DNA of 64,000 bases from Cyanobacteria bacterium FACHB-471 (GTDB lineage: Bacteria; Cyanobacteriota; Cyanobacteriia; Elainellales; Elainellaceae): contig JACJOC010000103.1 in the NCBI GenBank assembly GCA_014695345.1, forward strand, positions 1 to 64,000. The letters are read 5' to 3'. Position 1 is the stretch's first letter. Each line of letters begins with the position of its first letter. The notes below the pieces were generated by a model that had not been told where the DNA came from, ran no database searches, and saw only the letters and a program-made list of their open reading frames with translations. Of the stretch, positions 1-64,000 are shown in pieces. Both the position numbers and the translations under genes were made by a program.

Positions 1-161
1 CTTAAGCAGAGGCTGCCAGAGCGTCGGCGTTTTTGTCGTCCCTCTCCTAAAAGTTGCTGCTGCCACTGGCGTTCAAACCACTGGCAAAAATCATCGACAT
101 GACAAAACAGGGATTCTAAACTAAGCAGGGGGTGGTTAGATTGGTTGAGGAGTAGGTACTT
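1..161 (-). pseudogene. IS982-type transposase, N-terminal piece cut by the window edge
   Basis: Read on the minus strand, an open frame runs off the left edge. It contains SLESLFCHVDDFCQWF followed by QWQQQLLGEG and a basic stretch QKRRRSGSLCL. This resembles the start of IS982-family transposases (LFC-VDDFC, then a Trp/Gln-rich helix and an Arg/Lys-rich patch). There is no ATG before the conserved part and an in-frame stop lies at 162-164, so the gene is either started at an unusual codon or already damaged. The catalytic DDE part would lie outside the window. Family assignment is by remembered motif only. Confidence 0.5.
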
Positions 162-238
162 TCAACTCTATCTGTTCCACCCCTCCTTATCCCGAACTCA
201 CGTTAAAGAGTTAGTTTACGCTCTAATAAAGAGTCAAT

Positions 239-454
239 TTGCCAATTTTTCAGGGAGAAGGTCGTCAGGAAGGGGAGAGGGAACTACTTCTGCGTTTACT
301 GACTCCAAAGTTCGGGGCGATCGCCTCTCCTCTTCGACAGCAAATTCACTTGCTTTCCCTTAACCAGCTAGAAAGTTTGAGTGAAGCACTCTTAGACTTT
401 TCAGATGTAGCAGATTTGGTAGTTTGGTTAGAAGCAAATCAAAACTCTAGATGA
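239..454 (+). pseudogene. C-terminal remnant of an Rpn/DUF4351 family protein
   Basis: The readable 71 codons (from a TTG) carry GEGRQEGERELLLRLL, then KFG, LRQQI and LSLNQLESLSEALLDFSDVA. This is the C-terminal DUF4351 segment found at the end of many cyanobacterial Rpn-type (PD-(D/E)xK, recombination-promoting nuclease) proteins. The nuclease domain of about 200 residues is missing: an in-frame stop lies just upstream at 227-229 and the preceding bases look like the end of an insertion sequence. It is most simply read as a gene cut by a transposon and now dead. Confidence 0.6.
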
Positions 455-490
455 GCGCCAATTTATTTCAACCGATCCAGTTTCGAGGGG

Positions 491-781
491 TCATGGACCT
501 GTAAAAATTGCCTCATCCAAATCCCTGCGGCTGAGGGAGTACTTGAATGAGCGCTGAATGTCTTGCCCATCTTCTCCAGCCCGGATGTAGCGTACATTTA
601 AGGAGTCAACATCCAGCCAAAGCTCTGCTTTCCAGTTGAGCTGTTCAATGTGCCAACAGTGAATGTCTAGACTGTCCTGATGGCACCCCTGAGAAATGAG
701 CCATTGTTCAATATCGGGTAAGGGGTGATTGTAAAGGGGAGTATCAGCCGAGGGAAGAGTCATAGCAGCAGAGTCATACAT
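491..781 (-). CDS. DUF3143 domain protein
   Basis: A short, probably soluble protein of about 95 residues. The block TPLYNHPLPDIEQWL near the start and the middle stretch HCWHIEQLNWKAEL match the DUF3143 family, which has no assigned biochemistry. The chosen ATG (MYDSAAMTLP) overlaps the stop of the upstream J-domain gene by 8 bases. A later ATG at 763 (MTLPSADTP) is equally possible, and neither has a clear ribosome binding site. In cyanobacteria DUF3143 genes are often found directly after a J-domain gene, as here, so the two probably act together. A role in chaperone targeting is only inference. Confidence 0.8.
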   Translation of the reverse strand: MYDSAAMTLPSADTPLYNHPLPDIEQWLISQGCHQDSLDIHCWHIEQLNWKAELWLDVDSLNVRYIRAGEDGQDIQRSFKYSLSRRDLDEAIFTGP

Positions 782-1655
782 GAGCAGTTGCAAAAGAGTT
801 TGGATCAACCAAGTTTGAGGTAGAAGTCAAATCAACAGAAGTGGATTGATTTGGGTTCAAGGGGGTCAGGATAGGAGTTTCTCCTGATTCTACAGAATTG
901 GAGTCAGAAGCATTCGATTCGATCGCAGGCTGCATTTGAATCAATTCATCATCCACGGATGGAGCTTCTGGAGACGAATCTGACGAATTGTCCTGGGGCA
1001 AATCTACAGTTTGCTCTAGTTGAGGTATGGGATGAGAAATTTCCTGCTGAATCTGGGCTTGGCTAAACGGTCGAAAAGCTATCTCACCCCGAGTCAGACC
1101 AATGGTCACAACAAGAATTAGACAGCAGACAAAAGTTATACCGAGGATAAACAGAGCAAACACCTCGCCCGGGGAAAGGGTCCGATCAGTAGGGTCAAGA
1201 TACGCAGAGGAACGAAAGCTTTTTGACCGAGAAGCTGGACGGCTGAGGTCGGTTGAGGATTGAATTACGGATACGCGAGAGTAACCAATCTTTAAATCGT
1301 AAGCAAATCGCCGTTCGGGGCTACTTAGCGTAGCATAGGCTTCGTTCAACTCCTGAAATTTGGCGATCGCCACCGCCGCAGGCAGAGTCGTAGTGTCTGG
1401 ATGATAAAGCTTACTCAGCTCGCGGTAAGCCCGACGAATTTGCTGAGCAGATGCTGAGGGAGGCAGCCCCAGCAACCCATAGTAGCTATTAGCCAGCCTT
1501 TGCTCTGGCGTTTCCTGGTTATTAGAGTTTGGGGTTGCTCCACTGCGAGTCACACAAAACCCTCTGCTGCTCGTTGCAATACGCTTACTGGTCTCGACTA
1601 TTTTAACTGGGTTCAGCAGTTTGCTTAGAAACGGTAGGACGCATATCCTAAACAA
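774..1655 (-). CDS. membrane-anchored J-domain (DnaJ-like) protein
   Basis: A J domain lies at about residues 57-124 with the HPD signature (YHPDTTT, residues 84-90) that stimulates Hsp70 ATPase. There is no Gly/Phe-rich region, zinc finger or C-terminal substrate domain, so this is a class III J protein, not DnaJ itself. One membrane helix follows at about residues 165-187, and the remaining 100 residues are acidic and Ser/Asn/Thr-rich. The protein therefore probably recruits DnaK at a membrane, with the J domain in the cytoplasm. The first 50 residues are poorly conserved in character, so the true start could lie downstream. It is followed by DUF3143 with an overlap. Confidence 0.85.
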   Translation of the reverse strand: MFRICVLPFLSKLLNPVKIVETSKRIATSSRGFCVTRSGATPNSNNQETPEQRLANSYYGLLGLPPSASAQQIRRAYRELSKLYHPDTTTLPAAVAIAKFQELNEAYATLSSPERRFAYDLKIGYSRVSVIQSSTDLSRPASRSKSFRSSAYLDPTDRTLSPGEVFALFILGITFVCCLILVVTIGLTRGEIAFRPFSQAQIQQEISHPIPQLEQTVDLPQDNSSDSSPEAPSVDDELIQMQPAIESNASDSNSVESGETPILTPLNPNQSTSVDLTSTSNLVDPNSFATAHV

Positions 1656-1681
1656 AAATTTTTAAGCTCTAAACCCTAACC

Positions 1682-2527
1682 TTAGAACACGATTTCAAAA
1701 CACTCAGTTCGGGTCAGGCGAATTTGCGCCAGGGTGAAAACAACTGGAATCACACGACCGTAGTTAGTGGCGATCGTCCGCCAGCCCAAGTCAGCAAAAA
1801 ACCAGGCCCACATGGCTGGTCCCAAGAGTGCAAAAATGCTGCGAACAGTTCCGTATCGGGCGGCACTTAAAGCCATGCCTCGATAAGCCGTCTGAAGTGC
1901 AGCCTGACTTTGAATTTGAGCAGCTACCGTTGCGCCGCCCTTGACGATTGCCTGCTTTGCCACATGATAGGTTGCAGCATGAAGTGCGAACTGACGAGCG
2001 ACATGCTGGAGTAGCCAGGGACGAATCACCGAACTAACAGCAAGTGCTCCACCACCTTTTAGCAACAGACCCAGCGGGTCTTGCTGCATCGGAGCCGGAA
2101 GTTGTTTGGCAAGCTGCGATTGAGAGAGCGATCGCTGAATCTTCCCACTCAGCACCCTTTGCTCAGCAGCAGGCAGTTTTTTCCAAGCTCGGTTGAGCAG
2201 GTTTAGAAACAGTTCTGCCTCCAAATCCATTGTGGAGAAGTTTTCCCCGTAAGGAATTTTGAGGTAGCGGCAGACTTGAATGAGCACCTGTCGATAGTTA
2301 ACTTGATTGGTCTGACCTCGCAAAACAGTCATGCCATCGGCAGCTAGAAAGCGGAATCTGTCTTCTAATGCATCCAACCAAATCTGGCGATCGCAGCTTT
2401 GCACATCTAGCGGATCAGGTGTGTAAACGTAATCGAGTGGATTAAACTTGCGGCGAAACAGAATTTCAGTTAAGACTTGCAGTTCTTCTTCTGTTGCCAA
2501 CTCTAACCCTGCTCTCAGTTCATCCAC
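1682..2527 (-). CDS. YaaW-like family protein
   Basis: A 281-residue protein. The N-terminal half starts with LRAGLELATEEELQVLTEILF and continues with a DYVYTPDPLDVQ stretch. Ala/Gly-rich hydrophobic helices between residues 140 and 260 suggest contact with membrane. The arrangement recalls the YaaW/DUF3944 family seen in cyanobacteria and enterobacteria, whose function is not known. The ATG at 2527 is preceded by a GGGGAGGAATTTAAGGTGG-like purine-rich stretch, which supports this start. It is transcribed in the same direction as the J-domain gene 26 bp downstream and may share a transcript. Confidence 0.6.
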   Translation of the reverse strand: MDELRAGLELATEEELQVLTEILFRRKFNPLDYVYTPDPLDVQSCDRQIWLDALEDRFRFLAADGMTVLRGQTNQVNYRQVLIQVCRYLKIPYGENFSTMDLEAELFLNLLNRAWKKLPAAEQRVLSGKIQRSLSQSQLAKQLPAPMQQDPLGLLLKGGGALAVSSVIRPWLLQHVARQFALHAATYHVAKQAIVKGGATVAAQIQSQAALQTAYRGMALSAARYGTVRSIFALLGPAMWAWFFADLGWRTIATNYGRVIPVVFTLAQIRLTRTECFEIVF

Positions 2528-2745
2528 CTTAAATTCCTCCCCTTTGTGCGAAGCCTAGATGTTTGGAAGATTCTTTGCGGCTTACAACTTCTACGTCCTA
2601 TTGCGAACCTAACTATTGCAAGCCTAATTGTTTGCCAGCCTAATTGTAAGTAAAGCGTCAGTAGAGCTTTTCCTGCTCAAATTCTTCCCGCAATTTTCCT
2701 GCTTGTCCCATATTCTACTGAATTGCAGGCATAACAGGATTGCTC

Positions 2746-3804
2746 ATGGTTGACATAGCGGTAATTGGGGCAGGACTGGCAGGGTTAATTTGCGCCCGAC
2801 AGCTCCAGCAAGTGGGATATCAGGTTGTCGTCATCGAAAAATCGCGTGGCTTAGGTGGACGGGTTGCAACACGACGGTTGCAGGACACCTGTGCTGATCA
2901 CGGAGTCCGGTATTTAGAAGACCAGGGTGAACTGTCACAGCAGTTGATCCAGGTTTTGAGCGATCGCCAAATTCTACATCCCTGGCTCAAAACCCCTTAT
3001 CAGTTAGAAGCTGAGACTTTACGTCCAACATCCCCTTCCTTGCGATATGCAGCATCGGCGGGAATCACGTCTGTAGCTAAGTTTTTGGCGACAGATTTGG
3101 AAATTTTGCGAGGGCAACGGGTCGTAGCGTTCGCTCCTGCTACTGATCAGTGGGAACTTCAACTAGAATCGGCGGCGGGTGAACCAATCCCTAAATTTCG
3201 AGCCAGAGCCCTGGTTGTAGCGATCCCTGCACCACAGGCGTTGGCATTGATCGAACCCCTGAGCTCAGTAGTACCTACTAATTTCTTAAAAAAGCTGCGT
3301 TCGGTTGAGTTTGAGCCGTGCTTGAGTGCGATCGCCACCTACCCTACCGGTCATCAGCAAGACCTTGCAAACCTTGCAGAAGCAATTACTTTCCCTAAAG
3401 ATTCAGACTTAACCTGGCTGAGCATAGAGAGCAGCAAACGCCCTGGCGATCGCCAACCCGTCATAGTCGTGCAGAGCAGCCCTGAATTTGCTCAACGTTA
3501 TCTAGACACCACGGACCTACAGCCAGCAGGACAGCATTTGCTGGAGCAAGCAGCCAAACTGGGATTGCTCTGGCTGAATATGCCCGAAACTTTGCAGGTG
3601 CATCGGTGGCGCTATGCTTTTGCCAGTCAGCCTTTAGCTGACCAATATTTGGAAACCAATGCGCCGTTACCACTCGTATGCAGTGGTGATTGGTGTGGCG
3701 GTAGGCAAACTGAAAATGCCCTCCGTTCGGGTAGGGAGGCGGCGATCGCCATCAACCAGCAGCTAGAGCAGCGATCCATGCCGCCCATCAATCTGCTTCT
3801 ATAG
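2746..3804 (+). CDS. FAD-dependent amine oxidase/renalase-like oxidoreductase
   Basis: The protein opens with a Rossmann dinucleotide fold (IAVIGAGLAGLICARQL), an acidic strand end (VVVIEKSRGLGGRVATRR) and, near the C terminus, CSGDWCGG...ENALRSGREAA, which is the second FAD-contact motif of this superfamily. Length (about 352 residues) fits the renalase-like flavoproteins of cyanobacteria. The substrate cannot be told from sequence. I chose ATG 2746 over an in-frame TTG two codons earlier. It stands alone, divergent from the YaaW-like gene, and ends before two palindromes at 3834 and 3947. Confidence 0.8.
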   Translation: MVDIAVIGAGLAGLICARQLQQVGYQVVVIEKSRGLGGRVATRRLQDTCADHGVRYLEDQGELSQQLIQVLSDRQILHPWLKTPYQLEAETLRPTSPSLRYAASAGITSVAKFLATDLEILRGQRVVAFAPATDQWELQLESAAGEPIPKFRARALVVAIPAPQALALIEPLSSVVPTNFLKKLRSVEFEPCLSAIATYPTGHQQDLANLAEAITFPKDSDLTWLSIESSKRPGDRQPVIVVQSSPEFAQRYLDTTDLQPAGQHLLEQAAKLGLLWLNMPETLQVHRWRYAFASQPLADQYLETNAPLPLVCSGDWCGGRQTENALRSGREAAIAINQQLEQRSMPPINLLL

Positions 3805-3833
3805 GGCGTTGCTGCTTAGGATATAAGCCGTAG

Positions 3834-3863
3834 TGTAGGGGCAGTTCGCGAACTGCCCCTACA
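3834..3863. repeat. 30-bp perfect palindrome of the GTAGGGGCAG type
   Basis: Arms of 15 bp (TGTAGGGGCAGTTCG and its complement) meet with no spacer. The GTAGGGGCAG core recurs inside the inverted-repeat element at 27588-27722. It lies 30 bp after the oxidoreductase stop and could add to termination there, but there is no T-run. Confidence 0.7.
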
Positions 3864-3946
3864 GGGATTAGTGGTTTATACAAGTGGAGACTGCTTAAGC
3901 AAAGAGGAGAAGGTACCTACCCCGCTTCATGCAGTACTAAACAAAG

Positions 3947-4001
3947 CAAAAGCCTGAATTTTTGGCGAAAGTTCAACTTTCGCCAAAAATTCAGGCTTTT
4001 G
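3947..4001. terminator. 55-bp perfect palindrome, probable two-way terminator
   Basis: Two 27-bp arms are exact complements around a single central base. Each arm has A/T-rich ends, so a hairpin read from either side is followed by T residues within or just after the stem. It lies between convergent genes (oxidoreductase ending at 3804 and the basic protein ending at 4117), as expected for a shared terminator. Confidence 0.75.
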
Positions 4002-4116
4002 TTAAGAAGAGGTTTGAAAAGTTTAGTTTGTTGCCCAAAAAGAGTAAGGACGTTGCACTTGGGCAAACTGCTGCACTCTAATCCAGGGGCTATCTGCTAA
4101 AAACTTTGCTACAGCG

Positions 4117-4311
4117 TTAGAGACTATCCGCAGCCCCTTCACTGTTGTCTCTGCTGGAATCTTGCTCAGACTCATCTGAATCTTGAGCCATGTTGCCACC
4201 ACCATACCGTCTTCTACCAAACCGACCCGTGTTGGTACGCTTACGGAATTTGCGAGCGTATGCCTGATTACGAAGCGCTTTTTCTTTCTTTTGGTTACGG
4301 CGCTTAGCCAT
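4117..4311 (-). CDS. short, very basic conserved cyanobacterial protein
   Basis: The start MAKRRNQKKEKALRNQAYAR at ATG 4311 has a ribosome binding site (AAAGAGG, 6 bases upstream), so I prefer it to the longer frame from 4338. The 64-residue product is half Lys/Arg in its first 30 residues (RKFRKRTNTGRFGRRRYGG) and acidic Ser/Asp/Glu-rich after that. The sharply bipolar charge and Arg-Gly patch suggest binding to RNA or the ribosome. I recall similar short proteins in other cyanobacteria but know of no assigned function. It is a lone gene. Confidence 0.65.
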   Translation of the reverse strand: MAKRRNQKKEKALRNQAYARKFRKRTNTGRFGRRRYGGGNMAQDSDESEQDSSRDNSEGAADSL

Positions 4312-4516
4312 TCTTGACCTCTTTAGAGCAATGAACAAATAGTAAAACCATTAGCTGAACCTCCCGAAGTAGGGAACTCACACAAGATTATCAGCCATAC
4401 CAACCGGTGGCTGATTTCGAGAAAGTGATCAACTATTTGAGGAATTTCACCCCAAACGGTTTGCAAGAAGTTAACTCTAACACAATCTCAGGACACTAAT
4501 GATTTTGCTTGAGCGT

Positions 4517-5884
4517 TTAGGGCTGAAGCTTAGTGGCATCTGCTAACACTTGGGCAAATTGCAATGCCTCTTCTGGTGTAGAAATCTTGCCTTCTGCTTG
4601 AGCAATTTGAAGTGCTTCTAGAAGTTGACCAATTTGCGGTCCAGGAGGCAATTTCAACTTGGACATCAGGTCGCGACCCGTGAGCAGTGGAGTGGGATGG
4701 GCAACGGGATCACGGAGATTAAGAAATCGCTCAATCAAAGGAGCGATCGCCTCGATTGAGATATCCATTGCAACAGCTAACACCACCAGCGCCGGAAAGA
4801 TTGCTCCAACTTGCTGAAAGAAAAAATACTTTTCTCGCAAAGATGTCGTGGGCAAAACCAGAGATGGCATCTGGGGCAGAAATTTAAGTGCCATCAAAAC
4901 TGCCTGAACTTCCGTGCGGCTGTATTTTAAGCGCCACAGTTCTGGTTCAGCAGTTTCTAGTGTCCCAATTAGACGAGTCAGCTTTGCCACCTTGAGCCAA
5001 CTCCGTCCTGCGCCAGAAAATTTTTGCTGGTCGCGAACCCAACCCAATAGCTCTAAACCTAGAGGCGGACAGGCATTGCTGAGGGCGATCGCCGCCTGAT
5101 CAATTTTCTCAATTTGCGTTAACCCTTCTACAGTCGCATGAGGCAGCCAATATTGCAGTAACCCGTCCTGCCACGCCATCTTCAAGAATGGCGTCCCCTT
5201 AGGCGTGCTCAACAAGTAGCTCAGTTCTGCCTGGACTCTTTCTGCGGCAATTTCCTCTAGCAATCCTGCTAGCTTTTGAATCGTCGTTTGGGTTTCTGGC
5301 TCCAGCGTAAAATCAAGTTGAGCCGCCTGACGGTAAGCCCGCAGCAGTCTCAGTGGATCTTCCTTTAAATTTTCGGGAGCGATCATGCGAATGAGTCGCT
5401 GCTGCAAGTCACCGTAGCCTTGCAGCGGGTCAAGTAGTTCCTCGGTGTGCGGATGGTAGGCGATCGCATTCACCGTAAAGTCGCGCCGTTGCAGGTCAGT
5501 TTCCAGGCTGTGACCGACCTGCTGAGCAAAGTCGACCGTCGCCATGTCAAATACGACCCGCGCAATTTGGCGTTCTGCATCAAGCAAGACAAACCCAGCC
5601 TTATAGTGGTTAGCGATCGCCCGTGCCGTTTCGACTGCCCTTTCTGGCAGTACAAAATCTAAATCTAAATACTCGGCGTTTCGTCCGAGCAGGGCATCTC
5701 GAACATTTCCCCCCACTAAATAGGTTGCCCTGGGTAGCCACTCTCGCCCAAAGGGCCAGGTCTGGGGAAACAAAACCGACGCAGCAGCAGGACATTCCTG
5801 CGGTGGGTCACAATCTAAGTGCAAATTTGTACAGTTCAACAGCCTAATCCAGGCAAAAAAATAACTTGGGCGCTTGTCTTTCAT
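4517..5884 (-). CDS. cca: CCA tRNA nucleotidyltransferase / poly(A) polymerase family
   Basis: The class II nucleotidyltransferase head is complete: VGGNVRDALLGR (residues 57-68) followed by LDLDF with the metal-binding Asp pair, then RRDFTVNAIAYHP and the EDPLRLLRAYR motif that binds the incoming nucleotide base and tRNA. The remainder is the helical neck/body typical of this family. The enzyme adds or repairs the 3' CCA of tRNA. In some cyanobacteria the CC- and A-adding steps are divided between two such proteins, which cannot be decided here. The first 45 residues precede the conserved fold, so a later start is possible. Confidence 0.9.
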   Translation of the reverse strand: MKDKRPSYFFAWIRLLNCTNLHLDCDPPQECPAAASVLFPQTWPFGREWLPRATYLVGGNVRDALLGRNAEYLDLDFVLPERAVETARAIANHYKAGFVLLDAERQIARVVFDMATVDFAQQVGHSLETDLQRRDFTVNAIAYHPHTEELLDPLQGYGDLQQRLIRMIAPENLKEDPLRLLRAYRQAAQLDFTLEPETQTTIQKLAGLLEEIAAERVQAELSYLLSTPKGTPFLKMAWQDGLLQYWLPHATVEGLTQIEKIDQAAIALSNACPPLGLELLGWVRDQQKFSGAGRSWLKVAKLTRLIGTLETAEPELWRLKYSRTEVQAVLMALKFLPQMPSLVLPTTSLREKYFFFQQVGAIFPALVVLAVAMDISIEAIAPLIERFLNLRDPVAHPTPLLTGRDLMSKLKLPPGPQIGQLLEALQIAQAEGKISTPEEALQFAQVLADATKLQP

Positions 5885-6059
5885 TTTGCAACATCACTCG
5901 ATGGTCGGTGATGGCTTTGGCAAAACTTGAGCTAGAGTAGCAGAAAAGAGGCTAGACATCGCTATAGTCTTTTGCAAAAAGGTATTTGTTTAATGCTGAC
6001 TGGCTTCGCTAGCCAACATCAAATATCGCTTACTCGCGGATTGCACGGAGGAAACTAAG

Positions 6060-6308
6060 ATGTGTATTTGCGTAAACTGCCACTACGTCGATCGCTGCAC
6101 AACTTACCATGCGGTCGAAGGGCAGCATCAGCAACCCCATCTGACGGAATTTCCTACATTTGAGGCAACAGAACCCACCATCAACGTCAACATTCGCAAT
6201 CACGACGATGAGATTGAGATGGAATGGGACGTTGTGGGTTGCCTCAGTTTTAAGGAAGAAGCAGGCAAGTGGGCAAGGCTACGCCCAGGCGAACTAGTGC
6301 CAACTTGA
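6060..6308 (+). CDS. ycf34: Ycf34 family protein
   Basis: An 82-residue protein beginning MCICVNCHYVDRCTTYHAVE, the invariant start of Ycf34. Cysteines 2, 4, 7 and 13 are in place. Work on Synechocystis Ycf34 described it as an iron-sulfur protein needed for normal phycobilisome and photosynthetic electron transport function. A purine-rich GGAGGAAAC lies 7 bases before the ATG. It is followed after 58 bp by the kinase gene in the same direction, but I see no functional tie. Confidence 0.93.
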   Translation: MCICVNCHYVDRCTTYHAVEGQHQQPHLTEFPTFEATEPTINVNIRNHDDEIEMEWDVVGCLSFKEEAGKWARLRPGELVPT

Positions 6309-6366
6309 GCAGGAGCGATTCGCCAAGGCAGGCTTACCATAGAACTACTGCCTGTCTCCAAAGCGT

Positions 6367-8349
6367 ATGAGCTATTGCCTTAACCCAGTTTGTCAGCAGC
6401 CTAAAAATCCTGATAGTGCTAATTTCTGTCAAACTTGTGGGTCGAGGTTGCGGCTAGCAGAACGCTACAGAGCAATTCGGCTAATTGGGCAAGGTGGCTT
6501 TGGCAGAACGTTTCTGGCTATTGATGAGTCAGTTCCAAATCAGCCTTGCTGTGTGATTAAGCAGTTTTTACCGACCAACGCAGGTAGGAATTTGCAGAAA
6601 GCGGCAGAGCTTTTTCGTCAGGAAGCAGAGCGACTGGCAGAATTAGGGCGACACCCTCAAATTCCCAGGCTATTGGCGCATTTCGAGCAATCAGACGGAC
6701 AATACCTGGTGCAAGAATTCATTGATGGGCAAAATCTGGCTGAAGTGCTGGCAGAGGAAGGTCCATTTAGCGAAACCGAAATTCGCGAACTGCTAGATGA
6801 TTTGCTGCCCGTCCTGCGCTTTATTCACAGCTACCAGGTGATTCACCGCGACATTAAGCCTGAGAATATCATTCGTCCTAAAACGGGCGATCGCCTTGTC
6901 CTGGTAGATTTCGGAGCTTCAAAGTACGCGACTGGGACAGCCCTAATCCGCACTGGGACTGTGATCGGCAGTGCAGGTTTTGTCGCACCAGAGCAGGCGA
7001 TCGGCAGGGCAGAATTTGCTAGCGATCTTTATAGTTTGGGCGTTACCTGTGTGCATTTGCTGACGGCAATGCATCCGTTTGACCTTTATTCGGTCAGTGA
7101 AGATGACTGGATCTGGCATCAGTATTTGGTAGAGCCTGTCAGTGCGGAATTGGAGCGGGTTTTAGATAAATTGTTGCAGCGGGCAACCAATCAGCGCTAT
7201 CAGACCTCTACAGAAGTGTTACAAGATTTAAGCGCAAAACCGGTTGCTGTGAAGACGAGTCGCTCAATAGCTGCCGTGAAGCAAGCTCCAAATCAGGCTT
7301 CAAATAAAGTAACTGAATCGTCCTTAGCCTGGGCACGTCCTCCGCTATCAATTGAGCTAGGGCAGGAATTAGGTGAACCTGGCAAGCAATCTCGCAGCAG
7401 ACAATCTACTCAAAATAGTCAAACGACCAATCGCCAGTTAGCAAACTGGCAATGCGTACAAACGCTTTTGGGGTTTCCGGGAGGTGTGACGGCGATCGCT
7501 ATCAGTCCCGATGGGCAGACCCTTGCTAGCAGCAGCACCGACAAAACAATTCGGCTGTGGAATTTGTTTACTGGAGAGTTGGAGCAAACCCTGGGGCGAT
7601 CGCTCTGGTTTCGCACCGGACACACCGACCGCATCAATAGCCTGGTCTTTAGCCTTAATGGACAAACCCTGATCAGCGGCAGCGACGACAGCAGCCTAAT
7701 TTTGTGGAATTTGCGTGATAGACGAGCTAGCGTTACTCTCGACAGTCCAAGCTGGATTGTGGGGGCGATCGCCCTCACGCCAGACGGACAGTTTCTCGCC
7801 AGCGGCAGCGGAGATGGCAAAATTCATCTATGGCACCTGCCCGACCAGGAACTCATTGCCACACTAGACAAACATCGCGATCGCATTACAGGACTGGTGA
7901 TTAGTCCCGATGGGCAAACCCTTGTCAGCAGCAGCTACGACAAAACAATTCGCCTGTGGGATTTGCAGCACGATCAGCTCAACAATACCCTACTCGCACA
8001 CAGCGATCGGGTGAATGCGATCGCTATTTGTTCGGGTTGGCGCACGATGGTCAGCGGCAGCAGCGATCGCAATATCAAAATTTGGGACTTAAATCCAGAA
8101 GAACCCTTTCGCACCCTTGCAGCCCACACTGACTCGGTCAACTGCCTCACCTTTCATCCCAATGGACAGCTTTTTGCCAGTGGCAGTGAAGACCGCACAA
8201 TTCACCTGTGGGACGCAGAAACGGGCGATCGCCTTTCCACTCTCCGCCACGCTTGGGGAGTTAACGCCCTTGCCTTTAGCCCAGATGGAGAATTCTTGGT
8301 CAGCGGCAGTTCGGATGAGACGATTAAGATTTGGAGGCAGGCTGAATGA
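6367..8349 (+). CDS. serine/threonine protein kinase with zinc ribbon and WD40 propeller
   Basis: Domains in order: a zinc ribbon (Cys 4, 9, 21, 24), a Hanks-type kinase from about residue 33 with GQGGFG glycine loop, VIKQF lysine, VIHRDIKPEN catalytic loop and LVDFGASK metal loop, an unstructured Gln/Ser-rich linker at about 300-360, then about seven WD40 repeats to the end (typical GQTLISGSDD...LILWNL). All catalytic residues are present, so it should be active. This is the common cyanobacterial kinase-WD40 type, in which the propeller serves for partner recognition or sensing. No membrane segment was seen. The stop overlaps the next start (ATGA). Confidence 0.95.
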   Translation: MSYCLNPVCQQPKNPDSANFCQTCGSRLRLAERYRAIRLIGQGGFGRTFLAIDESVPNQPCCVIKQFLPTNAGRNLQKAAELFRQEAERLAELGRHPQIPRLLAHFEQSDGQYLVQEFIDGQNLAEVLAEEGPFSETEIRELLDDLLPVLRFIHSYQVIHRDIKPENIIRPKTGDRLVLVDFGASKYATGTALIRTGTVIGSAGFVAPEQAIGRAEFASDLYSLGVTCVHLLTAMHPFDLYSVSEDDWIWHQYLVEPVSAELERVLDKLLQRATNQRYQTSTEVLQDLSAKPVAVKTSRSIAAVKQAPNQASNKVTESSLAWARPPLSIELGQELGEPGKQSRSRQSTQNSQTTNRQLANWQCVQTLLGFPGGVTAIAISPDGQTLASSSTDKTIRLWNLFTGELEQTLGRSLWFRTGHTDRINSLVFSLNGQTLISGSDDSSLILWNLRDRRASVTLDSPSWIVGAIALTPDGQFLASGSGDGKIHLWHLPDQELIATLDKHRDRITGLVISPDGQTLVSSSYDKTIRLWDLQHDQLNNTLLAHSDRVNAIAICSGWRTMVSGSSDRNIKIWDLNPEEPFRTLAAHTDSVNCLTFHPNGQLFASGSEDRTIHLWDAETGDRLSTLRHAWGVNALAFSPDGEFLVSGSSDETIKIWRQAE

Positions 8350-8852
8350 TCGACCCGTCCTACTGCCAACTCATGTCCCAATATAACCACTGGATGAATC
8401 AGAAGCTCTACGCGATTTGCGCGGAGATTCCTGATAAGGAGCGGAAGCAGGATCGGGGTGCTTTCTTCAAGTCAATTCACGGTACGTTAAATCATTTGCT
8501 GGATGGCGATCGCACCTGGATGGAGCGATTTACCGGAAAACCCTTTTCATCCCGAAGGATTGGAGGGGAACTGTATTCTGATTTTGAGCAACTCCGCCAG
8601 GAACGCGAGCAGGTTGACCAGGAAATTTTGGCATGGGCTAAAACACTTTCAGCCGAATGGCTTGCCCAACCCTTTGAATACACCAGCAACGTAGACGGCA
8701 GAACCCGAACTTTGCCGACCTGGACCCTGGTAACGCACCTGTTCAACCATCAAACGCACCATCGCGGTCAACTCACAACTTTGCTCTCTCAAATAGGGCA
8801 CGATCCGGACGTAACGGATTTACCCTGGTTGCCTGAACTAAGTTTGCAGTGA
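8346..8852 (+). CDS. DinB family protein
   Basis: A 168-residue four-helix protein of the DinB/YfiT superfamily. The metal-binding histidines are visible in TLNHLLDGDRTW and in FNHQTHHRGQL near residue 138. In this superfamily such triads bind a divalent metal, and characterised members act as thiol-dependent transferases or detoxification enzymes. Its own substrate is unknown. The ATG overlaps the kinase stop codon by 4 bases, so it is translationally coupled to the kinase, an arrangement that suggests joint expression. Confidence 0.9.
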   Translation: MIDPSYCQLMSQYNHWMNQKLYAICAEIPDKERKQDRGAFFKSIHGTLNHLLDGDRTWMERFTGKPFSSRRIGGELYSDFEQLRQEREQVDQEILAWAKTLSAEWLAQPFEYTSNVDGRTRTLPTWTLVTHLFNHQTHHRGQLTTLLSQIGHDPDVTDLPWLPELSLQ

Positions 8853-8895
8853 GCGACAACAATTATCATTTTTGATTAACAAAAAGGTTTGAGCT

Positions 8896-9864
8896 ATGGG
8901 CAACTCCTCCATCGAAGCCGTTCCCGTAACTGTGTTGACAGGATACCTGGGAGCAGGAAAAACAACGCTGCTAAACCGCATTCTGACTCACGAACACGGC
9001 AAAAAAGTGGCAGTAATCGTGAATGAGTTTGGCGAAGTGGGCATTGATAACCAGTTAGTAATCGATGCCGATGAAGAAATCTTTGAGATGAACAACGGCT
9101 GCATCTGCTGCACGGTGAGAGGCGATCTGATTCGCATCATCGGCAATTTAATGCGGCGACGCGACAAGTTTGATCATCTGGTGATTGAAACGACTGGATT
9201 AGCTGATCCCGCTCCCGTGATTCAAACCTTTTTCGTAGACGAAGATGTCAATTCTCAAATGCAGTTAGATGCTGTTGTGACGGTAGTTGACACTAAGCAC
9301 ATTTGGGAGCATTGGGACAGCAGCGAAGCACAAGAGCAAATTGCCTTTGCCGATGTGATTTTGCTCAACAAAACTGATCTGGTTGAGCCAGCCCAACTGC
9401 AGGAGTTGGAGCAGCGAATTCGGGGAATGAATGCGATCGCCAAAATCTATCACACCCAAAACTGCTCGGTTGAAATGGATTCCGTCTTAGGTGTAGGTGC
9501 ATTTGACCTTCAGCGGGCACTAGAAATTGATTCGCAGTTTCTCAATGAAGATGCCCACGAGCACGACGAAACGGTTACTTCGATCGCGCTGGTTGAGTCG
9601 GGTGCAATTAACGGCGAAAAGCTGCAAGCCTGGATCAGCCAATTGCTGCAAACCCAGGGTCCTGATATTTTTCGGATGAAGGGAATTTTGAATCTGGCGG
9701 GTTCTGACCAGCGGTTTGTATTTCAAGGCGTACACATGATTTTTGACGGCAGACCCGATCGCCTCTGGAAGCCCGATGAACTTCGCAAGAATGAACTAGT
9801 TTTCATCGGTCGCAACCTGGACGAAACCAAACTGAGAGAGGATTTCCGGGCGTGTCTAATGTAG
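8896..9864 (+). CDS. CobW/COG0523 family metal-chaperone GTPase
   Basis: G1 loop GYLGAGKTT, the metal-binding CICC in NNGCICCTVRGDL, the ETTGLADPAP switch stretch and the NKTD guanine motif are all present, as is the C-terminal CobW_C domain (residues 220-318). These GTPases deliver or insert zinc or cobalt. A His/Asp-rich turn NEDAHEHDET near residues 219-228 could add metal sites. Upstream (8860-8880) the AT-rich stretch AATTATCATTTTTGATTA is only loosely like a Fur/Zur box. The last 13 bases overlap the next gene, which therefore looks translationally coupled. Confidence 0.93.
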   Translation: MGNSSIEAVPVTVLTGYLGAGKTTLLNRILTHEHGKKVAVIVNEFGEVGIDNQLVIDADEEIFEMNNGCICCTVRGDLIRIIGNLMRRRDKFDHLVIETTGLADPAPVIQTFFVDEDVNSQMQLDAVVTVVDTKHIWEHWDSSEAQEQIAFADVILLNKTDLVEPAQLQELEQRIRGMNAIAKIYHTQNCSVEMDSVLGVGAFDLQRALEIDSQFLNEDAHEHDETVTSIALVESGAINGEKLQAWISQLLQTQGPDIFRMKGILNLAGSDQRFVFQGVHMIFDGRPDRLWKPDELRKNELVFIGRNLDETKLREDFRACLM

Positions 9865-10928
9865 GTGCAGCTAATCGTCAGCTTGTAGAACCGTTCTGGC
9901 AAGGCAATCTAAATGACTACGTGACAGCGATCGCCTGGTCGCCCAACGGTCAAATTCTTGCCGCTAGTTCTGCTGCTGGAGAGGTTGTAATCGTAGATAT
10001 TGAGACGCGATCGCTCCGGTCTATACAAACGGGCAATGGGCGATCGCTCAACTGCCTGGGTTTCTCTTCAGACGGTCAATTTTTAGCAACAGGCGGGCAA
10101 GAGGGATGGGTCAAAATCTGGCAGATTGAAGCTGGAGATTTCACATTAATCACGACGATTGAAAACCCCCCGGTTTGGATCGATCACCTCGCCTGGAATC
10201 CTAAACACAACGAGCTAGCGTTCAGTCTAGGACGCGATGTCCAAATTTGGGATGTGGAAGCTGGCAAAGTTACGGCTACCTTAAACTTTGAGGCATCGTC
10301 TGTTTTGGATCTAGTGTGGCATCCCCAGGGTGAATTTTTGGCAGCGGCAGGACATCGAGCTGTCAAGACCTGGAACCGTGAAGCTTGGCACAGCGACCCA
10401 ACTACCTGGGAACTGATAGCCGCAAGCGTGGCGATCGCTTGGTCGCCTAACGGAGAATATCTAGCATCCGGCAACATGGATCGAACATTGCTGGTCTGGC
10501 AATGGGGCAATCCCTATCCCTGGCAGATGCAGGGCTTTCCGGGTAAAGTGCGGCAGCTTGCCTGGTCAGACCTGTTAACTAAAACAGGTGCACCACTGTT
10601 GGTGACCAGCAGTCAAGAAGGACTAATCGTCTGGGCAAAACATCCCGATGAGTCAGTTGGCTGGGGCGCAAATATACTGAATTTGCATGAGGGAACGGTG
10701 CAGGCGATCGCCTTTCAACCGGGCACCGCACTACTGACATCTGCTGCTAACGACGGTTGGATCGGGTTATGGCAACAAGCCTCAAAAGTTGTCCAAATCC
10801 TAGAAGGAGCACCTCAGGGATTCTCTTGTCTGGCATGGCAACCCAGCGGTCAAAAACTAGCCGCCGGAGGACAAAACGGCGAACTGCTGATCTGGTCACA
10901 ACTTAGCCAAGCAAAAGGACTGGGTTAG
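9852..10928 (+). CDS. WD40 repeat protein coupled to the CobW GTPase
   Basis: Starts at GTG 9852, inside the last codons of the CobW gene in another frame. The whole 358 residues consist of about seven WD40 blades (for example LAWNPKHNELAFSLG...VQIWDVEAG and IAWSPNGEYLASGN...LLVWQW), with no other domain, signal peptide or membrane helix. It is a cytoplasmic propeller and most likely a binding scaffold. The tight overlap with a metal-chaperone GTPase suggests that the propeller helps it to select a client, which is inference. Its stop overlaps the stop of the convergent gene. Confidence 0.88.
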   Translation: MSNVGAANRQLVEPFWQGNLNDYVTAIAWSPNGQILAASSAAGEVVIVDIETRSLRSIQTGNGRSLNCLGFSSDGQFLATGGQEGWVKIWQIEAGDFTLITTIENPPVWIDHLAWNPKHNELAFSLGRDVQIWDVEAGKVTATLNFEASSVLDLVWHPQGEFLAAAGHRAVKTWNREAWHSDPTTWELIAASVAIAWSPNGEYLASGNMDRTLLVWQWGNPYPWQMQGFPGKVRQLAWSDLLTKTGAPLLVTSSQEGLIVWAKHPDESVGWGANILNLHEGTVQAIAFQPGTALLTSAANDGWIGLWQQASKVVQILEGAPQGFSCLAWQPSGQKLAAGGQNGELLIWSQLSQAKGLG

Positions 10929-11521
10929 TTCACCGCTTCTAGCTCAAAATAGAAGTCTGTTTGATTGCTTTCAGCAGCTGACAGGGCCTCAATTACCTCC
11001 GCCGGATCGCGGCGAAACTGACGCTGAACGACTGTCCAGCATGCATCGCGACCATCGGTTGTGACGGGAGCCAGGTTTCGCAATTGTCGCAGAGAGTTCA
11101 TGCAGGCGGGGCAGTCACAACCAAACAGAGCAACGGCTGCATCGCTTTCTGCCTCGCTAAATGCCAGCATGGGATACTCAGCATTTGGATTCTCGTAAAC
11201 TCTGGAGTCGTCGCTAACTGAGGCATTAGTAAACGTTGGAGCGATTGGAGCCGCAGCCTGAACCGAATCGCCAGTTTGCGCTGGACCAACAACCGGAATA
11301 TTGACAGGAGCCGCAAGGCTAGCAACGTGTTGCGCTGGAGCTACCCGTGTGCAGCTAAACTGATTAGGCTGCAGTTGGAAGGGGCGGCACGTCACAGGCT
11401 CAACCGACTCAGCAGCAACAGGTACACCTGCATGAGCCGAATTCGTTACTACTAGCAAAGACAGCATCGCCCCAGTCAAACTGGGAAGGGATACTAGACT
11501 GAGGGCAATCTTACTTTTCAT
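10925..11521 (-). CDS. exported protein with CxCxxC motif, function unknown
   Basis: A signal peptide (MKSKIALSLV... cleavage near SAHA-GVPV, residue 31) is followed by a Pro/Ala-rich spacer and a small C-terminal domain with AVALFGCDCPACMNSLRQL and DACWTVVQRQF. The CxCxxC set plus the later Cys could bind a metal or form disulfides in the periplasm. I do not recognise the family. It is convergent with the CobW-WD40 pair and shares a TTAG stop overlap, so it is not in their operon. A thiol-redox or metal role is a guess from the cysteines. Confidence 0.65.
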   Translation of the reverse strand: MKSKIALSLVSLPSLTGAMLSLLVVTNSAHAGVPVAAESVEPVTCRPFQLQPNQFSCTRVAPAQHVASLAAPVNIPVVGPAQTGDSVQAAAPIAPTFTNASVSDDSRVYENPNAEYPMLAFSEAESDAAVALFGCDCPACMNSLRQLRNLAPVTTDGRDACWTVVQRQFRRDPAEVIEALSAAESNQTDFYFELEAVN

Positions 11522-11651
11522 AACTCAATCTTTGAAAAGGGTCGTTTAACTGTAAATCTTGCGGCAGCCGCTACACGACAGATTTCTTGAAATCTGTACG
11601 TGTTATCCAGATGCTAAATATTTTAGAGTCTATGCTCAGATTACTCTAGCA

Positions 11652-11736
11652 GGCAAAACCTGCCGGTTCAGGAAAAATGCAATGCAATTTCTATTTTGGG
11701 CAAGAAATTACCCTGAACTTCGCCTAGCGAATGGCG
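11652..11736 (+). ncRNA. candidate structured RNA
   Basis: Nested complementary segments: GGTTCAGG (11665-11672) with CCTGAACT (11712-11719), enclosing AATTTCT (11686-11692) with AGAAATT (11703-11709). It is flanked by GGCA/TGCC (11652-11655/11661-11664) and CGCC/GGCG (11721-11724/11733-11736). This is more pairing than is usual in spacer DNA here, but no known RNA family is recognised and the strand is a guess. Confidence 0.25.
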
Positions 11737-11928
11737 TACAGCCGTAAAATTATTGTTAGAGTTTTCAAACGGTCTTCGCGGTTTTGCGGGAAGAAAACAC
11801 TGAGGAATGGGAGCAGTCTTTACAACTCTTAAAGTACTTTAACTATTCCTCAGATAGGGCAGGGTGTTGCATCTATAGAATTTGTTTGCCTCCTCGATCC
11901 GTTAGGGCGAGGCTGTTTTTTTGCGTCT

Positions 11929-11964
11929 GGCGGTGCGAAGCAGTTCCCCCTTTGGGGTAATCGC
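11929..11964 (-). repeat. 36-bp dispersed repeat, copy 1
   Basis: On the minus strand it reads GCGATTACCCCAAAGGGGG then AACTGCTTCGCACCGCC. A second copy at 25041-25076 differs by one base. The CCCC-GGGG core can form a short hairpin. The left end GCGAT is half of a HIP1 site. Confidence 0.8.
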
Positions 11965-12112
11965 TTTTCTTTCCTAAAACTCACCAATCCTAATTCCTTT
12001 CCAATTAAGGCAAACTTGAGATCGCCATAATTTAAGAAGCGATTCAGGCTATTCATACAGCTAATCGATTAAAGTTCATTTACGGCAACTGCACAGGAGG
12101 TTTCTACCTAAC

Positions 12113-14176
12113 ATGAATCGAGCAATTTCCTTAGAGAAAACATTTCCTCCCGCAGCAGAAAAGCAGCCTTATGTGCATGATCTGCATGGGGATCAACGGC
12201 ATGACGATTATTTTTGGATGCGCGATCGCCAAGATCCCAAAGTAATTGCTTACCTAGAAGCAGAAAATGCCTACACCCAATCCGTGATGCAGCACACGGA
12301 AGAACTGCAAACCATGCTGTACCAGGAAATGCTGGCTCGAATTCAAGAAACCGACCTATCAGTGCCTTATCGCAAAGGCGATTTCTACTACTATTCGCGC
12401 ACTGAAGAAGGCAAAGCTTACTCGATTTACTGCCGCAAACGAGGTAGCCTCGACGCACCCGAAGAAGTGCTGCTTGACCAAAACCAACTTGCCGCAGAGC
12501 ATGAGTTTTTTCAGCTTGGTTTATTGCAGGTTAGCCCTGACCATCAGCTACTAGCCTATTCCGTCGATACCAGTGGGTCAGAACGCTACACGCTATTTTT
12601 CATGGATCTGGAAACTCGCCAGTTGTTCCCAGAAGGCATTACCGAAACTTCGCCTGCTTTTGCCTGGGCGAATGACAGCAAGACCGTATTTTATACGCAA
12701 GTAGACGCGACCAATCGTCCGTTTAAGCTGTTTCGACATGAGGTGGGCAACAACACAGCGGAGGATGCGCTGATCCACCACGAAGCCGACGATTCGTACT
12801 TTCTGGGGGTCGGTAAGACCCGCAGCGAAGCTTACATTTTGCTGCATCTGGAGAGCAAAATCACTTCAGAAGTGCATTACCTGGAAGCTAACAATCCGAC
12901 GGATGAGTTTCGGTTGATTCATCCGCGATCGCCCGGCATGGAGTACGGCATTGAACATCACAACGACTCTTTTTACATTGTCACTAACGACAATGCGATC
13001 AACTTCAAGCTGATGAAAGCTCCGGTAGATGCACCCGCGAAGGAAAATTGGCAGACGGTGATTCCCCATCGCGAAGACGTGATGATATCTGGTGTGAGTG
13101 CCTTTGCGGATCATCTGGTGATTTATGAGCAAGCGGCAGGCTTACCGACAATTCGCGTTCGTCAGCTTTCCACGGGTGATGAACATGATATTGAATTCCC
13201 AGAGCCGACCTACGACGTTTCCCCTGGCGGCAACCCAGAATTTAACACGACAATTCTGCGATTTAGCTACACCTCTCTGGTGACTCCTAATTCGGTCTAT
13301 GACTACAACATGGAAACACGAGAACGGGAGCTAAAGAAGGAAACTCCCGTTTTGGGTGGCTATGACAAAACTCAGTATGTGAGCGAACGCATCACTGCAA
13401 CTGCTGCGGATGGCACTCAAGTTCCGATCTCGATTGTTTGCAAAAAAGGGATTGAGAAGAATGGCGCAAACCCATTCCTGCTGACGGGCTACGGCTCCTA
13501 TGGCTTTAGCTACCCGGTGTCGTTTTCGTCTAGCCGACTATCGCTGTTGAATCGGGGCGTGGTGATGGCGATCGCCCACATTCGCGGCGGTGCTGAAATG
13601 GGACGCAAGTGGTACGAAGACGGCAAGTTTCTGAAAAAGAAGAATACTTTCACTGACTTCATTGCCTGTGCCGAACACGTGATTGCAGAAGGCTGGACAT
13701 CGAGCGATCGCCTCGCTATCTCCGGCGGCAGTGCGGGCGGTTTACTGATGGGGTCCGTAATTAACGCTCGCCCTGAACTGTTTAATATCGTGGTGGCTCA
13801 CGTTCCTTTTGTGGATGTGGTTACCACTATTTTGGATACATCGCTGCCGCTCTCGGCGTTGGAATGGGAAGAGTGGGGCAACCCCAACGACAAAGCCTAC
13901 TACGACTACATGAAATCCTATTCGCCTTATGACAACGTCGAGGCAAAGGACTATCCGCATTTGCTAATTACTGCTGGCTTAAATGACTCCCGCGTGCAGT
14001 ACTGGGAACCCGCTAAGTGGACGGCAAAGTTGCGATCGCTCAAAACCGACAAAAATATCCTGCTGCTCAAGACCAACATGGGGGCAGGTCATGGTGGTGC
14101 ATCCGGACGCTACGAGCGACTCAAGGAAATTGCTTTTGAGTATGCGTTTTTGTTGGATCGATGGGGGATGGTTTAG
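12113..14176 (+). CDS. ptrB: S9 family oligopeptidase B-like serine peptidase
   Basis: A 687-residue prolyl-oligopeptidase-fold enzyme. The N-terminal propeller begins with the family hallmark HDDYFWMRDR. The C-terminal hydrolase domain carries GGSAGG with the nucleophile Ser near residue 539, Asp near 625 (GLNDSRV) and His near 660 (GAGHGG). Length and the RGGAEMGRKWYEDGK block fit oligopeptidase B, a cytoplasmic enzyme cutting short peptides after basic residues. GGAGG lies 9 bases before the ATG. There is no signal peptide. It is followed by a long palindrome that separates it from the ABC operon. Confidence 0.93.
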   Translation: MNRAISLEKTFPPAAEKQPYVHDLHGDQRHDDYFWMRDRQDPKVIAYLEAENAYTQSVMQHTEELQTMLYQEMLARIQETDLSVPYRKGDFYYYSRTEEGKAYSIYCRKRGSLDAPEEVLLDQNQLAAEHEFFQLGLLQVSPDHQLLAYSVDTSGSERYTLFFMDLETRQLFPEGITETSPAFAWANDSKTVFYTQVDATNRPFKLFRHEVGNNTAEDALIHHEADDSYFLGVGKTRSEAYILLHLESKITSEVHYLEANNPTDEFRLIHPRSPGMEYGIEHHNDSFYIVTNDNAINFKLMKAPVDAPAKENWQTVIPHREDVMISGVSAFADHLVIYEQAAGLPTIRVRQLSTGDEHDIEFPEPTYDVSPGGNPEFNTTILRFSYTSLVTPNSVYDYNMETRERELKKETPVLGGYDKTQYVSERITATAADGTQVPISIVCKKGIEKNGANPFLLTGYGSYGFSYPVSFSSSRLSLLNRGVVMAIAHIRGGAEMGRKWYEDGKFLKKKNTFTDFIACAEHVIAEGWTSSDRLAISGGSAGGLLMGSVINARPELFNIVVAHVPFVDVVTTILDTSLPLSALEWEEWGNPNDKAYYDYMKSYSPYDNVEAKDYPHLLITAGLNDSRVQYWEPAKWTAKLRSLKTDKNILLLKTNMGAGHGGASGRYERLKEIAFEYAFLLDRWGMV

Positions 14177-14181
14177 AAGAA

Positions 14182-14246
14182 AGGAGCTGATCAAGGTTGA
14201 TTTTTTGCGTACTCAGTACGCAAAAAATCAACCTTGATCAGCTCCT
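14182..14246. terminator. 65-bp perfect palindrome, probable terminator
   Basis: Two exact 32-bp arms around one central base, 6 bp after the oligopeptidase stop. A run of six T residues lies inside the left arm and six A in the right. The arms share no sequence with the palindrome at 3947 apart from the design (long arms, 1-nt centre, A/T block in the stem). Very long perfect palindromes are usually unstable in replication, so its retention is notable. Confidence 0.7.
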
Positions 14247-14382
14247 CATATCCCAGCAATATCTTTGTCATTTTAGCTACAACTGATTCTGGTAATCTAT
14301 GATGTTGAATCAACTTGATCTAAGTTGCAGCGGGTTAGATTAGGGTCGGTGAAATGAAAAGCGCCCTGGAGTAAAAAGTTAA

Positions 14383-15432
14383 ATGATTGAAGTTGAGCAT
14401 TTGAGTAAGGTCTATGGCTCGACCCCGGCGATCCAGGATGTCACGTTTGCGGTAGAGCCAGGGGAAATTTTGGGATTTCTTGGCCCCAACGGAGCCGGAA
14501 AGACCACGACCATGCGAATTTTGACCGGATATTTGCCTGCGACGGGTGGTACAGCCAAGGTTGCTGGGTTTGATGTGCATGAAAACTCGATGGCAGTCCG
14601 CAAGCGAATCGGCTATTTGCCAGAAACGCCGCCGCTTTACCCCGACATGACCGTCGAGGGTTTTTTGTATTTTGTGGCGCGGCTGAAAGGCGTAGCCGCT
14701 GGCGATCGCTCCAACCGAGTCCAGTCTGCCCTATCTCGCTGCAACCTCCAGGAAAAGCGCAACGTCTTAATTCGCAAACTGTCCAAGGGCTTTCGGCAAC
14801 GGGTAGGAATTGCTCAGGCGATCGTTCACGATCCACCCGCCATCATTTTGGATGAACCGACCGTCGGGCTTGACCCACGCCAAATTATTGATGTTCGCAA
14901 TCTGATCAAAAGTCTGGCAGGAGATCACACGATTATCCTCTCGACCCACATTTTGCCAGAGGTCAGCATGACCTGTAGCCGTGTCGCCATCATCAATAAG
15001 GGGCGCGTCGTTGCGACCAATACCCCTGACCAACTGGTTGCACAACTCAGAGGTGGTGCAGGCTATGAGCTAGAGGTTGAAGGCAACTTTGAGGCAGTGC
15101 AGCAGCGGTTGCAGACTTTACCCGGCGTGCAGGCTGTAGAAGCGATCGCCGCCGAAATGCTGCCCGAAAATCATTACAAAATTCGTATCACTTCCACACC
15201 CGAAGCCGATCCGGGGCGAGATGTTGCAGCGGCGATCGTTGGGGCTGGGCTGGGACTCTATGAAATGAAACGGGTTCAGGTCAGTCTGGAAGATGTGTTC
15301 CTGGAACTCACTACTGAAGAGAAAACACCAGACGCAAGCTTGCCAGAACCAGAACTCACAGAATCAGACCCATCAGAGGTGACAGGCTCCTCACAGCCAT
15401 CAGGAAATTCATCAGAAGGAGAAGCAGCTTAG
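14383..15432 (+). CDS. ABC transporter ATP-binding protein, GldA-like
   Basis: Complete ATPase: Walker A GPNGAGKTT, signature LSKGFRQRVG, Walker B IILDEPTVGLDP and the switch His in LSTHILPEV. A C-terminal extension of about 120 residues follows, ending in a Glu/Pro/Ser-rich tail. It is the first gene of a four-gene run (ATPase, permease, GldG-like, DUF4340) that cyanobacteria share with the gliding-associated Gld ABC exporters of Bacteroidetes. The transported substrate is not known. The next gene starts immediately after the stop, so they are co-translated. Confidence 0.93.
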   Translation: MIEVEHLSKVYGSTPAIQDVTFAVEPGEILGFLGPNGAGKTTTMRILTGYLPATGGTAKVAGFDVHENSMAVRKRIGYLPETPPLYPDMTVEGFLYFVARLKGVAAGDRSNRVQSALSRCNLQEKRNVLIRKLSKGFRQRVGIAQAIVHDPPAIILDEPTVGLDPRQIIDVRNLIKSLAGDHTIILSTHILPEVSMTCSRVAIINKGRVVATNTPDQLVAQLRGGAGYELEVEGNFEAVQQRLQTLPGVQAVEAIAAEMLPENHYKIRITSTPEADPGRDVAAAIVGAGLGLYEMKRVQVSLEDVFLELTTEEKTPDASLPEPELTESDPSEVTGSSQPSGNSSEGEAA

Positions 15433-16230
15433 ATGCGTGTCATCTTAGGAAACGTTTTGGCGATCTACCGCAAAGAGCTGCAAAGCTATTTTGCTTCCCC
15501 CTTTGCCTACATCATCGCAGGGGTGTTTTGGCTGCTCAGCGGTATATTTTTTGCGATATTAATGCTTAGCCCTCAGGGGTTAATCGCTCAAATTGCCCTT
15601 CGCGATCAGATGGGTGTAACCGAACCAGTCGATGTTGCCTATGAATTCCTCAATGCTTATTTAGGAGTACTAGGTTCACTCTCCCTGTTTTTGCTGCCAA
15701 TGCTCTCGATGGGGCTGTATGCCGAAGAACGCAAGCGCGGCACCCTGGAATTGCTTGCTACTTCCCCGATCACAAACTGGGCCGTGGCACTGGGTAAACT
15801 GCTGGGCGTGCTGACTTTCTTTATCACAATGGTGCTGCCGCTGCTGGTCTACGAGTCGATCGCCCTTAGCGCTGCCGACCCGCCCGTTCAGCCTACCGTC
15901 ATGCTGTTGGGTCACGCAGGTTTGATTCTACTTGCAGCTGGAGTATTATCCCTGGGCATGTTTGTCTCTTCGCTCACTGACAGCACCATTTTGGCTGCAA
16001 TTCTCACTTTTACGCTGATCTTGTTTTTGTGGATTGTTGAGTCGATCGCCGGAAGCCTCAGCGGTTGGGCAGGAGAAGCCTTAGGACATCTTTCTCTCCT
16101 GAAACACTATACCGACCTGATTCAGGGCACTGTCAACACCAGTGGGTTGATTCTGTTTGCTAGCTATATTCTGCTAGGGATCTTTCTTACTGCTCAGTCG
16201 ATTGAAACCTTCCGGTTCCAGCGCTCGTAG
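15433..16230 (+). CDS. ABC transporter permease, GldF-like
   Basis: A 265-residue ABC-2 type permease with about six membrane helices (first AYIIAGVFWLLSGIFFAILM, last LILFASYILLGIFLTAQSI). The EERKRGTLELLATSPI stretch between helices 2 and 3 is the usual coupling region of this family, and LELLATSPI is the typical GldF/ABC-2 wording. It begins on the base after the ATPase stop, confirming operon structure, and must form the channel with that ATPase. Confidence 0.92.
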   Translation: MRVILGNVLAIYRKELQSYFASPFAYIIAGVFWLLSGIFFAILMLSPQGLIAQIALRDQMGVTEPVDVAYEFLNAYLGVLGSLSLFLLPMLSMGLYAEERKRGTLELLATSPITNWAVALGKLLGVLTFFITMVLPLLVYESIALSAADPPVQPTVMLLGHAGLILLAAGVLSLGMFVSSLTDSTILAAILTFTLILFLWIVESIAGSLSGWAGEALGHLSLLKHYTDLIQGTVNTSGLILFASYILLGIFLTAQSIETFRFQRS

Positions 16231-16261
16231 AAACTGTTTAGATAACAAATTGTCCTCGTAA

Positions 16262-16323
16262 GGGCGTAGCATTCGGCAGAAAGTTTCTGGAGAGCCTCAA
16301 GTCAGCGCCCGAATGCTACGCCC
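16262..16323. repeat. inverted repeat between permease and GldG-like gene
   Basis: Arms GGGCGTAGCATTCGG (16262-16276) and CCGAATGCTACGCCC (16309-16323) are perfect, 32 bp apart, with a partly matching CGTAAG/CCTACC surround. It resembles other short intergenic repeats of cyanobacteria and may act as a stem-loop in the operon transcript. Confidence 0.7.
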
Positions 16324-16401
16324 CTACCCCTAGCTGGACAATCTAATCCAATCTGGATTCTCCTAATCCTCAATTCCTAACTCCTAATCCCCTTCATTCC
16401 C

Positions 16402-18108
16402 ATGAAAACTGCCATTAAATGGAAATACATTAAATATCTGTTTTGGCTAGGTCCAATACTGATCATCATGGGGCTTTCAGCCGGAGTGGTTGCTGGAAGT
16501 TGGGGTCCTTTACCTCTAGCTTTGATTATGGCTGGAGTTATCATTTCAGGGATTTGGCTGTTTTCTGAACCCACTGTCCTGAAAGGATTTTTGGATCGTC
16601 GTTCGACTCAAGCTGGCACCAACGCCCTAGCTGCAACCCTGGCGGTTTTGGTGATCTTGGGACTGATTAACTTCCTGGGTGTGCGCTACTCCAAGCAGGT
16701 TGACCTGACGGAAAATCAGCTATTTACGCTCTCACCTCAAACCCAGGAAGTTTTGCAAAACCTGGAACAGCCCGTCAAAGTGTGGGTGTTTGCCATTACG
16801 CCAAACCCAAACGATCGCAGACTGCTCGAAAACTATCAGCGGCAGAGCAATCAGTTTAGCTTTGAGTATGTTGACCCTCAGGCACGACCGGGACTAGCAC
16901 GAGATTTCGGGGTACAGCAGGCGGGTGAGGTCTATCTGGAAAGAGGCGAAAACCGGACATTCCTTCAGCAGATTGCTCAAGAGCCACTGTCAGAACGCAG
17001 AATTACCAATGCAGTTGGGCAAATCGCCAGCGATCGCCAACCCAAGGTTTATTTCCTTCAGGGACATGGAGAGCGCGCACTGGAGCCGGGGCAGGGTAGC
17101 TTCTCTCAAGCTTTGGGCAGTCTGGGGGATGAAAACTTTGTTGCCGAACCGCTGAACCTAGCTGAAAATCCAGACATTCCTGAAGACACAACCGTTTTAG
17201 TATTGGCTGGACCTCAGCGAGCACTGCTACCACCAGAAGTCACCGCCCTGCGAAACTATCTTCAGCGCAAAAGCGGACTGCTGTTAATGCTCGACCCCGA
17301 CACCGATCCGGGTTTAGGGGCACTGCTGCAAGACTGGGGCATCAGCCTGGACGATCGCCTGATTATTGACCCCAACGGACAGACAGCCGGAGTCAATGCA
17401 GCGGTCACCATCGTGACGCAGTACGGTGTTCACCCAATTACAGAAGAGTTTGGCGATGGCATTTCCTTTTATCCGCTGGCTCGACCGATTGGCGTAACTG
17501 AAACCCCAGAAGTAGAAGCCTCACCGCTGCTGCTGACGGGCGATCGCGTCCAGGCAAAGCCTATTCCCGAAAGTGGTGAGCTAAACTTTGACCCCAATCT
17601 TCCGCCGCAAGGTTCACTGACGTTGGGTGTGGCGCTGAGCCGTCCTGTACCCGACGAAGCACCACAAGCAGAAGCGAGCCCCAGCCCTACGCCATCCCCT
17701 TCACCTGAAGCATCAACGTCTCCTACGCCATCCCCTTCACCTGAAGCATCAGCGTCTCCTACACCATCCCCCTCACCTGAAGCATCAGCATCTCCAGACG
17801 CAGATGAAGCCACTGAAGCGGAGGACGATGAAACCGCATCGGAAACCAGACTAGTTGTGATTGGCAACTCTAGCTTTGCGACAGACGGACTGTTTGAGCA
17901 GCAGCTCAATGGCGATGTGTTTCTCAACTCGGTAAACTGGCTGAGCCAGCAAGATACTCAGGTGCTTTCCATTCGTCCCAAAGAGGCAACCAATCGCCGC
18001 ATCATCATGACACCTCGACAGCAAATCACCTCAGCCCTGACCGCACTGGTGATTTTGCCTGTGTTGGGCTTTGGGGCAGCAATTTTAGTTTGGCTACGGC
18101 GGCGATAA
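16402..18108 (+). CDS. GldG-family ABC auxiliary protein with Ser-Pro repeats
   Basis: A membrane helix pair near residues 12-55, a third helix near 73-90, a large extracytoplasmic domain (GldG/DUF4350-like: LTENQLFTLSPQTQEVL, VYFLQGHGER, LNSVNWLSQQ) and a C-terminal helix ending in RRR. GldG proteins are the third subunit of Gld-type ABC systems and have a periplasmic domain resembling sugar-free ThuA folds. Between residues 425 and 475 there is a Ser/Pro/Thr spacer made of three 36-nt DNA repeats. The 171-bp gap to the permease gene contains the inverted repeat at 16262. Confidence 0.88.
   Translation: MKTAIKWKYIKYLFWLGPILIIMGLSAGVVAGSWGPLPLALIMAGVIISGIWLFSEPTVLKGFLDRRSTQAGTNALAATLAVLVILGLINFLGVRYSKQVDLTENQLFTLSPQTQEVLQNLEQPVKVWVFAITPNPNDRRLLENYQRQSNQFSFEYVDPQARPGLARDFGVQQAGEVYLERGENRTFLQQIAQEPLSERRITNAVGQIASDRQPKVYFLQGHGERALEPGQGSFSQALGSLGDENFVAEPLNLAENPDIPEDTTVLVLAGPQRALLPPEVTALRNYLQRKSGLLLMLDPDTDPGLGALLQDWGISLDDRLIIDPNGQTAGVNAAVTIVTQYGVHPITEEFGDGISFYPLARPIGVTETPEVEASPLLLTGDRVQAKPIPESGELNFDPNLPPQGSLTLGVALSRPVPDEAPQAEASPSPTPSPSPEASTSPTPSPSPEASASPTPSPSPEASASPDADEATEAEDDETASETRLVVIGNSSFATDGLFEQQLNGDVFLNSVNWLSQQDTQVLSIRPKEATNRRIIMTPRQQITSALTALVILPVLGFGAAILVWLRRR
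17692..17796 (+). repeat. three 36-nt tandem repeats inside the GldG-like gene
   Basis: Units start at 17692, 17728 and 17764 (the last incomplete), each beginning CCATCCCC and encoding PSPSPEAS plus TSPT or ASPT. Copies differ by only a few third-position or Thr/Ala changes, which points to recent expansion by slippage. Copy number is likely to vary between strains. Confidence 0.9.
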
Positions 18109-18121
18109 GGAGTTAGCGCAA

Positions 18122-18925
18122 ATGAAGTTTAAGCCGACTACTCTGGCACTGGTGGCGATCGCCGCCATTCTAGGTGGAGTTGTTTATTTCACCGAAACCC
18201 GCAATTCCTCTAACCCAGAAGCGACAGAAGGGGCAGACGGTAGCATCTTTGAATTTGAAGAAGACCAGGTGCAGTCCTTCACGGTAGAAACGCCAGAACG
18301 AACCCTATCTTTTGAGAAAGATGATGCAGGGCAATGGCAAATGCAGCAGCCAGAATCTGGTCTGGCGAGTGATGCCTCTGTTGCCTATTTGCTGAATTTA
18401 TTAGCGACTGGGGAGAGCGATATCATTCTCACTGTCCCTGCTACCGATGCAGCAGAATTTGGTCTGGATGAACCAACAGCAACGATTAATGTCGTGCTAG
18501 ACAACCAGGAAACCCACCAGTTGATTTTGGGTAGCGCCAACTTTGACAACAGTGCGATTTACGCTCAGGCTGATCCAGAAGCTGACTCCGAGCCTGAACC
18601 AGCGACTGAGGAAGGGAATTCAGAGCAAACAGCCGACGCGCCAGAAATCAGCGTCTTACAGGTTTCTCCAGACTTTGAGAATGCAGTGAATCGCCCGTTA
18701 GAGGAATGGCGATCGCAGCCCGACGAACCACCTCCTACAAATTCACCTTCACCCTCCACAGCGCCACCTGATACGAGTGGATCGGGTGCTGCGGAACCTG
18801 AAGCGAGTCCACCCGCAGCAAATCCACCTGCAGCAAATCCGCCTGAATCAAGTGAACCTGAGGCGAGTGCCCCCGCAGTTAGTCCACCTGCAGCTGAATC
18901 AACACAACCCGCAGAAGGAAATTAA
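18122..18925 (+). CDS. DUF4340 domain protein with Pro/Ser-rich tail
   Basis: An N-terminal anchor helix (TTLALVAIAAILGGVVYFTE) leads into a DUF4340 domain (SFTVETPERTLSFEKDDAGQW, ITLPATDAAEFGLDEP-like text) and then a disordered tail of nearly 100 residues rich in Pro, Ala, Ser and Glu. AAGGAG lies 10 bases before the ATG and only 13 bp separate it from the GldG gene. DUF4340 proteins regularly end this ABC operon and probably work on the outer face of the complex. Function is otherwise unknown. Confidence 0.88.
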   Translation: MKFKPTTLALVAIAAILGGVVYFTETRNSSNPEATEGADGSIFEFEEDQVQSFTVETPERTLSFEKDDAGQWQMQQPESGLASDASVAYLLNLLATGESDIILTVPATDAAEFGLDEPTATINVVLDNQETHQLILGSANFDNSAIYAQADPEADSEPEPATEEGNSEQTADAPEISVLQVSPDFENAVNRPLEEWRSQPDEPPPTNSPSPSTAPPDTSGSGAAEPEASPPAANPPAANPPESSEPEASAPAVSPPAAESTQPAEGN

Positions 18926-19102
18926 GCAGATTTCCGAGGAAGGGTAGAACTTGCGCAGAGGCGAACATATGTTCGCCCCTGCTTAGCATTTTTAGCTCCT
19001 GATGAGGAGATTTTTGAAGAATTGTTTCAGATTTATATACCTACGGAAAGAAATTTACTGGCCTTGTTACTCTACGGAAAGAGATGAATTTACTCCTTCG
19101 CC

Positions 19103-19222
19103 ATGACAAAAATTCCTGATAGCGTCAGCACTCTAGAACTATCTAAGCTCTGCATTTACAAAGCCCTGAAAGAGATAGAAGCTCAGCAAGAGCAGGATAG
19201 AAAAACCGAGAAAAAGGACTGA
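19103..19222 (+). CDS. possible 39-residue protein
   Basis: An ATG-started frame encodes MTKIPDSVSTLELSKLCIYK and a Glu/Gln/Lys-rich helix ending KTEKKD. The amphipathic, charged make-up looks like real small proteins rather than random sequence, and a GGAC...GTCC hairpin follows at 19216-19235. The nearest purine-rich stretch (GGAAAGAG) is about 20 bases from the ATG, which is too far for a good ribosome site. I do not recognise the sequence. Confidence 0.3.
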   Translation: MTKIPDSVSTLELSKLCIYKALKEIEAQQEQDRKTEKKD

Positions 19223-19256
19223 TAGTTAGCAGTCCTCGGTCATTATTCCTGGGTCA

Positions 19257-19325
19257 TTGGCTATTTGTCATTTGTGAGAAGTTGACTACAGAGTTAACTG
19301 CAAATGACAAAAAACAAATAACCAA
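19257..19325. repeat. nested inverted repeat TTGGCTATTTGTCATTTG
   Basis: TTGGCTATTTGTCATTTG on the left pairs with CAAATGACAAA and CAAATAACCAA on the right, around a loop with GTTGACTACAGAGTTAAC. This TTGTCATTTG type of spacer repeat is frequent in cyanobacterial genomes. It lies just after the end of the minus-strand HlyD fragment and could once have been its terminator. Confidence 0.55.
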
Positions 19326-19333
19326 GGACAAAG

Positions 19334-19567
19334 TTATAGATTTGTAACTAGTCTGGCTTTCCTTAGAGCGAACTGCAAAAAGCTCTCCTGGCGAGCAATA
19401 ATATTTGCCTCTGCTTCCATACCTGCCTGTAGCTGACACTGGCGATTGCCAGTGGTTAGAACTGTCTCCTCCGGTTGAATCGTCACCTCATAATAGTTTG
19501 TAGTGAATGCTGGTTCAGGACTGCCTGATGCTGGCGCTGCTGAACTTAGTGCGAGGGGCGATCGCAT
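19334..19567 (-). pseudogene. C-terminal fragment of an HlyD-family membrane fusion protein
   Basis: The last 60 residues read YYEVTIQPEETVLTTGNRQ, LQAGMEAEANIIARQE and FLQFALRKARLVTNL to a stop. That is the terminal beta-strand and the membrane-proximal end of cyanobacterial HlyD/type I secretion adaptors (normally 400-550 residues). The hairpin, lipoyl and N-terminal membrane parts are missing, so it cannot function. It implies a former type I secretion operon here. Confidence 0.7.
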
Positions 19568-19627
19568 CTACCGAGATTACCGTTTACAGTCCCTCTAAGT
19601 GCGCTGTAGTCAGGGAAGGGGCAGGCA

Positions 19628-19798
19628 TTAGCGTATAAGCGAACGGGGTTGCTCTAATTTCGCATCGTTAATGTCCTGGGTGGCGATCGCAGTCCCCACA
19701 GAACTCACCAAAACAATGCCGTCCCTAGTTGTCCAACGGCTATAGGCGGTAAAAATTCTATTGCTCTGACCGAGCGCAAAGACAATGGAGAGCAGATT
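19628..19798 (-). pseudogene. orphan protein fragment
   Basis: A stop-to-stop frame of 56 codons without an ATG reads FALGQSNRIFTAYSRWTTRD and LVSSVGTAIATQDINDAK. The composition is protein-like and no start codon is available, so I read it as a gene remnant lying next to the HlyD fragment. I do not recognise the family. Confidence 0.3.
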
Positions 19799-20020
19799 TC
19801 AAGTAGAGGAACTTTGGGATATGGAAGTATAAAAGCTGTAAACTCACTTTTAATTCTTCCACTCACTTTGACAGGGTGAAAATTGGAGCAGGGCGGCTGT
19901 TTGAAGTAGCCATTTGACAGGAATTTCTTGTAAAGGAATAGTGAATTGTCCAGGCGGAACCCCGACTTTTAGCAATGACGATTAAGATAGATGAAGAAAC
20001 GGTCAAGCTAGAAAAACCTC

Positions 20021-21319
20021 ATGACCCAAGCCCTATTCCAGTCTGCTGCTGTTCCTCGGCTAAATGCCCCTACCCTGCATCGCTTACCCAATGGTTTAAC
20101 CATTGTTGCTGAGCGGATGCCCGTCGAAGCAGTCAACCTTAGCCTGTGGCTGGGGATTGGCTCAGCGGTAGAGTCTGACTCGATCAACGGCATGGCTCAC
20201 TTCTTAGAACACATGATTTTTAAGGGAACAGCTCACCTGGAAAGCGGTGAGTTTGAACGCTTGATTGAGCAACGAGGCGCTGTCACCAATGCCGCTACCA
20301 GTCAAGACTACACCCACTACTACATCACCACTGCGCCCAAAGATTTTGCTGAATTGGCTCCCCTTCAGGTTGAGGTGGTGATGAATGCGGCAATTCCCGA
20401 TGAAGCGTTTGAGCGAGAAAGGTTTGTCATTTTAGAAGAAATCCGCCGCGCCAATGACAATCCGCGCCGTCGCACCTTCTACCGTTCGATGGATCTTGGC
20501 TTTGAGCGGTTGCCTTATCGCCGTCCCGTATTGGGACCTACGGCTGTGGTTGAGCAACTGACCCCGCAGCAAATGCGCGATTTTCACTCAACCTGGTATC
20601 AGCCGCAGTCCATTACAGCTGTAGCGGTCGGCAATTTACCCGTTGAGGAACTAATTCAAACGGTTGCAGAGAGCTTTGCTAAAGCAGAAACCCGCTCTGA
20701 GATGGCAAGCGACCACCTTCCAACTCTCCCCAACACAACTCCCGAATCTGCTTTCTCCACCATTCAGCGCCAGGAATATGTTGATAGCAGCCTGCAACAG
20801 GCACGTCTGGTCATGGTATGGCGTGTTCCTGGTACGGTGAATCTCCAGGAAACCTATGCGTTAGATATTCTCGCTTCCGTTTTAGGACAGGGACGCACAG
20901 CCCGTCTATTCCGAGATTTGCGCGAAGAAAGAGAGTTAGTCACTAACATCTCAGTCAGCAACATGACCTACACGCAGCAGGGGCTTTTCTATATCTCGGC
21001 TCAGCTTCCGGTCGAGAACCTGGAGACTGTGGAGCAGGCGATCGCCCAACACATCCGCACCGTTCAGACAGAGCCGATTAACGAAAGTGAGATTGCCAGA
21101 ATCCGCACCCTAGTTGCTAACCGATATGTTTTTGCCAGTGAAACTCCAGGCGATCGCGCTGGACTTTACGGCTACTATCAGTCTGTTGTAGGCGACCTCA
21201 CCCCCGCACTCAACTATCCCGACCGCATTCAGGCGATCGATGCAGCAGAGTTGCAAACTGCGGCACAGCAGTACCTTTCACCTGAAGCTTACGGTGTAAT
21301 GACAATCAAACCTGCCTGA
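20021..21319 (+). CDS. M16 family zinc peptidase (pitrilysin/MPP type)
   Basis: The inverted zinc motif HFLEH is at residues 60-64 with the downstream Glu in FVILEEIRRAND. The second half repeats the fold without the zinc motif (LQETYALDILASVLGQGRTARLF), as in bacterial M16B enzymes of about 430 residues. It has no signal peptide and should be a cytoplasmic or peripheral peptide-degrading enzyme. Cyanobacteria often have a tandem pair of such genes, one active and one not; only one occurs here. A terminator at 21351 separates it from the convergent MarR gene. Confidence 0.92.
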   Translation: MTQALFQSAAVPRLNAPTLHRLPNGLTIVAERMPVEAVNLSLWLGIGSAVESDSINGMAHFLEHMIFKGTAHLESGEFERLIEQRGAVTNAATSQDYTHYYITTAPKDFAELAPLQVEVVMNAAIPDEAFERERFVILEEIRRANDNPRRRTFYRSMDLGFERLPYRRPVLGPTAVVEQLTPQQMRDFHSTWYQPQSITAVAVGNLPVEELIQTVAESFAKAETRSEMASDHLPTLPNTTPESAFSTIQRQEYVDSSLQQARLVMVWRVPGTVNLQETYALDILASVLGQGRTARLFRDLREERELVTNISVSNMTYTQQGLFYISAQLPVENLETVEQAIAQHIRTVQTEPINESEIARIRTLVANRYVFASETPGDRAGLYGYYQSVVGDLTPALNYPDRIQAIDAAELQTAAQQYLSPEAYGVMTIKPA

Positions 21320-21350
21320 TGCAGTTTTAACAAAGCTGCTTCATTAGGAG

Positions 21351-21385
21351 AAAAATGGGAGAGGGTAAAACCTTCTCCCATTTTT
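21351..21385. terminator. two-way terminator between M16 protease and MarR gene
   Basis: AAAAATGGGAGAGGG pairs with CCTTCTCCCATTTTT (one G-T wobble) around a TAAAA loop. The stem base is A-rich on the left and T-rich on the right, so both strands read a GC hairpin followed by a T-run. The genes on either side converge. Confidence 0.85.
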
Positions 21386-21388
21386 TCT

Positions 21389-21880
21389 TTACTCCTCAAA
21401 CGAAATGAGCAGCTTACGCAGCAATTGAGCGAGTTCTTTTCGTTCTGATTCCTTTAACCCGCTAAGGAGACGATGTTCATTTGCAACGTGAGCCTCAACT
21501 GCTCTTTCAATCAGGTCAAACCCTTTGCGGGTTAACTGAATTAACGTTCCTCGGCGATCGCCCGGATCAGGAATACGCTTCACGAGATCAGCTTGTTCCA
21601 GGCGGTCAATTCGATGAGTCATCGTCCCTGACGAAACCATTAGGGTGTTGAATAGCTCCGTCGGTGAAAGCTGATATGGCTGACCAGAACGCCGCAAGGT
21701 TGCCAGCACATCAAATTCTCCAGAATGTAAGCCAAACTCTGAGAACGTCTCTTGAATTCCTCGATCTAAGTATTTCGAGAGCCGCCCCATTCTGCCGATG
21801 ATGCCCATAGGGGATACGTCCAGATCAGGACGTTCTTTTTGCCATTGAGCCAAAATCGCATCGACTGGATCGCGCTTCAT
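21389..21880 (-). CDS. MarR family transcriptional regulator
   Basis: A 163-residue winged-helix regulator: GLHSGEFDVLATLRRSG, LSPTELFNTLMVSSGTMTHR (recognition helix) and RLEQADLVKRIPDPGDRRG (wing with the conserved Asp-Arg-Arg). It contains no cysteine, so it is not an OhrR-type thiol sensor and more likely binds a small molecule. It is divergent from a small DMT transporter gene, with two matching operator-like sites in the 112-bp gap, so it probably represses itself and the transporter. Confidence 0.93.
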   Translation of the reverse strand: MKRDPVDAILAQWQKERPDLDVSPMGIIGRMGRLSKYLDRGIQETFSEFGLHSGEFDVLATLRRSGQPYQLSPTELFNTLMVSSGTMTHRIDRLEQADLVKRIPDPGDRRGTLIQLTRKGFDLIERAVEAHVANEHRLLSGLKESERKELAQLLRKLLISFEE

Positions 21881-21902
21881 TCTGCTGCTTACTCAACTGA
21901 AT

Positions 21903-21963
21903 TCTCGACATCAACTATCTTAACACCAAGATATTTTGCTACAATCTTGACATCAAGTATCTT
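21903..21963. promoter_or_regulatory. paired operator-like sites between marR-type and DMT genes
   Basis: A near-direct repeat, CTCGACATCAACTATCTT (21904-21921) and CTTGACATCAAGTATCTT (21946-21963), lies one 42-bp step (four helical turns) apart. Each overlaps a dyad: TATCTT-AACACC-AAGATA (21916-21933) and ATCTTGACATCAAGTAT (21944-21960), the second very like the ATCTTGATATCAAGAT form of MarR operators. The spacing and position suit MarR dimers bound on one face of the DNA. Confidence 0.65.
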
Positions 21964-21992
21964 GCCTTCGAGATAAACAAGGACTTTCACCC

Positions 21993-22448
21993 ATGAATGA
22001 ACGGACGATTTATCTTTTAGCTGCCCTAGCAGGTGGGGCGGTTCTTCCAGTTCAAGTTGCCTTAAATACCCTACTGCGGCGCTATGTAGGGGAACCGATG
22101 CAGGTTACGTTTATTTCCTATCTTGCAGGTGCTTTAGCATCGCTTGTAATCTGTTTCGTTGCACGATATCCCCTTCCTGCTGCCGCTGCTCTGACTCAGA
22201 CATCCTGGTGGATGTGGATTGGTGGATGTTTAGGCACGTTTTATGTGTGGTCAACGATCTTCGCAACGCCTAAAATTGGAGCCGCTCTTGCCCTTGCACT
22301 CACGATCGCCGGTCAAATGATTGCAGCACTTTTCTTAGATCACTATGGTGCGATCGGGTTGACTCGATATGCTGCAAGCCCAACCCGCATTGCAGGTGTT
22401 GTATTAGTAGTTTTGGGTGTTTCCCTGGTTGCCTACGTAAGACGTTAA
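21993..22448 (+). CDS. DMT superfamily transporter, DUF606/YdcZ type
   Basis: A 151-residue protein with five hydrophobic helices (YLLAALAGGAVLPVQVALN first, IAGVVLVVLGVSLVAYVRR last), which is the half-size DUF606 unit of the drug/metabolite transporter superfamily. Such short proteins act as dimers. The substrate is unknown. Because it is divergent from, and shares operator-like sites with, a MarR-type gene, it is probably an inducible efflux pump. Confidence 0.9.
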   Translation: MNERTIYLLAALAGGAVLPVQVALNTLLRRYVGEPMQVTFISYLAGALASLVICFVARYPLPAAAALTQTSWWMWIGGCLGTFYVWSTIFATPKIGAALALALTIAGQMIAALFLDHYGAIGLTRYAASPTRIAGVVLVVLGVSLVAYVRR

Positions 22449-22486
22449 TTCAACCATTTGGCAAAAGCATGAGCCCGATTATTGAA

Positions 22487-22837
22487 TTAAGCGGACTCAA
22501 TGCCCACATGATGATCAAAGGTTCCGTCGAGGCCTGGTTCAAACGAAGAAGTACGAGCGATCGCATCTAAATTAATAGGACCGTAGACATGAGGGAAAAG
22601 CTCGCTTCCTCCTTCTAGGTTCTCGTAAACGAGACGGGGGTGTAGCAGTCTAGTCTCGATGTGCAGAAGGATCAGCCCTCGCATGTTTCTGAAGAGATGG
22701 TTAGCGACTCGAACAACCTGGTTAGCATCAGAACAGTGAATAAAACCTTCCGACCGAAAGAACTCAGCCTCGTATTGTCCTCGACGTTTGGCGTCGTGCC
22801 ACTGGCGCTCTGTGGTGATGTGGTAAATCGTCGTCAT
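22487..22837 (-). CDS. DUF952 domain protein
   Basis: A 116-residue protein with the family features IYHITTERQWHDAKRRGQY, EGFIHCSDANQV and a C-terminal FPHVYGPINLDAI. The fold is related to ADP-ribosyltransferase-like small enzymes, but the biochemical role is unknown. It follows the HAD phosphatase gene by 10 bp on the same strand, so the two are probably one transcript. No membrane or export signal. Confidence 0.9.
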   Translation of the reverse strand: MTTIYHITTERQWHDAKRRGQYEAEFFRSEGFIHCSDANQVVRVANHLFRNMRGLILLHIETRLLHPRLVYENLEGGSELFPHVYGPINLDAIARTSSFEPGLDGTFDHHVGIESA

Positions 22838-22847
22838 TAGATTCTTG

Positions 22848-23522
22848 TTAAACCGCTGTTGGTAACTTTAACAGACTGTTTATCTCAACCACGTTGACTT
22901 GAGTACTCGGCATTTCCGCTCGGTTCAGCCATATCGCCCTCATGCCAACTGATTGGCTTCCCAAAACATCAACTTCCAAGTTGTCGCCCACATAAACACA
23001 ATCTTGCGGTTTGAGCGATGCTCTGCGGCACGCTTCTAGAAAGATTTGCGGATTGGGTTTGGCAACTCCAACCTCTTCCGAAATAACGACGAACTCGAAC
23101 CTACTTTCTAATCCCAAACGATGCAGTTTCAATTTCTGTTGGTCTGTATTTCCGTTTGAGATGATGCCCAACCTGTGACCCGATAAAGCGGAAAGGCAAG
23201 GCAAAACATCATCAAACAATGTCCAACTATCCTCATAACTCCGCAAATAAATCTCAAAACGCGCATCGGCTTCAGAATCCGAAAGGATAGGATCAACTCC
23301 TGCAAAAAGCTCTCGAATGCGACAGCGACGGTGCTCTAAAAATGAGATTTCGCCTCTGGTGAAAGCGCCAAAGTACTTTAGCAGAACTGAATTCCACAAT
23401 GCACAGAACTCATCTTCTGAATGAGGCAGCAGATGGTTGAATTGGCTGAGGAACAAGCGAGCCGCGCGAATCTGAGCTTGCTTGTGATTGACCAAGGTTT
23501 CGTCTATGTCAAACAGTATCAT
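22848..23522 (-). CDS. HAD family hydrolase
   Basis: Starts at MILFDIDETLV, where DxD (the nucleophile Asp and the acid Asp) lies at residues 5-7. Motif II is GIISNGNT, motif III Lys in VAKPNPQIFLEACRR and motif IV YVGDNLEVDVLGSQ. This is the YjjG/HDHD-type subclass, phosphatases acting on nucleotides or sugar phosphates. A longer frame runs to 23678 but its extra 52 residues come before the first beta-strand of the fold and I take them as spurious. DUF952 follows. Confidence 0.9.
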   Translation of the reverse strand: MILFDIDETLVNHKQAQIRAARLFLSQFNHLLPHSEDEFCALWNSVLLKYFGAFTRGEISFLEHRRCRIRELFAGVDPILSDSEADARFEIYLRSYEDSWTLFDDVLPCLSALSGHRLGIISNGNTDQQKLKLHRLGLESRFEFVVISEEVGVAKPNPQIFLEACRRASLKPQDCVYVGDNLEVDVLGSQSVGMRAIWLNRAEMPSTQVNVVEINSLLKLPTAV

Positions 23523-23839
23523 TGTTTGCAGTATGCCAAACGCAACCAAGCTGCGCGTGGCAGCATAACATTGCCCATTACCCGCCGCAGCTAACTTTTG
23601 ATTTTCAACAGATAACTTCTCGACGTCGGCGTGCAGGGGTGTTGTTAGAATGCGATCGCTTGCTTCAAGCATGAGCATGGTGCGTTCCCAGAAATCTATC
23701 GGTAGAGCAACAAGAGTTGCATTAAGGAACGAACCTTACAAGATCGGCGATCGCACTCAAATCAGCGGCAGCAGACAACCTTAAACTCAACACCAGCACC
23801 TCTCAACTGTCCACTGTAGCTACTGATATTGTCATCCAA

Positions 23840-24493
23840 TCACTGACCGTTTAGTTCTGGAAACTTACCCAATGTGAGGGTTTGGCTTGGTACAAGGTTA
23901 AAGCCCTGTGCATAGCTTGTTATAGTTGGAAGATTTTGAATTTTGAACCCTTGTTCTAGAAGCTTTTGTGGTTTCTTCTTAGCACTAATATTGCCGTAGA
24001 CAGTAAGTTTTTTAATGGACAAAGATAAGTCCCAATCTGTAGGAGCAATAAAAGATAAATATTTTGTTTGGCTCTCTCCTGGCTTAAGTACAAATGGACG
24101 AGGCAAATCTCCTAAACTAGGTTCAGTGAACGGTATTGCATAGGGTATATCTGTTAGTGGAACATGCTTAAAAAATTCCTCAAGCCCCTCTCCGTCTGAG
24201 ACAGCATAGAAAACTGGTTCGTTCTCGTATGCTGATTTAGTTACTTTGAGATACAGAGAATCAACAACTCCAATCTGGGCACCAACATTTGCAATTGTTA
24301 TTGGCAAGATAAGAAAGTCTTGCTTATCTATGACATAAAGGTAGATGACAAAACGAGGAGCTACAGTTGTGAATTTTGCTCCCCTTAAACTGTTCCAATA
24401 ACCGGAGATAAATAGAGAAATAGCAGATATAACTAATGAAGTTAAGTAGAAAACATCTCGAAGTTCTATTTTTGCCAATGGATTCCAGTCCAT
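23840..24493 (-). CDS. AT-rich orphan membrane-anchored protein
   Basis: 217 residues with one N-terminal membrane helix (FYLTSLVISAISLFISGYW) and an extracytoplasmic beta-rich domain with strands such as FVIYLYVIDKQDFLILPITI and VLKPGESQTKYLSFIAPTDW. The composition is more A/T-rich than its neighbours, it has no HIP1 octamer, and it stands alone between repeats. It looks like a recently acquired gene. I do not recognise a family; the outer domain resembles an immunoglobulin-like sandwich only in general character. Confidence 0.6.
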   Translation of the reverse strand: MDWNPLAKIELRDVFYLTSLVISAISLFISGYWNSLRGAKFTTVAPRFVIYLYVIDKQDFLILPITIANVGAQIGVVDSLYLKVTKSAYENEPVFYAVSDGEGLEEFFKHVPLTDIPYAIPFTEPSLGDLPRPFVLKPGESQTKYLSFIAPTDWDLSLSIKKLTVYGNISAKKKPQKLLEQGFKIQNLPTITSYAQGFNLVPSQTLTLGKFPELNGQ

Positions 24494-24882
24494 TGATAAT
24501 CCTCGAAAAAACTAAGTTTGCCGCCCATTAGTATTACTATCCTCATGGTAAACAAAAAAATCTACCCAATGCAAACCCCTAAGCATACTACAGACAACCT
24601 TAGCCACTATCCTTACCAGAACTTAAGCTGTCTAACTATTCTTAGACAGAACGTTTCTGCCTAAGCTCCCACAGTGGGGAAATAGGCAGAATGATTCAGC
24701 ATAACATCGGAAATTTAGCGCTTATTCTGCATAAGACGTTGCTGAAGCTAAATAGTTTGAATCCTTCCACCTATTGTGGGATACAGTGTGCCAAACAATC
24801 GCAATACGTGCCGACTGTATCGACCAGGAAAGGAGCGATCGCCCCTCCTCCACAAGCGATCGCCCCTGTCCCCTCTTTTCTC
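24494..24882. other. 389-bp gene-free stretch
   Basis: No gene or strong hairpin is seen. It has a short CTCCCACAGTGGGG inverted motif at about 24665-24680 and two HIP1 octamers at its right end. The promoter of the AT-rich orphan gene should lie in its left part. Confidence 0.5.
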
Positions 24883-25152
24883 TTACCTTCTCCGAGCGCG
24901 AGTCAAAATACTCATCACTTCACCAGAACTAGGTGTAGGTAAAAGCGGACTCCACGCGCTCACTTCAGCAAAGCCTCGATGATACAGGTCGTGAATCGTT
25001 TCAATTACACCATCGCGAGAGCCGATGATGAGAACTCGCAGGCGGTGCGAAGCAGTTCCCCCTATGGGGTAATCGCGCTCACTATTCTGAAGTGCAGAGA
25101 CTTCTCTCTCAACGGTGGATGCGTTGGGAGATTCCAAAAAACATTGAGACAT
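24883..25152 (-). CDS. short conserved cyanobacterial protein carrying a repeat in frame
   Basis: 89 residues. The C-terminal part, LRVLIIGSRDGVIETIHDLY then FAEVSAWSPLLPTP and GEVMSILTRA, is of a kind I recall from many cyanobacteria as a short protein of unknown function. The middle RDYPIGGTASHR is encoded entirely by the 36-bp dispersed repeat at 25041-25076, whose length keeps the frame. Typical relatives, as I remember them, start close to the IGSRDG strand, so the repeat may lie in a tolerant N-terminal extension. A likely cytoplasmic alpha/beta protein. Confidence 0.6.
   Translation of the reverse strand: MSQCFLESPNASTVEREVSALQNSERDYPIGGTASHRLRVLIIGSRDGVIETIHDLYHRGFAEVSAWSPLLPTPSSGEVMSILTRARRR
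25041..25076 (-). repeat. 36-bp dispersed repeat, copy 2, inside a coding frame
   Basis: Identical to the copy at 11929-11964 except for one base (A for T in the CCCC-GGGG hairpin loop). It adds twelve codons to the short conserved gene without breaking it. Confidence 0.85.
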
Positions 25153-25554
25153 AAGTTGTGACTCCTTAAGGTTCTTGAGGAAACCCCAAAAACCTAGCCA
25201 CCCCGCACTAATTCACGCGCTGCAATGAGTGAGAGAACTAAAAGTGAGTTGACTTTCACTTTCATGTCCTAAAGGATCAGCAACGCTTTTTTGACATGAC
25301 AAGTCGGGGTGGCTAAGGGAGTGTTAAAATTCACCGTTAGCCGCCAGACTGCTTGTACCAGTTTGGGGGTTAGTCGCTCATTGCTGCTCGCAACAGCTTT
25401 GAGCGGCGCTAGATCTTTGGGTTTAGTGGGGTTGCCGTGAGTAAAAAAGACAACCTTAACGTGAGAGCATATCTGAGCAGACGGTATTTAGTCAAGGTGA
25501 CAAGTTACAGAGTTTTTGAGCCAAGATAGGGACGTTCTGTCTCCGCGATTTGCT
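25153..25554. other. 402-bp spacer with an inverted-repeat element
   Basis: TAGCCACCCCG (25195-25205) and CGGGGTGGCTA (25305-25315) enclose about 100 bp that itself contains AAAGTGA...TCACTTT. The 126-bp unit 25193-25318 could be a small non-coding mobile element. To its right lies the promoter region of the lipoprotein gene; no other gene is seen. Confidence 0.5.
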
Positions 25555-27561
25555 ATGAATCTTCTTTCAAAGCTCCGCTATGGATTGATAGCTGGAATGA
25601 TGGTTGGGTTGATTCAACTGGGAGCGATCGCCTGCAATCCAGTCACTTCATCCGATTCTCCGGCTCCCTCAGTGCCCAGCCCATCTGTAACTGTCACGGC
25701 AGAGATCTCCGATAGCGATGGATTGATTCGGGTAGACCCTCCAGCGGTCGCGCCAGAGTTTCGCAACGAGTGGACGGCAGAGCTAGAAGAAGAGCTTTGG
25801 CAGCGGGCAAACGTAGCGATTGAACATTATGCCGATGAGGGCTATGGCAATACCAGTGGTGAAAATGAGAAGAAATCTTATCCGCTGGCAATGTTTGACT
25901 TCCTTGCCGGAAATCGCGAGGAAGCGATCTCTTTTCTAGAAAATGATGATGTCGATGGGGCTGACCATGCCCACACCGAAGGCATTGATTACTACTTTGC
26001 CTTCACGCTAAAAGGGCAAATTCGCAAATACTTTTTCTTTGGAGAATGGCTCGATCCTGACTACCGTCAGCGTATGTTTGAGGGTGCAAAACGTTGGACA
26101 GAGGAAGATCCGAATGGGCGATCGCATCCCCTGTATGGCAACGGCACAGGAACCGGAAATGACTGGAGCGTTCAGAGACGTGGCGGTTGGGTTGATGGTC
26201 GCAACACCGATAACCTCAGAGCCATGCGAGAGGTCGCCGTTTACTTAATGGCAGAGGAAACAGGCAACGAAGACACCCGCCAGCTTTATAAACAAAAACT
26301 TCAGCGCTATGTTGAAGCTCTCTACAACATTGGGATGGGAGAGTGGGATTCAGAAAACTATCATGGTCACACCTTTTCTGCTTATCTCAACCTTTATGAT
26401 TTCGCCAAAGATCCAGAAGTCACTCAGCTTGCCAAAGCAGCACTCGACTGGATGTCAGCCGCAGGTGCAGTGAAGTATTACCGGGGCGGCTTTGGTGGCC
26501 CAACCAAGCGGGACTACGGTTCCAGCAACGTGGTATATGGGTCAGCCGCAGCTCGATTGCTCTGGCACTATTTTGGCGATGCAGTTGGCGATAATCCTGA
26601 ACCCGAACGAGATGCGATTCATGTAATCACCAGTGCCTACCGTCCACCGTTAGCGGTTGTAGCACTGGCGCGTCGTGAGTTTGACCGTCCTGTAGAAGTG
26701 CTAGCTACAAAACCGACTTATGAAAACTGGAAAGAAGGAGGTGATGAACAGCCTGCTTATTGGGAAACCACCTTCTTTGGTCAAACCTATCAAATGGGAA
26801 GCGTCGCGGCAGATTTTGCCGATGGAGATGTTGGACCGTTTAAGTTAATGGCGGATAACTCAGAGCGAGGAGTCGATTATTTTGTGGTGAATACGGGAGG
26901 CGATCGCGTCGAACCGGGTAAACGAGAAGGCGATCAAATTGGGCAATATCGTAACCTCCTCATCTGGCTCAGACCTGCCGCAGATACTCCCTTTCATTTT
27001 CAAATTCCCAAGACGGCTCAAACCGAAATTCGAGACAATATCTGGTTTTTCCAACTCGAAAATACTTGGCTGGCGATTCACCCGATTAACTTAAGTGCCT
27101 TTGAAGCGATTGATATTTCCGATGAAAAAGCCGCCGAACTCTACACCAACGAACAAACCCTCAGAGCCACCATTCAAGGCAATGGCTACGCCGGATTTGC
27201 CCTAGAAGTAGGAGAACCCGACTCTCACGGCAGCTACGCCGAATTTAAGCAAAACGTAGTGGAACGAAGCCAACTCACATTTAGGCAAACTCTCCCTCAA
27301 AACTTCTCGACCAGCGCGCAAGACACCGTTCAATTCACCAGTAGCACAGGCAGCACCTTGCGCCTGACCCACAATCCTGAGAACGAACTCCCTCAAATCA
27401 CCAGAAACGGGGAAGAACACAACTGGTCAGACCACTTCGCCCTATACCAACCTACCGAAGGCAACGCTCCTATCTCTCTCGGCTGGAAACAAGGCACTCT
27501 GCGCGTTGAAGCAGGCGATGAAGTATTTGAATCATCAGTCGTTGCTGGGAACAAAGGATAA
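25555..27561 (+). CDS. large lipoprotein, possible polysaccharide lyase
   Basis: From ATG 25555 (MNLLSKLRYG) a lipobox GAIAC gives Cys 27 as the lipidated residue, followed by a Ser/Pro linker. Residues 70-350 are helical with repeated Trp/Tyr/Asp patches (AKRWTEEDPNGR, WDSENYHGHTFSAYLNLYDF), and residues 370-650 are beta-rich with a terminal sandwich. An alpha-toroid followed by beta-sandwiches is the layout of heparinase/alginate-lyase families, and the NYHGH stretch could hold catalytic His/Asn. I do not recognise an exact family, so lyase is a suggestion. Predicted to sit on the periplasmic or outer face of a membrane. Confidence 0.6.
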   Translation: MNLLSKLRYGLIAGMMVGLIQLGAIACNPVTSSDSPAPSVPSPSVTVTAEISDSDGLIRVDPPAVAPEFRNEWTAELEEELWQRANVAIEHYADEGYGNTSGENEKKSYPLAMFDFLAGNREEAISFLENDDVDGADHAHTEGIDYYFAFTLKGQIRKYFFFGEWLDPDYRQRMFEGAKRWTEEDPNGRSHPLYGNGTGTGNDWSVQRRGGWVDGRNTDNLRAMREVAVYLMAEETGNEDTRQLYKQKLQRYVEALYNIGMGEWDSENYHGHTFSAYLNLYDFAKDPEVTQLAKAALDWMSAAGAVKYYRGGFGGPTKRDYGSSNVVYGSAAARLLWHYFGDAVGDNPEPERDAIHVITSAYRPPLAVVALARREFDRPVEVLATKPTYENWKEGGDEQPAYWETTFFGQTYQMGSVAADFADGDVGPFKLMADNSERGVDYFVVNTGGDRVEPGKREGDQIGQYRNLLIWLRPAADTPFHFQIPKTAQTEIRDNIWFFQLENTWLAIHPINLSAFEAIDISDEKAAELYTNEQTLRATIQGNGYAGFALEVGEPDSHGSYAEFKQNVVERSQLTFRQTLPQNFSTSAQDTVQFTSSTGSTLRLTHNPENELPQITRNGEEHNWSDHFALYQPTEGNAPISLGWKQGTLRVEAGDEVFESSVVAGNKG

Positions 27562-27587
27562 AACCTTCCCTAACCTCTCCAAGAAAA

Positions 27588-27722
27588 GTCTTTAGGAGAT
27601 TTCTAAGAAAAAATTTACCCCTGGGTAGGGGCAGGTTTTGACAGAATCTTTGCAGTTGACCGACAGCTTTAACGCTAAACCTGCCCCTACAGGTATCTTG
27701 TTTGCTAGAAATCTCCTTAGAC
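27588..27722. repeat. 135-bp nested inverted-repeat element (MITE-like)
   Basis: Outer arms share AGGAGATTTCTA and its complement (with GTCT ends differing by one inserted base). Inner arms are GTAGGGGCAGGTTT (27625-27638) and AAACCTGCCCCTAC (27677-27690). It has no coding capacity. The inner arm core is the same as the palindrome at 3834. It may also terminate the lipoprotein transcript. Confidence 0.65.
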
Positions 27723-27806
27723 GTGAATACAAACTGTTTGGAGTTAATGGTTAACAAGATGAAATGATATGAGATGTATCTGTATCTTTGTCATTTCCTA
27801 ATTGCT

Positions 27807-28445
27807 ATGGATCACAAGCGTGAACCTGCTGTCAGTCTGTTGCTCTATCACGTGTTTAAGTGGTCGGTGGTTAGCCCAATGCTGCACGGCTATTTTCGAG
27901 GACGGGTCTATGGTGTAGAACGGGTGCCGCAGCAAGGGTCGCTGGTCGTTGTGGCGAATCATGCCAGCGATTTTGATCCGCCGATTTTGTCTTGCTCGGT
28001 GCGTCGTCCCGTTTCCTACATGGCAAAAGAGGAATTGTTTAAGGTGCCGGTGCTGAGCCGGGCAATTCAACTCTATGGCGCATATCCGGTAAAGCGAGGA
28101 TCGCCAGATCGCAGCGCAATTCGGGCAGCCCTGGCGCAGCTAGAGGCGGGCTGGGCAGTCGGGATTTTTTTGCAGGGGACGCGCACTCCCGATGGACGCA
28201 TTCCTGAGCCAAAGTTAGGAGCAGCAATGATTGCAGCCAAGGCTCAGGCTCCACTGCTGCCAGTAAGTTTATGGGGAACCGAAGCCATTACGACGAAAGG
28301 CGATCGCCTCCCTAATCCCGTACCCCTAACCATTCGCATTGGAGAAGCGATCGCCCCTCCTGCGTCAACCAATCGGGCAGAACTAGAATCTGTGACACAG
28401 CAGTGTGTTACTGCAATTCACGCGATGCATGACTTAGGACGGTGA
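27807..28445 (+). CDS. plsC: 1-acyl-glycerol-3-phosphate acyltransferase family (PlsC-like)
   Basis: The acyltransferase motifs are clear: NHASDFDPP (block I, catalytic His-Asp), KEELFKVPVLSRAI, GIFLQGTRTPDGRI (block III, with the usual Glu of FPEGTRS replaced by Gln) and LLPVSLWGTE (block IV). The Gln in place of Glu is unusual and may be a feature of this subfamily. ATG 27807 (MDHKREPAVS) fits the normal N terminus better than the upstream ATG at 27774. It should acylate lysophosphatidate or a related lipid at the inner membrane. Confidence 0.88.
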   Translation: MDHKREPAVSLLLYHVFKWSVVSPMLHGYFRGRVYGVERVPQQGSLVVVANHASDFDPPILSCSVRRPVSYMAKEELFKVPVLSRAIQLYGAYPVKRGSPDRSAIRAALAQLEAGWAVGIFLQGTRTPDGRIPEPKLGAAMIAAKAQAPLLPVSLWGTEAITTKGDRLPNPVPLTIRIGEAIAPPASTNRAELESVTQQCVTAIHAMHDLGR

Positions 28446-28538
28446 GGATTAAAGCCTGAGATGGAATGCGATCTGGGGTAGGCACGGTAGAATGAAGCCT
28501 TAACTTTTCTAAAGAAACAGCATTCAGGGAATTGAGCC

Positions 28539-28835
28539 ATGCAGGACTTACGCGCTGAGCTAGCAGAGATGGTTGATGAGGCAGAGCTAAGTTGGCTGTT
28601 GCCTCATGCCCGCAGAGGAGCACTGGTCGCAGTCAACCCAGAGCTAGATCTGCTGGATGTGGGCGTGGCGATCGCCAATGATAACGTTGCCTCCGTCCAA
28701 AATTGGATTGATGAACAGTTGATTTTTAAGCTCTCTGCTGATGAGTTAATTGAGCGAGGGAGTGATGGCGATCGTCGGTTTACCGCATTAATTGTGCAAC
28801 CCTATGTTTTGATGCAAGAGCCAGCAACCGTTTAG
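28539..28835 (+). CDS. DUF2288 domain protein
   Basis: A 98-residue protein (DLRAELAEMVDEAELSWLLP, HARRGALVAVNPELDLLDVG, FKLSADELIERGSDGDRRF) that matches the short DUF2288 family seen in cyanobacteria and proteobacteria. No function is assigned. A single helix-rich, acidic cytoplasmic protein. The start is preceded by CAGGGAATTGAGCC. It stands alone between the acyltransferase and the AI-2E transporter. Confidence 0.88.
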   Translation: MQDLRAELAEMVDEAELSWLLPHARRGALVAVNPELDLLDVGVAIANDNVASVQNWIDEQLIFKLSADELIERGSDGDRRFTALIVQPYVLMQEPATV

Positions 28836-28952
28836 AAAAAAGCAATTCAAAACACAGAAATAGTGACGACAAAGATTTTTAATTTTGAGCTTTGAGATAG
28901 TGATCTGTTCCATGACTGCCTTTACTCTTGATATTTTTTCAATCAAAAATAC

Positions 28953-30029
28953 ATGGTTGAGCCATCTGCCAAAAGTCTCTGGGAGCGTTTAAACAATCTA
29001 ACTTTAGTTCGCCTTCTGTTGCTATTTGCTTCTGGATGGGCGATTGTACAGTTTTTATCCTATTTCGAGACCGTTGTTGTCATCTTCACTTCCGCAACAA
29101 TTTTAGCTTTTTTGTTGAGCTATCCAACGCGGTGGCTTAGCCGCATGGTGCCGCGTGGTGCAGCAGTTATTTTAATATTTCTCATCAGCATGATGATCAT
29201 TGGTGCCGCCAGCATCACGATTGGGCTAGGTATCTTATCTCAAGGGCAAAGGTTAGCAGAGAGCGTCACAGAATTCCTCAATTCTCTAGCCCCTGTGGTG
29301 GGGCAGGTCGAAGAGCTATTGCAATCTAGAAACCTTCAAGTTGATTTAGAAGGAATAGAAGAACAGCTACGAACTCAAGCACTTTCTGGAATTGGATCGG
29401 GTTTATCTTTAATTCAAATCTTTTTTGCTAATTTAATTAATCTGATTTTGATTGCCGTCGTTTCTTTCTTTATGCTGCTAGACGGAGAGCGGCTATGGAA
29501 TTTTGTACTAAAGGTCTTTCCGTCTCATCTACGACGACGTTTAACAGTGACGCTACAGCGCAATTTGCTTGGTTTCTTTTGGGGACGTCTGTTGCTCTGC
29601 TTTTTTTATATTGGCTCTGCTTTTGTGGTGTTTCTCATCCTCAAAGTTCCGTTTCCTTTAGTGCTGGCGTTTATTGCGGGTGTGTTTAATCTAATTCCTG
29701 GAATTGGTGCAACTTTAGGTATTAGCCTAATTTCCCTGATTCTTTTATCTCAAAGCGTCTGGTTAGCATTCAAAGTATTAGTGGTTTGCATAATCATTGA
29801 GCAAATTGAAGAGAATTTGCTGTTGCCTCGAATTATGCAAAATTCTCTAGATATTAATCCTGTCGTCATGTTTTTTGCGCTACTGGTGGGTGCGCGAGTT
29901 GCCGGAATATTTGGACTTTTCCTGGCAGTTCCAGTAGCAGGCGTAGTGGTCAGTTTATTAGAAATTGAGGAAATGCGCGGGCGATCGCAAGTCTCCCTAC
30001 CTAGAGATTTGCCGCTGGAGGAGAAGTGA
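28953..30029 (+). CDS. AI-2E family transporter
   Basis: 358 residues with about eight membrane helices in the family order: a paired N-terminal group (VVVIFTSATILAFLLSYPTR), an amphipathic loop (residues 88-150), then PLVLAFIAGVFNLIPGIGAT, the signature region, and IIEQIEENLLLPRIMQNSLD with the conserved charged turn. Family members include TqsA (autoinducer-2 export) and Na+/H+ antiporters, so the substrate here is open. It is A/T-rich with only one HIP1 octamer, near the end. Confidence 0.92.
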   Translation: MVEPSAKSLWERLNNLTLVRLLLLFASGWAIVQFLSYFETVVVIFTSATILAFLLSYPTRWLSRMVPRGAAVILIFLISMMIIGAASITIGLGILSQGQRLAESVTEFLNSLAPVVGQVEELLQSRNLQVDLEGIEEQLRTQALSGIGSGLSLIQIFFANLINLILIAVVSFFMLLDGERLWNFVLKVFPSHLRRRLTVTLQRNLLGFFWGRLLLCFFYIGSAFVVFLILKVPFPLVLAFIAGVFNLIPGIGATLGISLISLILLSQSVWLAFKVLVVCIIIEQIEENLLLPRIMQNSLDINPVVMFFALLVGARVAGIFGLFLAVPVAGVVVSLLEIEEMRGRSQVSLPRDLPLEEK

Positions 30030-30099
30030 GGGTGTTAGAGCTTCTGCGTGAATGGTAGCGCTTCAAAAAGTGAGATTTATGTAGGAGGTTTATCGCTTG

Positions 30100-30165
30100 G
30101 TCAAGTATGTTTTTGAACATGGAACCTTTAGTTCTACGTTCAAAAACATACTCAGATCTTGACTT
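30100..30165. terminator. two-way terminator between AI-2E and YdcF genes
   Basis: AGTATGTTTTTGAAC-ATGGAAC pairs with GTTCTAC-GTTCAAAAACATACT (two imperfect pairs) around a CTTTA loop; GTCA/TGAC flanks partly extend the stem. It lies in the gap of convergent genes. T-runs lie within the stem on both strands, as in the palindromes at 3947 and 14182. Confidence 0.7.
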
Positions 30166-30166
30166 C

Positions 30167-30805
30167 TCAATGCCTCGTCTGCAAAAACTGCCCCATAGCT
30201 GAGCCAGTGTATCCTGTCGTCACCCAAAGCAAAGAGCGGGCGGCATCTCGGATAGCTTTTTCTAGAGGTTCGGGCGATCGCCCCGACTCCACCGCAACAG
30301 GCTTAATGCTAATTCCCCGGCTACCAAAGACGATTTCGCCAATCACTCGAGCGCGACGCATATGATCATCTGAGGTGATCAGGTAAACACTATCAATCTC
30401 CTGGTTCTGAAAATCTTCAACCAGGGTTGTGAAATTAGTCACGGTATCTTTGGCGCGGTAGTCTAAATGCACGCGCTCAGGTGCAACGCCTGCCTCTGAA
30501 AACACCCATTCTGAGTATTCGGGGTTGCTGCCTGATGAAACCCAGATGGGCAAGTCAGGATGCTGTTGAGCAAATTCTGCGGCAAATTCTTCGCGCTCGA
30601 CGGCTCCGCCTAACACCAGCACGGCTTGAGGAGTCCGCAGATAGGCTTGCATTTGTTTGTACCCGATCGCCAACAAAAGCGCGATCAGCACAATTCGACA
30701 AAGCTGAAAGCGACGAGAACGAGGTCTAGACCGTACATTTCTCCTGGGGCTGGGTTGTCGTCTGGAAACGGAGGCGGGTCGTCGCGATTGCATAAACTCG
30801 AACAA
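30167..30805 (-). CDS. YdcF/SanA family (DUF218) membrane protein
   Basis: An Arg-rich N terminus (SRRQPSPRRNVRSRPRSRR) precedes one membrane helix (ILIALLLAIGYKQMQAY) and a periplasmic or cytoplasmic DUF218 domain with VLVLGGAVEREEFAAE, VHLDYRAKDTVTNFTTL and YLITSDDHMRRARVIG. The DUF218 fold is linked to cell envelope work (SanA in vancomycin resistance) but the reaction is unknown. The protein ends at the two-way terminator. Confidence 0.9.
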   Translation of the reverse strand: MFEFMQSRRPASVSRRQPSPRRNVRSRPRSRRFQLCRIVLIALLLAIGYKQMQAYLRTPQAVLVLGGAVEREEFAAEFAQQHPDLPIWVSSGSNPEYSEWVFSEAGVAPERVHLDYRAKDTVTNFTTLVEDFQNQEIDSVYLITSDDHMRRARVIGEIVFGSRGISIKPVAVESGRSPEPLEKAIRDAARSLLWVTTGYTGSAMGQFLQTRH

Positions 30806-30970
30806 AACTGAGATTCAGGAAAAGCACCATACTACCGTCTAAAACACTACCGCCTTAGAGGCAATTATTTGAAGAGCTAGAAGCTTGAATTTATCTGGAA
30901 TTTTGCAACTTGTCGGTAAAATACTTGTCTTTCCACAAGCATCCGCCCATTTTTGTTTACGCTCCGGAGA

Positions 30971-31053
30971 ATATAGCAATTCTCAATTGCACGGAATACA
31001 GCAGTGGCGCAGTGTGCCACTGCTGCATTCCACTCAGGCAAGAACCGCTATAT
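30971..31053. repeat. 83-bp nested inverted-repeat element (MITE-like)
   Basis: Ends ATATAGCAATTCT and AGAACCGCTATAT are inverted copies with 11 of 13 matches. Inside, GGAATACAGCAGTGGC pairs with GCCACTGCTGCATTCC (one mismatch). It has the make-up of a small transposon-derived element and no coding capacity. Confidence 0.65.
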
Positions 31054-31070
31054 AGGGCGATCGCCAGCCG

Positions 31071-31110
31071 AATTAAAAGATCCCTAGATTCTTTGAGAAT
31101 TTAGGGATCT
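31071..31110 (-). terminator. Rho-independent terminator for htpG
   Basis: On the minus strand AGATCCCTAAATTCT pairs with AGAATCTAGGGATCT (one mismatch), and the stem is directly followed by TTTTAATT. It is 140 bp after the htpG stop, beyond the inverted repeat at 31156. Confidence 0.75.
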
Positions 31111-31155
31111 CACATCGCTTTAAAGTTCCGCGACAGATCAATTTCTGTAAAAAGT

Positions 31156-31229
31156 GTTGGGTTTCGCTTTGCTCCACCCAACCTACAGAGGCAGAACCGT
31201 AGGTTGGGTGAAGCGTAGCGGAACCCAAC
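31156..31229. repeat. GTAGGTTGGGT cyanobacterial inverted repeat
   Basis: Arms of 31 bp: GTTGGGTTTCGCTTTGCTCC... and its near complement ...AAGCGTAGCGGAACCCAAC, 12 bp apart. A single arm of the same family lies at 54993-55022. This repeat is common in spacers of filamentous cyanobacteria. Confidence 0.85.
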
Positions 31230-31249
31230 GCTTTAGATTTGCTGCGCTA

Positions 31250-33226
31250 CTAGTTTTGGGTCAGCCGGGTCAACACCTGATTCGATCGCTCTACAAACGC
31301 CCTCATCCCGTCTGCGTCAAACCCTTTCTGCGCCATCAGCGCCAGATCATAAACGTGCTGGCAAATTAAGGTTGAGAGTTCGGCTGAGGGAGACTGTCCA
31401 GATGATTGCAGAACGCTGCCCTGGCTCAGCTTCGTCAAGTTCTGAATCAGTGGGTGAGCTGTATTCACCAGCAGCACATGCTCTTCGGGAAACTGAGCTG
31501 TTTGCTGTTGCAGCAGGGCATTGAGTTCCTGCATTCGACGCAGGGCTTCTGGCAGCAGCACCATTGCCGGAGGAGCGGCTTCGTTGTCCGTCTTGAGGGC
31601 TTCTGTGCGAATGGTGAGTTTGGGTTTGTTGAGTGCCTGCTGGAACAGTTCCTTGATCTGTTCGCCACGAGTTTTGTTGGTTGCAGGGTCAACAATCTCG
31701 CTGGACTTGTCTGAATCAATCAGCGTTTCGTCCAGGTCAGCGTCTACCCGTGAGAACTTCACCTCTGGATGCTCTCGCTCCAGGAAGCTAACAAAGTGGC
31801 TATCAATAAAGGAGTCCATAAACAAGACTTCTAGCCCCTGACTCTTGTGTAGCTCCACGTAGGTCGCCTGCGTTACCTCGTCGGTGCAGTAAAAGACACG
31901 ATTTTCGTGACGTGATTGATTGCGCTCCAGATACTCTTTCAAGGTGGTGTAAGAAGGAGTGCCATCAGCTTCAGGTTTTGGGCTAACGTCCTGCCACGCA
32001 TCGCCTTCAGCAGACTGTACTTGCACTTCGGGAGCGTCAGTGGATGCTTGATTTTCTGCGCCCTGCCAGGTGGTGCGGTAAATCAGAATATCTTCGACCT
32101 GCTTCTTGAATTTGTCGTCATTCAAAGAGCCAAATTTGACGAAGGTGCCGAGGTCTTGCCAACCGCGAACGTATTCCTGGCGATCGTCGCGGTAAAGCTC
32201 TTTGAGGCGATCGCCTACTTTCTTGGCAATATAATCGGCAATTCTGCGAACCGTGCGATCGTTCTGCAAGAAGCTGCGAGAAACGTTTAGCGGAATGTCG
32301 CTACTGTCGATTACCCCTCGCAACGGCAGCAGGAACCGGGGAATCACTTCCTCGCAGTTGTCGCTGACAAACACCTGATTGCAGAACAGCTTAATCTGTC
32401 CCTTGGTAACATCCACATCGGGCTTAAGTTTGGGGAAGTACAGGATTCCATTTACCACAAACGGATAATCCGTATTCAAATGCACCCACAGCAGCGGGTC
32501 TTCCTGAAAAGGATAGAGGTAGCGGTAAAACTCCAGATAGTCCTCTTTAGTCAGACTGCTGGGCGACTCCTTCCAGGGTGCTTTCTGCTTGTTGATCTGC
32601 TCGCCGTCCAGCTTGATTGGAACGGGCATAAAGTCGCAGTAGGTTTTAATTAACTGCTGAATGCGGGACGCTTCAAGATAGTCCAGTTCATCATCTTGTA
32701 GCGTTAGCGTAATAGTCGTACCCCGCTCAGTTCGAGTTGAGTCACTTAGCTCAAACTGCGTTGAGCCATCACACGACCAGTGAACTGCCTGCGCCCCTTC
32801 CTGGTAAGACAGCGTGTCGATTTCAACGTTACTGGCCACCATAAAAGACGAGTAGAAACCTAAGCCAAAGTGACCGATAATTTGCTGGTCAGCGCTACTC
32901 TTGTACTTTTCAACAAACTCTTCAGCGCTGGAGAAAGCAACCTGATTGATATATTTCTTGACCTCATCGGCGGTCATGCCAATGCCAGTATCTGAGATCG
33001 ACAGTTTCTTTTGCTCTTTGTCGATCGCAATCTGAATTTCAGGCTCCAAATTTCCAGAATACCCACCAGAACGAGCCACCATATTTAGCTTCTGGATGGC
33101 ATCTACCGCGTTAGAAATTAGCTCACGCAAAAAGATTTCATGGTCTGAATAGAGCCATTTTTTGATAATGGGAAAAATATTTTCAGTATGGATACTGATG
33201 TTGCCCTGTTCCAGAATAGTCGTCAT
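31250..33226 (-). CDS. htpG: molecular chaperone HtpG (Hsp90)
   Basis: Full-length 658-residue bacterial Hsp90: ATP-binding GHKL domain with FLRELISNAVDAI (Asn/Asp), DTGIGM and GHFGLGFYSSFMVA, the middle domain with LPLRGVIDSSDIPLNVSRSF containing the catalytic Arg, and a short dimer domain. In cyanobacteria HtpG supports heat, high-light and oxidative stress tolerance and protects phycobilisome and tetrapyrrole enzymes. No CIRCE element (TTAGCACTC-N9-GAGTGCTAA) is found upstream, only the inverted repeat at 33266, so control by HrcA is not supported. Confidence 0.97.
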   Translation of the reverse strand: MTTILEQGNISIHTENIFPIIKKWLYSDHEIFLRELISNAVDAIQKLNMVARSGGYSGNLEPEIQIAIDKEQKKLSISDTGIGMTADEVKKYINQVAFSSAEEFVEKYKSSADQQIIGHFGLGFYSSFMVASNVEIDTLSYQEGAQAVHWSCDGSTQFELSDSTRTERGTTITLTLQDDELDYLEASRIQQLIKTYCDFMPVPIKLDGEQINKQKAPWKESPSSLTKEDYLEFYRYLYPFQEDPLLWVHLNTDYPFVVNGILYFPKLKPDVDVTKGQIKLFCNQVFVSDNCEEVIPRFLLPLRGVIDSSDIPLNVSRSFLQNDRTVRRIADYIAKKVGDRLKELYRDDRQEYVRGWQDLGTFVKFGSLNDDKFKKQVEDILIYRTTWQGAENQASTDAPEVQVQSAEGDAWQDVSPKPEADGTPSYTTLKEYLERNQSRHENRVFYCTDEVTQATYVELHKSQGLEVLFMDSFIDSHFVSFLEREHPEVKFSRVDADLDETLIDSDKSSEIVDPATNKTRGEQIKELFQQALNKPKLTIRTEALKTDNEAAPPAMVLLPEALRRMQELNALLQQQTAQFPEEHVLLVNTAHPLIQNLTKLSQGSVLQSSGQSPSAELSTLICQHVYDLALMAQKGFDADGMRAFVERSNQVLTRLTQN

Positions 33227-33265
33227 GGGTCTACTTCAGGTTCTTGAGGTGATGGGATTGCATTC

Positions 33266-33320
33266 TTAAGGATTTCTAAGAATACGTTATGCGATCGCAT
33301 TCTATTCTAGAAATCTTTTA
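33266..33320. repeat. inverted repeat upstream of htpG, with ATTTCTA ends
   Basis: AAGGATTTCTAAGAATA pairs with TATTCTAGAAATCTTT (one bulge), around a centre holding ATGCGATCGCAT. The ATTTCTA end matches the outer arms of the element at 27588. It lies between the GrpB stop and the htpG start on the same strand, so it could end the first or regulate the second. Confidence 0.6.
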
Positions 33321-33365
33321 CATGAAGAAATTGCCGCACCTGCTCAGATTCGGATTTCTCTACCT

Positions 33366-33896
33366 TTACCCTTGAACTTGTCGCTGCCATGCTCTTGCCT
33401 GAGACAGCATGACTTCAATCAAAGGCGTTTTGCGAACTGCATAGGTTTTACGATCGTGGCGAAACTGAGTAGCTAGCGATCGCTTTAAACAGACGTATTC
33501 CTGAGCCTGATCAGGATGTGCCCGAAGAAAGTCTCGAAACAAAATCTGCCTTTGCCAAAAAGCGCTTCCCGGTTGGGCAATATGCAGATGGAACAGGCGA
33601 GGCATTCCTTTTCGTAGGAAATAATGCTCAGGAATATTCAAAACCTGCCCTTCATATACGTAATTCAGTCGCTCAAGGCTGCGAATCTGGTCGTCTGTTG
33701 GAATAAGCTGTTGAAGCCCCATTAAAATGTCAACAATAGGCTTTGCCGCCAAGCCCGGAACCGAGGTGCTGCCAATGTGTTCAATCTGACTAATATCAGC
33801 TTGCAAAACCTGCAAAAGAAGCCGTTCTCGTTCAAATTTCTCTGCCCAGCCAGGGTCATACTCTACAATCCAAACGCCATCTTCCTCATCTTTCAT
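33366..33896 (-). CDS. GrpB family (UPF0157) nucleotidyltransferase-like protein
   Basis: The family core is EYDPGWAEKFERE, IEHIGSTSVPGLAAKPIVDILMG (with the GS and DxD of the nucleotidyltransferase fold) and FHLHIAQPGSAFW. Its reaction is not established. It is 5' adjacent to a response regulator in divergent orientation with almost no gap. The longer frame to 33917 only adds MRDEGQG from low-complexity GATGAGGGA repeats, so ATG 33896 or a later codon is preferred. Confidence 0.88.
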   Translation of the reverse strand: MKDEEDGVWIVEYDPGWAEKFERERLLLQVLQADISQIEHIGSTSVPGLAAKPIVDILMGLQQLIPTDDQIRSLERLNYVYEGQVLNIPEHYFLRKGMPRLFHLHIAQPGSAFWQRQILFRDFLRAHPDQAQEYVCLKRSLATQFRHDRKTYAVRKTPLIEVMLSQARAWQRQVQG

Positions 33897-33921
33897 CCCT
33901 TGTCCCTCATCTCTCAACTTT

Positions 33922-34755
33922 ATGGATTCTGCTAGCCATCAGCCAACCCCTCAGAAACAGCTAGAAAAACTTAAGCTGCTGGTTGTAGATGACGAACCAG
34001 ATAACCTTGACCTGCTTTATCGCACCTTCCGGCGAGACTTTCACGTCTTACGGGCAGAGAGTGGTAAGAGCGCTCTAGAAGTTTTAGCAACGGAAGGGGA
34101 AGTCGCGATCATTATCTCCGATCAGCGAATGCCAGAAATGAAAGGCACGGAGTTTTTGAGCAAAACGGTGCCCCAATTTCCCAACACCATTCGGATCATT
34201 CTGACTGGATTTACAGATGTAGAAGATCTGGTAGAAGCGATTAATGCTGGACAAGTTTATAAATACATCACGAAACCCTGGGACCCCAGCGAGTTAAGAG
34301 CAGTCGTCAAAACAGCCGCAGAAACCTATGAGTTGTCAAAGCGACGTGCAGCAGAACTGCGCTTAGCCCAAACTCAAGCCCTGTTGCTCAGTACTATTGT
34401 TCAGGTTGTTCAGCAAGCCACTAGTTCAGAAGCTTGTCTGAAGGCGATCGCCACTGCCTTTGCCGAAAGTTTTGCCGCCGATAGCTGTATCCTGCAACCC
34501 GCAACTGAGAATGGCTCGGCTGCCCCTCTTCCATCTGAGCCTCTTTCATCTGAGACGGTAGACACTGCCGCAACAGTAGAACTCACCCATCTGACGATGC
34601 CGATTACACTCCAAGACGAGCGACTGGCCGTTTTGTCGCTCTATTGGCAGCAGCCTCGAAGCCTTACATCCGCAGAGCTATCGTTGCTGCATCTGGCAGT
34701 CCAGCAGGTTGCTCTGGCACTAAGTAGTACCCGCTACCGTCGCGCAGTTGTGTAG
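33922..34755 (+). CDS. response regulator with C-terminal GAF-like domain
   Basis: The receiver domain (residues 18-135) has LLVVDDEPDN with the acidic pair, phospho-acceptor Asp 67 in IISDQRMP, the Thr in ILTGFTD and Lys in YITKPWDP. The LTGFTD...YKYITKPWD wording is that of RpfG-type receivers. Residues 155-275 form a GAF-like small-molecule domain rather than an HD-GYP or DNA-binding domain, so no direct output is evident. It may bind a partner protein. The MenG gene follows by 17 bp in the same direction. Confidence 0.9.
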   Translation: MDSASHQPTPQKQLEKLKLLVVDDEPDNLDLLYRTFRRDFHVLRAESGKSALEVLATEGEVAIIISDQRMPEMKGTEFLSKTVPQFPNTIRIILTGFTDVEDLVEAINAGQVYKYITKPWDPSELRAVVKTAAETYELSKRRAAELRLAQTQALLLSTIVQVVQQATSSEACLKAIATAFAESFAADSCILQPATENGSAAPLPSEPLSSETVDTAATVELTHLTMPITLQDERLAVLSLYWQQPRSLTSAELSLLHLAVQQVALALSSTRYRRAVV

Positions 34756-34772
34756 GATCAAATTGATGCAGT

Positions 34773-35504
34773 TTGTCACTATCCCAACTTTTGTCCGTGA
34801 ATACCCCACAGTCTCAGCAAATTCGTTCTCTGTTTGACCGAATTGCTCCAGTCTATGACCCGCTCAACAATTGGCTGAGTTTGGGACAGCACCGCATTTG
34901 GAAAAAAATGGCAGTGAAATGGTGCAGCCCTCAACCTGGAGATACTTGCCTGGACGTGTGCTGCGGCAGTGGCGACCTGGCTCGCTTATTAGCCCGACAG
35001 GTGGGTACGGCTGGGCAAGTGTTTGGCGTAGATTTTTCAACGGCTCAGTTGGCGATCGCTCATCAACACACTCAGCAAAGCTTTCACCCGCTCCCTGTCA
35101 CCTGGGTTGAGGCAGATGCGCTGGACTTGCCCTTTGACTCCAATCACTTTGACGCTGCCACGATGGGCTACGGGCTACGCAATGTCATTGACATTCCAGC
35201 TAGCCTAAAAGAGTTATACAGAGTGCTTAAACCGGGTGCCAAAGTCGCAATTTTAGACTTTCATCGTCCCCAAAGCCAGCAGATGCGGATTTTTCAACAG
35301 TGGTATCTGGATACTGTAGTCGTGCCAATGGCAACCCAGTTTGGCTTAAGCGATGAATATGCTTACATCAGTCCCAGTCTTGACCGATTTCCCACTGGTG
35401 CTGAACAAGTTGACCTGGCTCACCAAGCTGGGTTTATCAATGTGGTGCATTATGCGATCGCCGCAGGCATGATGGGCATCCTCGTCGCCACCAAACCGCT
35501 CTAA
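34773..35504 (+). CDS. menG: MenG/UbiE quinone methyltransferase
   Basis: A class I SAM methyltransferase: [20 protein letters not shown] (UbiE signature 1), [15 protein letters not shown] (motif I), then [20 protein letters not shown] and [20 protein letters not shown]. In cyanobacteria this enzyme methylates demethylphylloquinone (2-phytyl-1,4-naphthoquinol), the last step to the photosystem I quinone. TTG 34773 is used; GTG 34797 (VNTPQSQQI) is a possible shorter start. It is the middle gene of a response regulator-MenG-DUF445 run. Confidence 0.93.
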
Positions 35505-35535
35505 CCTCCCTTCATCCCCAACCCCCAATCTCGCC

Positions 35536-36771
35536 TTGGACTTCTCCACACTCTGGTTACTGATCGCCCCTCCCGTCGTCGGTGGAATTATTGGATATTT
35601 CACCAATGATTTAGCGATCAAAATGCTGTTTCGTCCCTATCGCCCCCTCTACATCGGTGGACGAAAACTGCCGCTCACCCCCGGATTAATTCCAGCTAAT
35701 CAAGAACGCCTGGCCAAGCGTGTTGCAGACACCATTATGGGATCGCTACTGACCCCAGAAGAACTGCAAAAATTGGCGCGTCGGCTGCTTCAAACCGAGC
35801 GGATGCAGGCTGCAATCCTGTGGCTGTTGAAATTGGCACTGACCCAGATCCAGGGAAGCAATGAGCAAAAAACCAGCAAAATTTTGGCAAAGGTGCTGAA
35901 AGATTTGCTAGGACAATCCTTGCCTCGACTAGTCAAAATCTGGGCTCGGCGCGAAGACTTTCTGGAGACTCAACTTAACCAAATTTTTGACCAGGTTTTG
36001 TTAGAGTTTCAGCTCACCGAAGCTCAAGCCAGCCAGCTTTCTGATTGGCTATTGCAGGTGGTTTTGCCGCCCGACGTCATTCGGCAAGCTCTTGTAGACT
36101 TCCTCACCGATCGCAATATTCAAGTAATCGACGAAGGCTTTCGCGAAAAAAGCAGCGGTACCTACTGGGTCGTCGCCAACCTGTTTGGGCTACGAAATAC
36201 CTTGACCCGACTGCGAACCTACTGCCTGGATGAAAAAGATGCCAGCAATGTACGCATCAAGGAACTCATTCAATCCCTCGGCGTACAGCCACGTCTGCGA
36301 GAGTGGATGCAAAACTTATCTTTGCAGAACTTGCCCGTCTCGACCGTACGCCAGCTTCGCAAAACCACACGAGACAGCATTCGCAGTTACGTCCAGGAGC
36401 GCGGTTCAGATCTGCTGCAAGGGCTAAGCAACTCGATTGATTGGGATAATGTTGCTCTAATGCTGTTAAATCGTTTACGCACTTCGCCTGCGGTCAATCG
36501 TTCTTTAGAACCCGTCAGCCAGGAGTTGGCTTTAATCTTAGAGCGCTACCTGGAGCAAGACTTAGAAAACATTGTGGCGAAAGCTATTCCAATCTTAGAT
36601 ATCGACCAGGTGATCATCGAGCGAGTCAGAGCCACTTCAGCTCAAGAGCTGGAGCTAGCAATTCAGGGCATCGTCAGGAACGAGCTACAGGCGATCGTCA
36701 ACCTGGGCGGCGTATTGGGATTTGTGATTGGACTGCTTCAGACAGTAATTTTGTTGGCTAGAGGGCTATAG
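35536..36771 (+). CDS. DUF445 family membrane protein
   Basis: An N-terminal helix ([20 protein letters not shown]) with the family's [15 protein letters not shown], a long helical domain of 340 residues (repeated TRPEELQ- and LLLNRLRTS-like helices) and a C-terminal helix ([12 protein letters not shown]). DUF445 proteins are thought to face the cytoplasm between two membrane anchors. Their role is unknown. It starts at TTG 31 bp after menG with no terminator, so it probably belongs to the same transcript. Confidence 0.88.
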
Positions 36772-36774
36772 GAA

Positions 36775-37386
36775 CTAGCTAACAACCCCTAGCCCCTCAA
36801 AAATCTGCTGCAACTGAGGCAAATACTTTGCTGCCAACCCACCACCTGCAAAGCCAAATAGGTGTCCTTGCCAGGACATGCCTCGCCGAATTGGTAAAAT
36901 GCCCCAAATTAAGCTGCCGTAGAGCAAACCCACAATCACTGCCGTCAGAATAGCGATCGCACTTTGCTCAAAATAACCCCGCAGCAGCAAAAAGCCAAAG
37001 TAACCAAACACCAGTCCACTTGCACCAATGTGGTTGGTGCGAGGTGAGCCAAATAACCAAACCCCTAAGCCACTGACTAGCCAGGCAACAGCTGTGACGA
37101 TAAAAAAGTCACTGGTTTGCCGCAGCATAATTAGCCATCCCAGAACAATCAGCGGAACAGTGTTGGTTGCCAGGTGACGTAAGTTGCCGTGCAGCAAGGG
37201 GGCAAATACGATGCCAAAGATGCCCTCAGTAGTACGAGGGCGAATGCCATAGCGGTTAAGTGCGCCTCTCAGGAAAATTGAGTCAAATAATTCTAGAATC
37301 CACAGTGCACCAACAAAGCCAATCAAAATGGTGGCATGGAGTTCTAGCTGGCGTGTTAGCCCTGCCAAATCATTACTGTTGAGCAT
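36775..37386 (-). CDS. rhomboid family intramembrane serine protease
   Basis: About six membrane helices with the rhomboid landmarks: the HGNLRHLATNTVPLIVLG loop helix (His/Asn of the oxyanion site), the nucleophile Ser in HIGASGLVFG and the catalytic His in WQGHLFGFAGG. The protein cleaves substrates within the membrane. Its physiological substrate is unknown. It starts 28 bp from the RecB-like gene's stop on the same strand, and its end nearly touches the convergent DUF445 stop (3 bp). Confidence 0.92.
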   Translation of the reverse strand: MLNSNDLAGLTRQLELHATILIGFVGALWILELFDSIFLRGALNRYGIRPRTTEGIFGIVFAPLLHGNLRHLATNTVPLIVLGWLIMLRQTSDFFIVTAVAWLVSGLGVWLFGSPRTNHIGASGLVFGYFGFLLLRGYFEQSAIAILTAVIVGLLYGSLIWGILPIRRGMSWQGHLFGFAGGGLAAKYLPQLQQIFEGLGVVS

Positions 37387-37414
37387 TCCGCCACTTCAGT
37401 CTAGGTATTGGGGA

Positions 37415-39121
37415 TTAAATGAATGGTCTGGGAGAGTGACCGTTTTGAGTAGGGCTATGGTGGAAGCGGCTATTTTGCGTGAACTCCACGAGCCAGTCCT
37501 TGACGCGGTGGGTAGCGCGACAGTCATCTTCGTTATATCGGAGAATGGCATCCAGAAAGGCGCGATCGCCCGTCGATAGCCATTGAGCATACCAGTAAAT
37601 CGACTGCGCTCCATTTGCGTCGCGATCGCGCCAGTTAAACCCTAACCAGCGGGCGATCGGTTTTAGAGCATAGCTTTCAACCGGCAAAGTCGCAACCCGA
37701 GTTACCCGTTCATGCAAATCAACAAACCGATCGAGCAGCGGTAAAACCAGCGCTTCTGGGGTTTCGTAATATTCTGCTAAACGCTTTACGGTCTGCACTT
37801 CGTAGGGGCAAAAATGAAAAATTGGCGCTGTCGGGTAGCGCCAAACTAAGTCAAGAAATTGTTGCCAGACAAACGCTTCATCTTCGGGGCGATCAGCCAG
37901 CAGGGGATAAAACTCAGCCTTAGTAGGAGCACTTTCCCCATTTGTTTCAACTTCTAATGACCTCGTGCGATCGACCACCAAAACCCCATGCAGGTAAACT
38001 AAATTTTGTTCTGGTGCTGCCTCAATATCAAAATAAAGTTCTATGGGGGCAGTCGGCAGTTCCTCGATTGAAAGCAGCGGTTCATCGGGCAAATCAGAAC
38101 TGAACGGACTCGCCAATGCCTGATTTGAAAGGGTTGCCTGCGCTTGTCGAACCAATTTTTGAGCAACCTGTGGACCAAATCCGGGCAAAGTTTCCAGATG
38201 TTTTGGAGTAGCGGCTGCTAGCGTTTCAACCGTTGTCAGATCCAAAGCTTGCAAATGAACATATCGACTCGGTGTTACTCCTGGCAACAGCGATAGGTGC
38301 TTATCAGCTTTAGCAAGCTCGTAACAGTGACTAAACCAATGACAAAGATCACAGCGATTGTGGGCAATAAAAACTTCTGGTTCCCGCTGTTCTTGAAGCA
38401 TCTGGATGCACTCTTCCAAGATTGCTTCCATGCGGGGAATCAGCTCTGGCAAGTTGACTGCATAAGCTCCACGCTGCCGTAGGACAAGCCAACTTGTGTC
38501 GGGTAGAACGCCCTGAATCGCTGCAAGTAAGTGAGCGTGAAAGGCTGCCGTAATCTGGTAATCTAGCTTGGGGCGTTTGCCCAACTTAATCTCAGTGGGA
38601 ACGTAGAGCCAATCTCCAAAAATGGATTCTCCAGGATGTTTGACCAACAAGTTAGGACGGCTGACCAGCTTAACTCCATCCGCACGAGTAAAGTGCAACA
38701 CGCCATTGGTAATGCGTTCTACGCCTTGTTGCATTAGGGCTAACGTTGCCTCGGCACCTGCTTCCCAATCGCGGCGTGGATAACGGGGCTGATAGACAGT
38801 TTGGTTTTGAATGACTGCAATCTGGTGTTCTTGGCTGTCTTGACGCAGCTTTAGTAAATAGTCGCTGGGTGCATCTCGCTGCTCTGGGTTGCCATATAAA
38901 TCAAGAAAAGCTCGTCGCCGACATCGTTGATAGTTGAAGAGAATTTCGTCGGTCAGCCAAACCCCTTCTAAGGTCGCTTCTGGCGAGAAGATCGGGGCAG
39001 CTTGAGGCAGCGATCGCTGAAAGGGTATCGCTACAGAAGCAGCACAGGAATTATCCTCAGCCTCCATTGCGTTGAAGCTGTGGGAGTCAACGGATAGGTT
39101 TCCTCCAGTTGAACCAGACAT
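37415..39121 (-). CDS. TM0106-family RecB-like nuclease with RNase H-like exonuclease domain
   Basis: Domains in order: a RecB/Cas4-type PD-(D/E)xK nuclease (the motif D-WLYVPTEIKLGK near residue 175), a Cys cluster CDLCHWFSHC (near 265) that could bind iron-sulfur or zinc, a helix-hairpin-helix LPGFGPQVAQKL (near 315), and a DEDD-type RNase H-like domain that begins IELYFDIEA (near 365) and ends with YNEDDCRATHRVKDWL. Such fused exonucleases are part of DNA repair or defence. ATG 39121 is used; GTG 39127 also fits. Upstream is a 230-bp gap, so it has its own promoter. Confidence 0.85.
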   Translation of the reverse strand: MSGSTGGNLSVDSHSFNAMEAEDNSCAASVAIPFQRSLPQAAPIFSPEATLEGVWLTDEILFNYQRCRRRAFLDLYGNPEQRDAPSDYLLKLRQDSQEHQIAVIQNQTVYQPRYPRRDWEAGAEATLALMQQGVERITNGVLHFTRADGVKLVSRPNLLVKHPGESIFGDWLYVPTEIKLGKRPKLDYQITAAFHAHLLAAIQGVLPDTSWLVLRQRGAYAVNLPELIPRMEAILEECIQMLQEQREPEVFIAHNRCDLCHWFSHCYELAKADKHLSLLPGVTPSRYVHLQALDLTTVETLAAATPKHLETLPGFGPQVAQKLVRQAQATLSNQALASPFSSDLPDEPLLSIEELPTAPIELYFDIEAAPEQNLVYLHGVLVVDRTRSLEVETNGESAPTKAEFYPLLADRPEDEAFVWQQFLDLVWRYPTAPIFHFCPYEVQTVKRLAEYYETPEALVLPLLDRFVDLHERVTRVATLPVESYALKPIARWLGFNWRDRDANGAQSIYWYAQWLSTGDRAFLDAILRYNEDDCRATHRVKDWLVEFTQNSRFHHSPTQNGHSPRPFI

Positions 39122-39355
39122 TGACACAATCTAAGTCCTGTATCGAATGCACACCTGTCTTGCATTCGCAAGCGGTTTCACGCACCTGATTCTGTTATGA
39201 CTTTAACGTGATTAGTCTGGTTTGGTCTAGCGATCGCTAAAATCGCTACAGCTACAGCAATTCCGAAGAGGCATGAGCGCACTCGGGAGGAGTGCACTCA
39301 CAATCCACTCATCACGCAACTGATTTTCCTACCACTGATTTGACTTTTTGATTTT

Positions 39356-40552
39356 ATGAGCAGTGCATCGCTAACCGTGGCGGATTTACAACAATACCGT
39401 CAGCAGTTTCCCAGCTTGAGCAATAAGCTGTATTTCAACTATGGCGGGCAGGGACCCATGCCGCAAAGCGCGATCGCCGCAATTCACCATTCTCAGGATT
39501 ACATTCAAACCGCTGGCCCTTTTTCGGGTGGGGTGAATGCCTGGGTGACACAAGAGGCAAACCAGACGCGAAGAGCAATCGCTGCCGAGTTAAATGCACC
39601 TGTAGAAGCGATCGCCCTCACCGAAGATGTGTCAGTAGGCTGCAACATTCCGCTGTGGGGAATCGATTGGCGATCAGGCGACCATATCTTGCTTTCAGAC
39701 TGTGAACATCCCGGCATTATTGCTGCTGCTCAGGAGATCGGTCGTCGCTTTGGCGTAGAGCTATCCACCTGTCCCCTCATGGCAACGCTCAATGCGGGCG
39801 ATCCGGTAGCAATAATTTCAGAACACTTACGTCCGACCACGCGCCTAGTTATCGTTAGCCACATTCTCTGGAATACCGGACAAGTTTTGCCGCTAGCGGA
39901 GATTGTTGTCGCTTGTCGAAACCACATCACCAAAGCTGGGCCAGTGCGCGTGCTAGTTGATGCTGCTCAGTCTGTCGGCGTTTTGCCGCTTAACTTAACC
40001 GAATTAGGTGCAGATTTCTACGCCTTCACCGGACACAAATGGTGGTGCGGTCCAGCCGGAGTCGGTGGGCTATACGTTCGACCGGATGTACTAGAGTGCC
40101 TCAATCCTACGTTTATCGGCTGGCGTGGCATTACCAAAAACGCGACAGGACATCCCACAGGCTTGCTCTCGGATGCGCGAAAGTTTGAGGTAGCAACTTC
40201 CGATTTTGCCCTTTATGCCGGACTAAGGGAGGCGATCGCCATTCACCACCAGTGGGGCACTGCCACAGAACGATATCAGCGCATCTGCACCTTAAGCCGT
40301 TACCTCTGGCAGCGTTTGGGCGAATTTCCCCAAATTACTCGACTCAAAGCAACTCCTCCCGCATCCGGACTGGTTTCGTTTCAGGTCAACGGGATGACTC
40401 ACAAGCAATTTGTCGATGCGCTAGAGCAGCAAAGCCTAATGCTCCGAACCATTCTCCACCCCGACTGCGCTCGCGTCTGCGTCCACTATTTCACCCTAGA
40501 ATCAGAAATCGAGAGCTTGATTGAGGCGATCGCTGCTTTGATCAACAGCTAG
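39356..40552 (+). CDS. class V aminotransferase fold, L-cysteine/cystine lyase (C-DES)-like
   Basis: PLP enzyme of 398 residues: FNYGGQGPMP at the N terminus (typical of the C-DES branch), LVDAAQSVGVLPL (Asp to pyridine N) and the PLP lysine in FTGHKWWCGPAGVGG. The C-DES type of Synechocystis splits cystine or cysteine to deliver sulfur for Fe-S assembly. It lacks the conserved active-site Cys loop of IscS/SufS desulfurases, as C-DES does. The reaction assignment is by subfamily likeness. It is followed by rpmB, which has its own promoter. Confidence 0.85.
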   Translation: MSSASLTVADLQQYRQQFPSLSNKLYFNYGGQGPMPQSAIAAIHHSQDYIQTAGPFSGGVNAWVTQEANQTRRAIAAELNAPVEAIALTEDVSVGCNIPLWGIDWRSGDHILLSDCEHPGIIAAAQEIGRRFGVELSTCPLMATLNAGDPVAIISEHLRPTTRLVIVSHILWNTGQVLPLAEIVVACRNHITKAGPVRVLVDAAQSVGVLPLNLTELGADFYAFTGHKWWCGPAGVGGLYVRPDVLECLNPTFIGWRGITKNATGHPTGLLSDARKFEVATSDFALYAGLREAIAIHHQWGTATERYQRICTLSRYLWQRLGEFPQITRLKATPPASGLVSFQVNGMTHKQFVDALEQQSLMLRTILHPDCARVCVHYFTLESEIESLIEAIAALINS

Positions 40553-40561
40553 AGTATGGAC

Positions 40562-40591
40562 TTATGCAAGCTTCACCACTTTGTGTACAAT
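40562..40591 (+). promoter_or_regulatory. candidate promoter of rpmB
   Basis: TTATGC (40562) and TACAAT (40586) are 18 bp apart, with a TGTG extended -10. The start of transcription would be near 40598, giving a leader of about 35 bases. Confidence 0.4.
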
Positions 40592-40631
40592 AGAGGACTG
40601 TTGCTAAATTTCCTATTTCTCCTAAACCGCT

Positions 40632-40868
40632 ATGGCTCGTAAATGTGAACTGACTGGTAAGCAGGCAAACAACGCCTATGCTGTTTCTCACTCTCATCGC
40701 CGCACCAAAAAGATCCAGGAAGCCAACTTACAAGAAAAGCGAGTTTGGTGGTCTGAAGGAAATCGCTGGATCAAGTTGCGCCTCTCCACCAGAGCCATTA
40801 AAACCCTCGAACACAAAGGGCTATCCGCAATGGCAAAAGAAATTGGGCTTGACTTAAACAAGTACTAA
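40632..40868 (+). CDS. rpmB: 50S ribosomal protein L28
   Basis: 78 residues opening [20 protein letters not shown] and ending [15 protein letters not shown]-like text, which is the L28 fold with the family's SHSHRRTKK. It assembles into the large ribosomal subunit. Only one Cys (residue 5) is present, so no zinc-binding C+ form. It has its own promoter and a terminator directly after it, as usual for this monocistronic gene in cyanobacteria. Confidence 0.97.
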
Positions 40869-40927
40869 GGTGATTTCAGAGAAATATTTTACTTCTGTGA
40901 AAGCGTAAAGCGTAAGGGTTTTAGGGA

Positions 40928-40968
40928 AGCGAGGAGTGCATCATCATGAAAGTACATTCCTCGCTTTG
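40928..40968 (+). terminator. rpmB terminator
   Basis: AGCGAGGAGTG pairs with CATTCCTCGCT (one wobble) around ATCATCATGAAAGTA, followed by TTTGC. It ends the rpmB transcript and lies before the next possible reading frame. Confidence 0.8.
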
Positions 40969-40988
40969 CAATAGCCCAGAGATCCAGA

Positions 40989-41276
40989 ATGGATTCAAGT
41001 TCATCAAAAGATCAAAAAGTTTTGATAAAGAAGGGGATGGCTCAATGCTGTCCTTTTTTTGTTGAAATCCAGCTCCATTGCCAGCTTGACGTTAAAATTT
41101 TGCCCTTCCCTGATCGTTTTGCTAAAACAAGTGGGTACCATAGGCTTCATGCAGTTGTTATAGAATCTTTACAAAGATATGCTTTGCCCAGTGTAAAGTT
41201 GGGATCAATCAGGCTAGGTCATTTTGAATATCAGGGCATTGAGTTCGATTGTGGCGAGTGTATCTACTTAGGGTGA
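40989..41276 (+). CDS. possible small protein, unknown
   Basis: 95 codons from ATG 40989. The reading is MDSSSSKDQKVLIKKGMAQC, HCQLDVKILPFPDRFAKTSG and ESLQRYALPSVKLG, with four cysteines spread in FCVEI-like, HCQLD and FDCGECIY contexts. Composition is protein-like and no better frame overlaps, but I recognise no family and see no good ribosome site. It is alone between the rpmB terminator and the hps operon. Confidence 0.4.
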   Translation: MDSSSSKDQKVLIKKGMAQCCPFFVEIQLHCQLDVKILPFPDRFAKTSGYHRLHAVVIESLQRYALPSVKLGSIRLGHFEYQGIEFDCGECIYLG

Positions 41277-41633
41277 ACGGTAATTTTCGTCAGAAACGGT
41301 AAGCTATCGCAATGCGTCCAACCTTTAGGGCAGGCTTTAAACCTTAATTGGGTTTAACTTGTGTCACTTCTACTGAAGCTTAAATCTGACAGAAGTTCGT
41401 AGTTTCACCGTTGATACAAAGTTGTCTGACTTGTTATGACAGTAGGCATCTCTATGAGCCATTTATGAATTTTGAGTAAATTCTCCTGAGCCCCGGCACT
41501 TTAGCTGTATTGTCTCAATCTCATTTTCTTAAAATCTTTAAGTGACGGCTTTTTTGATATCAATATTCAGTTTTTAATTCCAAAACTCTAGTACCCACAA
41601 CTTTCAGGCATCCCATTGATCAGGAAGGCAGTT
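41277..41633. other. 357-bp leader region of the hps operon
   Basis: No gene or strong hairpin. It has the AGGAAGG ribosome site of hpsA (5 bases before ATG 41634). The hps promoter should be in this region; in Nostoc hps genes are driven by hormogonium sigma factors, but I cannot identify a matching box here. Confidence 0.5.
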
Positions 41634-44600
41634 ATGTCAACCCGCGCATTAATTAGGGCGATCCAGCACCTCTTCTCACACACTAGTAGGCTGGCTCAAC
41701 GCATCACCAAAAAGATCGTCACCGGCTTCCTGCGTAACTTGCTACTGGTCGGCAGACGACCCCGCACGTCTAAAGCAGGCTTTGTGTTGCCCACAACTGT
41801 GCTGCTGCTGCTGGTCGCTACACTGACCGTTGGCTCTATCACCTATCGCACATTTACCCGCACCACACAGACGATCGGCGATCGCCAACAGCGCGTCATT
41901 TACAACGCCGCCACCCCTGCCATTGACCGAGCCAGATCAAAGCTAGAGTATCTCTTCAACGCTCAGCAAGACCCTCGATTTCCTGGCGGTGTTCCGGGTG
42001 AGACTCAGCTTCTAGGGATGTTGCTCAATGATGAGAGGGAACTACCAGGCGGGCTTATTGTCCCTGAACATAAGCCCAATGACTATGATCCTTACACCTT
42101 TCCCGATGAAGATGACGATATTCCAGGAATTACCAAAATTAATGGACGCTTAGACATTAACGGAGATAGTCAAGCAGATAATGCCTGGGCTTATCGAGTA
42201 GATACCAACGAAGATGGCGAAGAAGATGCTACAGTCGCCTATTCCATTATTTTTCAAACCCCTAATACTGCTGCTGGTGACGCGCCTTTGACAAACCCTT
42301 CACCGCAGGCGATCGCTGCCAGAGCCAGCGATTTACAGGTACGCCAGGGACCTCTCAGTCTTATCGACCCACAGGGGCAGTGCCAGTTAGCCGAGGCAAA
42401 TGTGCTTTCGCCTGAAGGTGGCTGGATTCCAGATGGCTCCAGCACATCAACTTTGAGAAAAACTTTTCAAATTGATTCCTTTGTCCTACCCGATGATCCA
42501 AATGGAACCGTCACAACTTTGGAATTTAACCAGGATCGCCAGGTTAATCGAGGCAACAAATGGGGAGCCTGGTTCCGCTACGATCTAGAAATTTATCCGG
42601 GTGCAAGCTTCAATTGGAATGGGGCAATGCATACAGAGGGCAATCTAATTGTTGGCAAACCTCAAGGCGGCATCTACAGAAGCTTTCTTATTAGCTCCCC
42701 TAATTCATGCCTTTACACCAAAGAGGCTTCCGAGATTACAATTGCAAACACCACTGAAAACACGCAGGGACTTCCGCCCTTTTTAGGACAGACCCTTGCT
42801 GGACTCACGGGCACAAACGTTTCGAGAGGAGAAAGCCTCTTTGACGTAGATAACGGTGGAACTCCACAACCTGGACAACAACTTAACCCAAGAACAGATT
42901 CCATTGATGGAGAAGGAGAAGCTGTCCCACCAGGAGCGTTTGCTCTTGATCCGGTTAAGCTCCTAACTAAAGACACTTCAGAAGCCAGAGTTTTAGATAA
43001 CTCTGTCGCTGATCAGGATGCAGACTGGCAGGATAGCGTGTTTGTTGATAAGGGCCGAATTCGTAATGCTTCTGAGCCAGCGCCCTATGTGGACGATACA
43101 TTCCGAGCAGATGACCGCTATGGACCTAAGCCCCGATATCAGGGTGAGGAGTTTCCGGCTAACACTAAAATTGGCGCGACAATTCCGCCGAGCGAAACTA
43201 GGCTCACCGGTAATACTTCGAACACCGACGATAACACAGGTGTAGGTTTAGATGGTTACTGGGAGAGACGTGCCCGCAACGAGGGAGCACGTATAGTCGT
43301 TGGACAGCGTTTGGAGCTAGGCAATCCTTTTCCTACCACTTGGGGCGTTGCTAGTGATCCTGATTCTGAGCCGATGCGCCCTTGGAAGGAATGTTCTCCA
43401 AATAATGCTGGCAGGTGTTACGAGGCTAGGCAGCGGCGCACCTTAAGAGATAACTTAGCCGCAGTTCAGGCAACAGCTGTTTACCACCGCAGTAGTCCTG
43501 ATATTCCTCTTGCCTGTGTAGCAACGACAGTACATCCTGGTACCTCGCTGACTCTAGATAGAGGATCTACATTCGAGAATATTTTCGGCGACGTAACCAG
43601 ACGTTCATCCCTAGTTGGTGGTGGGATACCCCTTGCAGTTAGTGATTTCTTTTCGGGTCGAGGAACCAACGGTTGGGAATATACCGCTCCAACCGCTGCT
43701 GACTTCAGTGCTGGTAGCCCTATGATGACAGCACTCACAAACCTGGCTTACTTCACCGGAGATCCTAATGGAGGAGCACCCTCATTCACACCTGTCCAGA
43801 ATGATGGGGAGGTTCATCCTCAGCCGACGATGACGATGTGGGGCGACTTCTCGATGCTGCGACGGATTATAGATACAGGTGATGCCTACGACAGCCTCAG
43901 CCTTGCAGACAGAACGACTTACCATACGGCTGCTTGTACGTTGGGTATGTTGGCACACAATATCAACTATCTGGTAAGATTTGAACCTTCTCCAGGCGAT
44001 ATAACCCTTCTGACGGATGTACTTAACAGATTAAGTAGCGGAAATACTGGTAACAGCGGCATTAGAATGGCTGCTCCCCCTAACGGTCCAGGTTTTCCGC
44101 CTGAAGCCTATGTTGAAGGTTTGAAAAAGTGGCGTAACAGTACCACACCCAATTATGACCCTGTTCAATTGGACAGCGCTATTGCTCTAGCGCAGCTAAT
44201 TATGGAGAAGGAACAGGTTGCACGCGATCGAGCATTCGGCTTCTCCCCTGCGACAGTGAATACTTGTCCTACAAGACTCGGCAGTTTAAGAGGGCTTTGT
44301 CCATCTCAACCTAAGTACCCTATTCTTTTCTCCATTTTCCCAGGTGATTACAACTCTGATACTGTACTAAGTTCAGACGATAACCACCCCGAACTAGGTG
44401 CACAGAGTCGAGGGGAGGTGGAGCCTACGGATGAAGCCTACATTGATGGAGAAAATGGTGCCTACTCCTACCAGTATGTAGATGTAGATACACCACCAGC
44501 AACCAATCTACATATTGCACGGGTCGTAAGACCTAAACGGATAGAAGAAGGTTGGGTACTTCAACCGGAGCAGATTGCTGGTGTCACTGGTGCTTACACA

Positions 44601-46142
44601 AACAGTAACGAGGAAGGGCGCATCAAAGTTTGTGTAGACGGGGTTTGTCTCGGAAGAAATGATGGCACCTTGTATCGAGTTTTAATGAAAGACTCTAGCT
44701 TGTTTAACGGCAGAGAAATGATGAGTGTTAGAGTTCTAGACTTGAATCTAGATCTGATGCGTAAGGCAAGCGTAGGAACGGGCGACTTCTGGCTCCCCAC
44801 TTCAGGACTCATCTATGCATTCCGAGAAGATGCAGTTGCCGAAAATATGATCGTTAGACCTCCTTCAGCAGACTGGACTATCTGTAATACCAATGCCAGT
44901 TATGAGGATGAAGTAAATGCTTGTCATATGCAAAGGCTTGAAGAAGCAGCTTCATTAGGAACAGACCCTCCTGTTAGTGACGAACTTAGCATCAGCCCTA
45001 AACCTGTAGATTACTATCCTGATCCAGATCGCCGTCCTCATGGATTCCGTTTTCGCAAGGGTTCTTTTCTAGGACGCAATGGTGATGAAGGCCGTGGTCT
45101 GTCTTTCATCACCGATAATACGGTGTACATTCAAGGCAACTTCAATCTACACCAAGCTAACGAAGGAGCAGGTCAACCTCTAGAAGAATTTCTTGATATT
45201 CTACGCCCGGACTTTAATAACTTTTATGGCCGCGACAGATTAAACGTTGACTTTGCAAGAAGTTTAACGGATGTTTGGAGACCTACTGAGATTCTGGCAG
45301 ATGCAGTCACAATTCTCTCTGACAACTTCTGCGATGGCAGTATTGAGGATGGCATACTTTCTGCTGGTTCTTCAAACAATCCAGACCTCAACGCTTTACT
45401 CACTGCAGCAAGACCTGGAGGTGGGGCTGCATCATATGGATGCACAACTGATGCAGGTGGTAGGCTTCGAACTTCCTACCTCAACCAAAACCGCCCCAAT
45501 CCAAGTCCGGCCATCGCACAAAGTTTTTATCGTGGTATAGGGACTGGTTTAGGTCTACCTAGACAGCGTTGGTTACGCGAAAATCCTTACGATCTAGGTT
45601 CCCCAATTGCAATTTCCAGAAAGGGTAATCCGAAGATTGTTGCTGGCGGTACACCGATGGGAACCGAGTATGAGTCGGGATACTATACTTTTGACCAGAA
45701 CAAGCCTCTGATTTCAGCTAGAGATGGAGCGCGTGTCAACTCGATCATTGTGAGTGGCATTTTGCCTTCTCGTCCAGGGCAAGGATATGGTGGAATGCAC
45801 AATTTCCCTAGACTTTTGGAAAATTGGGAAGATCGTTCGCTGTTCATTTCTGGCGCATTTCTCCAACTCAACTTCAGCAACTACGCTACTGGACCGTACG
45901 ACCAGGATGCTTTTGAGGTGGGTGATTCATCTAGTGTAGATGTTGAAAACCTTAAGTACTACGAACCTCCAAATCGGCGTTGGGGTTATGATGTCGGCTT
46001 GCAGTATGCTCCAGCCGGCCCAGTGGCGAGGCGATTTGTCACTGCTACATCAGTTCGGAGCGAGTTTTACAACGAGCCGCCTGCAAATGATCCTTACATT
46101 GCCAACTTGTGCAAAGCCATAAATGACAGATGCCCTGAATAG
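41634..46142 (+). CDS. hpsA: hormogonium polysaccharide biosynthesis protein HpsA
   Basis: A 1502-residue protein with a pilin-like start: a long basic leader, then SKAGFVLPTTVLLLLVATLT, in which the Gly-Phe junction and the hydrophobic helix resemble a type IV prepilin cleavage site. The rest is extracytoplasmic, rich in Asn, Asp, Pro and Gly, with calcium-like motifs such as DINGDSQADN and DVDNGGTPQPG. In Nostoc punctiforme HpsA is needed for hormogonium polysaccharide and gliding. The AGGAAGG ribosome site selects ATG 41634. It leads an operon of three pseudopilins. No HIP1 octamer occurs from 42318 to its end. Confidence 0.93.
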   Translation: MSTRALIRAIQHLFSHTSRLAQRITKKIVTGFLRNLLLVGRRPRTSKAGFVLPTTVLLLLVATLTVGSITYRTFTRTTQTIGDRQQRVIYNAATPAIDRARSKLEYLFNAQQDPRFPGGVPGETQLLGMLLNDERELPGGLIVPEHKPNDYDPYTFPDEDDDIPGITKINGRLDINGDSQADNAWAYRVDTNEDGEEDATVAYSIIFQTPNTAAGDAPLTNPSPQAIAARASDLQVRQGPLSLIDPQGQCQLAEANVLSPEGGWIPDGSSTSTLRKTFQIDSFVLPDDPNGTVTTLEFNQDRQVNRGNKWGAWFRYDLEIYPGASFNWNGAMHTEGNLIVGKPQGGIYRSFLISSPNSCLYTKEASEITIANTTENTQGLPPFLGQTLAGLTGTNVSRGESLFDVDNGGTPQPGQQLNPRTDSIDGEGEAVPPGAFALDPVKLLTKDTSEARVLDNSVADQDADWQDSVFVDKGRIRNASEPAPYVDDTFRADDRYGPKPRYQGEEFPANTKIGATIPPSETRLTGNTSNTDDNTGVGLDGYWERRARNEGARIVVGQRLELGNPFPTTWGVASDPDSEPMRPWKECSPNNAGRCYEARQRRTLRDNLAAVQATAVYHRSSPDIPLACVATTVHPGTSLTLDRGSTFENIFGDVTRRSSLVGGGIPLAVSDFFSGRGTNGWEYTAPTAADFSAGSPMMTALTNLAYFTGDPNGGAPSFTPVQNDGEVHPQPTMTMWGDFSMLRRIIDTGDAYDSLSLADRTTYHTAACTLGMLAHNINYLVRFEPSPGDITLLTDVLNRLSSGNTGNSGIRMAAPPNGPGFPPEAYVEGLKKWRNSTTPNYDPVQLDSAIALAQLIMEKEQVARDRAFGFSPATVNTCPTRLGSLRGLCPSQPKYPILFSIFPGDYNSDTVLSSDDNHPELGAQSRGEVEPTDEAYIDGENGAYSYQYVDVDTPPATNLHIARVVRPKRIEEGWVLQPEQIAGVTGAYTNSNEEGRIKVCVDGVCLGRNDGTLYRVLMKDSSLFNGREMMSVRVLDLNLDLMRKASVGTGDFWLPTSGLIYAFREDAVAENMIVRPPSADWTICNTNASYEDEVNACHMQRLEEAASLGTDPPVSDELSISPKPVDYYPDPDRRPHGFRFRKGSFLGRNGDEGRGLSFITDNTVYIQGNFNLHQANEGAGQPLEEFLDILRPDFNNFYGRDRLNVDFARSLTDVWRPTEILADAVTILSDNFCDGSIEDGILSAGSSNNPDLNALLTAARPGGGAASYGCTTDAGGRLRTSYLNQNRPNPSPAIAQSFYRGIGTGLGLPRQRWLRENPYDLGSPIAISRKGNPKIVAGGTPMGTEYESGYYTFDQNKPLISARDGARVNSIIVSGILPSRPGQGYGGMHNFPRLLENWEDRSLFISGAFLQLNFSNYATGPYDQDAFEVGDSSSVDVENLKYYEPPNRRWGYDVGLQYAPAGPVARRFVTATSVRSEFYNEPPANDPYIANLCKAINDRCPE

Positions 46143-46178
46143 AGTTATTTCTGTCGGAGCCTTACGAGGAGTTTCTAC

Positions 46179-46937
46179 ATGTCCGTTATGTCTTTGTTAC
46201 AGCAACAATTGAAATCCCTGGACAAAGCACTGCTGCCTGGGAAGCAAGGCGGCAATCCATCCAGGTTTGGCTCCTCAGAGCAGGGTGTAACTCTCTTGGA
46301 GTGTTTGGTGGCGATCTCAGTCATTGCTCTACTAGGGGCTATGATTACGCCGCCTCTGTTTGTTGCCGCTGCCACACGAGTTCAAAATCGACGGGCAGAG
46401 CAGGCATTTCAACTCGCTCAGTCAGAGGTTGATCGCATTCGGGCACTGGTGGCACGCGGACAACATCAAGTTGACAACTTACCTGTTGTAGTGGATAGTC
46501 TTGAGGCAAATGATGCAGATCCACCTACCACACCTTCAAGCTTCTTGAAGTCCATTAATGAGACCTGCAATACCTATGAAGGCCAGCAGATTCCAGCAAA
46601 TCAGGTTTTGCCAATTGATATTACTGGAGATGCAGACTGTGAACCTGAGTTTTTGATGCAGGTTTACCGGACTAGATCACCCAACGAGGTTACTGAAGCA
46701 GCAGGACGACCTGACTATCGGCCGCTTAACTTTGATGTTGGTATTCGAGTTTATTCTGTCCGTGCCGAAGATAATTTAGGCAGCCTCAGCGCTGAGCCTG
46801 CAAGTTTGCAGTTCACTACGGGTGAAGGCAACCAACGCGAACGTCCTCTAGCAGTTCTGAATTCCGCCTTTAAATGGAGTGATCAAAGCGGGGCGCTTTG
46901 TAACTACCACACCAATGGCGGTCAGATCTGCAACTAA
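46179..46937 (+). CDS. hpsB: hormogonium polysaccharide secretion pseudopilin HpsB
   Basis: Type III signal: SSEQGVTLLECLVAISVIAL, where cleavage after Gly leaves V-T-L-L-E (Glu+5) and the pilin helix. The C-terminal 190 residues form a Cys-containing globular domain (DADCEPEFLMQVYRTRS, CNYHTNGGQICN). GAGGAG 11 bases upstream fixes the ATG. The gene follows hpsA by 36 bp. HpsB-D are minor pseudopilins thought to prime a secretion pilus for hormogonium polysaccharide. Confidence 0.92.
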   Translation: MSVMSLLQQQLKSLDKALLPGKQGGNPSRFGSSEQGVTLLECLVAISVIALLGAMITPPLFVAAATRVQNRRAEQAFQLAQSEVDRIRALVARGQHQVDNLPVVVDSLEANDADPPTTPSSFLKSINETCNTYEGQQIPANQVLPIDITGDADCEPEFLMQVYRTRSPNEVTEAAGRPDYRPLNFDVGIRVYSVRAEDNLGSLSAEPASLQFTTGEGNQRERPLAVLNSAFKWSDQSGALCNYHTNGGQICN

Positions 46938-46988
46938 TTTCTAGTAGTCAAGACTGTTTGAGTCTACTCCTAACTGGGTAAAAGCATC

Positions 46989-48011
46989 ATGAAGGTGTCG
47001 CTTAAATCTCAATTAAATCGCCTTTTTCGCCGTAAGCAAAAGTCTAGTAGTGTTGGTGGCTTCACGTTCATTGAGTTACTAGTTGTCATATTTATTGCGG
47101 GTGGTATTCTCTCTGGTTTGTTGTACCTGGTAGTGGAGTTACTTGGTGTTGACCAGCGTGAAGCTTCCCGTAATGAGACTCAGCGGGAGATGCAGTTAGC
47201 GATGGATTACATCGCTACTGAGTTACGGGAGGCAGTCTATGTTTACAACGATTGTTATCTGCCGCAAGGGAATCGTAATGATCCTGACGGAGATCCAAAT
47301 AATCCGAATGATGACTACTGCCCAGGATTAATTAACTTTTTACCCGATAATCTAACCAGCCCAGACAATATTCCAGTTGTTGCATTTTGGAAGCAGCAGC
47401 CTATTCCTACAGTTCTTAAGGAGCGGTGTGCATCTTCTGCAACTCCACCTGATGATATTCCCTGCCGCACTGCATCCTCCTATGCTTTGGTTGTTTATTC
47501 TATCAATACAGCCGATTCTGACATTTGGAAGGGTAAGGCCCGTATTACCCGCTATGCTCTAACCCAATTTCAAAGCAATGGTACTCGAGCTCCTGGGTAT
47601 GCTCCTCCAGAAGAAGGAGTTAGTGTCCGCTTTGATCGATGGCCCATAGGAGATAACGATACTGATCGCCGAGTAGGTACCCCCCTAGATACATCGGCTG
47701 TACTAGTAGACTTTTTGGATGATGGTTCAGGTGCCGACTTCATCGATACTGATGAAACAGCCGATCTTGCCAGTTGCCCGGATGATTATTCAATGGTACC
47801 TAGCCAGGAAGTTCTTGACGCAGTTGGTGCTCCTGATATTAGAAGCTTCTATGCCTGTGTGGATCAGGGGCAAAGCAACACAAATAGAGATGTAATTCTT
47901 TACATTCGAGGAAATGCACAGGGTAGACCGGGAATTTCAGGAGAAGCTTCTTTTCTACCAACTCTAGAAACTAGGGTTCTAAGCCGAGGTGTGCTTGGCA
48001 GAGCCCCTTAA
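46989..48011 (+). CDS. hpsC: hormogonium polysaccharide secretion pseudopilin HpsC
   Basis: Prepilin motif VGGFTFIELLVVIFIAGGIL (Gly-Phe cleavage, Glu+5) after a Lys/Arg-rich leader of 33 residues. The long helix is followed by EASRNETQREMQLAMDYIATELREA, as in GspJ/PilW-type minor pilins, and a 250-residue globular head with Cys pairs and Asp/Asn-rich loops (DPDGDPNNPNDDY). The gene lies 51 bp after hpsB and 40 bp before the next pseudopilin, so all are co-transcribed. Confidence 0.92.
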   Translation: MKVSLKSQLNRLFRRKQKSSSVGGFTFIELLVVIFIAGGILSGLLYLVVELLGVDQREASRNETQREMQLAMDYIATELREAVYVYNDCYLPQGNRNDPDGDPNNPNDDYCPGLINFLPDNLTSPDNIPVVAFWKQQPIPTVLKERCASSATPPDDIPCRTASSYALVVYSINTADSDIWKGKARITRYALTQFQSNGTRAPGYAPPEEGVSVRFDRWPIGDNDTDRRVGTPLDTSAVLVDFLDDGSGADFIDTDETADLASCPDDYSMVPSQEVLDAVGAPDIRSFYACVDQGQSNTNRDVILYIRGNAQGRPGISGEASFLPTLETRVLSRGVLGRAP

Positions 48012-48066
48012 TTCTAAGATGTGAATTCGTTACTGTTTCAGTCCTTGAGTATTGAGCCGAAGAAGA

Positions 48067-48645
48067 ATGAAGAAGCTACTCTCTAAGCAAACGGTGCTAT
48101 TTAGAAAAGCTGCTATAGGCAAGGACACAGGTTTCACCCTGATAGAGCTTCTAATTGTTGTAGTTCTGATAAGCATTCTGGCAGCGATCGCAGCTCCAGG
48201 CTGGGTAACTTTCCTAAATAGACAAAGAGCAAACGCGGCTAGAGACGAAGTCCTTCAAGCGATACGAGTAGCTCAAGCACAAGCCAAGCGTACGCGGCAA
48301 GCGGTATCAGTAGAGTTTAATACTGACGTAGATCCACCAACCTTAACCGTAAGAAATATTACTCAAGTGGTAGGTGAGGGCGAGGGAGACAATGGCTTGG
48401 TGGCTCTTAGTGCAGTGGATGGTGCTGGTATCGATTTAGCTTCGCTTACTTTTGGTTCTAGTGGAAACATAGACATTGACTCTGTTACAGGGTTAGACCC
48501 TGAAGATCCAGATAGGCCTATTGCGACTATTACTGTTGCTACCCCCGCTCAAGGTCCTGGAAGTGATAATCCTACACGACGCTGTGTTGTAGTTCAAACG
48601 CTGTTGGGAGCAACACGCTTAGGCGCTGATGACGAATGTGAGTAA
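48067..48645 (+). CDS. hpsD: GspH/FimT-type pseudopilin, HpsD-like
   Basis: Leader of about 24 residues, then DTGFTLIELLIVVVLISILA with the Gly-Phe junction and Glu+5, and RANAARDEVLQAIRVAQAQAKR, the GspH/FimT helix. The head of 120 residues has one Cys pair (RRCVVVQTLL, DDECE). Position as the fourth gene of the hps set makes HpsD the likely name, but I assign it by order and size. ATG 48067 is used; TTG 48052 is possible. The operon ends here, at a strong terminator, with no glycosyltransferase genes. Confidence 0.75.
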   Translation: MKKLLSKQTVLFRKAAIGKDTGFTLIELLIVVVLISILAAIAAPGWVTFLNRQRANAARDEVLQAIRVAQAQAKRTRQAVSVEFNTDVDPPTLTVRNITQVVGEGEGDNGLVALSAVDGAGIDLASLTFGSSGNIDIDSVTGLDPEDPDRPIATITVATPAQGPGSDNPTRRCVVVQTLLGATRLGADDECE

Positions 48646-48672
48646 TTTCTAAGAATCACAGAATTTTTCTAA

Positions 48673-48715
48673 CCTTTGAGGGGCAGCTTAATTTGAATGA
48701 GCTGCCCCTCAAAGG
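48673..48715. terminator. two-way terminator after the hps operon
   Basis: CCTTTGAGGGGCAGCT pairs perfectly with AGCTGCCCCTCAAAGG around an 11-base loop. It lies between the pseudopilin gene and the convergent short gene. The GGGGCAG core is shared with the repeats at 3834 and 27625. Confidence 0.85.
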
Positions 48716-48723
48716 ATTAAGCT

Positions 48724-48891
48724 TTACTTCTCTTTTGTCGTTACTTTCAGGTCAACCCACTCCGAGAAAGGTTCGCCATCAAAAGGTTGAACTCCGGTTT
48801 CAGGGTAATGATCATCTCTCGGACTAAAGATCCGGGAAACCCCTTCAGAGACGTACTGGATTGCATTAACCGCAAAGTCAAAAATTTTCAT
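48724..48891 (-). CDS. short conserved protein of unknown role
   Basis: 55 residues from ATG 48891, whose GAGGG ribosome site 8 bases upstream decides the start. The reading MKIFDFAVNAIQYVSEGVSR, then IFSPRDDHYPETGVQPFDGE and a short acidic/basic tail is, as I recall, like small hypothetical proteins of other cyanobacteria, but without a known function. An amphipathic N-terminal helix could associate with a membrane. It is a single gene, convergent with the hps operon. Confidence 0.6.
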   Translation of the reverse strand: MKIFDFAVNAIQYVSEGVSRIFSPRDDHYPETGVQPFDGEPFSEWVDLKVTTKEK

Positions 48892-48942
48892 AGAATCGCC
48901 CTCAATGTGTGTCATTGACGTGTAATCGATAGGCGACATCAA

Positions 48943-49260
48943 TGTATGCTTACACAGTGACCACTCGAAGCGAAATCCTGTTTCAACAGGTACGAACTTT
49001 TTACTGCGTGCCTCAACTGCGTTGAAATATATCTGAAACTATGTCGGAACCAATAATCCGCGTGGCACTTATTTGCTTACATTGATCTCGATACTTTTAT
49101 CGTAGGAGATTGACCTGAGAGGCAATCAAAACTGCTGCGGAATCTTGATAAAAGGTATAACGTTCTTCATGTTAATTAGGACAAAGAAAGAGGGCGTGAG
49201 CTAAATCTACTTCCTCTTCTTTGTTCAAACCAAGATGGCGATCGCCCTAATTTTTCGGAT
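48943..49260. other. 318-bp gene-free stretch
   Basis: No gene, strong hairpin or known repeat is seen. The promoter for the short gene at 48891 should lie at its left end (the -10-like TATGCT/TACACA area near 48945). Confidence 0.4.
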
Positions 49261-49449
49261 TCAATACTTGTAGCCGTCGGGTTTGCTGTTGACGCGGTTG
49301 GGCTGTAGCGAAGAAATGGTTTTTGCGAAACTGTCCATTCTTTCTGACGAAGGCCATATCAACCTAGCAAAGCGCTCGTTGAAGGGGCGATTGTAGTTGC
49401 CAATTAGGTTGAAGGCCCTCGGGACAGCGGTTTTGAGAGGGCGTTTCAT
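49261..49449 (-). CDS. possible basic small protein after murG
   Basis: A 62-codon frame starts 4 bp after the murG stop on the same strand. It is Arg/Asn/Pro-rich (MKRPLKTAVPRAFNLIGNYN, RFARLIWPSSERMD). Its tight position could mean coupling to murG, but there is no ribosome site of its own and no recognised family. It may be chance. Confidence 0.25.
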   Translation of the reverse strand: MKRPLKTAVPRAFNLIGNYNRPFNERFARLIWPSSERMDSFAKTISSLQPNRVNSKPDGYKY

Positions 49450-49452
49450 AAA

Positions 49453-50523
49453 TTATTTGATCAAACTGCGAACCAGGTCAGCCAGACGCTCGGCACTGTC
49501 TGCGATCGCCAGTCCTCCCGCTGCGGCTGCCATTTGCTCAAGCTGATCGGGCGACCGCAGCAAATTTAGCACCTTATTTTGCAGCTTTTCGACCGATAGG
49601 TCAGCCTGACGACAAACTTGAGCCGCCCCCCCCGCCGCAAAGATAGCAGCATTGTAAGACTGATGATCTTCCGCCGCGTAGGGATAGGGGATCAAAATGG
49701 AGGGAGTTTTAGTGATTGCAAGTTCCGTTAGAGTGCCTGCTCCTGCTCGACTAATTGCCAGATTTGCTCGTTGCAGCAAACCCGCCATGTCGTCATAAAA
49801 CGGCAGTTGCAAATATTGAGCGTGGCTTAAGCTGTTGGCTTCGGGATCATTTTCCCCAGTCAAATGCACAACCCAGGCTCCGGCGGCAAACCACTCCGGA
49901 GCACACTGACGCACTAAGCGATTTACTGCAACGGCACCCTGACTACCGCCAACCACCACAATCAGCGGCACATCGTCCGAGATATTCAAGCCAGTGGGCG
50001 AGGCATGGTCTAGCGCGGCTCGGAACTTAGAACGAACTGGTGTACCCACACATACCGTTTGAGCGCGGGGCAAATAGGGCATCGCCGCTTCAAACCCCAA
50101 CGCGACTCGACTGCACCAGGGACTCAGCCAGCGAGTTACCTTTCCAGGCAGTGCATTAGATTCGTGCAGAATGGTCGGCAAACCCAGCGTTCGAGCCGCT
50201 ACGATTGCAGGCGCAGCAATATACCCCCCCGTGGTTAGTACACCCTGAAACTGTCCTTGTTGAAGAAGTTGGCGCACCTGGAGAATCGAGCCTGTTAATC
50301 TACCAAAAATTCGCAGCGTCCCCAGACCAAATCTTTGCTGAAAGCCTTCGACAGCGATCGCATGAAGTGGATATTGCTTAGGAACCAGTTGCGTTTCCAA
50401 GCGATCGGGTACGCCTAACCACTCAATTTCGTAGTCGGGCAGCTGCTCAGCCGTAGCGATCGCCGGAAATAAATGCCCCCCTGTACCGCTTGCCGCAACC
50501 AGGAGTCGGATCGGCTTTGTCAC
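49453..50523 (-). CDS. murG: UDP-GlcNAc transferase MurG
   Basis: Two Rossmann domains of the GT-B fold, with the N-terminal Gly loop AASGTGGHLFPA, the membrane/acceptor GVLTTGGYIAAPAIVAA region, GGSQGAVAVNRLV between domains, and the sugar-nucleotide site ISRAGAGTLTELAI with IPYPYAAEDHQSYNA. It adds GlcNAc to lipid I to make lipid II, at the inner face of the membrane. 356 residues is normal. It is away from the mur/fts cluster here, as is frequent in cyanobacteria. Confidence 0.97.
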   Translation of the reverse strand: MTKPIRLLVAASGTGGHLFPAIATAEQLPDYEIEWLGVPDRLETQLVPKQYPLHAIAVEGFQQRFGLGTLRIFGRLTGSILQVRQLLQQGQFQGVLTTGGYIAAPAIVAARTLGLPTILHESNALPGKVTRWLSPWCSRVALGFEAAMPYLPRAQTVCVGTPVRSKFRAALDHASPTGLNISDDVPLIVVVGGSQGAVAVNRLVRQCAPEWFAAGAWVVHLTGENDPEANSLSHAQYLQLPFYDDMAGLLQRANLAISRAGAGTLTELAITKTPSILIPYPYAAEDHQSYNAAIFAAGGAAQVCRQADLSVEKLQNKVLNLLRSPDQLEQMAAAAGGLAIADSAERLADLVRSLIK

Positions 50524-50679
50524 AAATCTACTTTCTCCCCCAGCATCTCAGGACAACTTAGAACTCGCAATTCAGAGCTTAAAGCTTCTACTCACCGTCA
50601 TCTTTAACTTCTAATTTTCACTCATCTAACCCATTTCACTCAAATTCAGGTTAAAACTTCTGAAGTAGCGATTTGCAAA

Positions 50680-51570
50680 ATGCTGCCTTCTCGAATTAAC
50701 TATCCAAACTTATCATTTATGCCTCACGCTTCCACCAAACGCCCTACTTTTGCCAAGCCTCAACCGATCCAGTCGCGATTGTTGAACTGGATTCAAGCTA
50801 CAGGGCGAGCTTGGCTAGTGCCGTCAGTTGTGGGATTAGCGATCGCCTGGGGAGGAAATATCAGCGCTCGAGCCGAAAGTCCAGCGACTGCGCCGCCAGA
50901 ACTGCGTGAAACTCTGACTCAAATTGATGCCGCTGCCAGTCAGGGCGACGTTGAAGCTGTAATGGAATTTTATAGTCCAGAATTTACCCATGCAGACGGG
51001 CTAACTTATGAGACGATGCAGCAGGCTCTCACAGCTTTCTGGGAACGGTATCCTGACCTCACTTACCAAACAGCCTTAACCTCCTGGGAGTCCGACGGCG
51101 ACGCAATCGTGGCAGAAACGGTTACAACCATCACTGGTACTCAAGAAGCAGAAGGTAGAACATTCAAGCTCGATTCAACCATTGCGTCACGCCAGCGTTT
51201 TGTCGGACAGCAGATGGTTAGCCAGGAAATTCTCACGGAGCGCAGTCAGGTGACTTCTGGAGAAAATCCACCCACAGTGACCGTTAGCTTGCCCGAACAG
51301 GTGACGACCGGGCAGGAATATCCATTTGACGCAATCGTGACAGAGCCATTGGGCGATCGCGTTCTTTTGGGAACCGCACTAGAAGAGCCAGTCAGACCCG
51401 AAGGCTACCTTAACCCGACAACACTCGATCTAACGCTCCTACCTGCTGGAGGACTCTTTAAGGTGGGTCAGGCTCCTGCTACGCCCGAAAGCCGCTGGGT
51501 TTCAGCCATCATTATTCGGGAAGACGGCATTACCGAGGTAACTCAGCGCCTGCGAGTGGTAGGGCAATAG
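50680..51570 (+). CDS. exported NTF2-like protein
   Basis: A signal or anchor helix (AWLVPSVVGLAIAWGGNISA) ends with ARAES, a plausible cleavage site near residue 67. An NTF2/SnoaL-like fold follows (AASQGDVEAVMEFYSPEFTH, ALTAFWERYPDLTYQTAL), then a second beta-rich domain of about 90 residues (VTVSLPEQVTTGQEYPFDAI). Active-site residues cannot be assigned, and it may only bind a ligand. The next gene begins 4 bp after its stop, so an NTF2 protein and an SDR enzyme are co-transcribed. Confidence 0.8.
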   Translation: MLPSRINYPNLSFMPHASTKRPTFAKPQPIQSRLLNWIQATGRAWLVPSVVGLAIAWGGNISARAESPATAPPELRETLTQIDAAASQGDVEAVMEFYSPEFTHADGLTYETMQQALTAFWERYPDLTYQTALTSWESDGDAIVAETVTTITGTQEAEGRTFKLDSTIASRQRFVGQQMVSQEILTERSQVTSGENPPTVTVSLPEQVTTGQEYPFDAIVTEPLGDRVLLGTALEEPVRPEGYLNPTTLDLTLLPAGGLFKVGQAPATPESRWVSAIIIREDGITEVTQRLRVVGQ

Positions 51571-51574
51571 GCAC

Positions 51575-52354
51575 ATGGCTTCGATTCAAAACCAAATTGT
51601 TTTAATTACGGGTGCTAGCAGTGGAATTGGAGCCGCCTGTGCTAGAGCCTTTGCAGCAGCAGGGGCAAAGCTGATTTTGGCAGCACGGCGGCTCGACCGC
51701 CTGGAAAGCCTGGCTGCTGAGCTGACTGAAAAACATTCAGCTCAAGTTCATTTGGTGCAGCTTGATGTGGGCGATCGCACCCAGGTTGAATCCGCCCTCA
51801 ACGCCCTCCCTAATTCCTGGCACACAGTTGACATACTGATCAACAACGCAGGCTTGAGCAGAGGCTTAGACAAACTGCATGAAGGCAGCATCGAGGACTG
51901 GGAGGAAATGATTGACACCAATGTCAAAGGTTTACTCTATATCACTCGGTCAGTAGTGCCAGGAATGGTTGAACGAGGACAGGGACATGTGATCAACATA
52001 GGCTCCATTGCAGGACACCAAACCTACCCCAACGGCAACGTGTATTGCGCCACAAAAGCTGCCGTTAAAGCCCTGTCTGAAGGTCTGAAGATGGACTTGC
52101 TAGGCACACCCATTCGCGTTAGTGCAGTCGATCCGGGAATGGTCGAAACCGAGTTTAGTGAAGTGCGCTTTCACGGTGACACAGAACGGGCCAGCAAAGT
52201 TTATCAAGGGTTAACTCCACTTACCCCTGAAGATGTGGCAGACACAATTCTCTTTTGTGCAACTCGACCGGCGCACGTCAATATTAGCGAGGTCTTGCTG
52301 GTGCCAACGGAGCAAGCCAGTGCCACCCTAGTTTACCGTCAGCAAAACCGCTAG
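51575..52354 (+). CDS. SDR family oxidoreductase (YdfG-type)
   Basis: Classical short-chain dehydrogenase: TGASSGIG cofactor loop, AARRLDRLE after strand 2 (Arg, so NADP preferred), NNAGLSRG, catalytic Ser in NIGSIAGHQ and YCATKAAVK (Tyr-x3-Lys). The VDPGMVETEFSEVRFHGD stretch is that of YdfG-like enzymes, which oxidise 3-hydroxy acids such as L-allo-threonine or serine. 259 residues. Coupled to the exported NTF2-like gene. Confidence 0.92.
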   Translation: MASIQNQIVLITGASSGIGAACARAFAAAGAKLILAARRLDRLESLAAELTEKHSAQVHLVQLDVGDRTQVESALNALPNSWHTVDILINNAGLSRGLDKLHEGSIEDWEEMIDTNVKGLLYITRSVVPGMVERGQGHVINIGSIAGHQTYPNGNVYCATKAAVKALSEGLKMDLLGTPIRVSAVDPGMVETEFSEVRFHGDTERASKVYQGLTPLTPEDVADTILFCATRPAHVNISEVLLVPTEQASATLVYRQQNR

Positions 52355-52381
52355 ATGTAAAAGCAAAAAGCAATCCTAGCT

Positions 52382-52948
52382 TCAGAATCTCAAACCAACA
52401 CCACCTTGAAGCGAAGCAGCCGTGCCGCCACCATCACGATAGGCATCAAAGGCAATAATCGCATTACCAAAAATGACTAGGTCGCTATAGGGCAAGCTGT
52501 AGTCCACCCCAGGCTGAATCACAAAGCTAGTTTGGTTACCGAGTGGGGAAGCGTTTCCTTCGCCACCATCTTGTAGCACCACGCCAGCGCCAATGTAAGC
52601 ATCCGTCTGCCAGTTCAGCGGAATGTCATAGGAAACAGTGGGAACGAGCGCGGGCGTATCTCCAAAAACTAACGCCTGTGCCCGGAGTGAAATGGGCAGT
52701 TCTAGAAGGCGATAGCGCACGGCAATTACAGCGGCGGTGCTGCTATCTGAATCGTCTCCTGAGCTTAGACCAAAGGAAGGACCAACTCCGACATAGCTAC
52801 CGTAAGCAGCTTGAGCTGAAGCAGTTGATGAGGTCATTGGAATGATACCAAGTGAACCAATCAACCCTCCGACTAAACCGCCAACCAGACTGTTAAGTGC
52901 GATCGCCCTCAAGCGATTTGTCCAATTCTTGTTGCTAAGAAACTGCAT
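52382..52948 (-). CDS. outer membrane beta-barrel-like protein
   Basis: ATG 52948 has GAGGAG 8 bases upstream. A signal peptide with a Gly-rich helix (SLVGGLVGGLIGSLGIIP) ends SASAQA-AYG. The 140-residue mature part is a series of beta-strands with alternating hydrophobic residues (GSYVGVGPSFGLSSGDDSDS, AVIAVRYRLLELPISLRAQA, ending GGVGLRF with terminal Phe), the usual mark of small outer-membrane barrels. Function unknown; it is not one of the Omp85 or SLH-porin families. A longer frame to 53110 is not supported. Confidence 0.78.
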   Translation of the reverse strand: MQFLSNKNWTNRLRAIALNSLVGGLVGGLIGSLGIIPMTSSTASAQAAYGSYVGVGPSFGLSSGDDSDSSTAAVIAVRYRLLELPISLRAQALVFGDTPALVPTVSYDIPLNWQTDAYIGAGVVLQDGGEGNASPLGNQTSFVIQPGVDYSLPYSDLVIFGNAIIAFDAYRDGGGTAASLQGGVGLRF

Positions 52949-53274
52949 CCCAAACTCCTCACTAGCTACAGAATTTACTTTTATAAGACAGACCACCGAG
53001 TCAATCAGCACTAAGCTCTGTTTGAGGTTATTTTTTCCCTGCATTTCTTCCACAGAAAAAATAACCTTTTCAATTGGTAATAACAGATCAATCAGTAGAA
53101 CATAGCCCAATTATGAGCTAAAAGTCTACAAAATTCGCCTATTTTGTAGGTTTAATATGAATATTTCTCACTTACAACTGCCGTATCAGACCTTTGGTAT
53201 TTTTATACATTTTCATCTCCATTCCTGCCACATAATCAAATCATCTTTGCCATTTCCTTCCTCAACTTTTTGCT
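52949..53274. other. 326-bp divergent promoter region
   Basis: Holds CTACAAAAT-TCGCCT-ATTTTGTAG (53126-53149), a perfect 9-bp dyad, between the barrel gene (minus) and CHASE2 gene (plus). The dyad may be an operator or a hairpin; no family of regulator can be named. No gene is seen. Confidence 0.5.
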
Positions 53275-54927
53275 ATGGCTCCCCTTCTCCAAACCATTCG
53301 CTCAAAACTTTCTGAGCTAGGAAAACTTAATCCCAAGGCAGTCGAGATGGGGCGTTCTGTGCTGTTGCCCAGCCTGATCATGACAGCATTGCTGTTAGGG
53401 ATGGGTCGGTTAGGCGTACTGCAAGGGATGAATTTAGCAGCTTATGATCATCTGATTCGCTTACGACCCGACCAGGGAGAAGACGATCGCCTTCTCATTG
53501 TGGGAATTACAGAAGCAGACATCCAGACTCGCCAAGAATGGCCCGTTTCAGATCAGACACTAGCTCAACTTTTGGAGAAACTAGAAGCACAGCAACCGCG
53601 TGCAATTGGGCTAGACATCATTCGAGATATACCCATTGAGCCAGGTCGAGAAGCTCTTTTGAATCAACTGCAACAGAGCGATCGCCTGATTACCGTCTGT
53701 AAAGTCAGCGCCCCCAATGATCCGGGTTTCCCACCTCCGCCGGGAGTTGCGCCAGAATTTGTTGGATTCTCAGATTTAGTGATTGATCCTGGCGGCATTC
53801 TACGTCGCAGCCTACTCGTGATCATGCCGCCGCTGCCAGAGAATGGCGTTCCTTTAGTCCCTCACCTGTGCAGTCAGCCAACAACTCTAGATAATCAGCC
53901 CAATACCTTGCTTTCGTTTGGCTTTCAGCTAGCACTGACTTACCTGGTAGAGGAAGGCATTCAGCCTGAATTGACTGAAGCCGATGAGTTAAAGCTAGGT
54001 TCCACCTTACTCTCTCGGCTTCAACCCACCACCGGGGGATACCAGAAAGCAGATGCTAGCGGCTACCAGATTTTGCTCGACTATCGCTCGGCTAACCGTG
54101 CAGCCCCACAGGTCAGCATCACCGATGTATTGACCGATCGAGTGAATTCAGAACTGATTCGCGATCGCATCGTTCTGATTGGCTACACCACGCCTCAAGC
54201 CAAAGATGAGTTTTACACGCCCTACAGTGCAGGAGCCAGCGATAGCCAAAAAATGCCAGGGGTCGTCGTTCATGCTCAGTCTGTCAGCCAAATTCTCAGT
54301 GCAGTGCTGGACGATCGCCCGCTGTTGTGGTCTTGGTCAAATGCCCAGGAAGGAATTTGGATTTTCGGCTGGGCATTAGTTGGCGGGGTTGTAGCTTGGT
54401 ATGTGCGCCATCCGCTGAAGTTTGGAGGAGCAATCGCGATCGCAGGCGGGATCATCTACGGCATTTGCTTTTTGCTGTTTTTGCAGGGTGGCTGGATTCC
54501 GCTGGTGCCGGGGGCGATCGCCCTGGTTGTCACCTCAGCCACAGTCATTCTGGTTGATCGCTTTAATCACAGCACCTATGGGCAAACAGTCTACCGCCAG
54601 GTTAAGAGCTTCCTCAAACTCGATATTGAGATTGACCAGGCAAAGCTAGAAAAACAAGTCGCTGAAATTACCGAATCTGATTACTTTCAGGATTTACAGC
54701 AAAAAGCAAAGGCCCTACGATCTTCAGCCGGAACCCACAGCTCCACTGCTCCCGCAACGGAAGACTCCATTCCTACAACAGCTCACAGAGCTGTCCCTTC
54801 ACCAGCCGAGCCAGTTGTTAAGTCAGGAGATGAGGACGAATTGGACTATTTCCAAAAGTTGAGACTGGACGCTAAACGACTACGCGACCAAAGACAAGGG
54901 CAAAGCGACGACAAGGAAGGTTCGTAG
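53275..54927 (+). CDS. CHASE2 sensor protein without a catalytic output domain
   Basis: An N-terminal helix (SVLLPSLIMTALLLGMG) precedes a CHASE2 extracytoplasmic domain (YDHLIRLRPDQGEDDRLLIV, IGLDIIRDIPIE, ILRRSLLVIMPPLP, LIRDRIVLIGYT) and three helices (residues 360-430). CHASE2 normally feeds a kinase or adenylate cyclase. Here the last 120 residues are coiled-coil and low-complexity, with two copies of a DYFQxL...AKxLR motif (SDYFQDLQQKAKALR and LDYFQKLRLDAKRLR). The signal may pass to a separate protein that binds these repeats. Confidence 0.9.
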   Translation: MAPLLQTIRSKLSELGKLNPKAVEMGRSVLLPSLIMTALLLGMGRLGVLQGMNLAAYDHLIRLRPDQGEDDRLLIVGITEADIQTRQEWPVSDQTLAQLLEKLEAQQPRAIGLDIIRDIPIEPGREALLNQLQQSDRLITVCKVSAPNDPGFPPPPGVAPEFVGFSDLVIDPGGILRRSLLVIMPPLPENGVPLVPHLCSQPTTLDNQPNTLLSFGFQLALTYLVEEGIQPELTEADELKLGSTLLSRLQPTTGGYQKADASGYQILLDYRSANRAAPQVSITDVLTDRVNSELIRDRIVLIGYTTPQAKDEFYTPYSAGASDSQKMPGVVVHAQSVSQILSAVLDDRPLLWSWSNAQEGIWIFGWALVGGVVAWYVRHPLKFGGAIAIAGGIIYGICFLLFLQGGWIPLVPGAIALVVTSATVILVDRFNHSTYGQTVYRQVKSFLKLDIEIDQAKLEKQVAEITESDYFQDLQQKAKALRSSAGTHSSTAPATEDSIPTTAHRAVPSPAEPVVKSGDEDELDYFQKLRLDAKRLRDQRQGQSDDKEGS

Positions 54928-54992
54928 CCAAAAGCTTCACCAGTGCAGAACTCTATACTCCACCTGCAGCAGCTCAGTCAGCTCTGGTAGAT

Positions 54993-55022
54993 GTAGGTTG
55001 GGGAAGCAAAGCGTAACCCAAC
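54993..55022. repeat. single arm of the GTAGGTTGGGT repeat
   Basis: GTAGGTTGGGGAAGCAAAGC then GTAACCCAAC, a diverged copy of one arm of the inverted repeat at 31156-31229. It lies in the spacer before the glutaminase gene. Confidence 0.7.
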
Positions 55023-55092
55023 AGCAGTAGACGCTGGAGCTTGTCAGCTCGTAAGCAATGAAAGAAGTTTAACTCTGTATGAATCACTAAAA

Positions 55093-56127
55093 ATGAACAA
55101 CCAAGATGACGATAATCTAACAGCGCTGGTTCAGCAGTATAAGTCAGTTGCATCTCCTCTACAGGCTTTTCTCAACGAGCTACACCTCAAGTACAAACCT
55201 CTGCGAGACGGCGCTGTTGCAAATTACATCCCAGAATTAGCGAAGGCAAGCCCCGACTGGTTTAGCATTTGCATCGTCACGGTTGATGGACAGATCTATA
55301 AGGTGGGAGATTATGACCAACTTTTTACAATCCAGTCCGCGTCAAAGCCGTTTGTACATGGCTTGACATTGGAAGATCATGGGCGTGACTACGTTTTAAC
55401 GAAAGTTGGAGTGGAGCCAACAGGCGATGCATTCAACGCCATTGTTTTAGATGAGGCATCTAAACGTCCCTATAACCCAATGGTGAATGCAGGGGCGATC
55501 GCCACCGCTGGCTTAATTAAGGGTGCAGACCCCACCGAACGCTTAAACCGAATGCTCGATATGTTTCGGCGTTATTGTGGGCGAGAAGTTTTTATGGATA
55601 TGTCGGTGTTTACCTCCGAACGGGCAACAGGACACCGCAATCGAGCGATCGCCTACCTGATGCTTAACTTTGGCATGATCGATGACCACATTGATGAGAC
55701 GCTGGATCTCTATTTCAAGCAATGTTCAATTATGGTTAATTGCAGCGACATCGCAGTCATGGCTGCAACGCTAGCAAACTGTGGTGTGAACCCCATCACG
55801 GGCGACCGAGCGATCGAAGCTCAATACATCAAAGATGTACTCAGCGTCATGTACACCTGCGGGATGTACAACTATTCTGGCGAGTGGGCCTACCGCATTG
55901 GTTTACCTGCTAAAAGCGGCGTAGGTGGCGGCATCGTCGCGGTTGTTCCTGGAAAAATGGGAATTGGGGTCTTCTCGCCGTTACTAGATTCACGCGGTAA
56001 CAGCATCCGAGGCGTTAAGGTTTGCGAAGACCTTTCCTTACATTACGGACTGCATTCCTTTGACCTACAGACCCCCAACTCCAAGCTGATTGAAGCGCTT
56101 GCTCGCCCAAACTCTAAACCTGCGTAA
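55093..56127 (+). CDS. glsA: glutaminase A
   Basis: A 344-residue serine-dependent glutaminase: QSASKPF (Ser-x-x-Lys catalytic pair), [14 protein letters not shown], the Tyr/Lys loop and [20 protein letters not shown]. It splits glutamine to glutamate and ammonia. The N-terminal 40 residues carry a lead helix as in cyanobacterial forms; there is no C-terminal STAS or cNMP domain. A single gene, convergent with the thiO-thiG gene with only 27 bp between stops. Confidence 0.95.
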
Positions 56128-56154
56128 GCCAAACAACCTACCATCAATGACCCT

Positions 56155-58230
56155 TTACGGCGCGATCGTTCCGGTTAAGGGTGAACTAGCGCTGGCATAG
56201 GTTTTCACTGGGATTCGTCCTGCTAAGTAAGCAAGCCGTCCGGCTTCGGCAGCCATTCCCATTGCTCGACCCATCAAGGCTGGGTTTTGGGCTTGGGCGA
56301 TCGCCGTATTAATCAACAGCGCATCAGCTCCCATTTCCATCGCCTGAGCCGCTTCACTCGGGGCACCAATTCCTGCATCTACCACCACTGGAATGTTGGC
56401 ATTCTCAATGATGATTTGAATGTTTGCCTCATTTTTGATTCCCTGACCAGAACCAATGGGTGAACCCAATGGCATCACCGTGGCACAACCCACTGCCTCT
56501 AATCGTTGAGCCAACAGCGGATCGGCATTAATATAAGGCAGCACTGCAAACCCTTCTTTGACCAATTGTTCAGCCGCTTCTAACGTACCGATGGGGTCAG
56601 GCAATAAATACTTTGCATCGGGGATCACTTCCAGTTTGACAAAGTTGTTGTCTTCCTGACCCAACAGCTTTGCCATTTCTCGCCCCAATCGGGCGACCCG
56701 AATCGCCTCTTCCGCAGTTTTGCAACCTGCCGTGTTAGGCAGCATCCAGAGTTTTTTCCAATCTAGCGCTTCTGCCAGTCCTTCATGACCTGGAGCGTTG
56801 GTCTGCACCCGGCGCACTGCTACGGTTATGATTTCACACCCACTGGCGGCAATGCTTTGGCGCATTTCCTCAAAGTTTCGATATTTGCCTGTCCCGGTCA
56901 TCAGGCGAGACCGAAAAGATCTTCCAGCAATTACCAGCGGTTGATCTAGGCTATTTGAAACTGGTTCAGTTGTGTCAATTGCGGGGCGATCGAGCGGAGT
57001 AGAATACTGCTTCAACATTGCGTTTGAGTGAACTGTGTTGGAATCAATGGAGTTTGAATTCAGCCTTCCATTTGAATCGGCTGAAGGCTGAGCGGAATTA
57101 GAAACAGGCTTGATTGACGGACTGGCGATCGCTTCAGTTGAAGTATGGAAGCGCTCCCAAGAAAAACTTTGCAACAAGGGAGTAGATTGCTGTTGCGAGA
57201 GAAAATCTGCAATCAAGAGCGCTGTGACTGGGGCTAACAAAATGCCGTTGCGGTGATGTCCTACAGCTAGCGTCAAATTTTGGCAAAGACCTGCTCCCAG
57301 AATAGGAGCTTCATCTGGCGTAGTCGGACGAAACCCCCACCAGCATTCTTCAATTGGAAACTCTTGCAGTACGGGATAGAGGCGAATTGCTGCTGCTAGC
57401 AGCTTTTGTAGCCCTGCTGCAGTATTGCCAGGAGTAAAACCAACCGATTCACTCGTTGCGCCAATTACAATTCGCCCATCTTGGCGCGGCACAATATACA
57501 CCTCAGCACCAAACAAGACACGCTGTAAGGGTAGGTTGGCTTGGTCAGAGGGAATACGAACCGAGAGCATTTGCCCTTTTCGAGGCTGTACCGGAACAGG
57601 AAGCAAAGCTGAAGACCAGGCTCCGGTTGCCAAAACGTACTGCTCTGCCTGCCACTCACCGGCTGTTGTTCTCAGACTTATAACCTGTCCGTGCTGCTGC
57701 TGAACTGCTTCAACCGTTACCCCTTCTCGCAAGTCAACTCCCAAAGTTTGAGCAGCAGCTTTAAGGGCTTGAGCCAGGGCACGGTTATTTACCTGAGCAT
57801 CTTCAGGAAACCAAAAGCCGCCAATGACTTCAGAACTGAGTCCAGGTTGAGCATGGTGAACTGCGGTTTGGTCGAGCCAAAGAGCAGGAGAGGAACTGGA
57901 GCAAATTTCTAAATTTCCGGGCTGTGGGCGTTCATACGAAGGGGCAAGAATGCCACAAGTCCAGTATCCGGTTGATAGTCCGCTGATCTCTTCAATTTTT
58001 TGAGCCCAGTTGGGGTAGAGCATCCGGCTTTTAAGACCCAGTTCGAGTAGAGCTGGATCGGCGATCGCCTCTGCTTGAGGAGCCAACATCCCTGCCGCCG
58101 CATGAGTCGCAGCCTCGGCAAAGTCGCGGCTTAAAACTGTAACATTAGCTCCTCGCAGCTTTAACTCGATAGCGATCGCCAAGCCAATTACGCCACCGCC
58201 AATAATTAAAATGTCAGATGCAGTATTCAT
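56155..58230 (-). CDS. thiO/thiG: bifunctional glycine oxidase ThiO / thiazole synthase ThiG
   Basis: Residues 1-345 are an FAD glycine oxidase ([20 protein letters not shown] at the start, [13 protein letters not shown] at its end) that makes iminoglycine for thiazole formation. A 75-residue Ser/Asn-rich linker follows. From about residue 428 ([20 protein letters not shown]) the thiazole synthase TIM barrel begins, with its Lys in [16 protein letters not shown] and [21 protein letters not shown]. The fusion passes imine between domains and is known in cyanobacteria. No TPP riboswitch was found upstream. Confidence 0.96.
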
Positions 58231-58266
58231 GAAAGCTACAGGAGGCTGCGAATCAAGTTAAGCGGC

Positions 58267-58818
58267 TTACCACCGTGCAGGGATAGGGCGTGGACGTTGA
58301 GCCGTTCCTCCGGCAGGCGTAGGAGACGCAGCAGGAGTCGGAGATTGAGCAGTCGTCGTTCCAGTACCCGTTACCGGAGCGTTGGCTGGAACCTGAGCGG
58401 GTGCGCTCGTTCCAGTTGTGCCACTAGCCCCCTGTTGAGGAACGGGTCGGCGTTCATTTGGAGAAGTCCCATTTTGAGTGGCAGTATTTGGAGCAGTGGT
58501 ATTTGGAACCGTCGCAGTATTTGGGGCAGTGGCACTATTTGGAGCCGTCGCAGTATTTGGAGCCGCACTATTCGGAGCTGCGTTGTTTTGCGGGGCACCG
58601 TTTGGAGCCGCAGTATTGTTTGGAGCCGCAGTATTGTTTGGAGAGGCGGTGTTAAAAGACTCAGATTGCTCTCCGTTGGCTTCTTCTTCGTCTGAACGCT
58701 GCCCAAACAGATTGGAGAGAGACGGTAAATTGTCGGTTGCCAAAGAACTAATCAGCAAAACAAGGGCAATTAGTATAACGAAAGAGCCAATAAGTCGAGC
58801 CACAGCCTCTACCTCCAC
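58267..58818 (-). CDS. membrane-anchored Asn/Pro/Ala-repeat protein
   Basis: An N-terminal membrane helix (LIGSFVILIALVLLISSLA) is followed by about 130 residues of low-complexity sequence. The middle part is a hexapeptide run of the form APNTAT, APNSAT or VPNTTA (about ten units), then a Pro/Thr/Gln tail. The DNA repeats in 18-base steps (GCTCCAAATACTGCGACG type). It has no globular domain and is probably a spacer or cell-wall-contacting protein. It is 36 bp from the ThiO-ThiG gene, on the same strand. No family is recognised. Confidence 0.7.
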   Translation of the reverse strand: MEVEAVARLIGSFVILIALVLLISSLATDNLPSLSNLFGQRSDEEEANGEQSESFNTASPNNTAAPNNTAAPNGAPQNNAAPNSAAPNTATAPNSATAPNTATVPNTTAPNTATQNGTSPNERRPVPQQGASGTTGTSAPAQVPANAPVTGTGTTTAQSPTPAASPTPAGGTAQRPRPIPARW

Positions 58819-58970
58819 AAGGTTCTAATTCCATCATCTCTTAGTCCATCAATTTTTAGGACAGCTATGAGCAGGGTTTCTCGAAAATTGTCTCTAAAAT
58901 TAGATGAAACTGCTTCAATTTAACCTGCGATCGCAAGAGTTTAATCTTGCTAACGATGGGGTTTAATTGG

Positions 58971-59309
58971 TTAACCTTCTGGTGTCCAAATAGGTTGAGA
59001 ACCTTGTCCCCAAAATCCATCAAACTTTGTCACTTTGACATCACCTAACACTTGAGTCTGGCAGGCAAGACGACGATTTCGCGTGGGAGAATGGGGAGGC
59101 AGTGACCGACGAGTGCGATCGCGCCAATTTGCCTCAGAAATTCCTCCTTGAATCTGTACAGCACAAGTACCACACGTCCCAATGCCGCGACAGTTAATTA
59201 AATTTGCCTGTCCATTGTGCAACTCAACCTTATGTTGCAGCAAAACTTGACGCAGGTTAGCGCCCGTCTCGCAATCAAATGTTTTTCCTTGAGCTGTCAC
59301 TTTTGGCAT
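58971..59309 (-). CDS. 2Fe-2S ferredoxin-like protein
   Basis: 112 residues with the plant-type cluster pattern NCRGIGTCGTCAVQ (three Cys, CX5CX2C) and the fourth Cys in RRLACQTQVLGDV. The fold fits the chloroplast-type ferredoxin family, but the long loop EANWRDRTRRSLPPHSPT is a mark of the low-potential or 'Fdx-like' subgroup whose partners are unknown. It transfers single electrons in the cytoplasm. It is a lone gene in front of the Asn/Pro-rich protein gene. Confidence 0.92.
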   Translation of the reverse strand: MPKVTAQGKTFDCETGANLRQVLLQHKVELHNGQANLINCRGIGTCGTCAVQIQGGISEANWRDRTRRSLPPHSPTRNRRLACQTQVLGDVKVTKFDGFWGQGSQPIWTPEG

Positions 59310-59486
59310 GATTAATTTTTCACTCTAAACTTTTCCTAACCCTGAATTTCCAACCTTGAACCAGTTTTTGATCAGCAATCAGCAGCTGCCTCAACTTTCA
59401 AGTTCTTAATAATAATCTAATTTTCTTTACTTCTTAAATCCACTCATTCTCTCGCTGACCTTCTAGCAACACCTACGTCTATACCC

Positions 59487-61121
59487 ATGACTAAGACTTC
59501 TTCAAATCGGCTCTGGATCTACGACACAACTTTAAGAGATGGCGCTCAGCGCGAAGGGTTGGCACTTTCGCTTGAAGATAAGCTGCGAATTGCTCACCAG
59601 CTTGATCGGTTGGGCGTTCCCTTTATTGAGGGTGGTTGGCCGGGAGCAAACCCCAAGGACGTGCAGTTTTTTTGGCAGCTTCAGGAAGAACCACTGACTC
59701 AAGCAGAAGTTGTGGCGTTTTGCTCGACTCGTCGTCCTGGCAAAGCCGCAGTCGATGACCCCATGCTTCAGCCAATTTTGGCTGCTGGAACGCGCTGGGT
59801 AACAGTATTCGGCAAATCCTGGGATATGCACGTGACGGAAGGGCTACAAACTAGCCTAGAAGAAAATTTGACGATGATTCAAGACACAGTGGAATTTTTC
59901 CGCAGCCAGGAACGACGGGTAATTTATGACGCAGAGCATTGGTTTGACGGCTACAAGCGCAACCCTGAGTACACCCTGAAAACTTTGGCGGCGGCGATCG
60001 CAGGTGGCGCAGAATGGTTGGTTCTATGTGATACGAATGGCGGCACACTTCCCCATGAAGTTGCTCAGGTAGTGCAAGCGGTGAAAGGGGCGATCGCTGC
60101 CTTCACCCCAAATCCTCCTCAAATCGGCATTCACACGCACAATGATTCCGGTACTGCTGTGGCAAACGCGATCGCCGCTGTGATGGAAGGCGCAGAAATG
60201 GTACAGGGAACGATCAACGGCTATGGCGAACGCTGCGGCAATGCTAACCTCTGCACGCTGATTCCCAATCTGCAACTAAAGCTGGGTTACGACTGCGTTA
60301 GCCAAGCACAGCTTGCTCAACTCACTGGCTCCAGTCGTCTAATTAGTGAAGTCGTAAACCTTGCCCCTGACGACCACGCTCCCTTTGTCGGCTTATCTGC
60401 CTTTGCCCACAAGGGCGGAATTCATGTCAGCGCAGTCGAACGAAACCCGCTCACCTATGAACACATTCAGCCAGAGCTAATCGGCAACCGTCGTCGCATC
60501 GTTATCTCCGATCAAGCGGGGCTGAGCAATGTCCTGGCAAAAGCCCGCAGTTTTGGCATCAATTTAGATAAACAAGACCCCACCTGTCGCCAAATTTTAC
60601 AGCGATTAAAAGCGTTAGAGAGTGAAGGTTATCAGTTTGAGGCGGCTGAAGCTAGCTTTGAGCTATTGATGCGAGAAGCGCTGGGCAAGCGCGAACCCTG
60701 GTTTGACCTGCGTGGTTTTCAGGTGCATTCTGACATGACCTGTCACACTCAAAGCTGCCAAACCCATTCCCTCGCAACAGTGAGAGTGGCCGTCGGCAAT
60801 CAAGAGCTACTTGAAGTTGCAGAAGGAAACGGACCTGTTTCAGCGTTAGATGCCGCTCTACGGAAAGCTCTCATGAATTTCTACCCGGTCATTGCCGAGT
60901 TTCACCTGACTGACTATAAAGTGCGAATTTTAGACAGCACATTAGGCACCTCTGCTAAAACGCGGGTGTTGCTCGAATCCAGCAATGGGCAACAGCGTTG
61001 GACAACGGTAGGCGTTTCTCCCAATATTTTGGATGCCTCCTGTCAAGCAGTTGTTGAAGGATTGGAGTACGGCTTGCTGCTGCAAAATCAGGCAAAAACT
61101 GCACTGGAGATTGCAAATTAA
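59487..61121 (+). CDS. cimA: citramalate synthase
   Basis: A TIM barrel of the isopropylmalate synthase family (YDTTLRDGAQREGLALSLED, GIHTHNDSGTAVANAIAAV with the metal His, NGYGERCGNANLCTLIPNLQ) and the C-terminal regulatory domain (VRVAVGNQELLEVAEGNGPVSA). The AQREG loop, not GEQ, is the CimA-type of 540 residues. CimA joins pyruvate and acetyl-CoA to citramalate, a threonine-free route to isoleucine that several cyanobacteria use. It starts at ATG 59487 and stands alone. Confidence 0.93.
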   Translation: MTKTSSNRLWIYDTTLRDGAQREGLALSLEDKLRIAHQLDRLGVPFIEGGWPGANPKDVQFFWQLQEEPLTQAEVVAFCSTRRPGKAAVDDPMLQPILAAGTRWVTVFGKSWDMHVTEGLQTSLEENLTMIQDTVEFFRSQERRVIYDAEHWFDGYKRNPEYTLKTLAAAIAGGAEWLVLCDTNGGTLPHEVAQVVQAVKGAIAAFTPNPPQIGIHTHNDSGTAVANAIAAVMEGAEMVQGTINGYGERCGNANLCTLIPNLQLKLGYDCVSQAQLAQLTGSSRLISEVVNLAPDDHAPFVGLSAFAHKGGIHVSAVERNPLTYEHIQPELIGNRRRIVISDQAGLSNVLAKARSFGINLDKQDPTCRQILQRLKALESEGYQFEAAEASFELLMREALGKREPWFDLRGFQVHSDMTCHTQSCQTHSLATVRVAVGNQELLEVAEGNGPVSALDAALRKALMNFYPVIAEFHLTDYKVRILDSTLGTSAKTRVLLESSNGQQRWTTVGVSPNILDASCQAVVEGLEYGLLLQNQAKTALEIAN

Positions 61122-61263
61122 TTTTTTCTGGCGAAAGGAACTCTGAATTGCGATCGCCTCGTCAGGTCGTTCATTAGCATGAAGTCAATTGATACAGAAA
61201 GACTTAGCCTAGACAGTATTTCTGCGACTCTGACCCTCTCTACTGAACTTTAAGGTTTTTGGT

Positions 61264-63318
61264 GTGATGAAGCGATCGCCTGGTGTTTCTGGAAGCAAGC
61301 CTTCCTCCAATCGTAGTTTGAGCCGTTTACTCTTTAGTCTGCTCTTGCTACCTGCCTTTGCCCCCGCTGCATTTGCCGCCCCACCTCGACAGCCCGATCA
61401 AGAAGTTGCCTGTGAAATTTTAGTCGTGGGTGGAGGACTAGCCGGAGTTGCCACAGCCTATGAAGGTTTGTTGGCAGGACGTACCGTCTGCCTGACCGAA
61501 ATTACTGACTGGCTGGGCGGACAAATTTCCTCTCAAGGAACTTCTGCCCTGGATGAGCGCACCACTCAACGGGCACAGTTGTTCTACTCACGCGGCTACC
61601 TGGAACTGCGCGATCGCATTGAAAGTCACTACAAGCGAATGAATCCAGGTGAATGCTGGGTCAGCGAATCCTGCTTCTTTCCCTATGATGGCGACGAGAT
61701 TTTGCAGGAAATGCTGGAAGATGCAGCCGACGAAGGCAATGGTAGATTGCGCTGGTTTCCTTCGACTGTCATTAAAGAAGTAGACATTGAAGGTGGGCAG
61801 ATTCAAGGGGCGATCGCCATTCAACACAGCCCTGCCCCTGATGCGCCACCCCTCAATACCCTGCCGCTCTCTCAAACCATTGAAGACTCCTACCGCTACG
61901 AAGACTCTGATCAGTTTGAGAAAACCATTATTCGCTTTGTGCCTCAACCACCCGACCGGCGATCGGCAAACGCAAACCAACCTCGTCCCACAAATTGGTA
62001 CGTCGTGGACGCGACTGAAACAGGAGAAATCATCGGGTTAGCAGACGTTCCCTATCGTCTGGGAATTGATGCCCTCTCCTATCGAGAGCCATCTTCCTCC
62101 AGTGCCGTCCAAGATCCGTACTGCCCTCAGGGGTTTACCTACACCTTTGCAATGGAGGCAACCGAGGAACCGCAGACCCACGAAATGCCTTCCTTCTACC
62201 CGCAGTACGAGCCTTACTACAGCTACGAATTGCCTCGCCTTGCTAACTTTGGGCTGGTATTTAACTACCGCCGTATCTACGATGCCCGACCTCGAACACA
62301 GGGCAGCAGCTACCAATTTAGCCCCGGCGATATCTCGATGCAAAACTGGACTTGGGGGAATGACTATCGTCCCGGCACCGCCGAAGATAACTTGATCTAC
62401 AGCCGTGACCAGCTAGAGGCAACCGGACAGCTTGAATCGGGCGGTTGGCTTGGCGGCTTGCGAAGCGAAACCTTGCGCCGAGGAGAAGAAAACGCTCTAG
62501 GTTATTTCTACTGGTTAGTGGAAGGGGAAACCGACTCACAGCTTGGCGAAGGTGTAAAGCAGCCTAACCCCAACCATCGCTACCTGTCCGGGTTGGACTC
62601 GCCCATGGGAACCGCCCACGGATTGTCAAAATATCCTTACATGCGAGAAGGTCGGCGGATTTTAGGACGACCTGCACCTGGATATCCAAACGGATTCTCG
62701 ATTACGGAAATCGATATTTCTCGCCGGGACTACGCCGACGAATATTACCGTGAGGCACTGCCTCCAGCCATGTACCGCAGTCTGAGAACGGCACTGGCAG
62801 GGCTGGAAGCAACTGCTGTGGTGGGAGGAGTGCGATCGCCCGATGACACCGCTCGACGCACCCGTTCTACCATCTACCCTGATGCAGTCGGAATTGGGCA
62901 CTATGCGATTGACTTTCACCCCTGCATGGCGCTAACTCCACCAGAGCAACCTGCTAACTATGAGCGTCCGGGTGAGCGGAGAGGCGCAGGACAGGCCTAT
63001 CCTTTCCAAATTCCCTTGCGATCGCTGATTCCCCAGGAGATTGACAACCTACTGGTTGCTGGAAAGAGCATTGCCACCAGCCACATCGCGGCGGCAGCTT
63101 ATCGAGTGCATTCGTTTGAATGGTCATCGGGTGCCGCCGTCGGCAACGTGGTGGACTTTGCTCTCGACCGAGGCGTGTTGCCCTACGAACTGGTGGATCA
63201 AATTCCGATGAGAGAACCTTTGCTGGAAGAGTTTCAGCAACGCTTACAGCGTCAGGGCAATCCCACAGCTTTCCCCAACACTTCAATCTTTAATGAAGAT
63301 TGGGAGGAATGGCAATAA
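61264..63318 (+). CDS. exported FAD-dependent oxidoreductase
   Basis: An N-terminal signal peptide (RLLFSLLLLPAFAPAAFA-APP, cleavage near residue 39) precedes an FAD_oxidored fold: ILVVGGGLAGVATAYEG, TEITDWLGGQISSQG, LLVAGKSIATSHIAAAAYR near the end. An FAD protein with a Sec-like, not twin-Arg, leader is unusual because flavins are normally loaded before export. The Arg at SLSRLLFS is single. It has an EDSYRYEDSDQFEKTI stretch rich in acids. Its substrate is unknown. The ATG at 61267 (MKRSP) is just as possible as 61264. Confidence 0.85.
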   Translation: MMKRSPGVSGSKPSSNRSLSRLLFSLLLLPAFAPAAFAAPPRQPDQEVACEILVVGGGLAGVATAYEGLLAGRTVCLTEITDWLGGQISSQGTSALDERTTQRAQLFYSRGYLELRDRIESHYKRMNPGECWVSESCFFPYDGDEILQEMLEDAADEGNGRLRWFPSTVIKEVDIEGGQIQGAIAIQHSPAPDAPPLNTLPLSQTIEDSYRYEDSDQFEKTIIRFVPQPPDRRSANANQPRPTNWYVVDATETGEIIGLADVPYRLGIDALSYREPSSSSAVQDPYCPQGFTYTFAMEATEEPQTHEMPSFYPQYEPYYSYELPRLANFGLVFNYRRIYDARPRTQGSSYQFSPGDISMQNWTWGNDYRPGTAEDNLIYSRDQLEATGQLESGGWLGGLRSETLRRGEENALGYFYWLVEGETDSQLGEGVKQPNPNHRYLSGLDSPMGTAHGLSKYPYMREGRRILGRPAPGYPNGFSITEIDISRRDYADEYYREALPPAMYRSLRTALAGLEATAVVGGVRSPDDTARRTRSTIYPDAVGIGHYAIDFHPCMALTPPEQPANYERPGERRGAGQAYPFQIPLRSLIPQEIDNLLVAGKSIATSHIAAAAYRVHSFEWSSGAAVGNVVDFALDRGVLPYELVDQIPMREPLLEEFQQRLQRQGNPTAFPNTSIFNEDWEEWQ

Positions 63319-63330
63319 TTGCTAAGTCAT

Positions 63331-63371
63331 GCAGAATCATGTTGCCCGTACTGTGGATGACATGATTCTGC
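63331..63371. terminator. hairpin after the exported FAD enzyme
   Basis: GCAGAATCATGT pairs with ACATGATTCTGC over a 17-base loop. It is placed 13 bp after the stop. There is no T-run, so it may be a weak terminator or mRNA-end stem. Confidence 0.5.
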
Positions 63372-63492
63372 GCGTCTGACAAATTGGGGTTAAATTCACA
63401 TCAGAACTTGTGATACATCTTGCTGTCAGCAGTTAGACTGGTGGGGTAAAGTTTGCTTAACGCATACTTTTGTTAACTTCTCCCAGTAGCTA

Positions 63493-63825
63493 ATGCTTAT
63501 GGTGACGGCACTTCCACAAGTTCCTCATGCAATGGCAACTGCACCGGTTGTAACGCCTGATCGCACCAGCCAGACGGTTCGCAAAACATACCCCAACTAC
63601 AAGGTGATCGTGTTGAACGACGATTTCAACACGTTTCAGCACGTAGCAGAGTGTTTGGTGAAATACGTTCCCAACATGACGGGCGATCGCGCCTGGGAAC
63701 TGACCCACCAGATTCATAATGAGGGACAGGCGGTCGTTTGGGTGGGGCCACAAGAGCAAGCCGAACTCTATCACGTCCAGCTTCAACGAGCGGGGCTAAC
63801 AATGGCTCCTTTAGAAGCGGCTTGA
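63493..63825 (+). CDS. clpS: ATP-dependent Clp protease adaptor ClpS
   Basis: 110 residues with the ClpS core YKVIVLNDDFNTFQHVAECL (Asn-Asp-Asp for N-degron binding), GDRAWELTHQIHNEGQAVVW and EQAELYHVQLQRAGLTM. ClpS hands N-end-rule substrates to ClpAP, or to ClpC in cyanobacteria. The first 25 residues are a variable leader. ATG 63493 is used; GTG 63502 in frame is also near. It has its own terminator. Confidence 0.95.
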   Translation: MLMVTALPQVPHAMATAPVVTPDRTSQTVRKTYPNYKVIVLNDDFNTFQHVAECLVKYVPNMTGDRAWELTHQIHNEGQAVVWVGPQEQAELYHVQLQRAGLTMAPLEAA

Positions 63826-63852
63826 GTAACGGTGTTGATTTAGGAACTTTAG

Positions 63853-63888
63853 AGGGCATCACTTAACAAAGGGATGCCCTTTAATTTT
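63853..63888 (+). terminator. clpS terminator
   Basis: AGGGCATC pairs with GATGCCCT around 12 bases, followed by TTAATTTT. It lies 28 bp after the clpS stop. Confidence 0.85.
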
Positions 63889-63949
63889 GGCGGTGCAACT
63901 AGGTAGAAAGTCCTACACTAAAGAGGCAGGCGATCGCACCCTCAACCTC

Positions 63950-64000
63950 ATGCCCAAACCCGACAGCGGCAGACTCGTTTGGAACCATTCAACTCACCTT
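63950..64000 (+). CDS. start of a further gene, cut by the window edge (DUF2103-like?)
   Basis: The frame from ATG 63950 reads MPKPDSGRLVWNHSTHL and runs off the window. This opening is like that of predicted metal-binding DUF2103 proteins of cyanobacteria, as I recall them, but only 17 residues are visible. A HIP1 octamer lies 11 bp upstream of the start. Confidence 0.35.
   Translation, partial: MPKPDSGRLVWNHSTHL

Follow-up and report, generated by a model that had tools for sequence, protein, structure and literature searches.

Comparison of filled and empty sites, within one genome and among its relatives, leads us to propose that the 36-bp repeat lying inside a short protein gene of this cyanobacterium is very probably a copy of a very small, SDR5-type mobile element that would insert at HIP1, the octamer GCGATCGC. 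The initial annotation had noted two copies, one base apart, in the window, the 64-kb stretch of DNA analysed here; both positions (Table 1) and the single-base difference are confirmed. It had taken the repeat as a 36-bp insert with a length that is a multiple of three. The multiple of three stands and the figure of 36 does not: the net insert is 27 nt, because the ends of the repeat, which had been noted to begin with a HIP1 half-site and to end near another, are the two halves of one interrupted HIP1. The 36 bp are made up of the 8-bp HIP1, the 27-nt insert and one shared flanking base. The reading frame of the host protein is unbroken, as had been claimed; of the twelve residues ascribed to the repeat, nine are added and three were already there. 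With these corrections the earlier interpretation is supported.

Table 1. Coordinates of the repeat copies and of the host gene within the window
Feature	Position	Strand	Basis
Repeat copy in gene: HIP1 split by the insert, minus-strand form GCGAT-TACCCCATAGGGGGAACTGCTTCGCAC-CGC plus one base	25041..25076	-	Pattern matches and shuffles
27-nt net insert, nine codons (YPIGGTASH)	25045..25071	-	Gap against paralogues
Second window copy, in spacer (27-nt insert, 11933-11959)	11929..11964	-	
89-aa short protein with insert, one of 19 family matches in the genome	24883-25152	-	
Structured leader RNA of host gene: multi-branched junction, ~160-nt core and ~80-nt loop insertion	25184..25422	-	RNA model match (154.6 bits); covariation
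Promoter-like TTGACT-18 nt-TATGCT upstream of leader, conserved in paralogues	25466..25495	-	Sequence

Copies of the repeat and their empty sites

The host is a HIP1-rich cyanobacterium, as the window holds 106 HIP1 octamers against 0.8 expected, and HIP1 is the commonest short motif of its genome (7.15 Mb, 118 contigs). When at most three mismatches are allowed, a 35-nt pattern has exactly 2 matches in the window, where shuffles expect 0.00, and 16 in the whole genome, where the reversed control gives 0; the 23-nt core alone has 35 genome matches against 2 in the reversed control. By inspection about 26 copies are genuine, and they are spread over genes and spacers. Their general form is GCGAT-TACCCCNNAGGGGGAACTGCTTCGCAY-CGC, in which TACCCCNNAGGGGGAACTGCTTCGCAY is the 27-nt unit (RTGCGAAGCAGTTCCCCCTNNGGGGTA on the reverse strand). 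The insert measures 27 nt in nearly all copies and 25 or 26 nt in two (L096, L088), so that its length is not wholly fixed. Some copies (L079, L087, L089, L092, L077) begin with GCGATCGCCCC or CGATCGCC and retain the whole or most of HIP1 at their left end, as if they formed a subfamily or had been partly converted. The repeat is present in 17 of 291 genomes sampled from the class, with strong matches in two leptolyngbyoid families (GTDB) and in none of the other families sampled; plasmid matches outside the cyanobacteria (weak, 84%, mostly in a LacI-type gene) were set aside as chance. A spacing scan over 0.92 Mb for other families of inserts interrupting HIP1 revealed no clear further one, the spacings n=21 and n=33 being slightly high. 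The window also contains perfect inverted repeats with a 1-nt loop at 14182-14246 (32-nt arms) and 3947-4001 (27-nt arms), as well as three tandem 36-nt units, again a multiple of three, at 17686-17793 (CCTACGCCATCCCCTTCACCTGAAGCATCA...).

Compared with its relatives, as initially suggested, the short protein has both paralogues and orthologues without the extra residues. Its gene is read on the minus strand, and only two aligned paralogues bear the insert, the window copy and one on contig C35. Where they can be aligned, five paralogues (L048-L052) show an uninterrupted, exact GCGATCGC where the insert lies in the window copy, and the remaining ones, 27 nt shorter and without insert, have near versions of this octamer. 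The paralogues read ...SERD-RLR... where the window protein reads ...SERD-YPIGGTASH-RLR...; the nine residues sit between RD and RLR, at the passage from a variable N-terminus to the conserved core, and the length difference is exactly 27 nt.

The joined flanks of 22 copies were also searched against 35 relatives, and the places recovered were fetched and aligned. This yielded 55 empty alleles at 13 loci, or possibly 12, one of them (L087) having been aligned as filled in G002. Within 90 bp of the empty-allele junctions lie 26 HIP1 octamers, 25 of which start exactly 3 bases before the junction, that is, directly on it; at the ~165 other positions there is a single HIP1 start. This supports the claim that insertion occurs at HIP1 sites. 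Eight loci have an exact HIP1 in one or more of their empty alleles, and eleven have CGATCG. At L075, and in many alleles of L072 and L078, the empty site of the relatives is only CGATCG-like or is not HIP1; such sites can mutate. For the spacer copy at 11929-11964 an orthologous empty site was looked for in relatives and none was found. Six sites (L076, L072, L082, L083, L087, L092) that are filled in G000 are likewise filled in G001 or G002, and others in G000 only, so that insertions of different ages, older and younger, occur together.

Point of entry, target and affinities

How would such an element enter its target? The 27-nt unit would enter HIP1 at GCGAT|CGC; seen from the complementary strand (GCG|ATCGC), the entry falls between nucleotides 3 and 4. 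The base preceding the final CGC varies among copies (T or C), and two HIP1 empty sites, those of the window paralogues and of L088, are filled by copies ending GCAC-CGC; this suggests that the variable base travels with the insert and not with the target. The assignment to GCGAT|CGC is made because that base seems to be part of the insert, and we infer the exact base of entry, since HIP1 and insert share bases. Paralogues and orthologues alike reveal a net gain of exactly the 27-nt unit, with no target-site duplication. The family combines one insertion point with many dispersed copies, exact empty sites and, for the 27-nt copies, an unchanged frame, and from the filled and empty alleles we infer its mobility. 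Gain, rather than precise loss, would account for nearly all of the filled/empty differences. HIP1, with its core CGATCG, would be recognised or cut as such, and a putative enzyme would act in trans, because the element itself codes for nothing. Since HIP1 within genes frequently translates as GDR or AIA, and since the insert amounts to nine codons that are open in most frames, many insertions would persist, adding a short peptide where the protein tolerates it.

With HIP1 arms of just 5 and 3 bp, and with inserts in unrelated genes that have no common flank and yet always occupy the same point of HIP1, it is unlikely that homologous recombination or gene conversion dispersed the copies among sites flanked by HIP1, the arms providing short homology, even though HIP1 is abundant enough for micro-homology and the window and C35 paralogues have an identical tract across the insert despite leaders of different length classes.

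Insertion by a mobile element at HIP1 would take a relaxed form in the related genus g6, where the core pattern without flanks finds 14 copies in G025 and 47 in G007. In these two genomes CGATCG with free outer bases, and also GATCGATC and TCGATCGA, are enriched, unlike the other genomes of the family, in which it is mainly the HIP1 octamer; CGATCG occurs often there whatever its outer bases, and over 100 kb of G025 only 63 of 469 such sites are HIP1. Among the g6 inserts (30 copies from two genomes, sampled by similarity) the left outer base is G in 2 of 23 and the right outer base is C in 20 of 24, compared in each case with 41% of CGATCG sites; the inserts lie mostly in HCGATCGC sites. Empty alleles in this genus include CCGATCGA, TCGATCGG and CCGATCGC, and at four of ten loci with an aligned empty allele there is no CGATCG at the junction. 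Judged by the bias of the outer bases together with the empty alleles, the element in g6 appears to target CGATCGC, the left base being free, and to have a polarity on this target. It is conceivable, and we put it forward tentatively as somewhat less than probable, that the target follows the CGATCG usage of each genome, as if directed by CGATCG-recognising machinery.

Small repeats targeted to HIP1 have already been reported in cyanobacteria: according to a passage of Elhai 2015 (PMC4390886) that cites Elhai 2008, SDR5 of Nostoc punctiforme inserts precisely between nucleotides 3 and 4 of HIP1. The repeat described here would share that insertion point as the passage gives it, and both are shorter than 30 nt, dispersed and devoid of coding capacity; filled and empty alleles, the mark of SDR5-type mobility, are likewise found. 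A difference lies in the relaxed CGATCG(C) target in g6, unlike the HIP1 target of SDR5. Small dispersed repeats of this type are reportedly 21-27 nt long, a range that accommodates the 27 nt seen here and the two copies of 25-26 nt. The structure of SDR5 is also said to be backed by compensatory changes, whereas in our element, which can be folded as a hairpin, pairing is no better than for independent columns and no convincing compensatory mutations were found among copies picked by sequence similarity. The repeat is best filed as a new family among the small dispersed repeats of SDR5 type, likened to SDR5 by description and insertion point and not by sequence. REPINs and MITEs are also short, non-autonomous and dispersed; the present repeat is unlike them in that it targets one octamer and no paired-REP layout is seen, and its exact 27-nt gain without target duplication places it outside both groups. 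Rickettsia palindromic elements (RPE), about 100-150 bp long against 27 nt here, do not include it either, and to our knowledge they do not lie at HIP1 and have no sequence relation to it. They do occur inside protein-coding genes (PMC2635572), as does the repeat, which is retained in frame.

Copies inside protein genes

Long open frames harbour most of the copies, and the proposal that the repeat can be kept in coding DNA holds for real genes and even for conserved domains. Pfam places inserts within SRAP, nucleotide-sugar dehydratase (GDP_Man_Dehyd/Epimerase) and histidine-kinase HATPase_c domains, and also in GH38 mannosidase, cellulose-synthase-like, NAPRTase, WD40 and CNNM/CorC proteins. 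The commonest reading in genes is GD-YPxGGTASH-R, in which HIP1 is read as GDR; AITPKGELLRIA is a further reading, as is AMRSSSPFGVIA from the opposite strand. As at least three reading frames are in use (YPKGGTASH, TPKGELLRI, RSSSPFGVI), tolerance is the simplest view, rather than selection for a peptide, and the nine-residue peptide is most likely near-neutral. Domestication, with the peptide selected for instance as a linker or protein tag, would fit the frequent retention in long open reading frames and the prevalence of the YPxGGTASH frame, but we consider it very improbable in view of this variety of frames and of relatives that do without the peptide; the coil predicted around the insert of the short protein comes from a single-sequence structure model of low confidence (pLDDT 49). 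That the extra residues are ancestral, lost by the relatives and only by coincidence similar to the repeat elsewhere has nothing to commend it beyond the existence of two insert-bearing paralogues and can be dismissed, since all other aligned paralogues and the same-genus copies lack the insert, several with an exact empty GCGATCGC, unrelated genes contain these 27 nt in several frames, and no nine residues encoded by repeat-unlike DNA were seen in distant orthologues among the family matches and in the alignment. Both this outcome and an absence of HIP1 preference had been named in advance as contrary to the earlier reading; each was looked for, and neither occurred.

The host module and wider significance

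Compared with the putatively mobile insert, the host module offers more that is new. The host gene consists, in order, of a promoter-like element, a multi-branched leader RNA (four branches closed off by helix P1), a Shine-Dalgarno-like GGAG and the open reading frame. An alignment of 19 leaders that reaches other genera has 85% of its cells paired; 22 pairs are changed on both sides against 13.1 in shuffles, which do not keep relatedness (0 of 500 as high), and the covariation score is 0.255 against 0.06-0.09 for slid partners, a control that does keep it. Rfam searches gave nothing credible at E <=5 for the leader region of the window and nothing at E <=1 for eight relatives. A covariance model detects 29 RNA copies in the genome itself and has matches in 23 of 40 genomes; at 28 of 31 further RNA loci the RNA is followed by a small open reading frame of one diverse family, the exceptions being L350, L364 and the frame-broken L368. 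The proteins are 65-115 aa long, with the core xLxIGS...LH..GYAE...WS.PLP.P...EVM.IL.R, and the pair of RNA and protein recurs in several cyanobacterial families. Profile searches of Pfam, NCBIfam, PHROGs, PADLOC and PDB found no convincing relative of the short protein, and a literature search on the RNA-protein module returned nothing relevant. The short protein probably belongs to an undescribed, many-copy cyanobacterial module of a ~160-nt RNA and a 65-115-aa protein. The RNA may act like a riboswitch in the leader and control a family of small proteins, or RNA and protein may form a pair that is selfish or regulatory; a cis-acting leader, riboswitch-like or autoregulatory, seems likeliest. 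In about half of the paralogues an ~80-nt insertion occupies the P5 loop of the leader (window about 25220-25300, minus strand; present in L048-L050, L052, L054, L056 and L058, absent from L047, L051, L053 and L060), and it looks like another small dispersed element.

What are the implications of so small an insert? If mobile as proposed, it shows clearly how a mobile DNA element, among the smallest of its kind, enters protein genes, and paralogues in a single genome supply the empty sites, which reveal target, polarity and frame directly. The host gene in turn points to a widespread RNA and small-protein module for which Rfam, Pfam and NCBIfam give no match at the thresholds applied. The genus with relaxed CGATCG usage permits asking whether HIP1 itself or its CGATCG core would be recognised by the insertion machinery, a question relevant to the still unexplained role of HIP1 and of its solitary methyltransferases.
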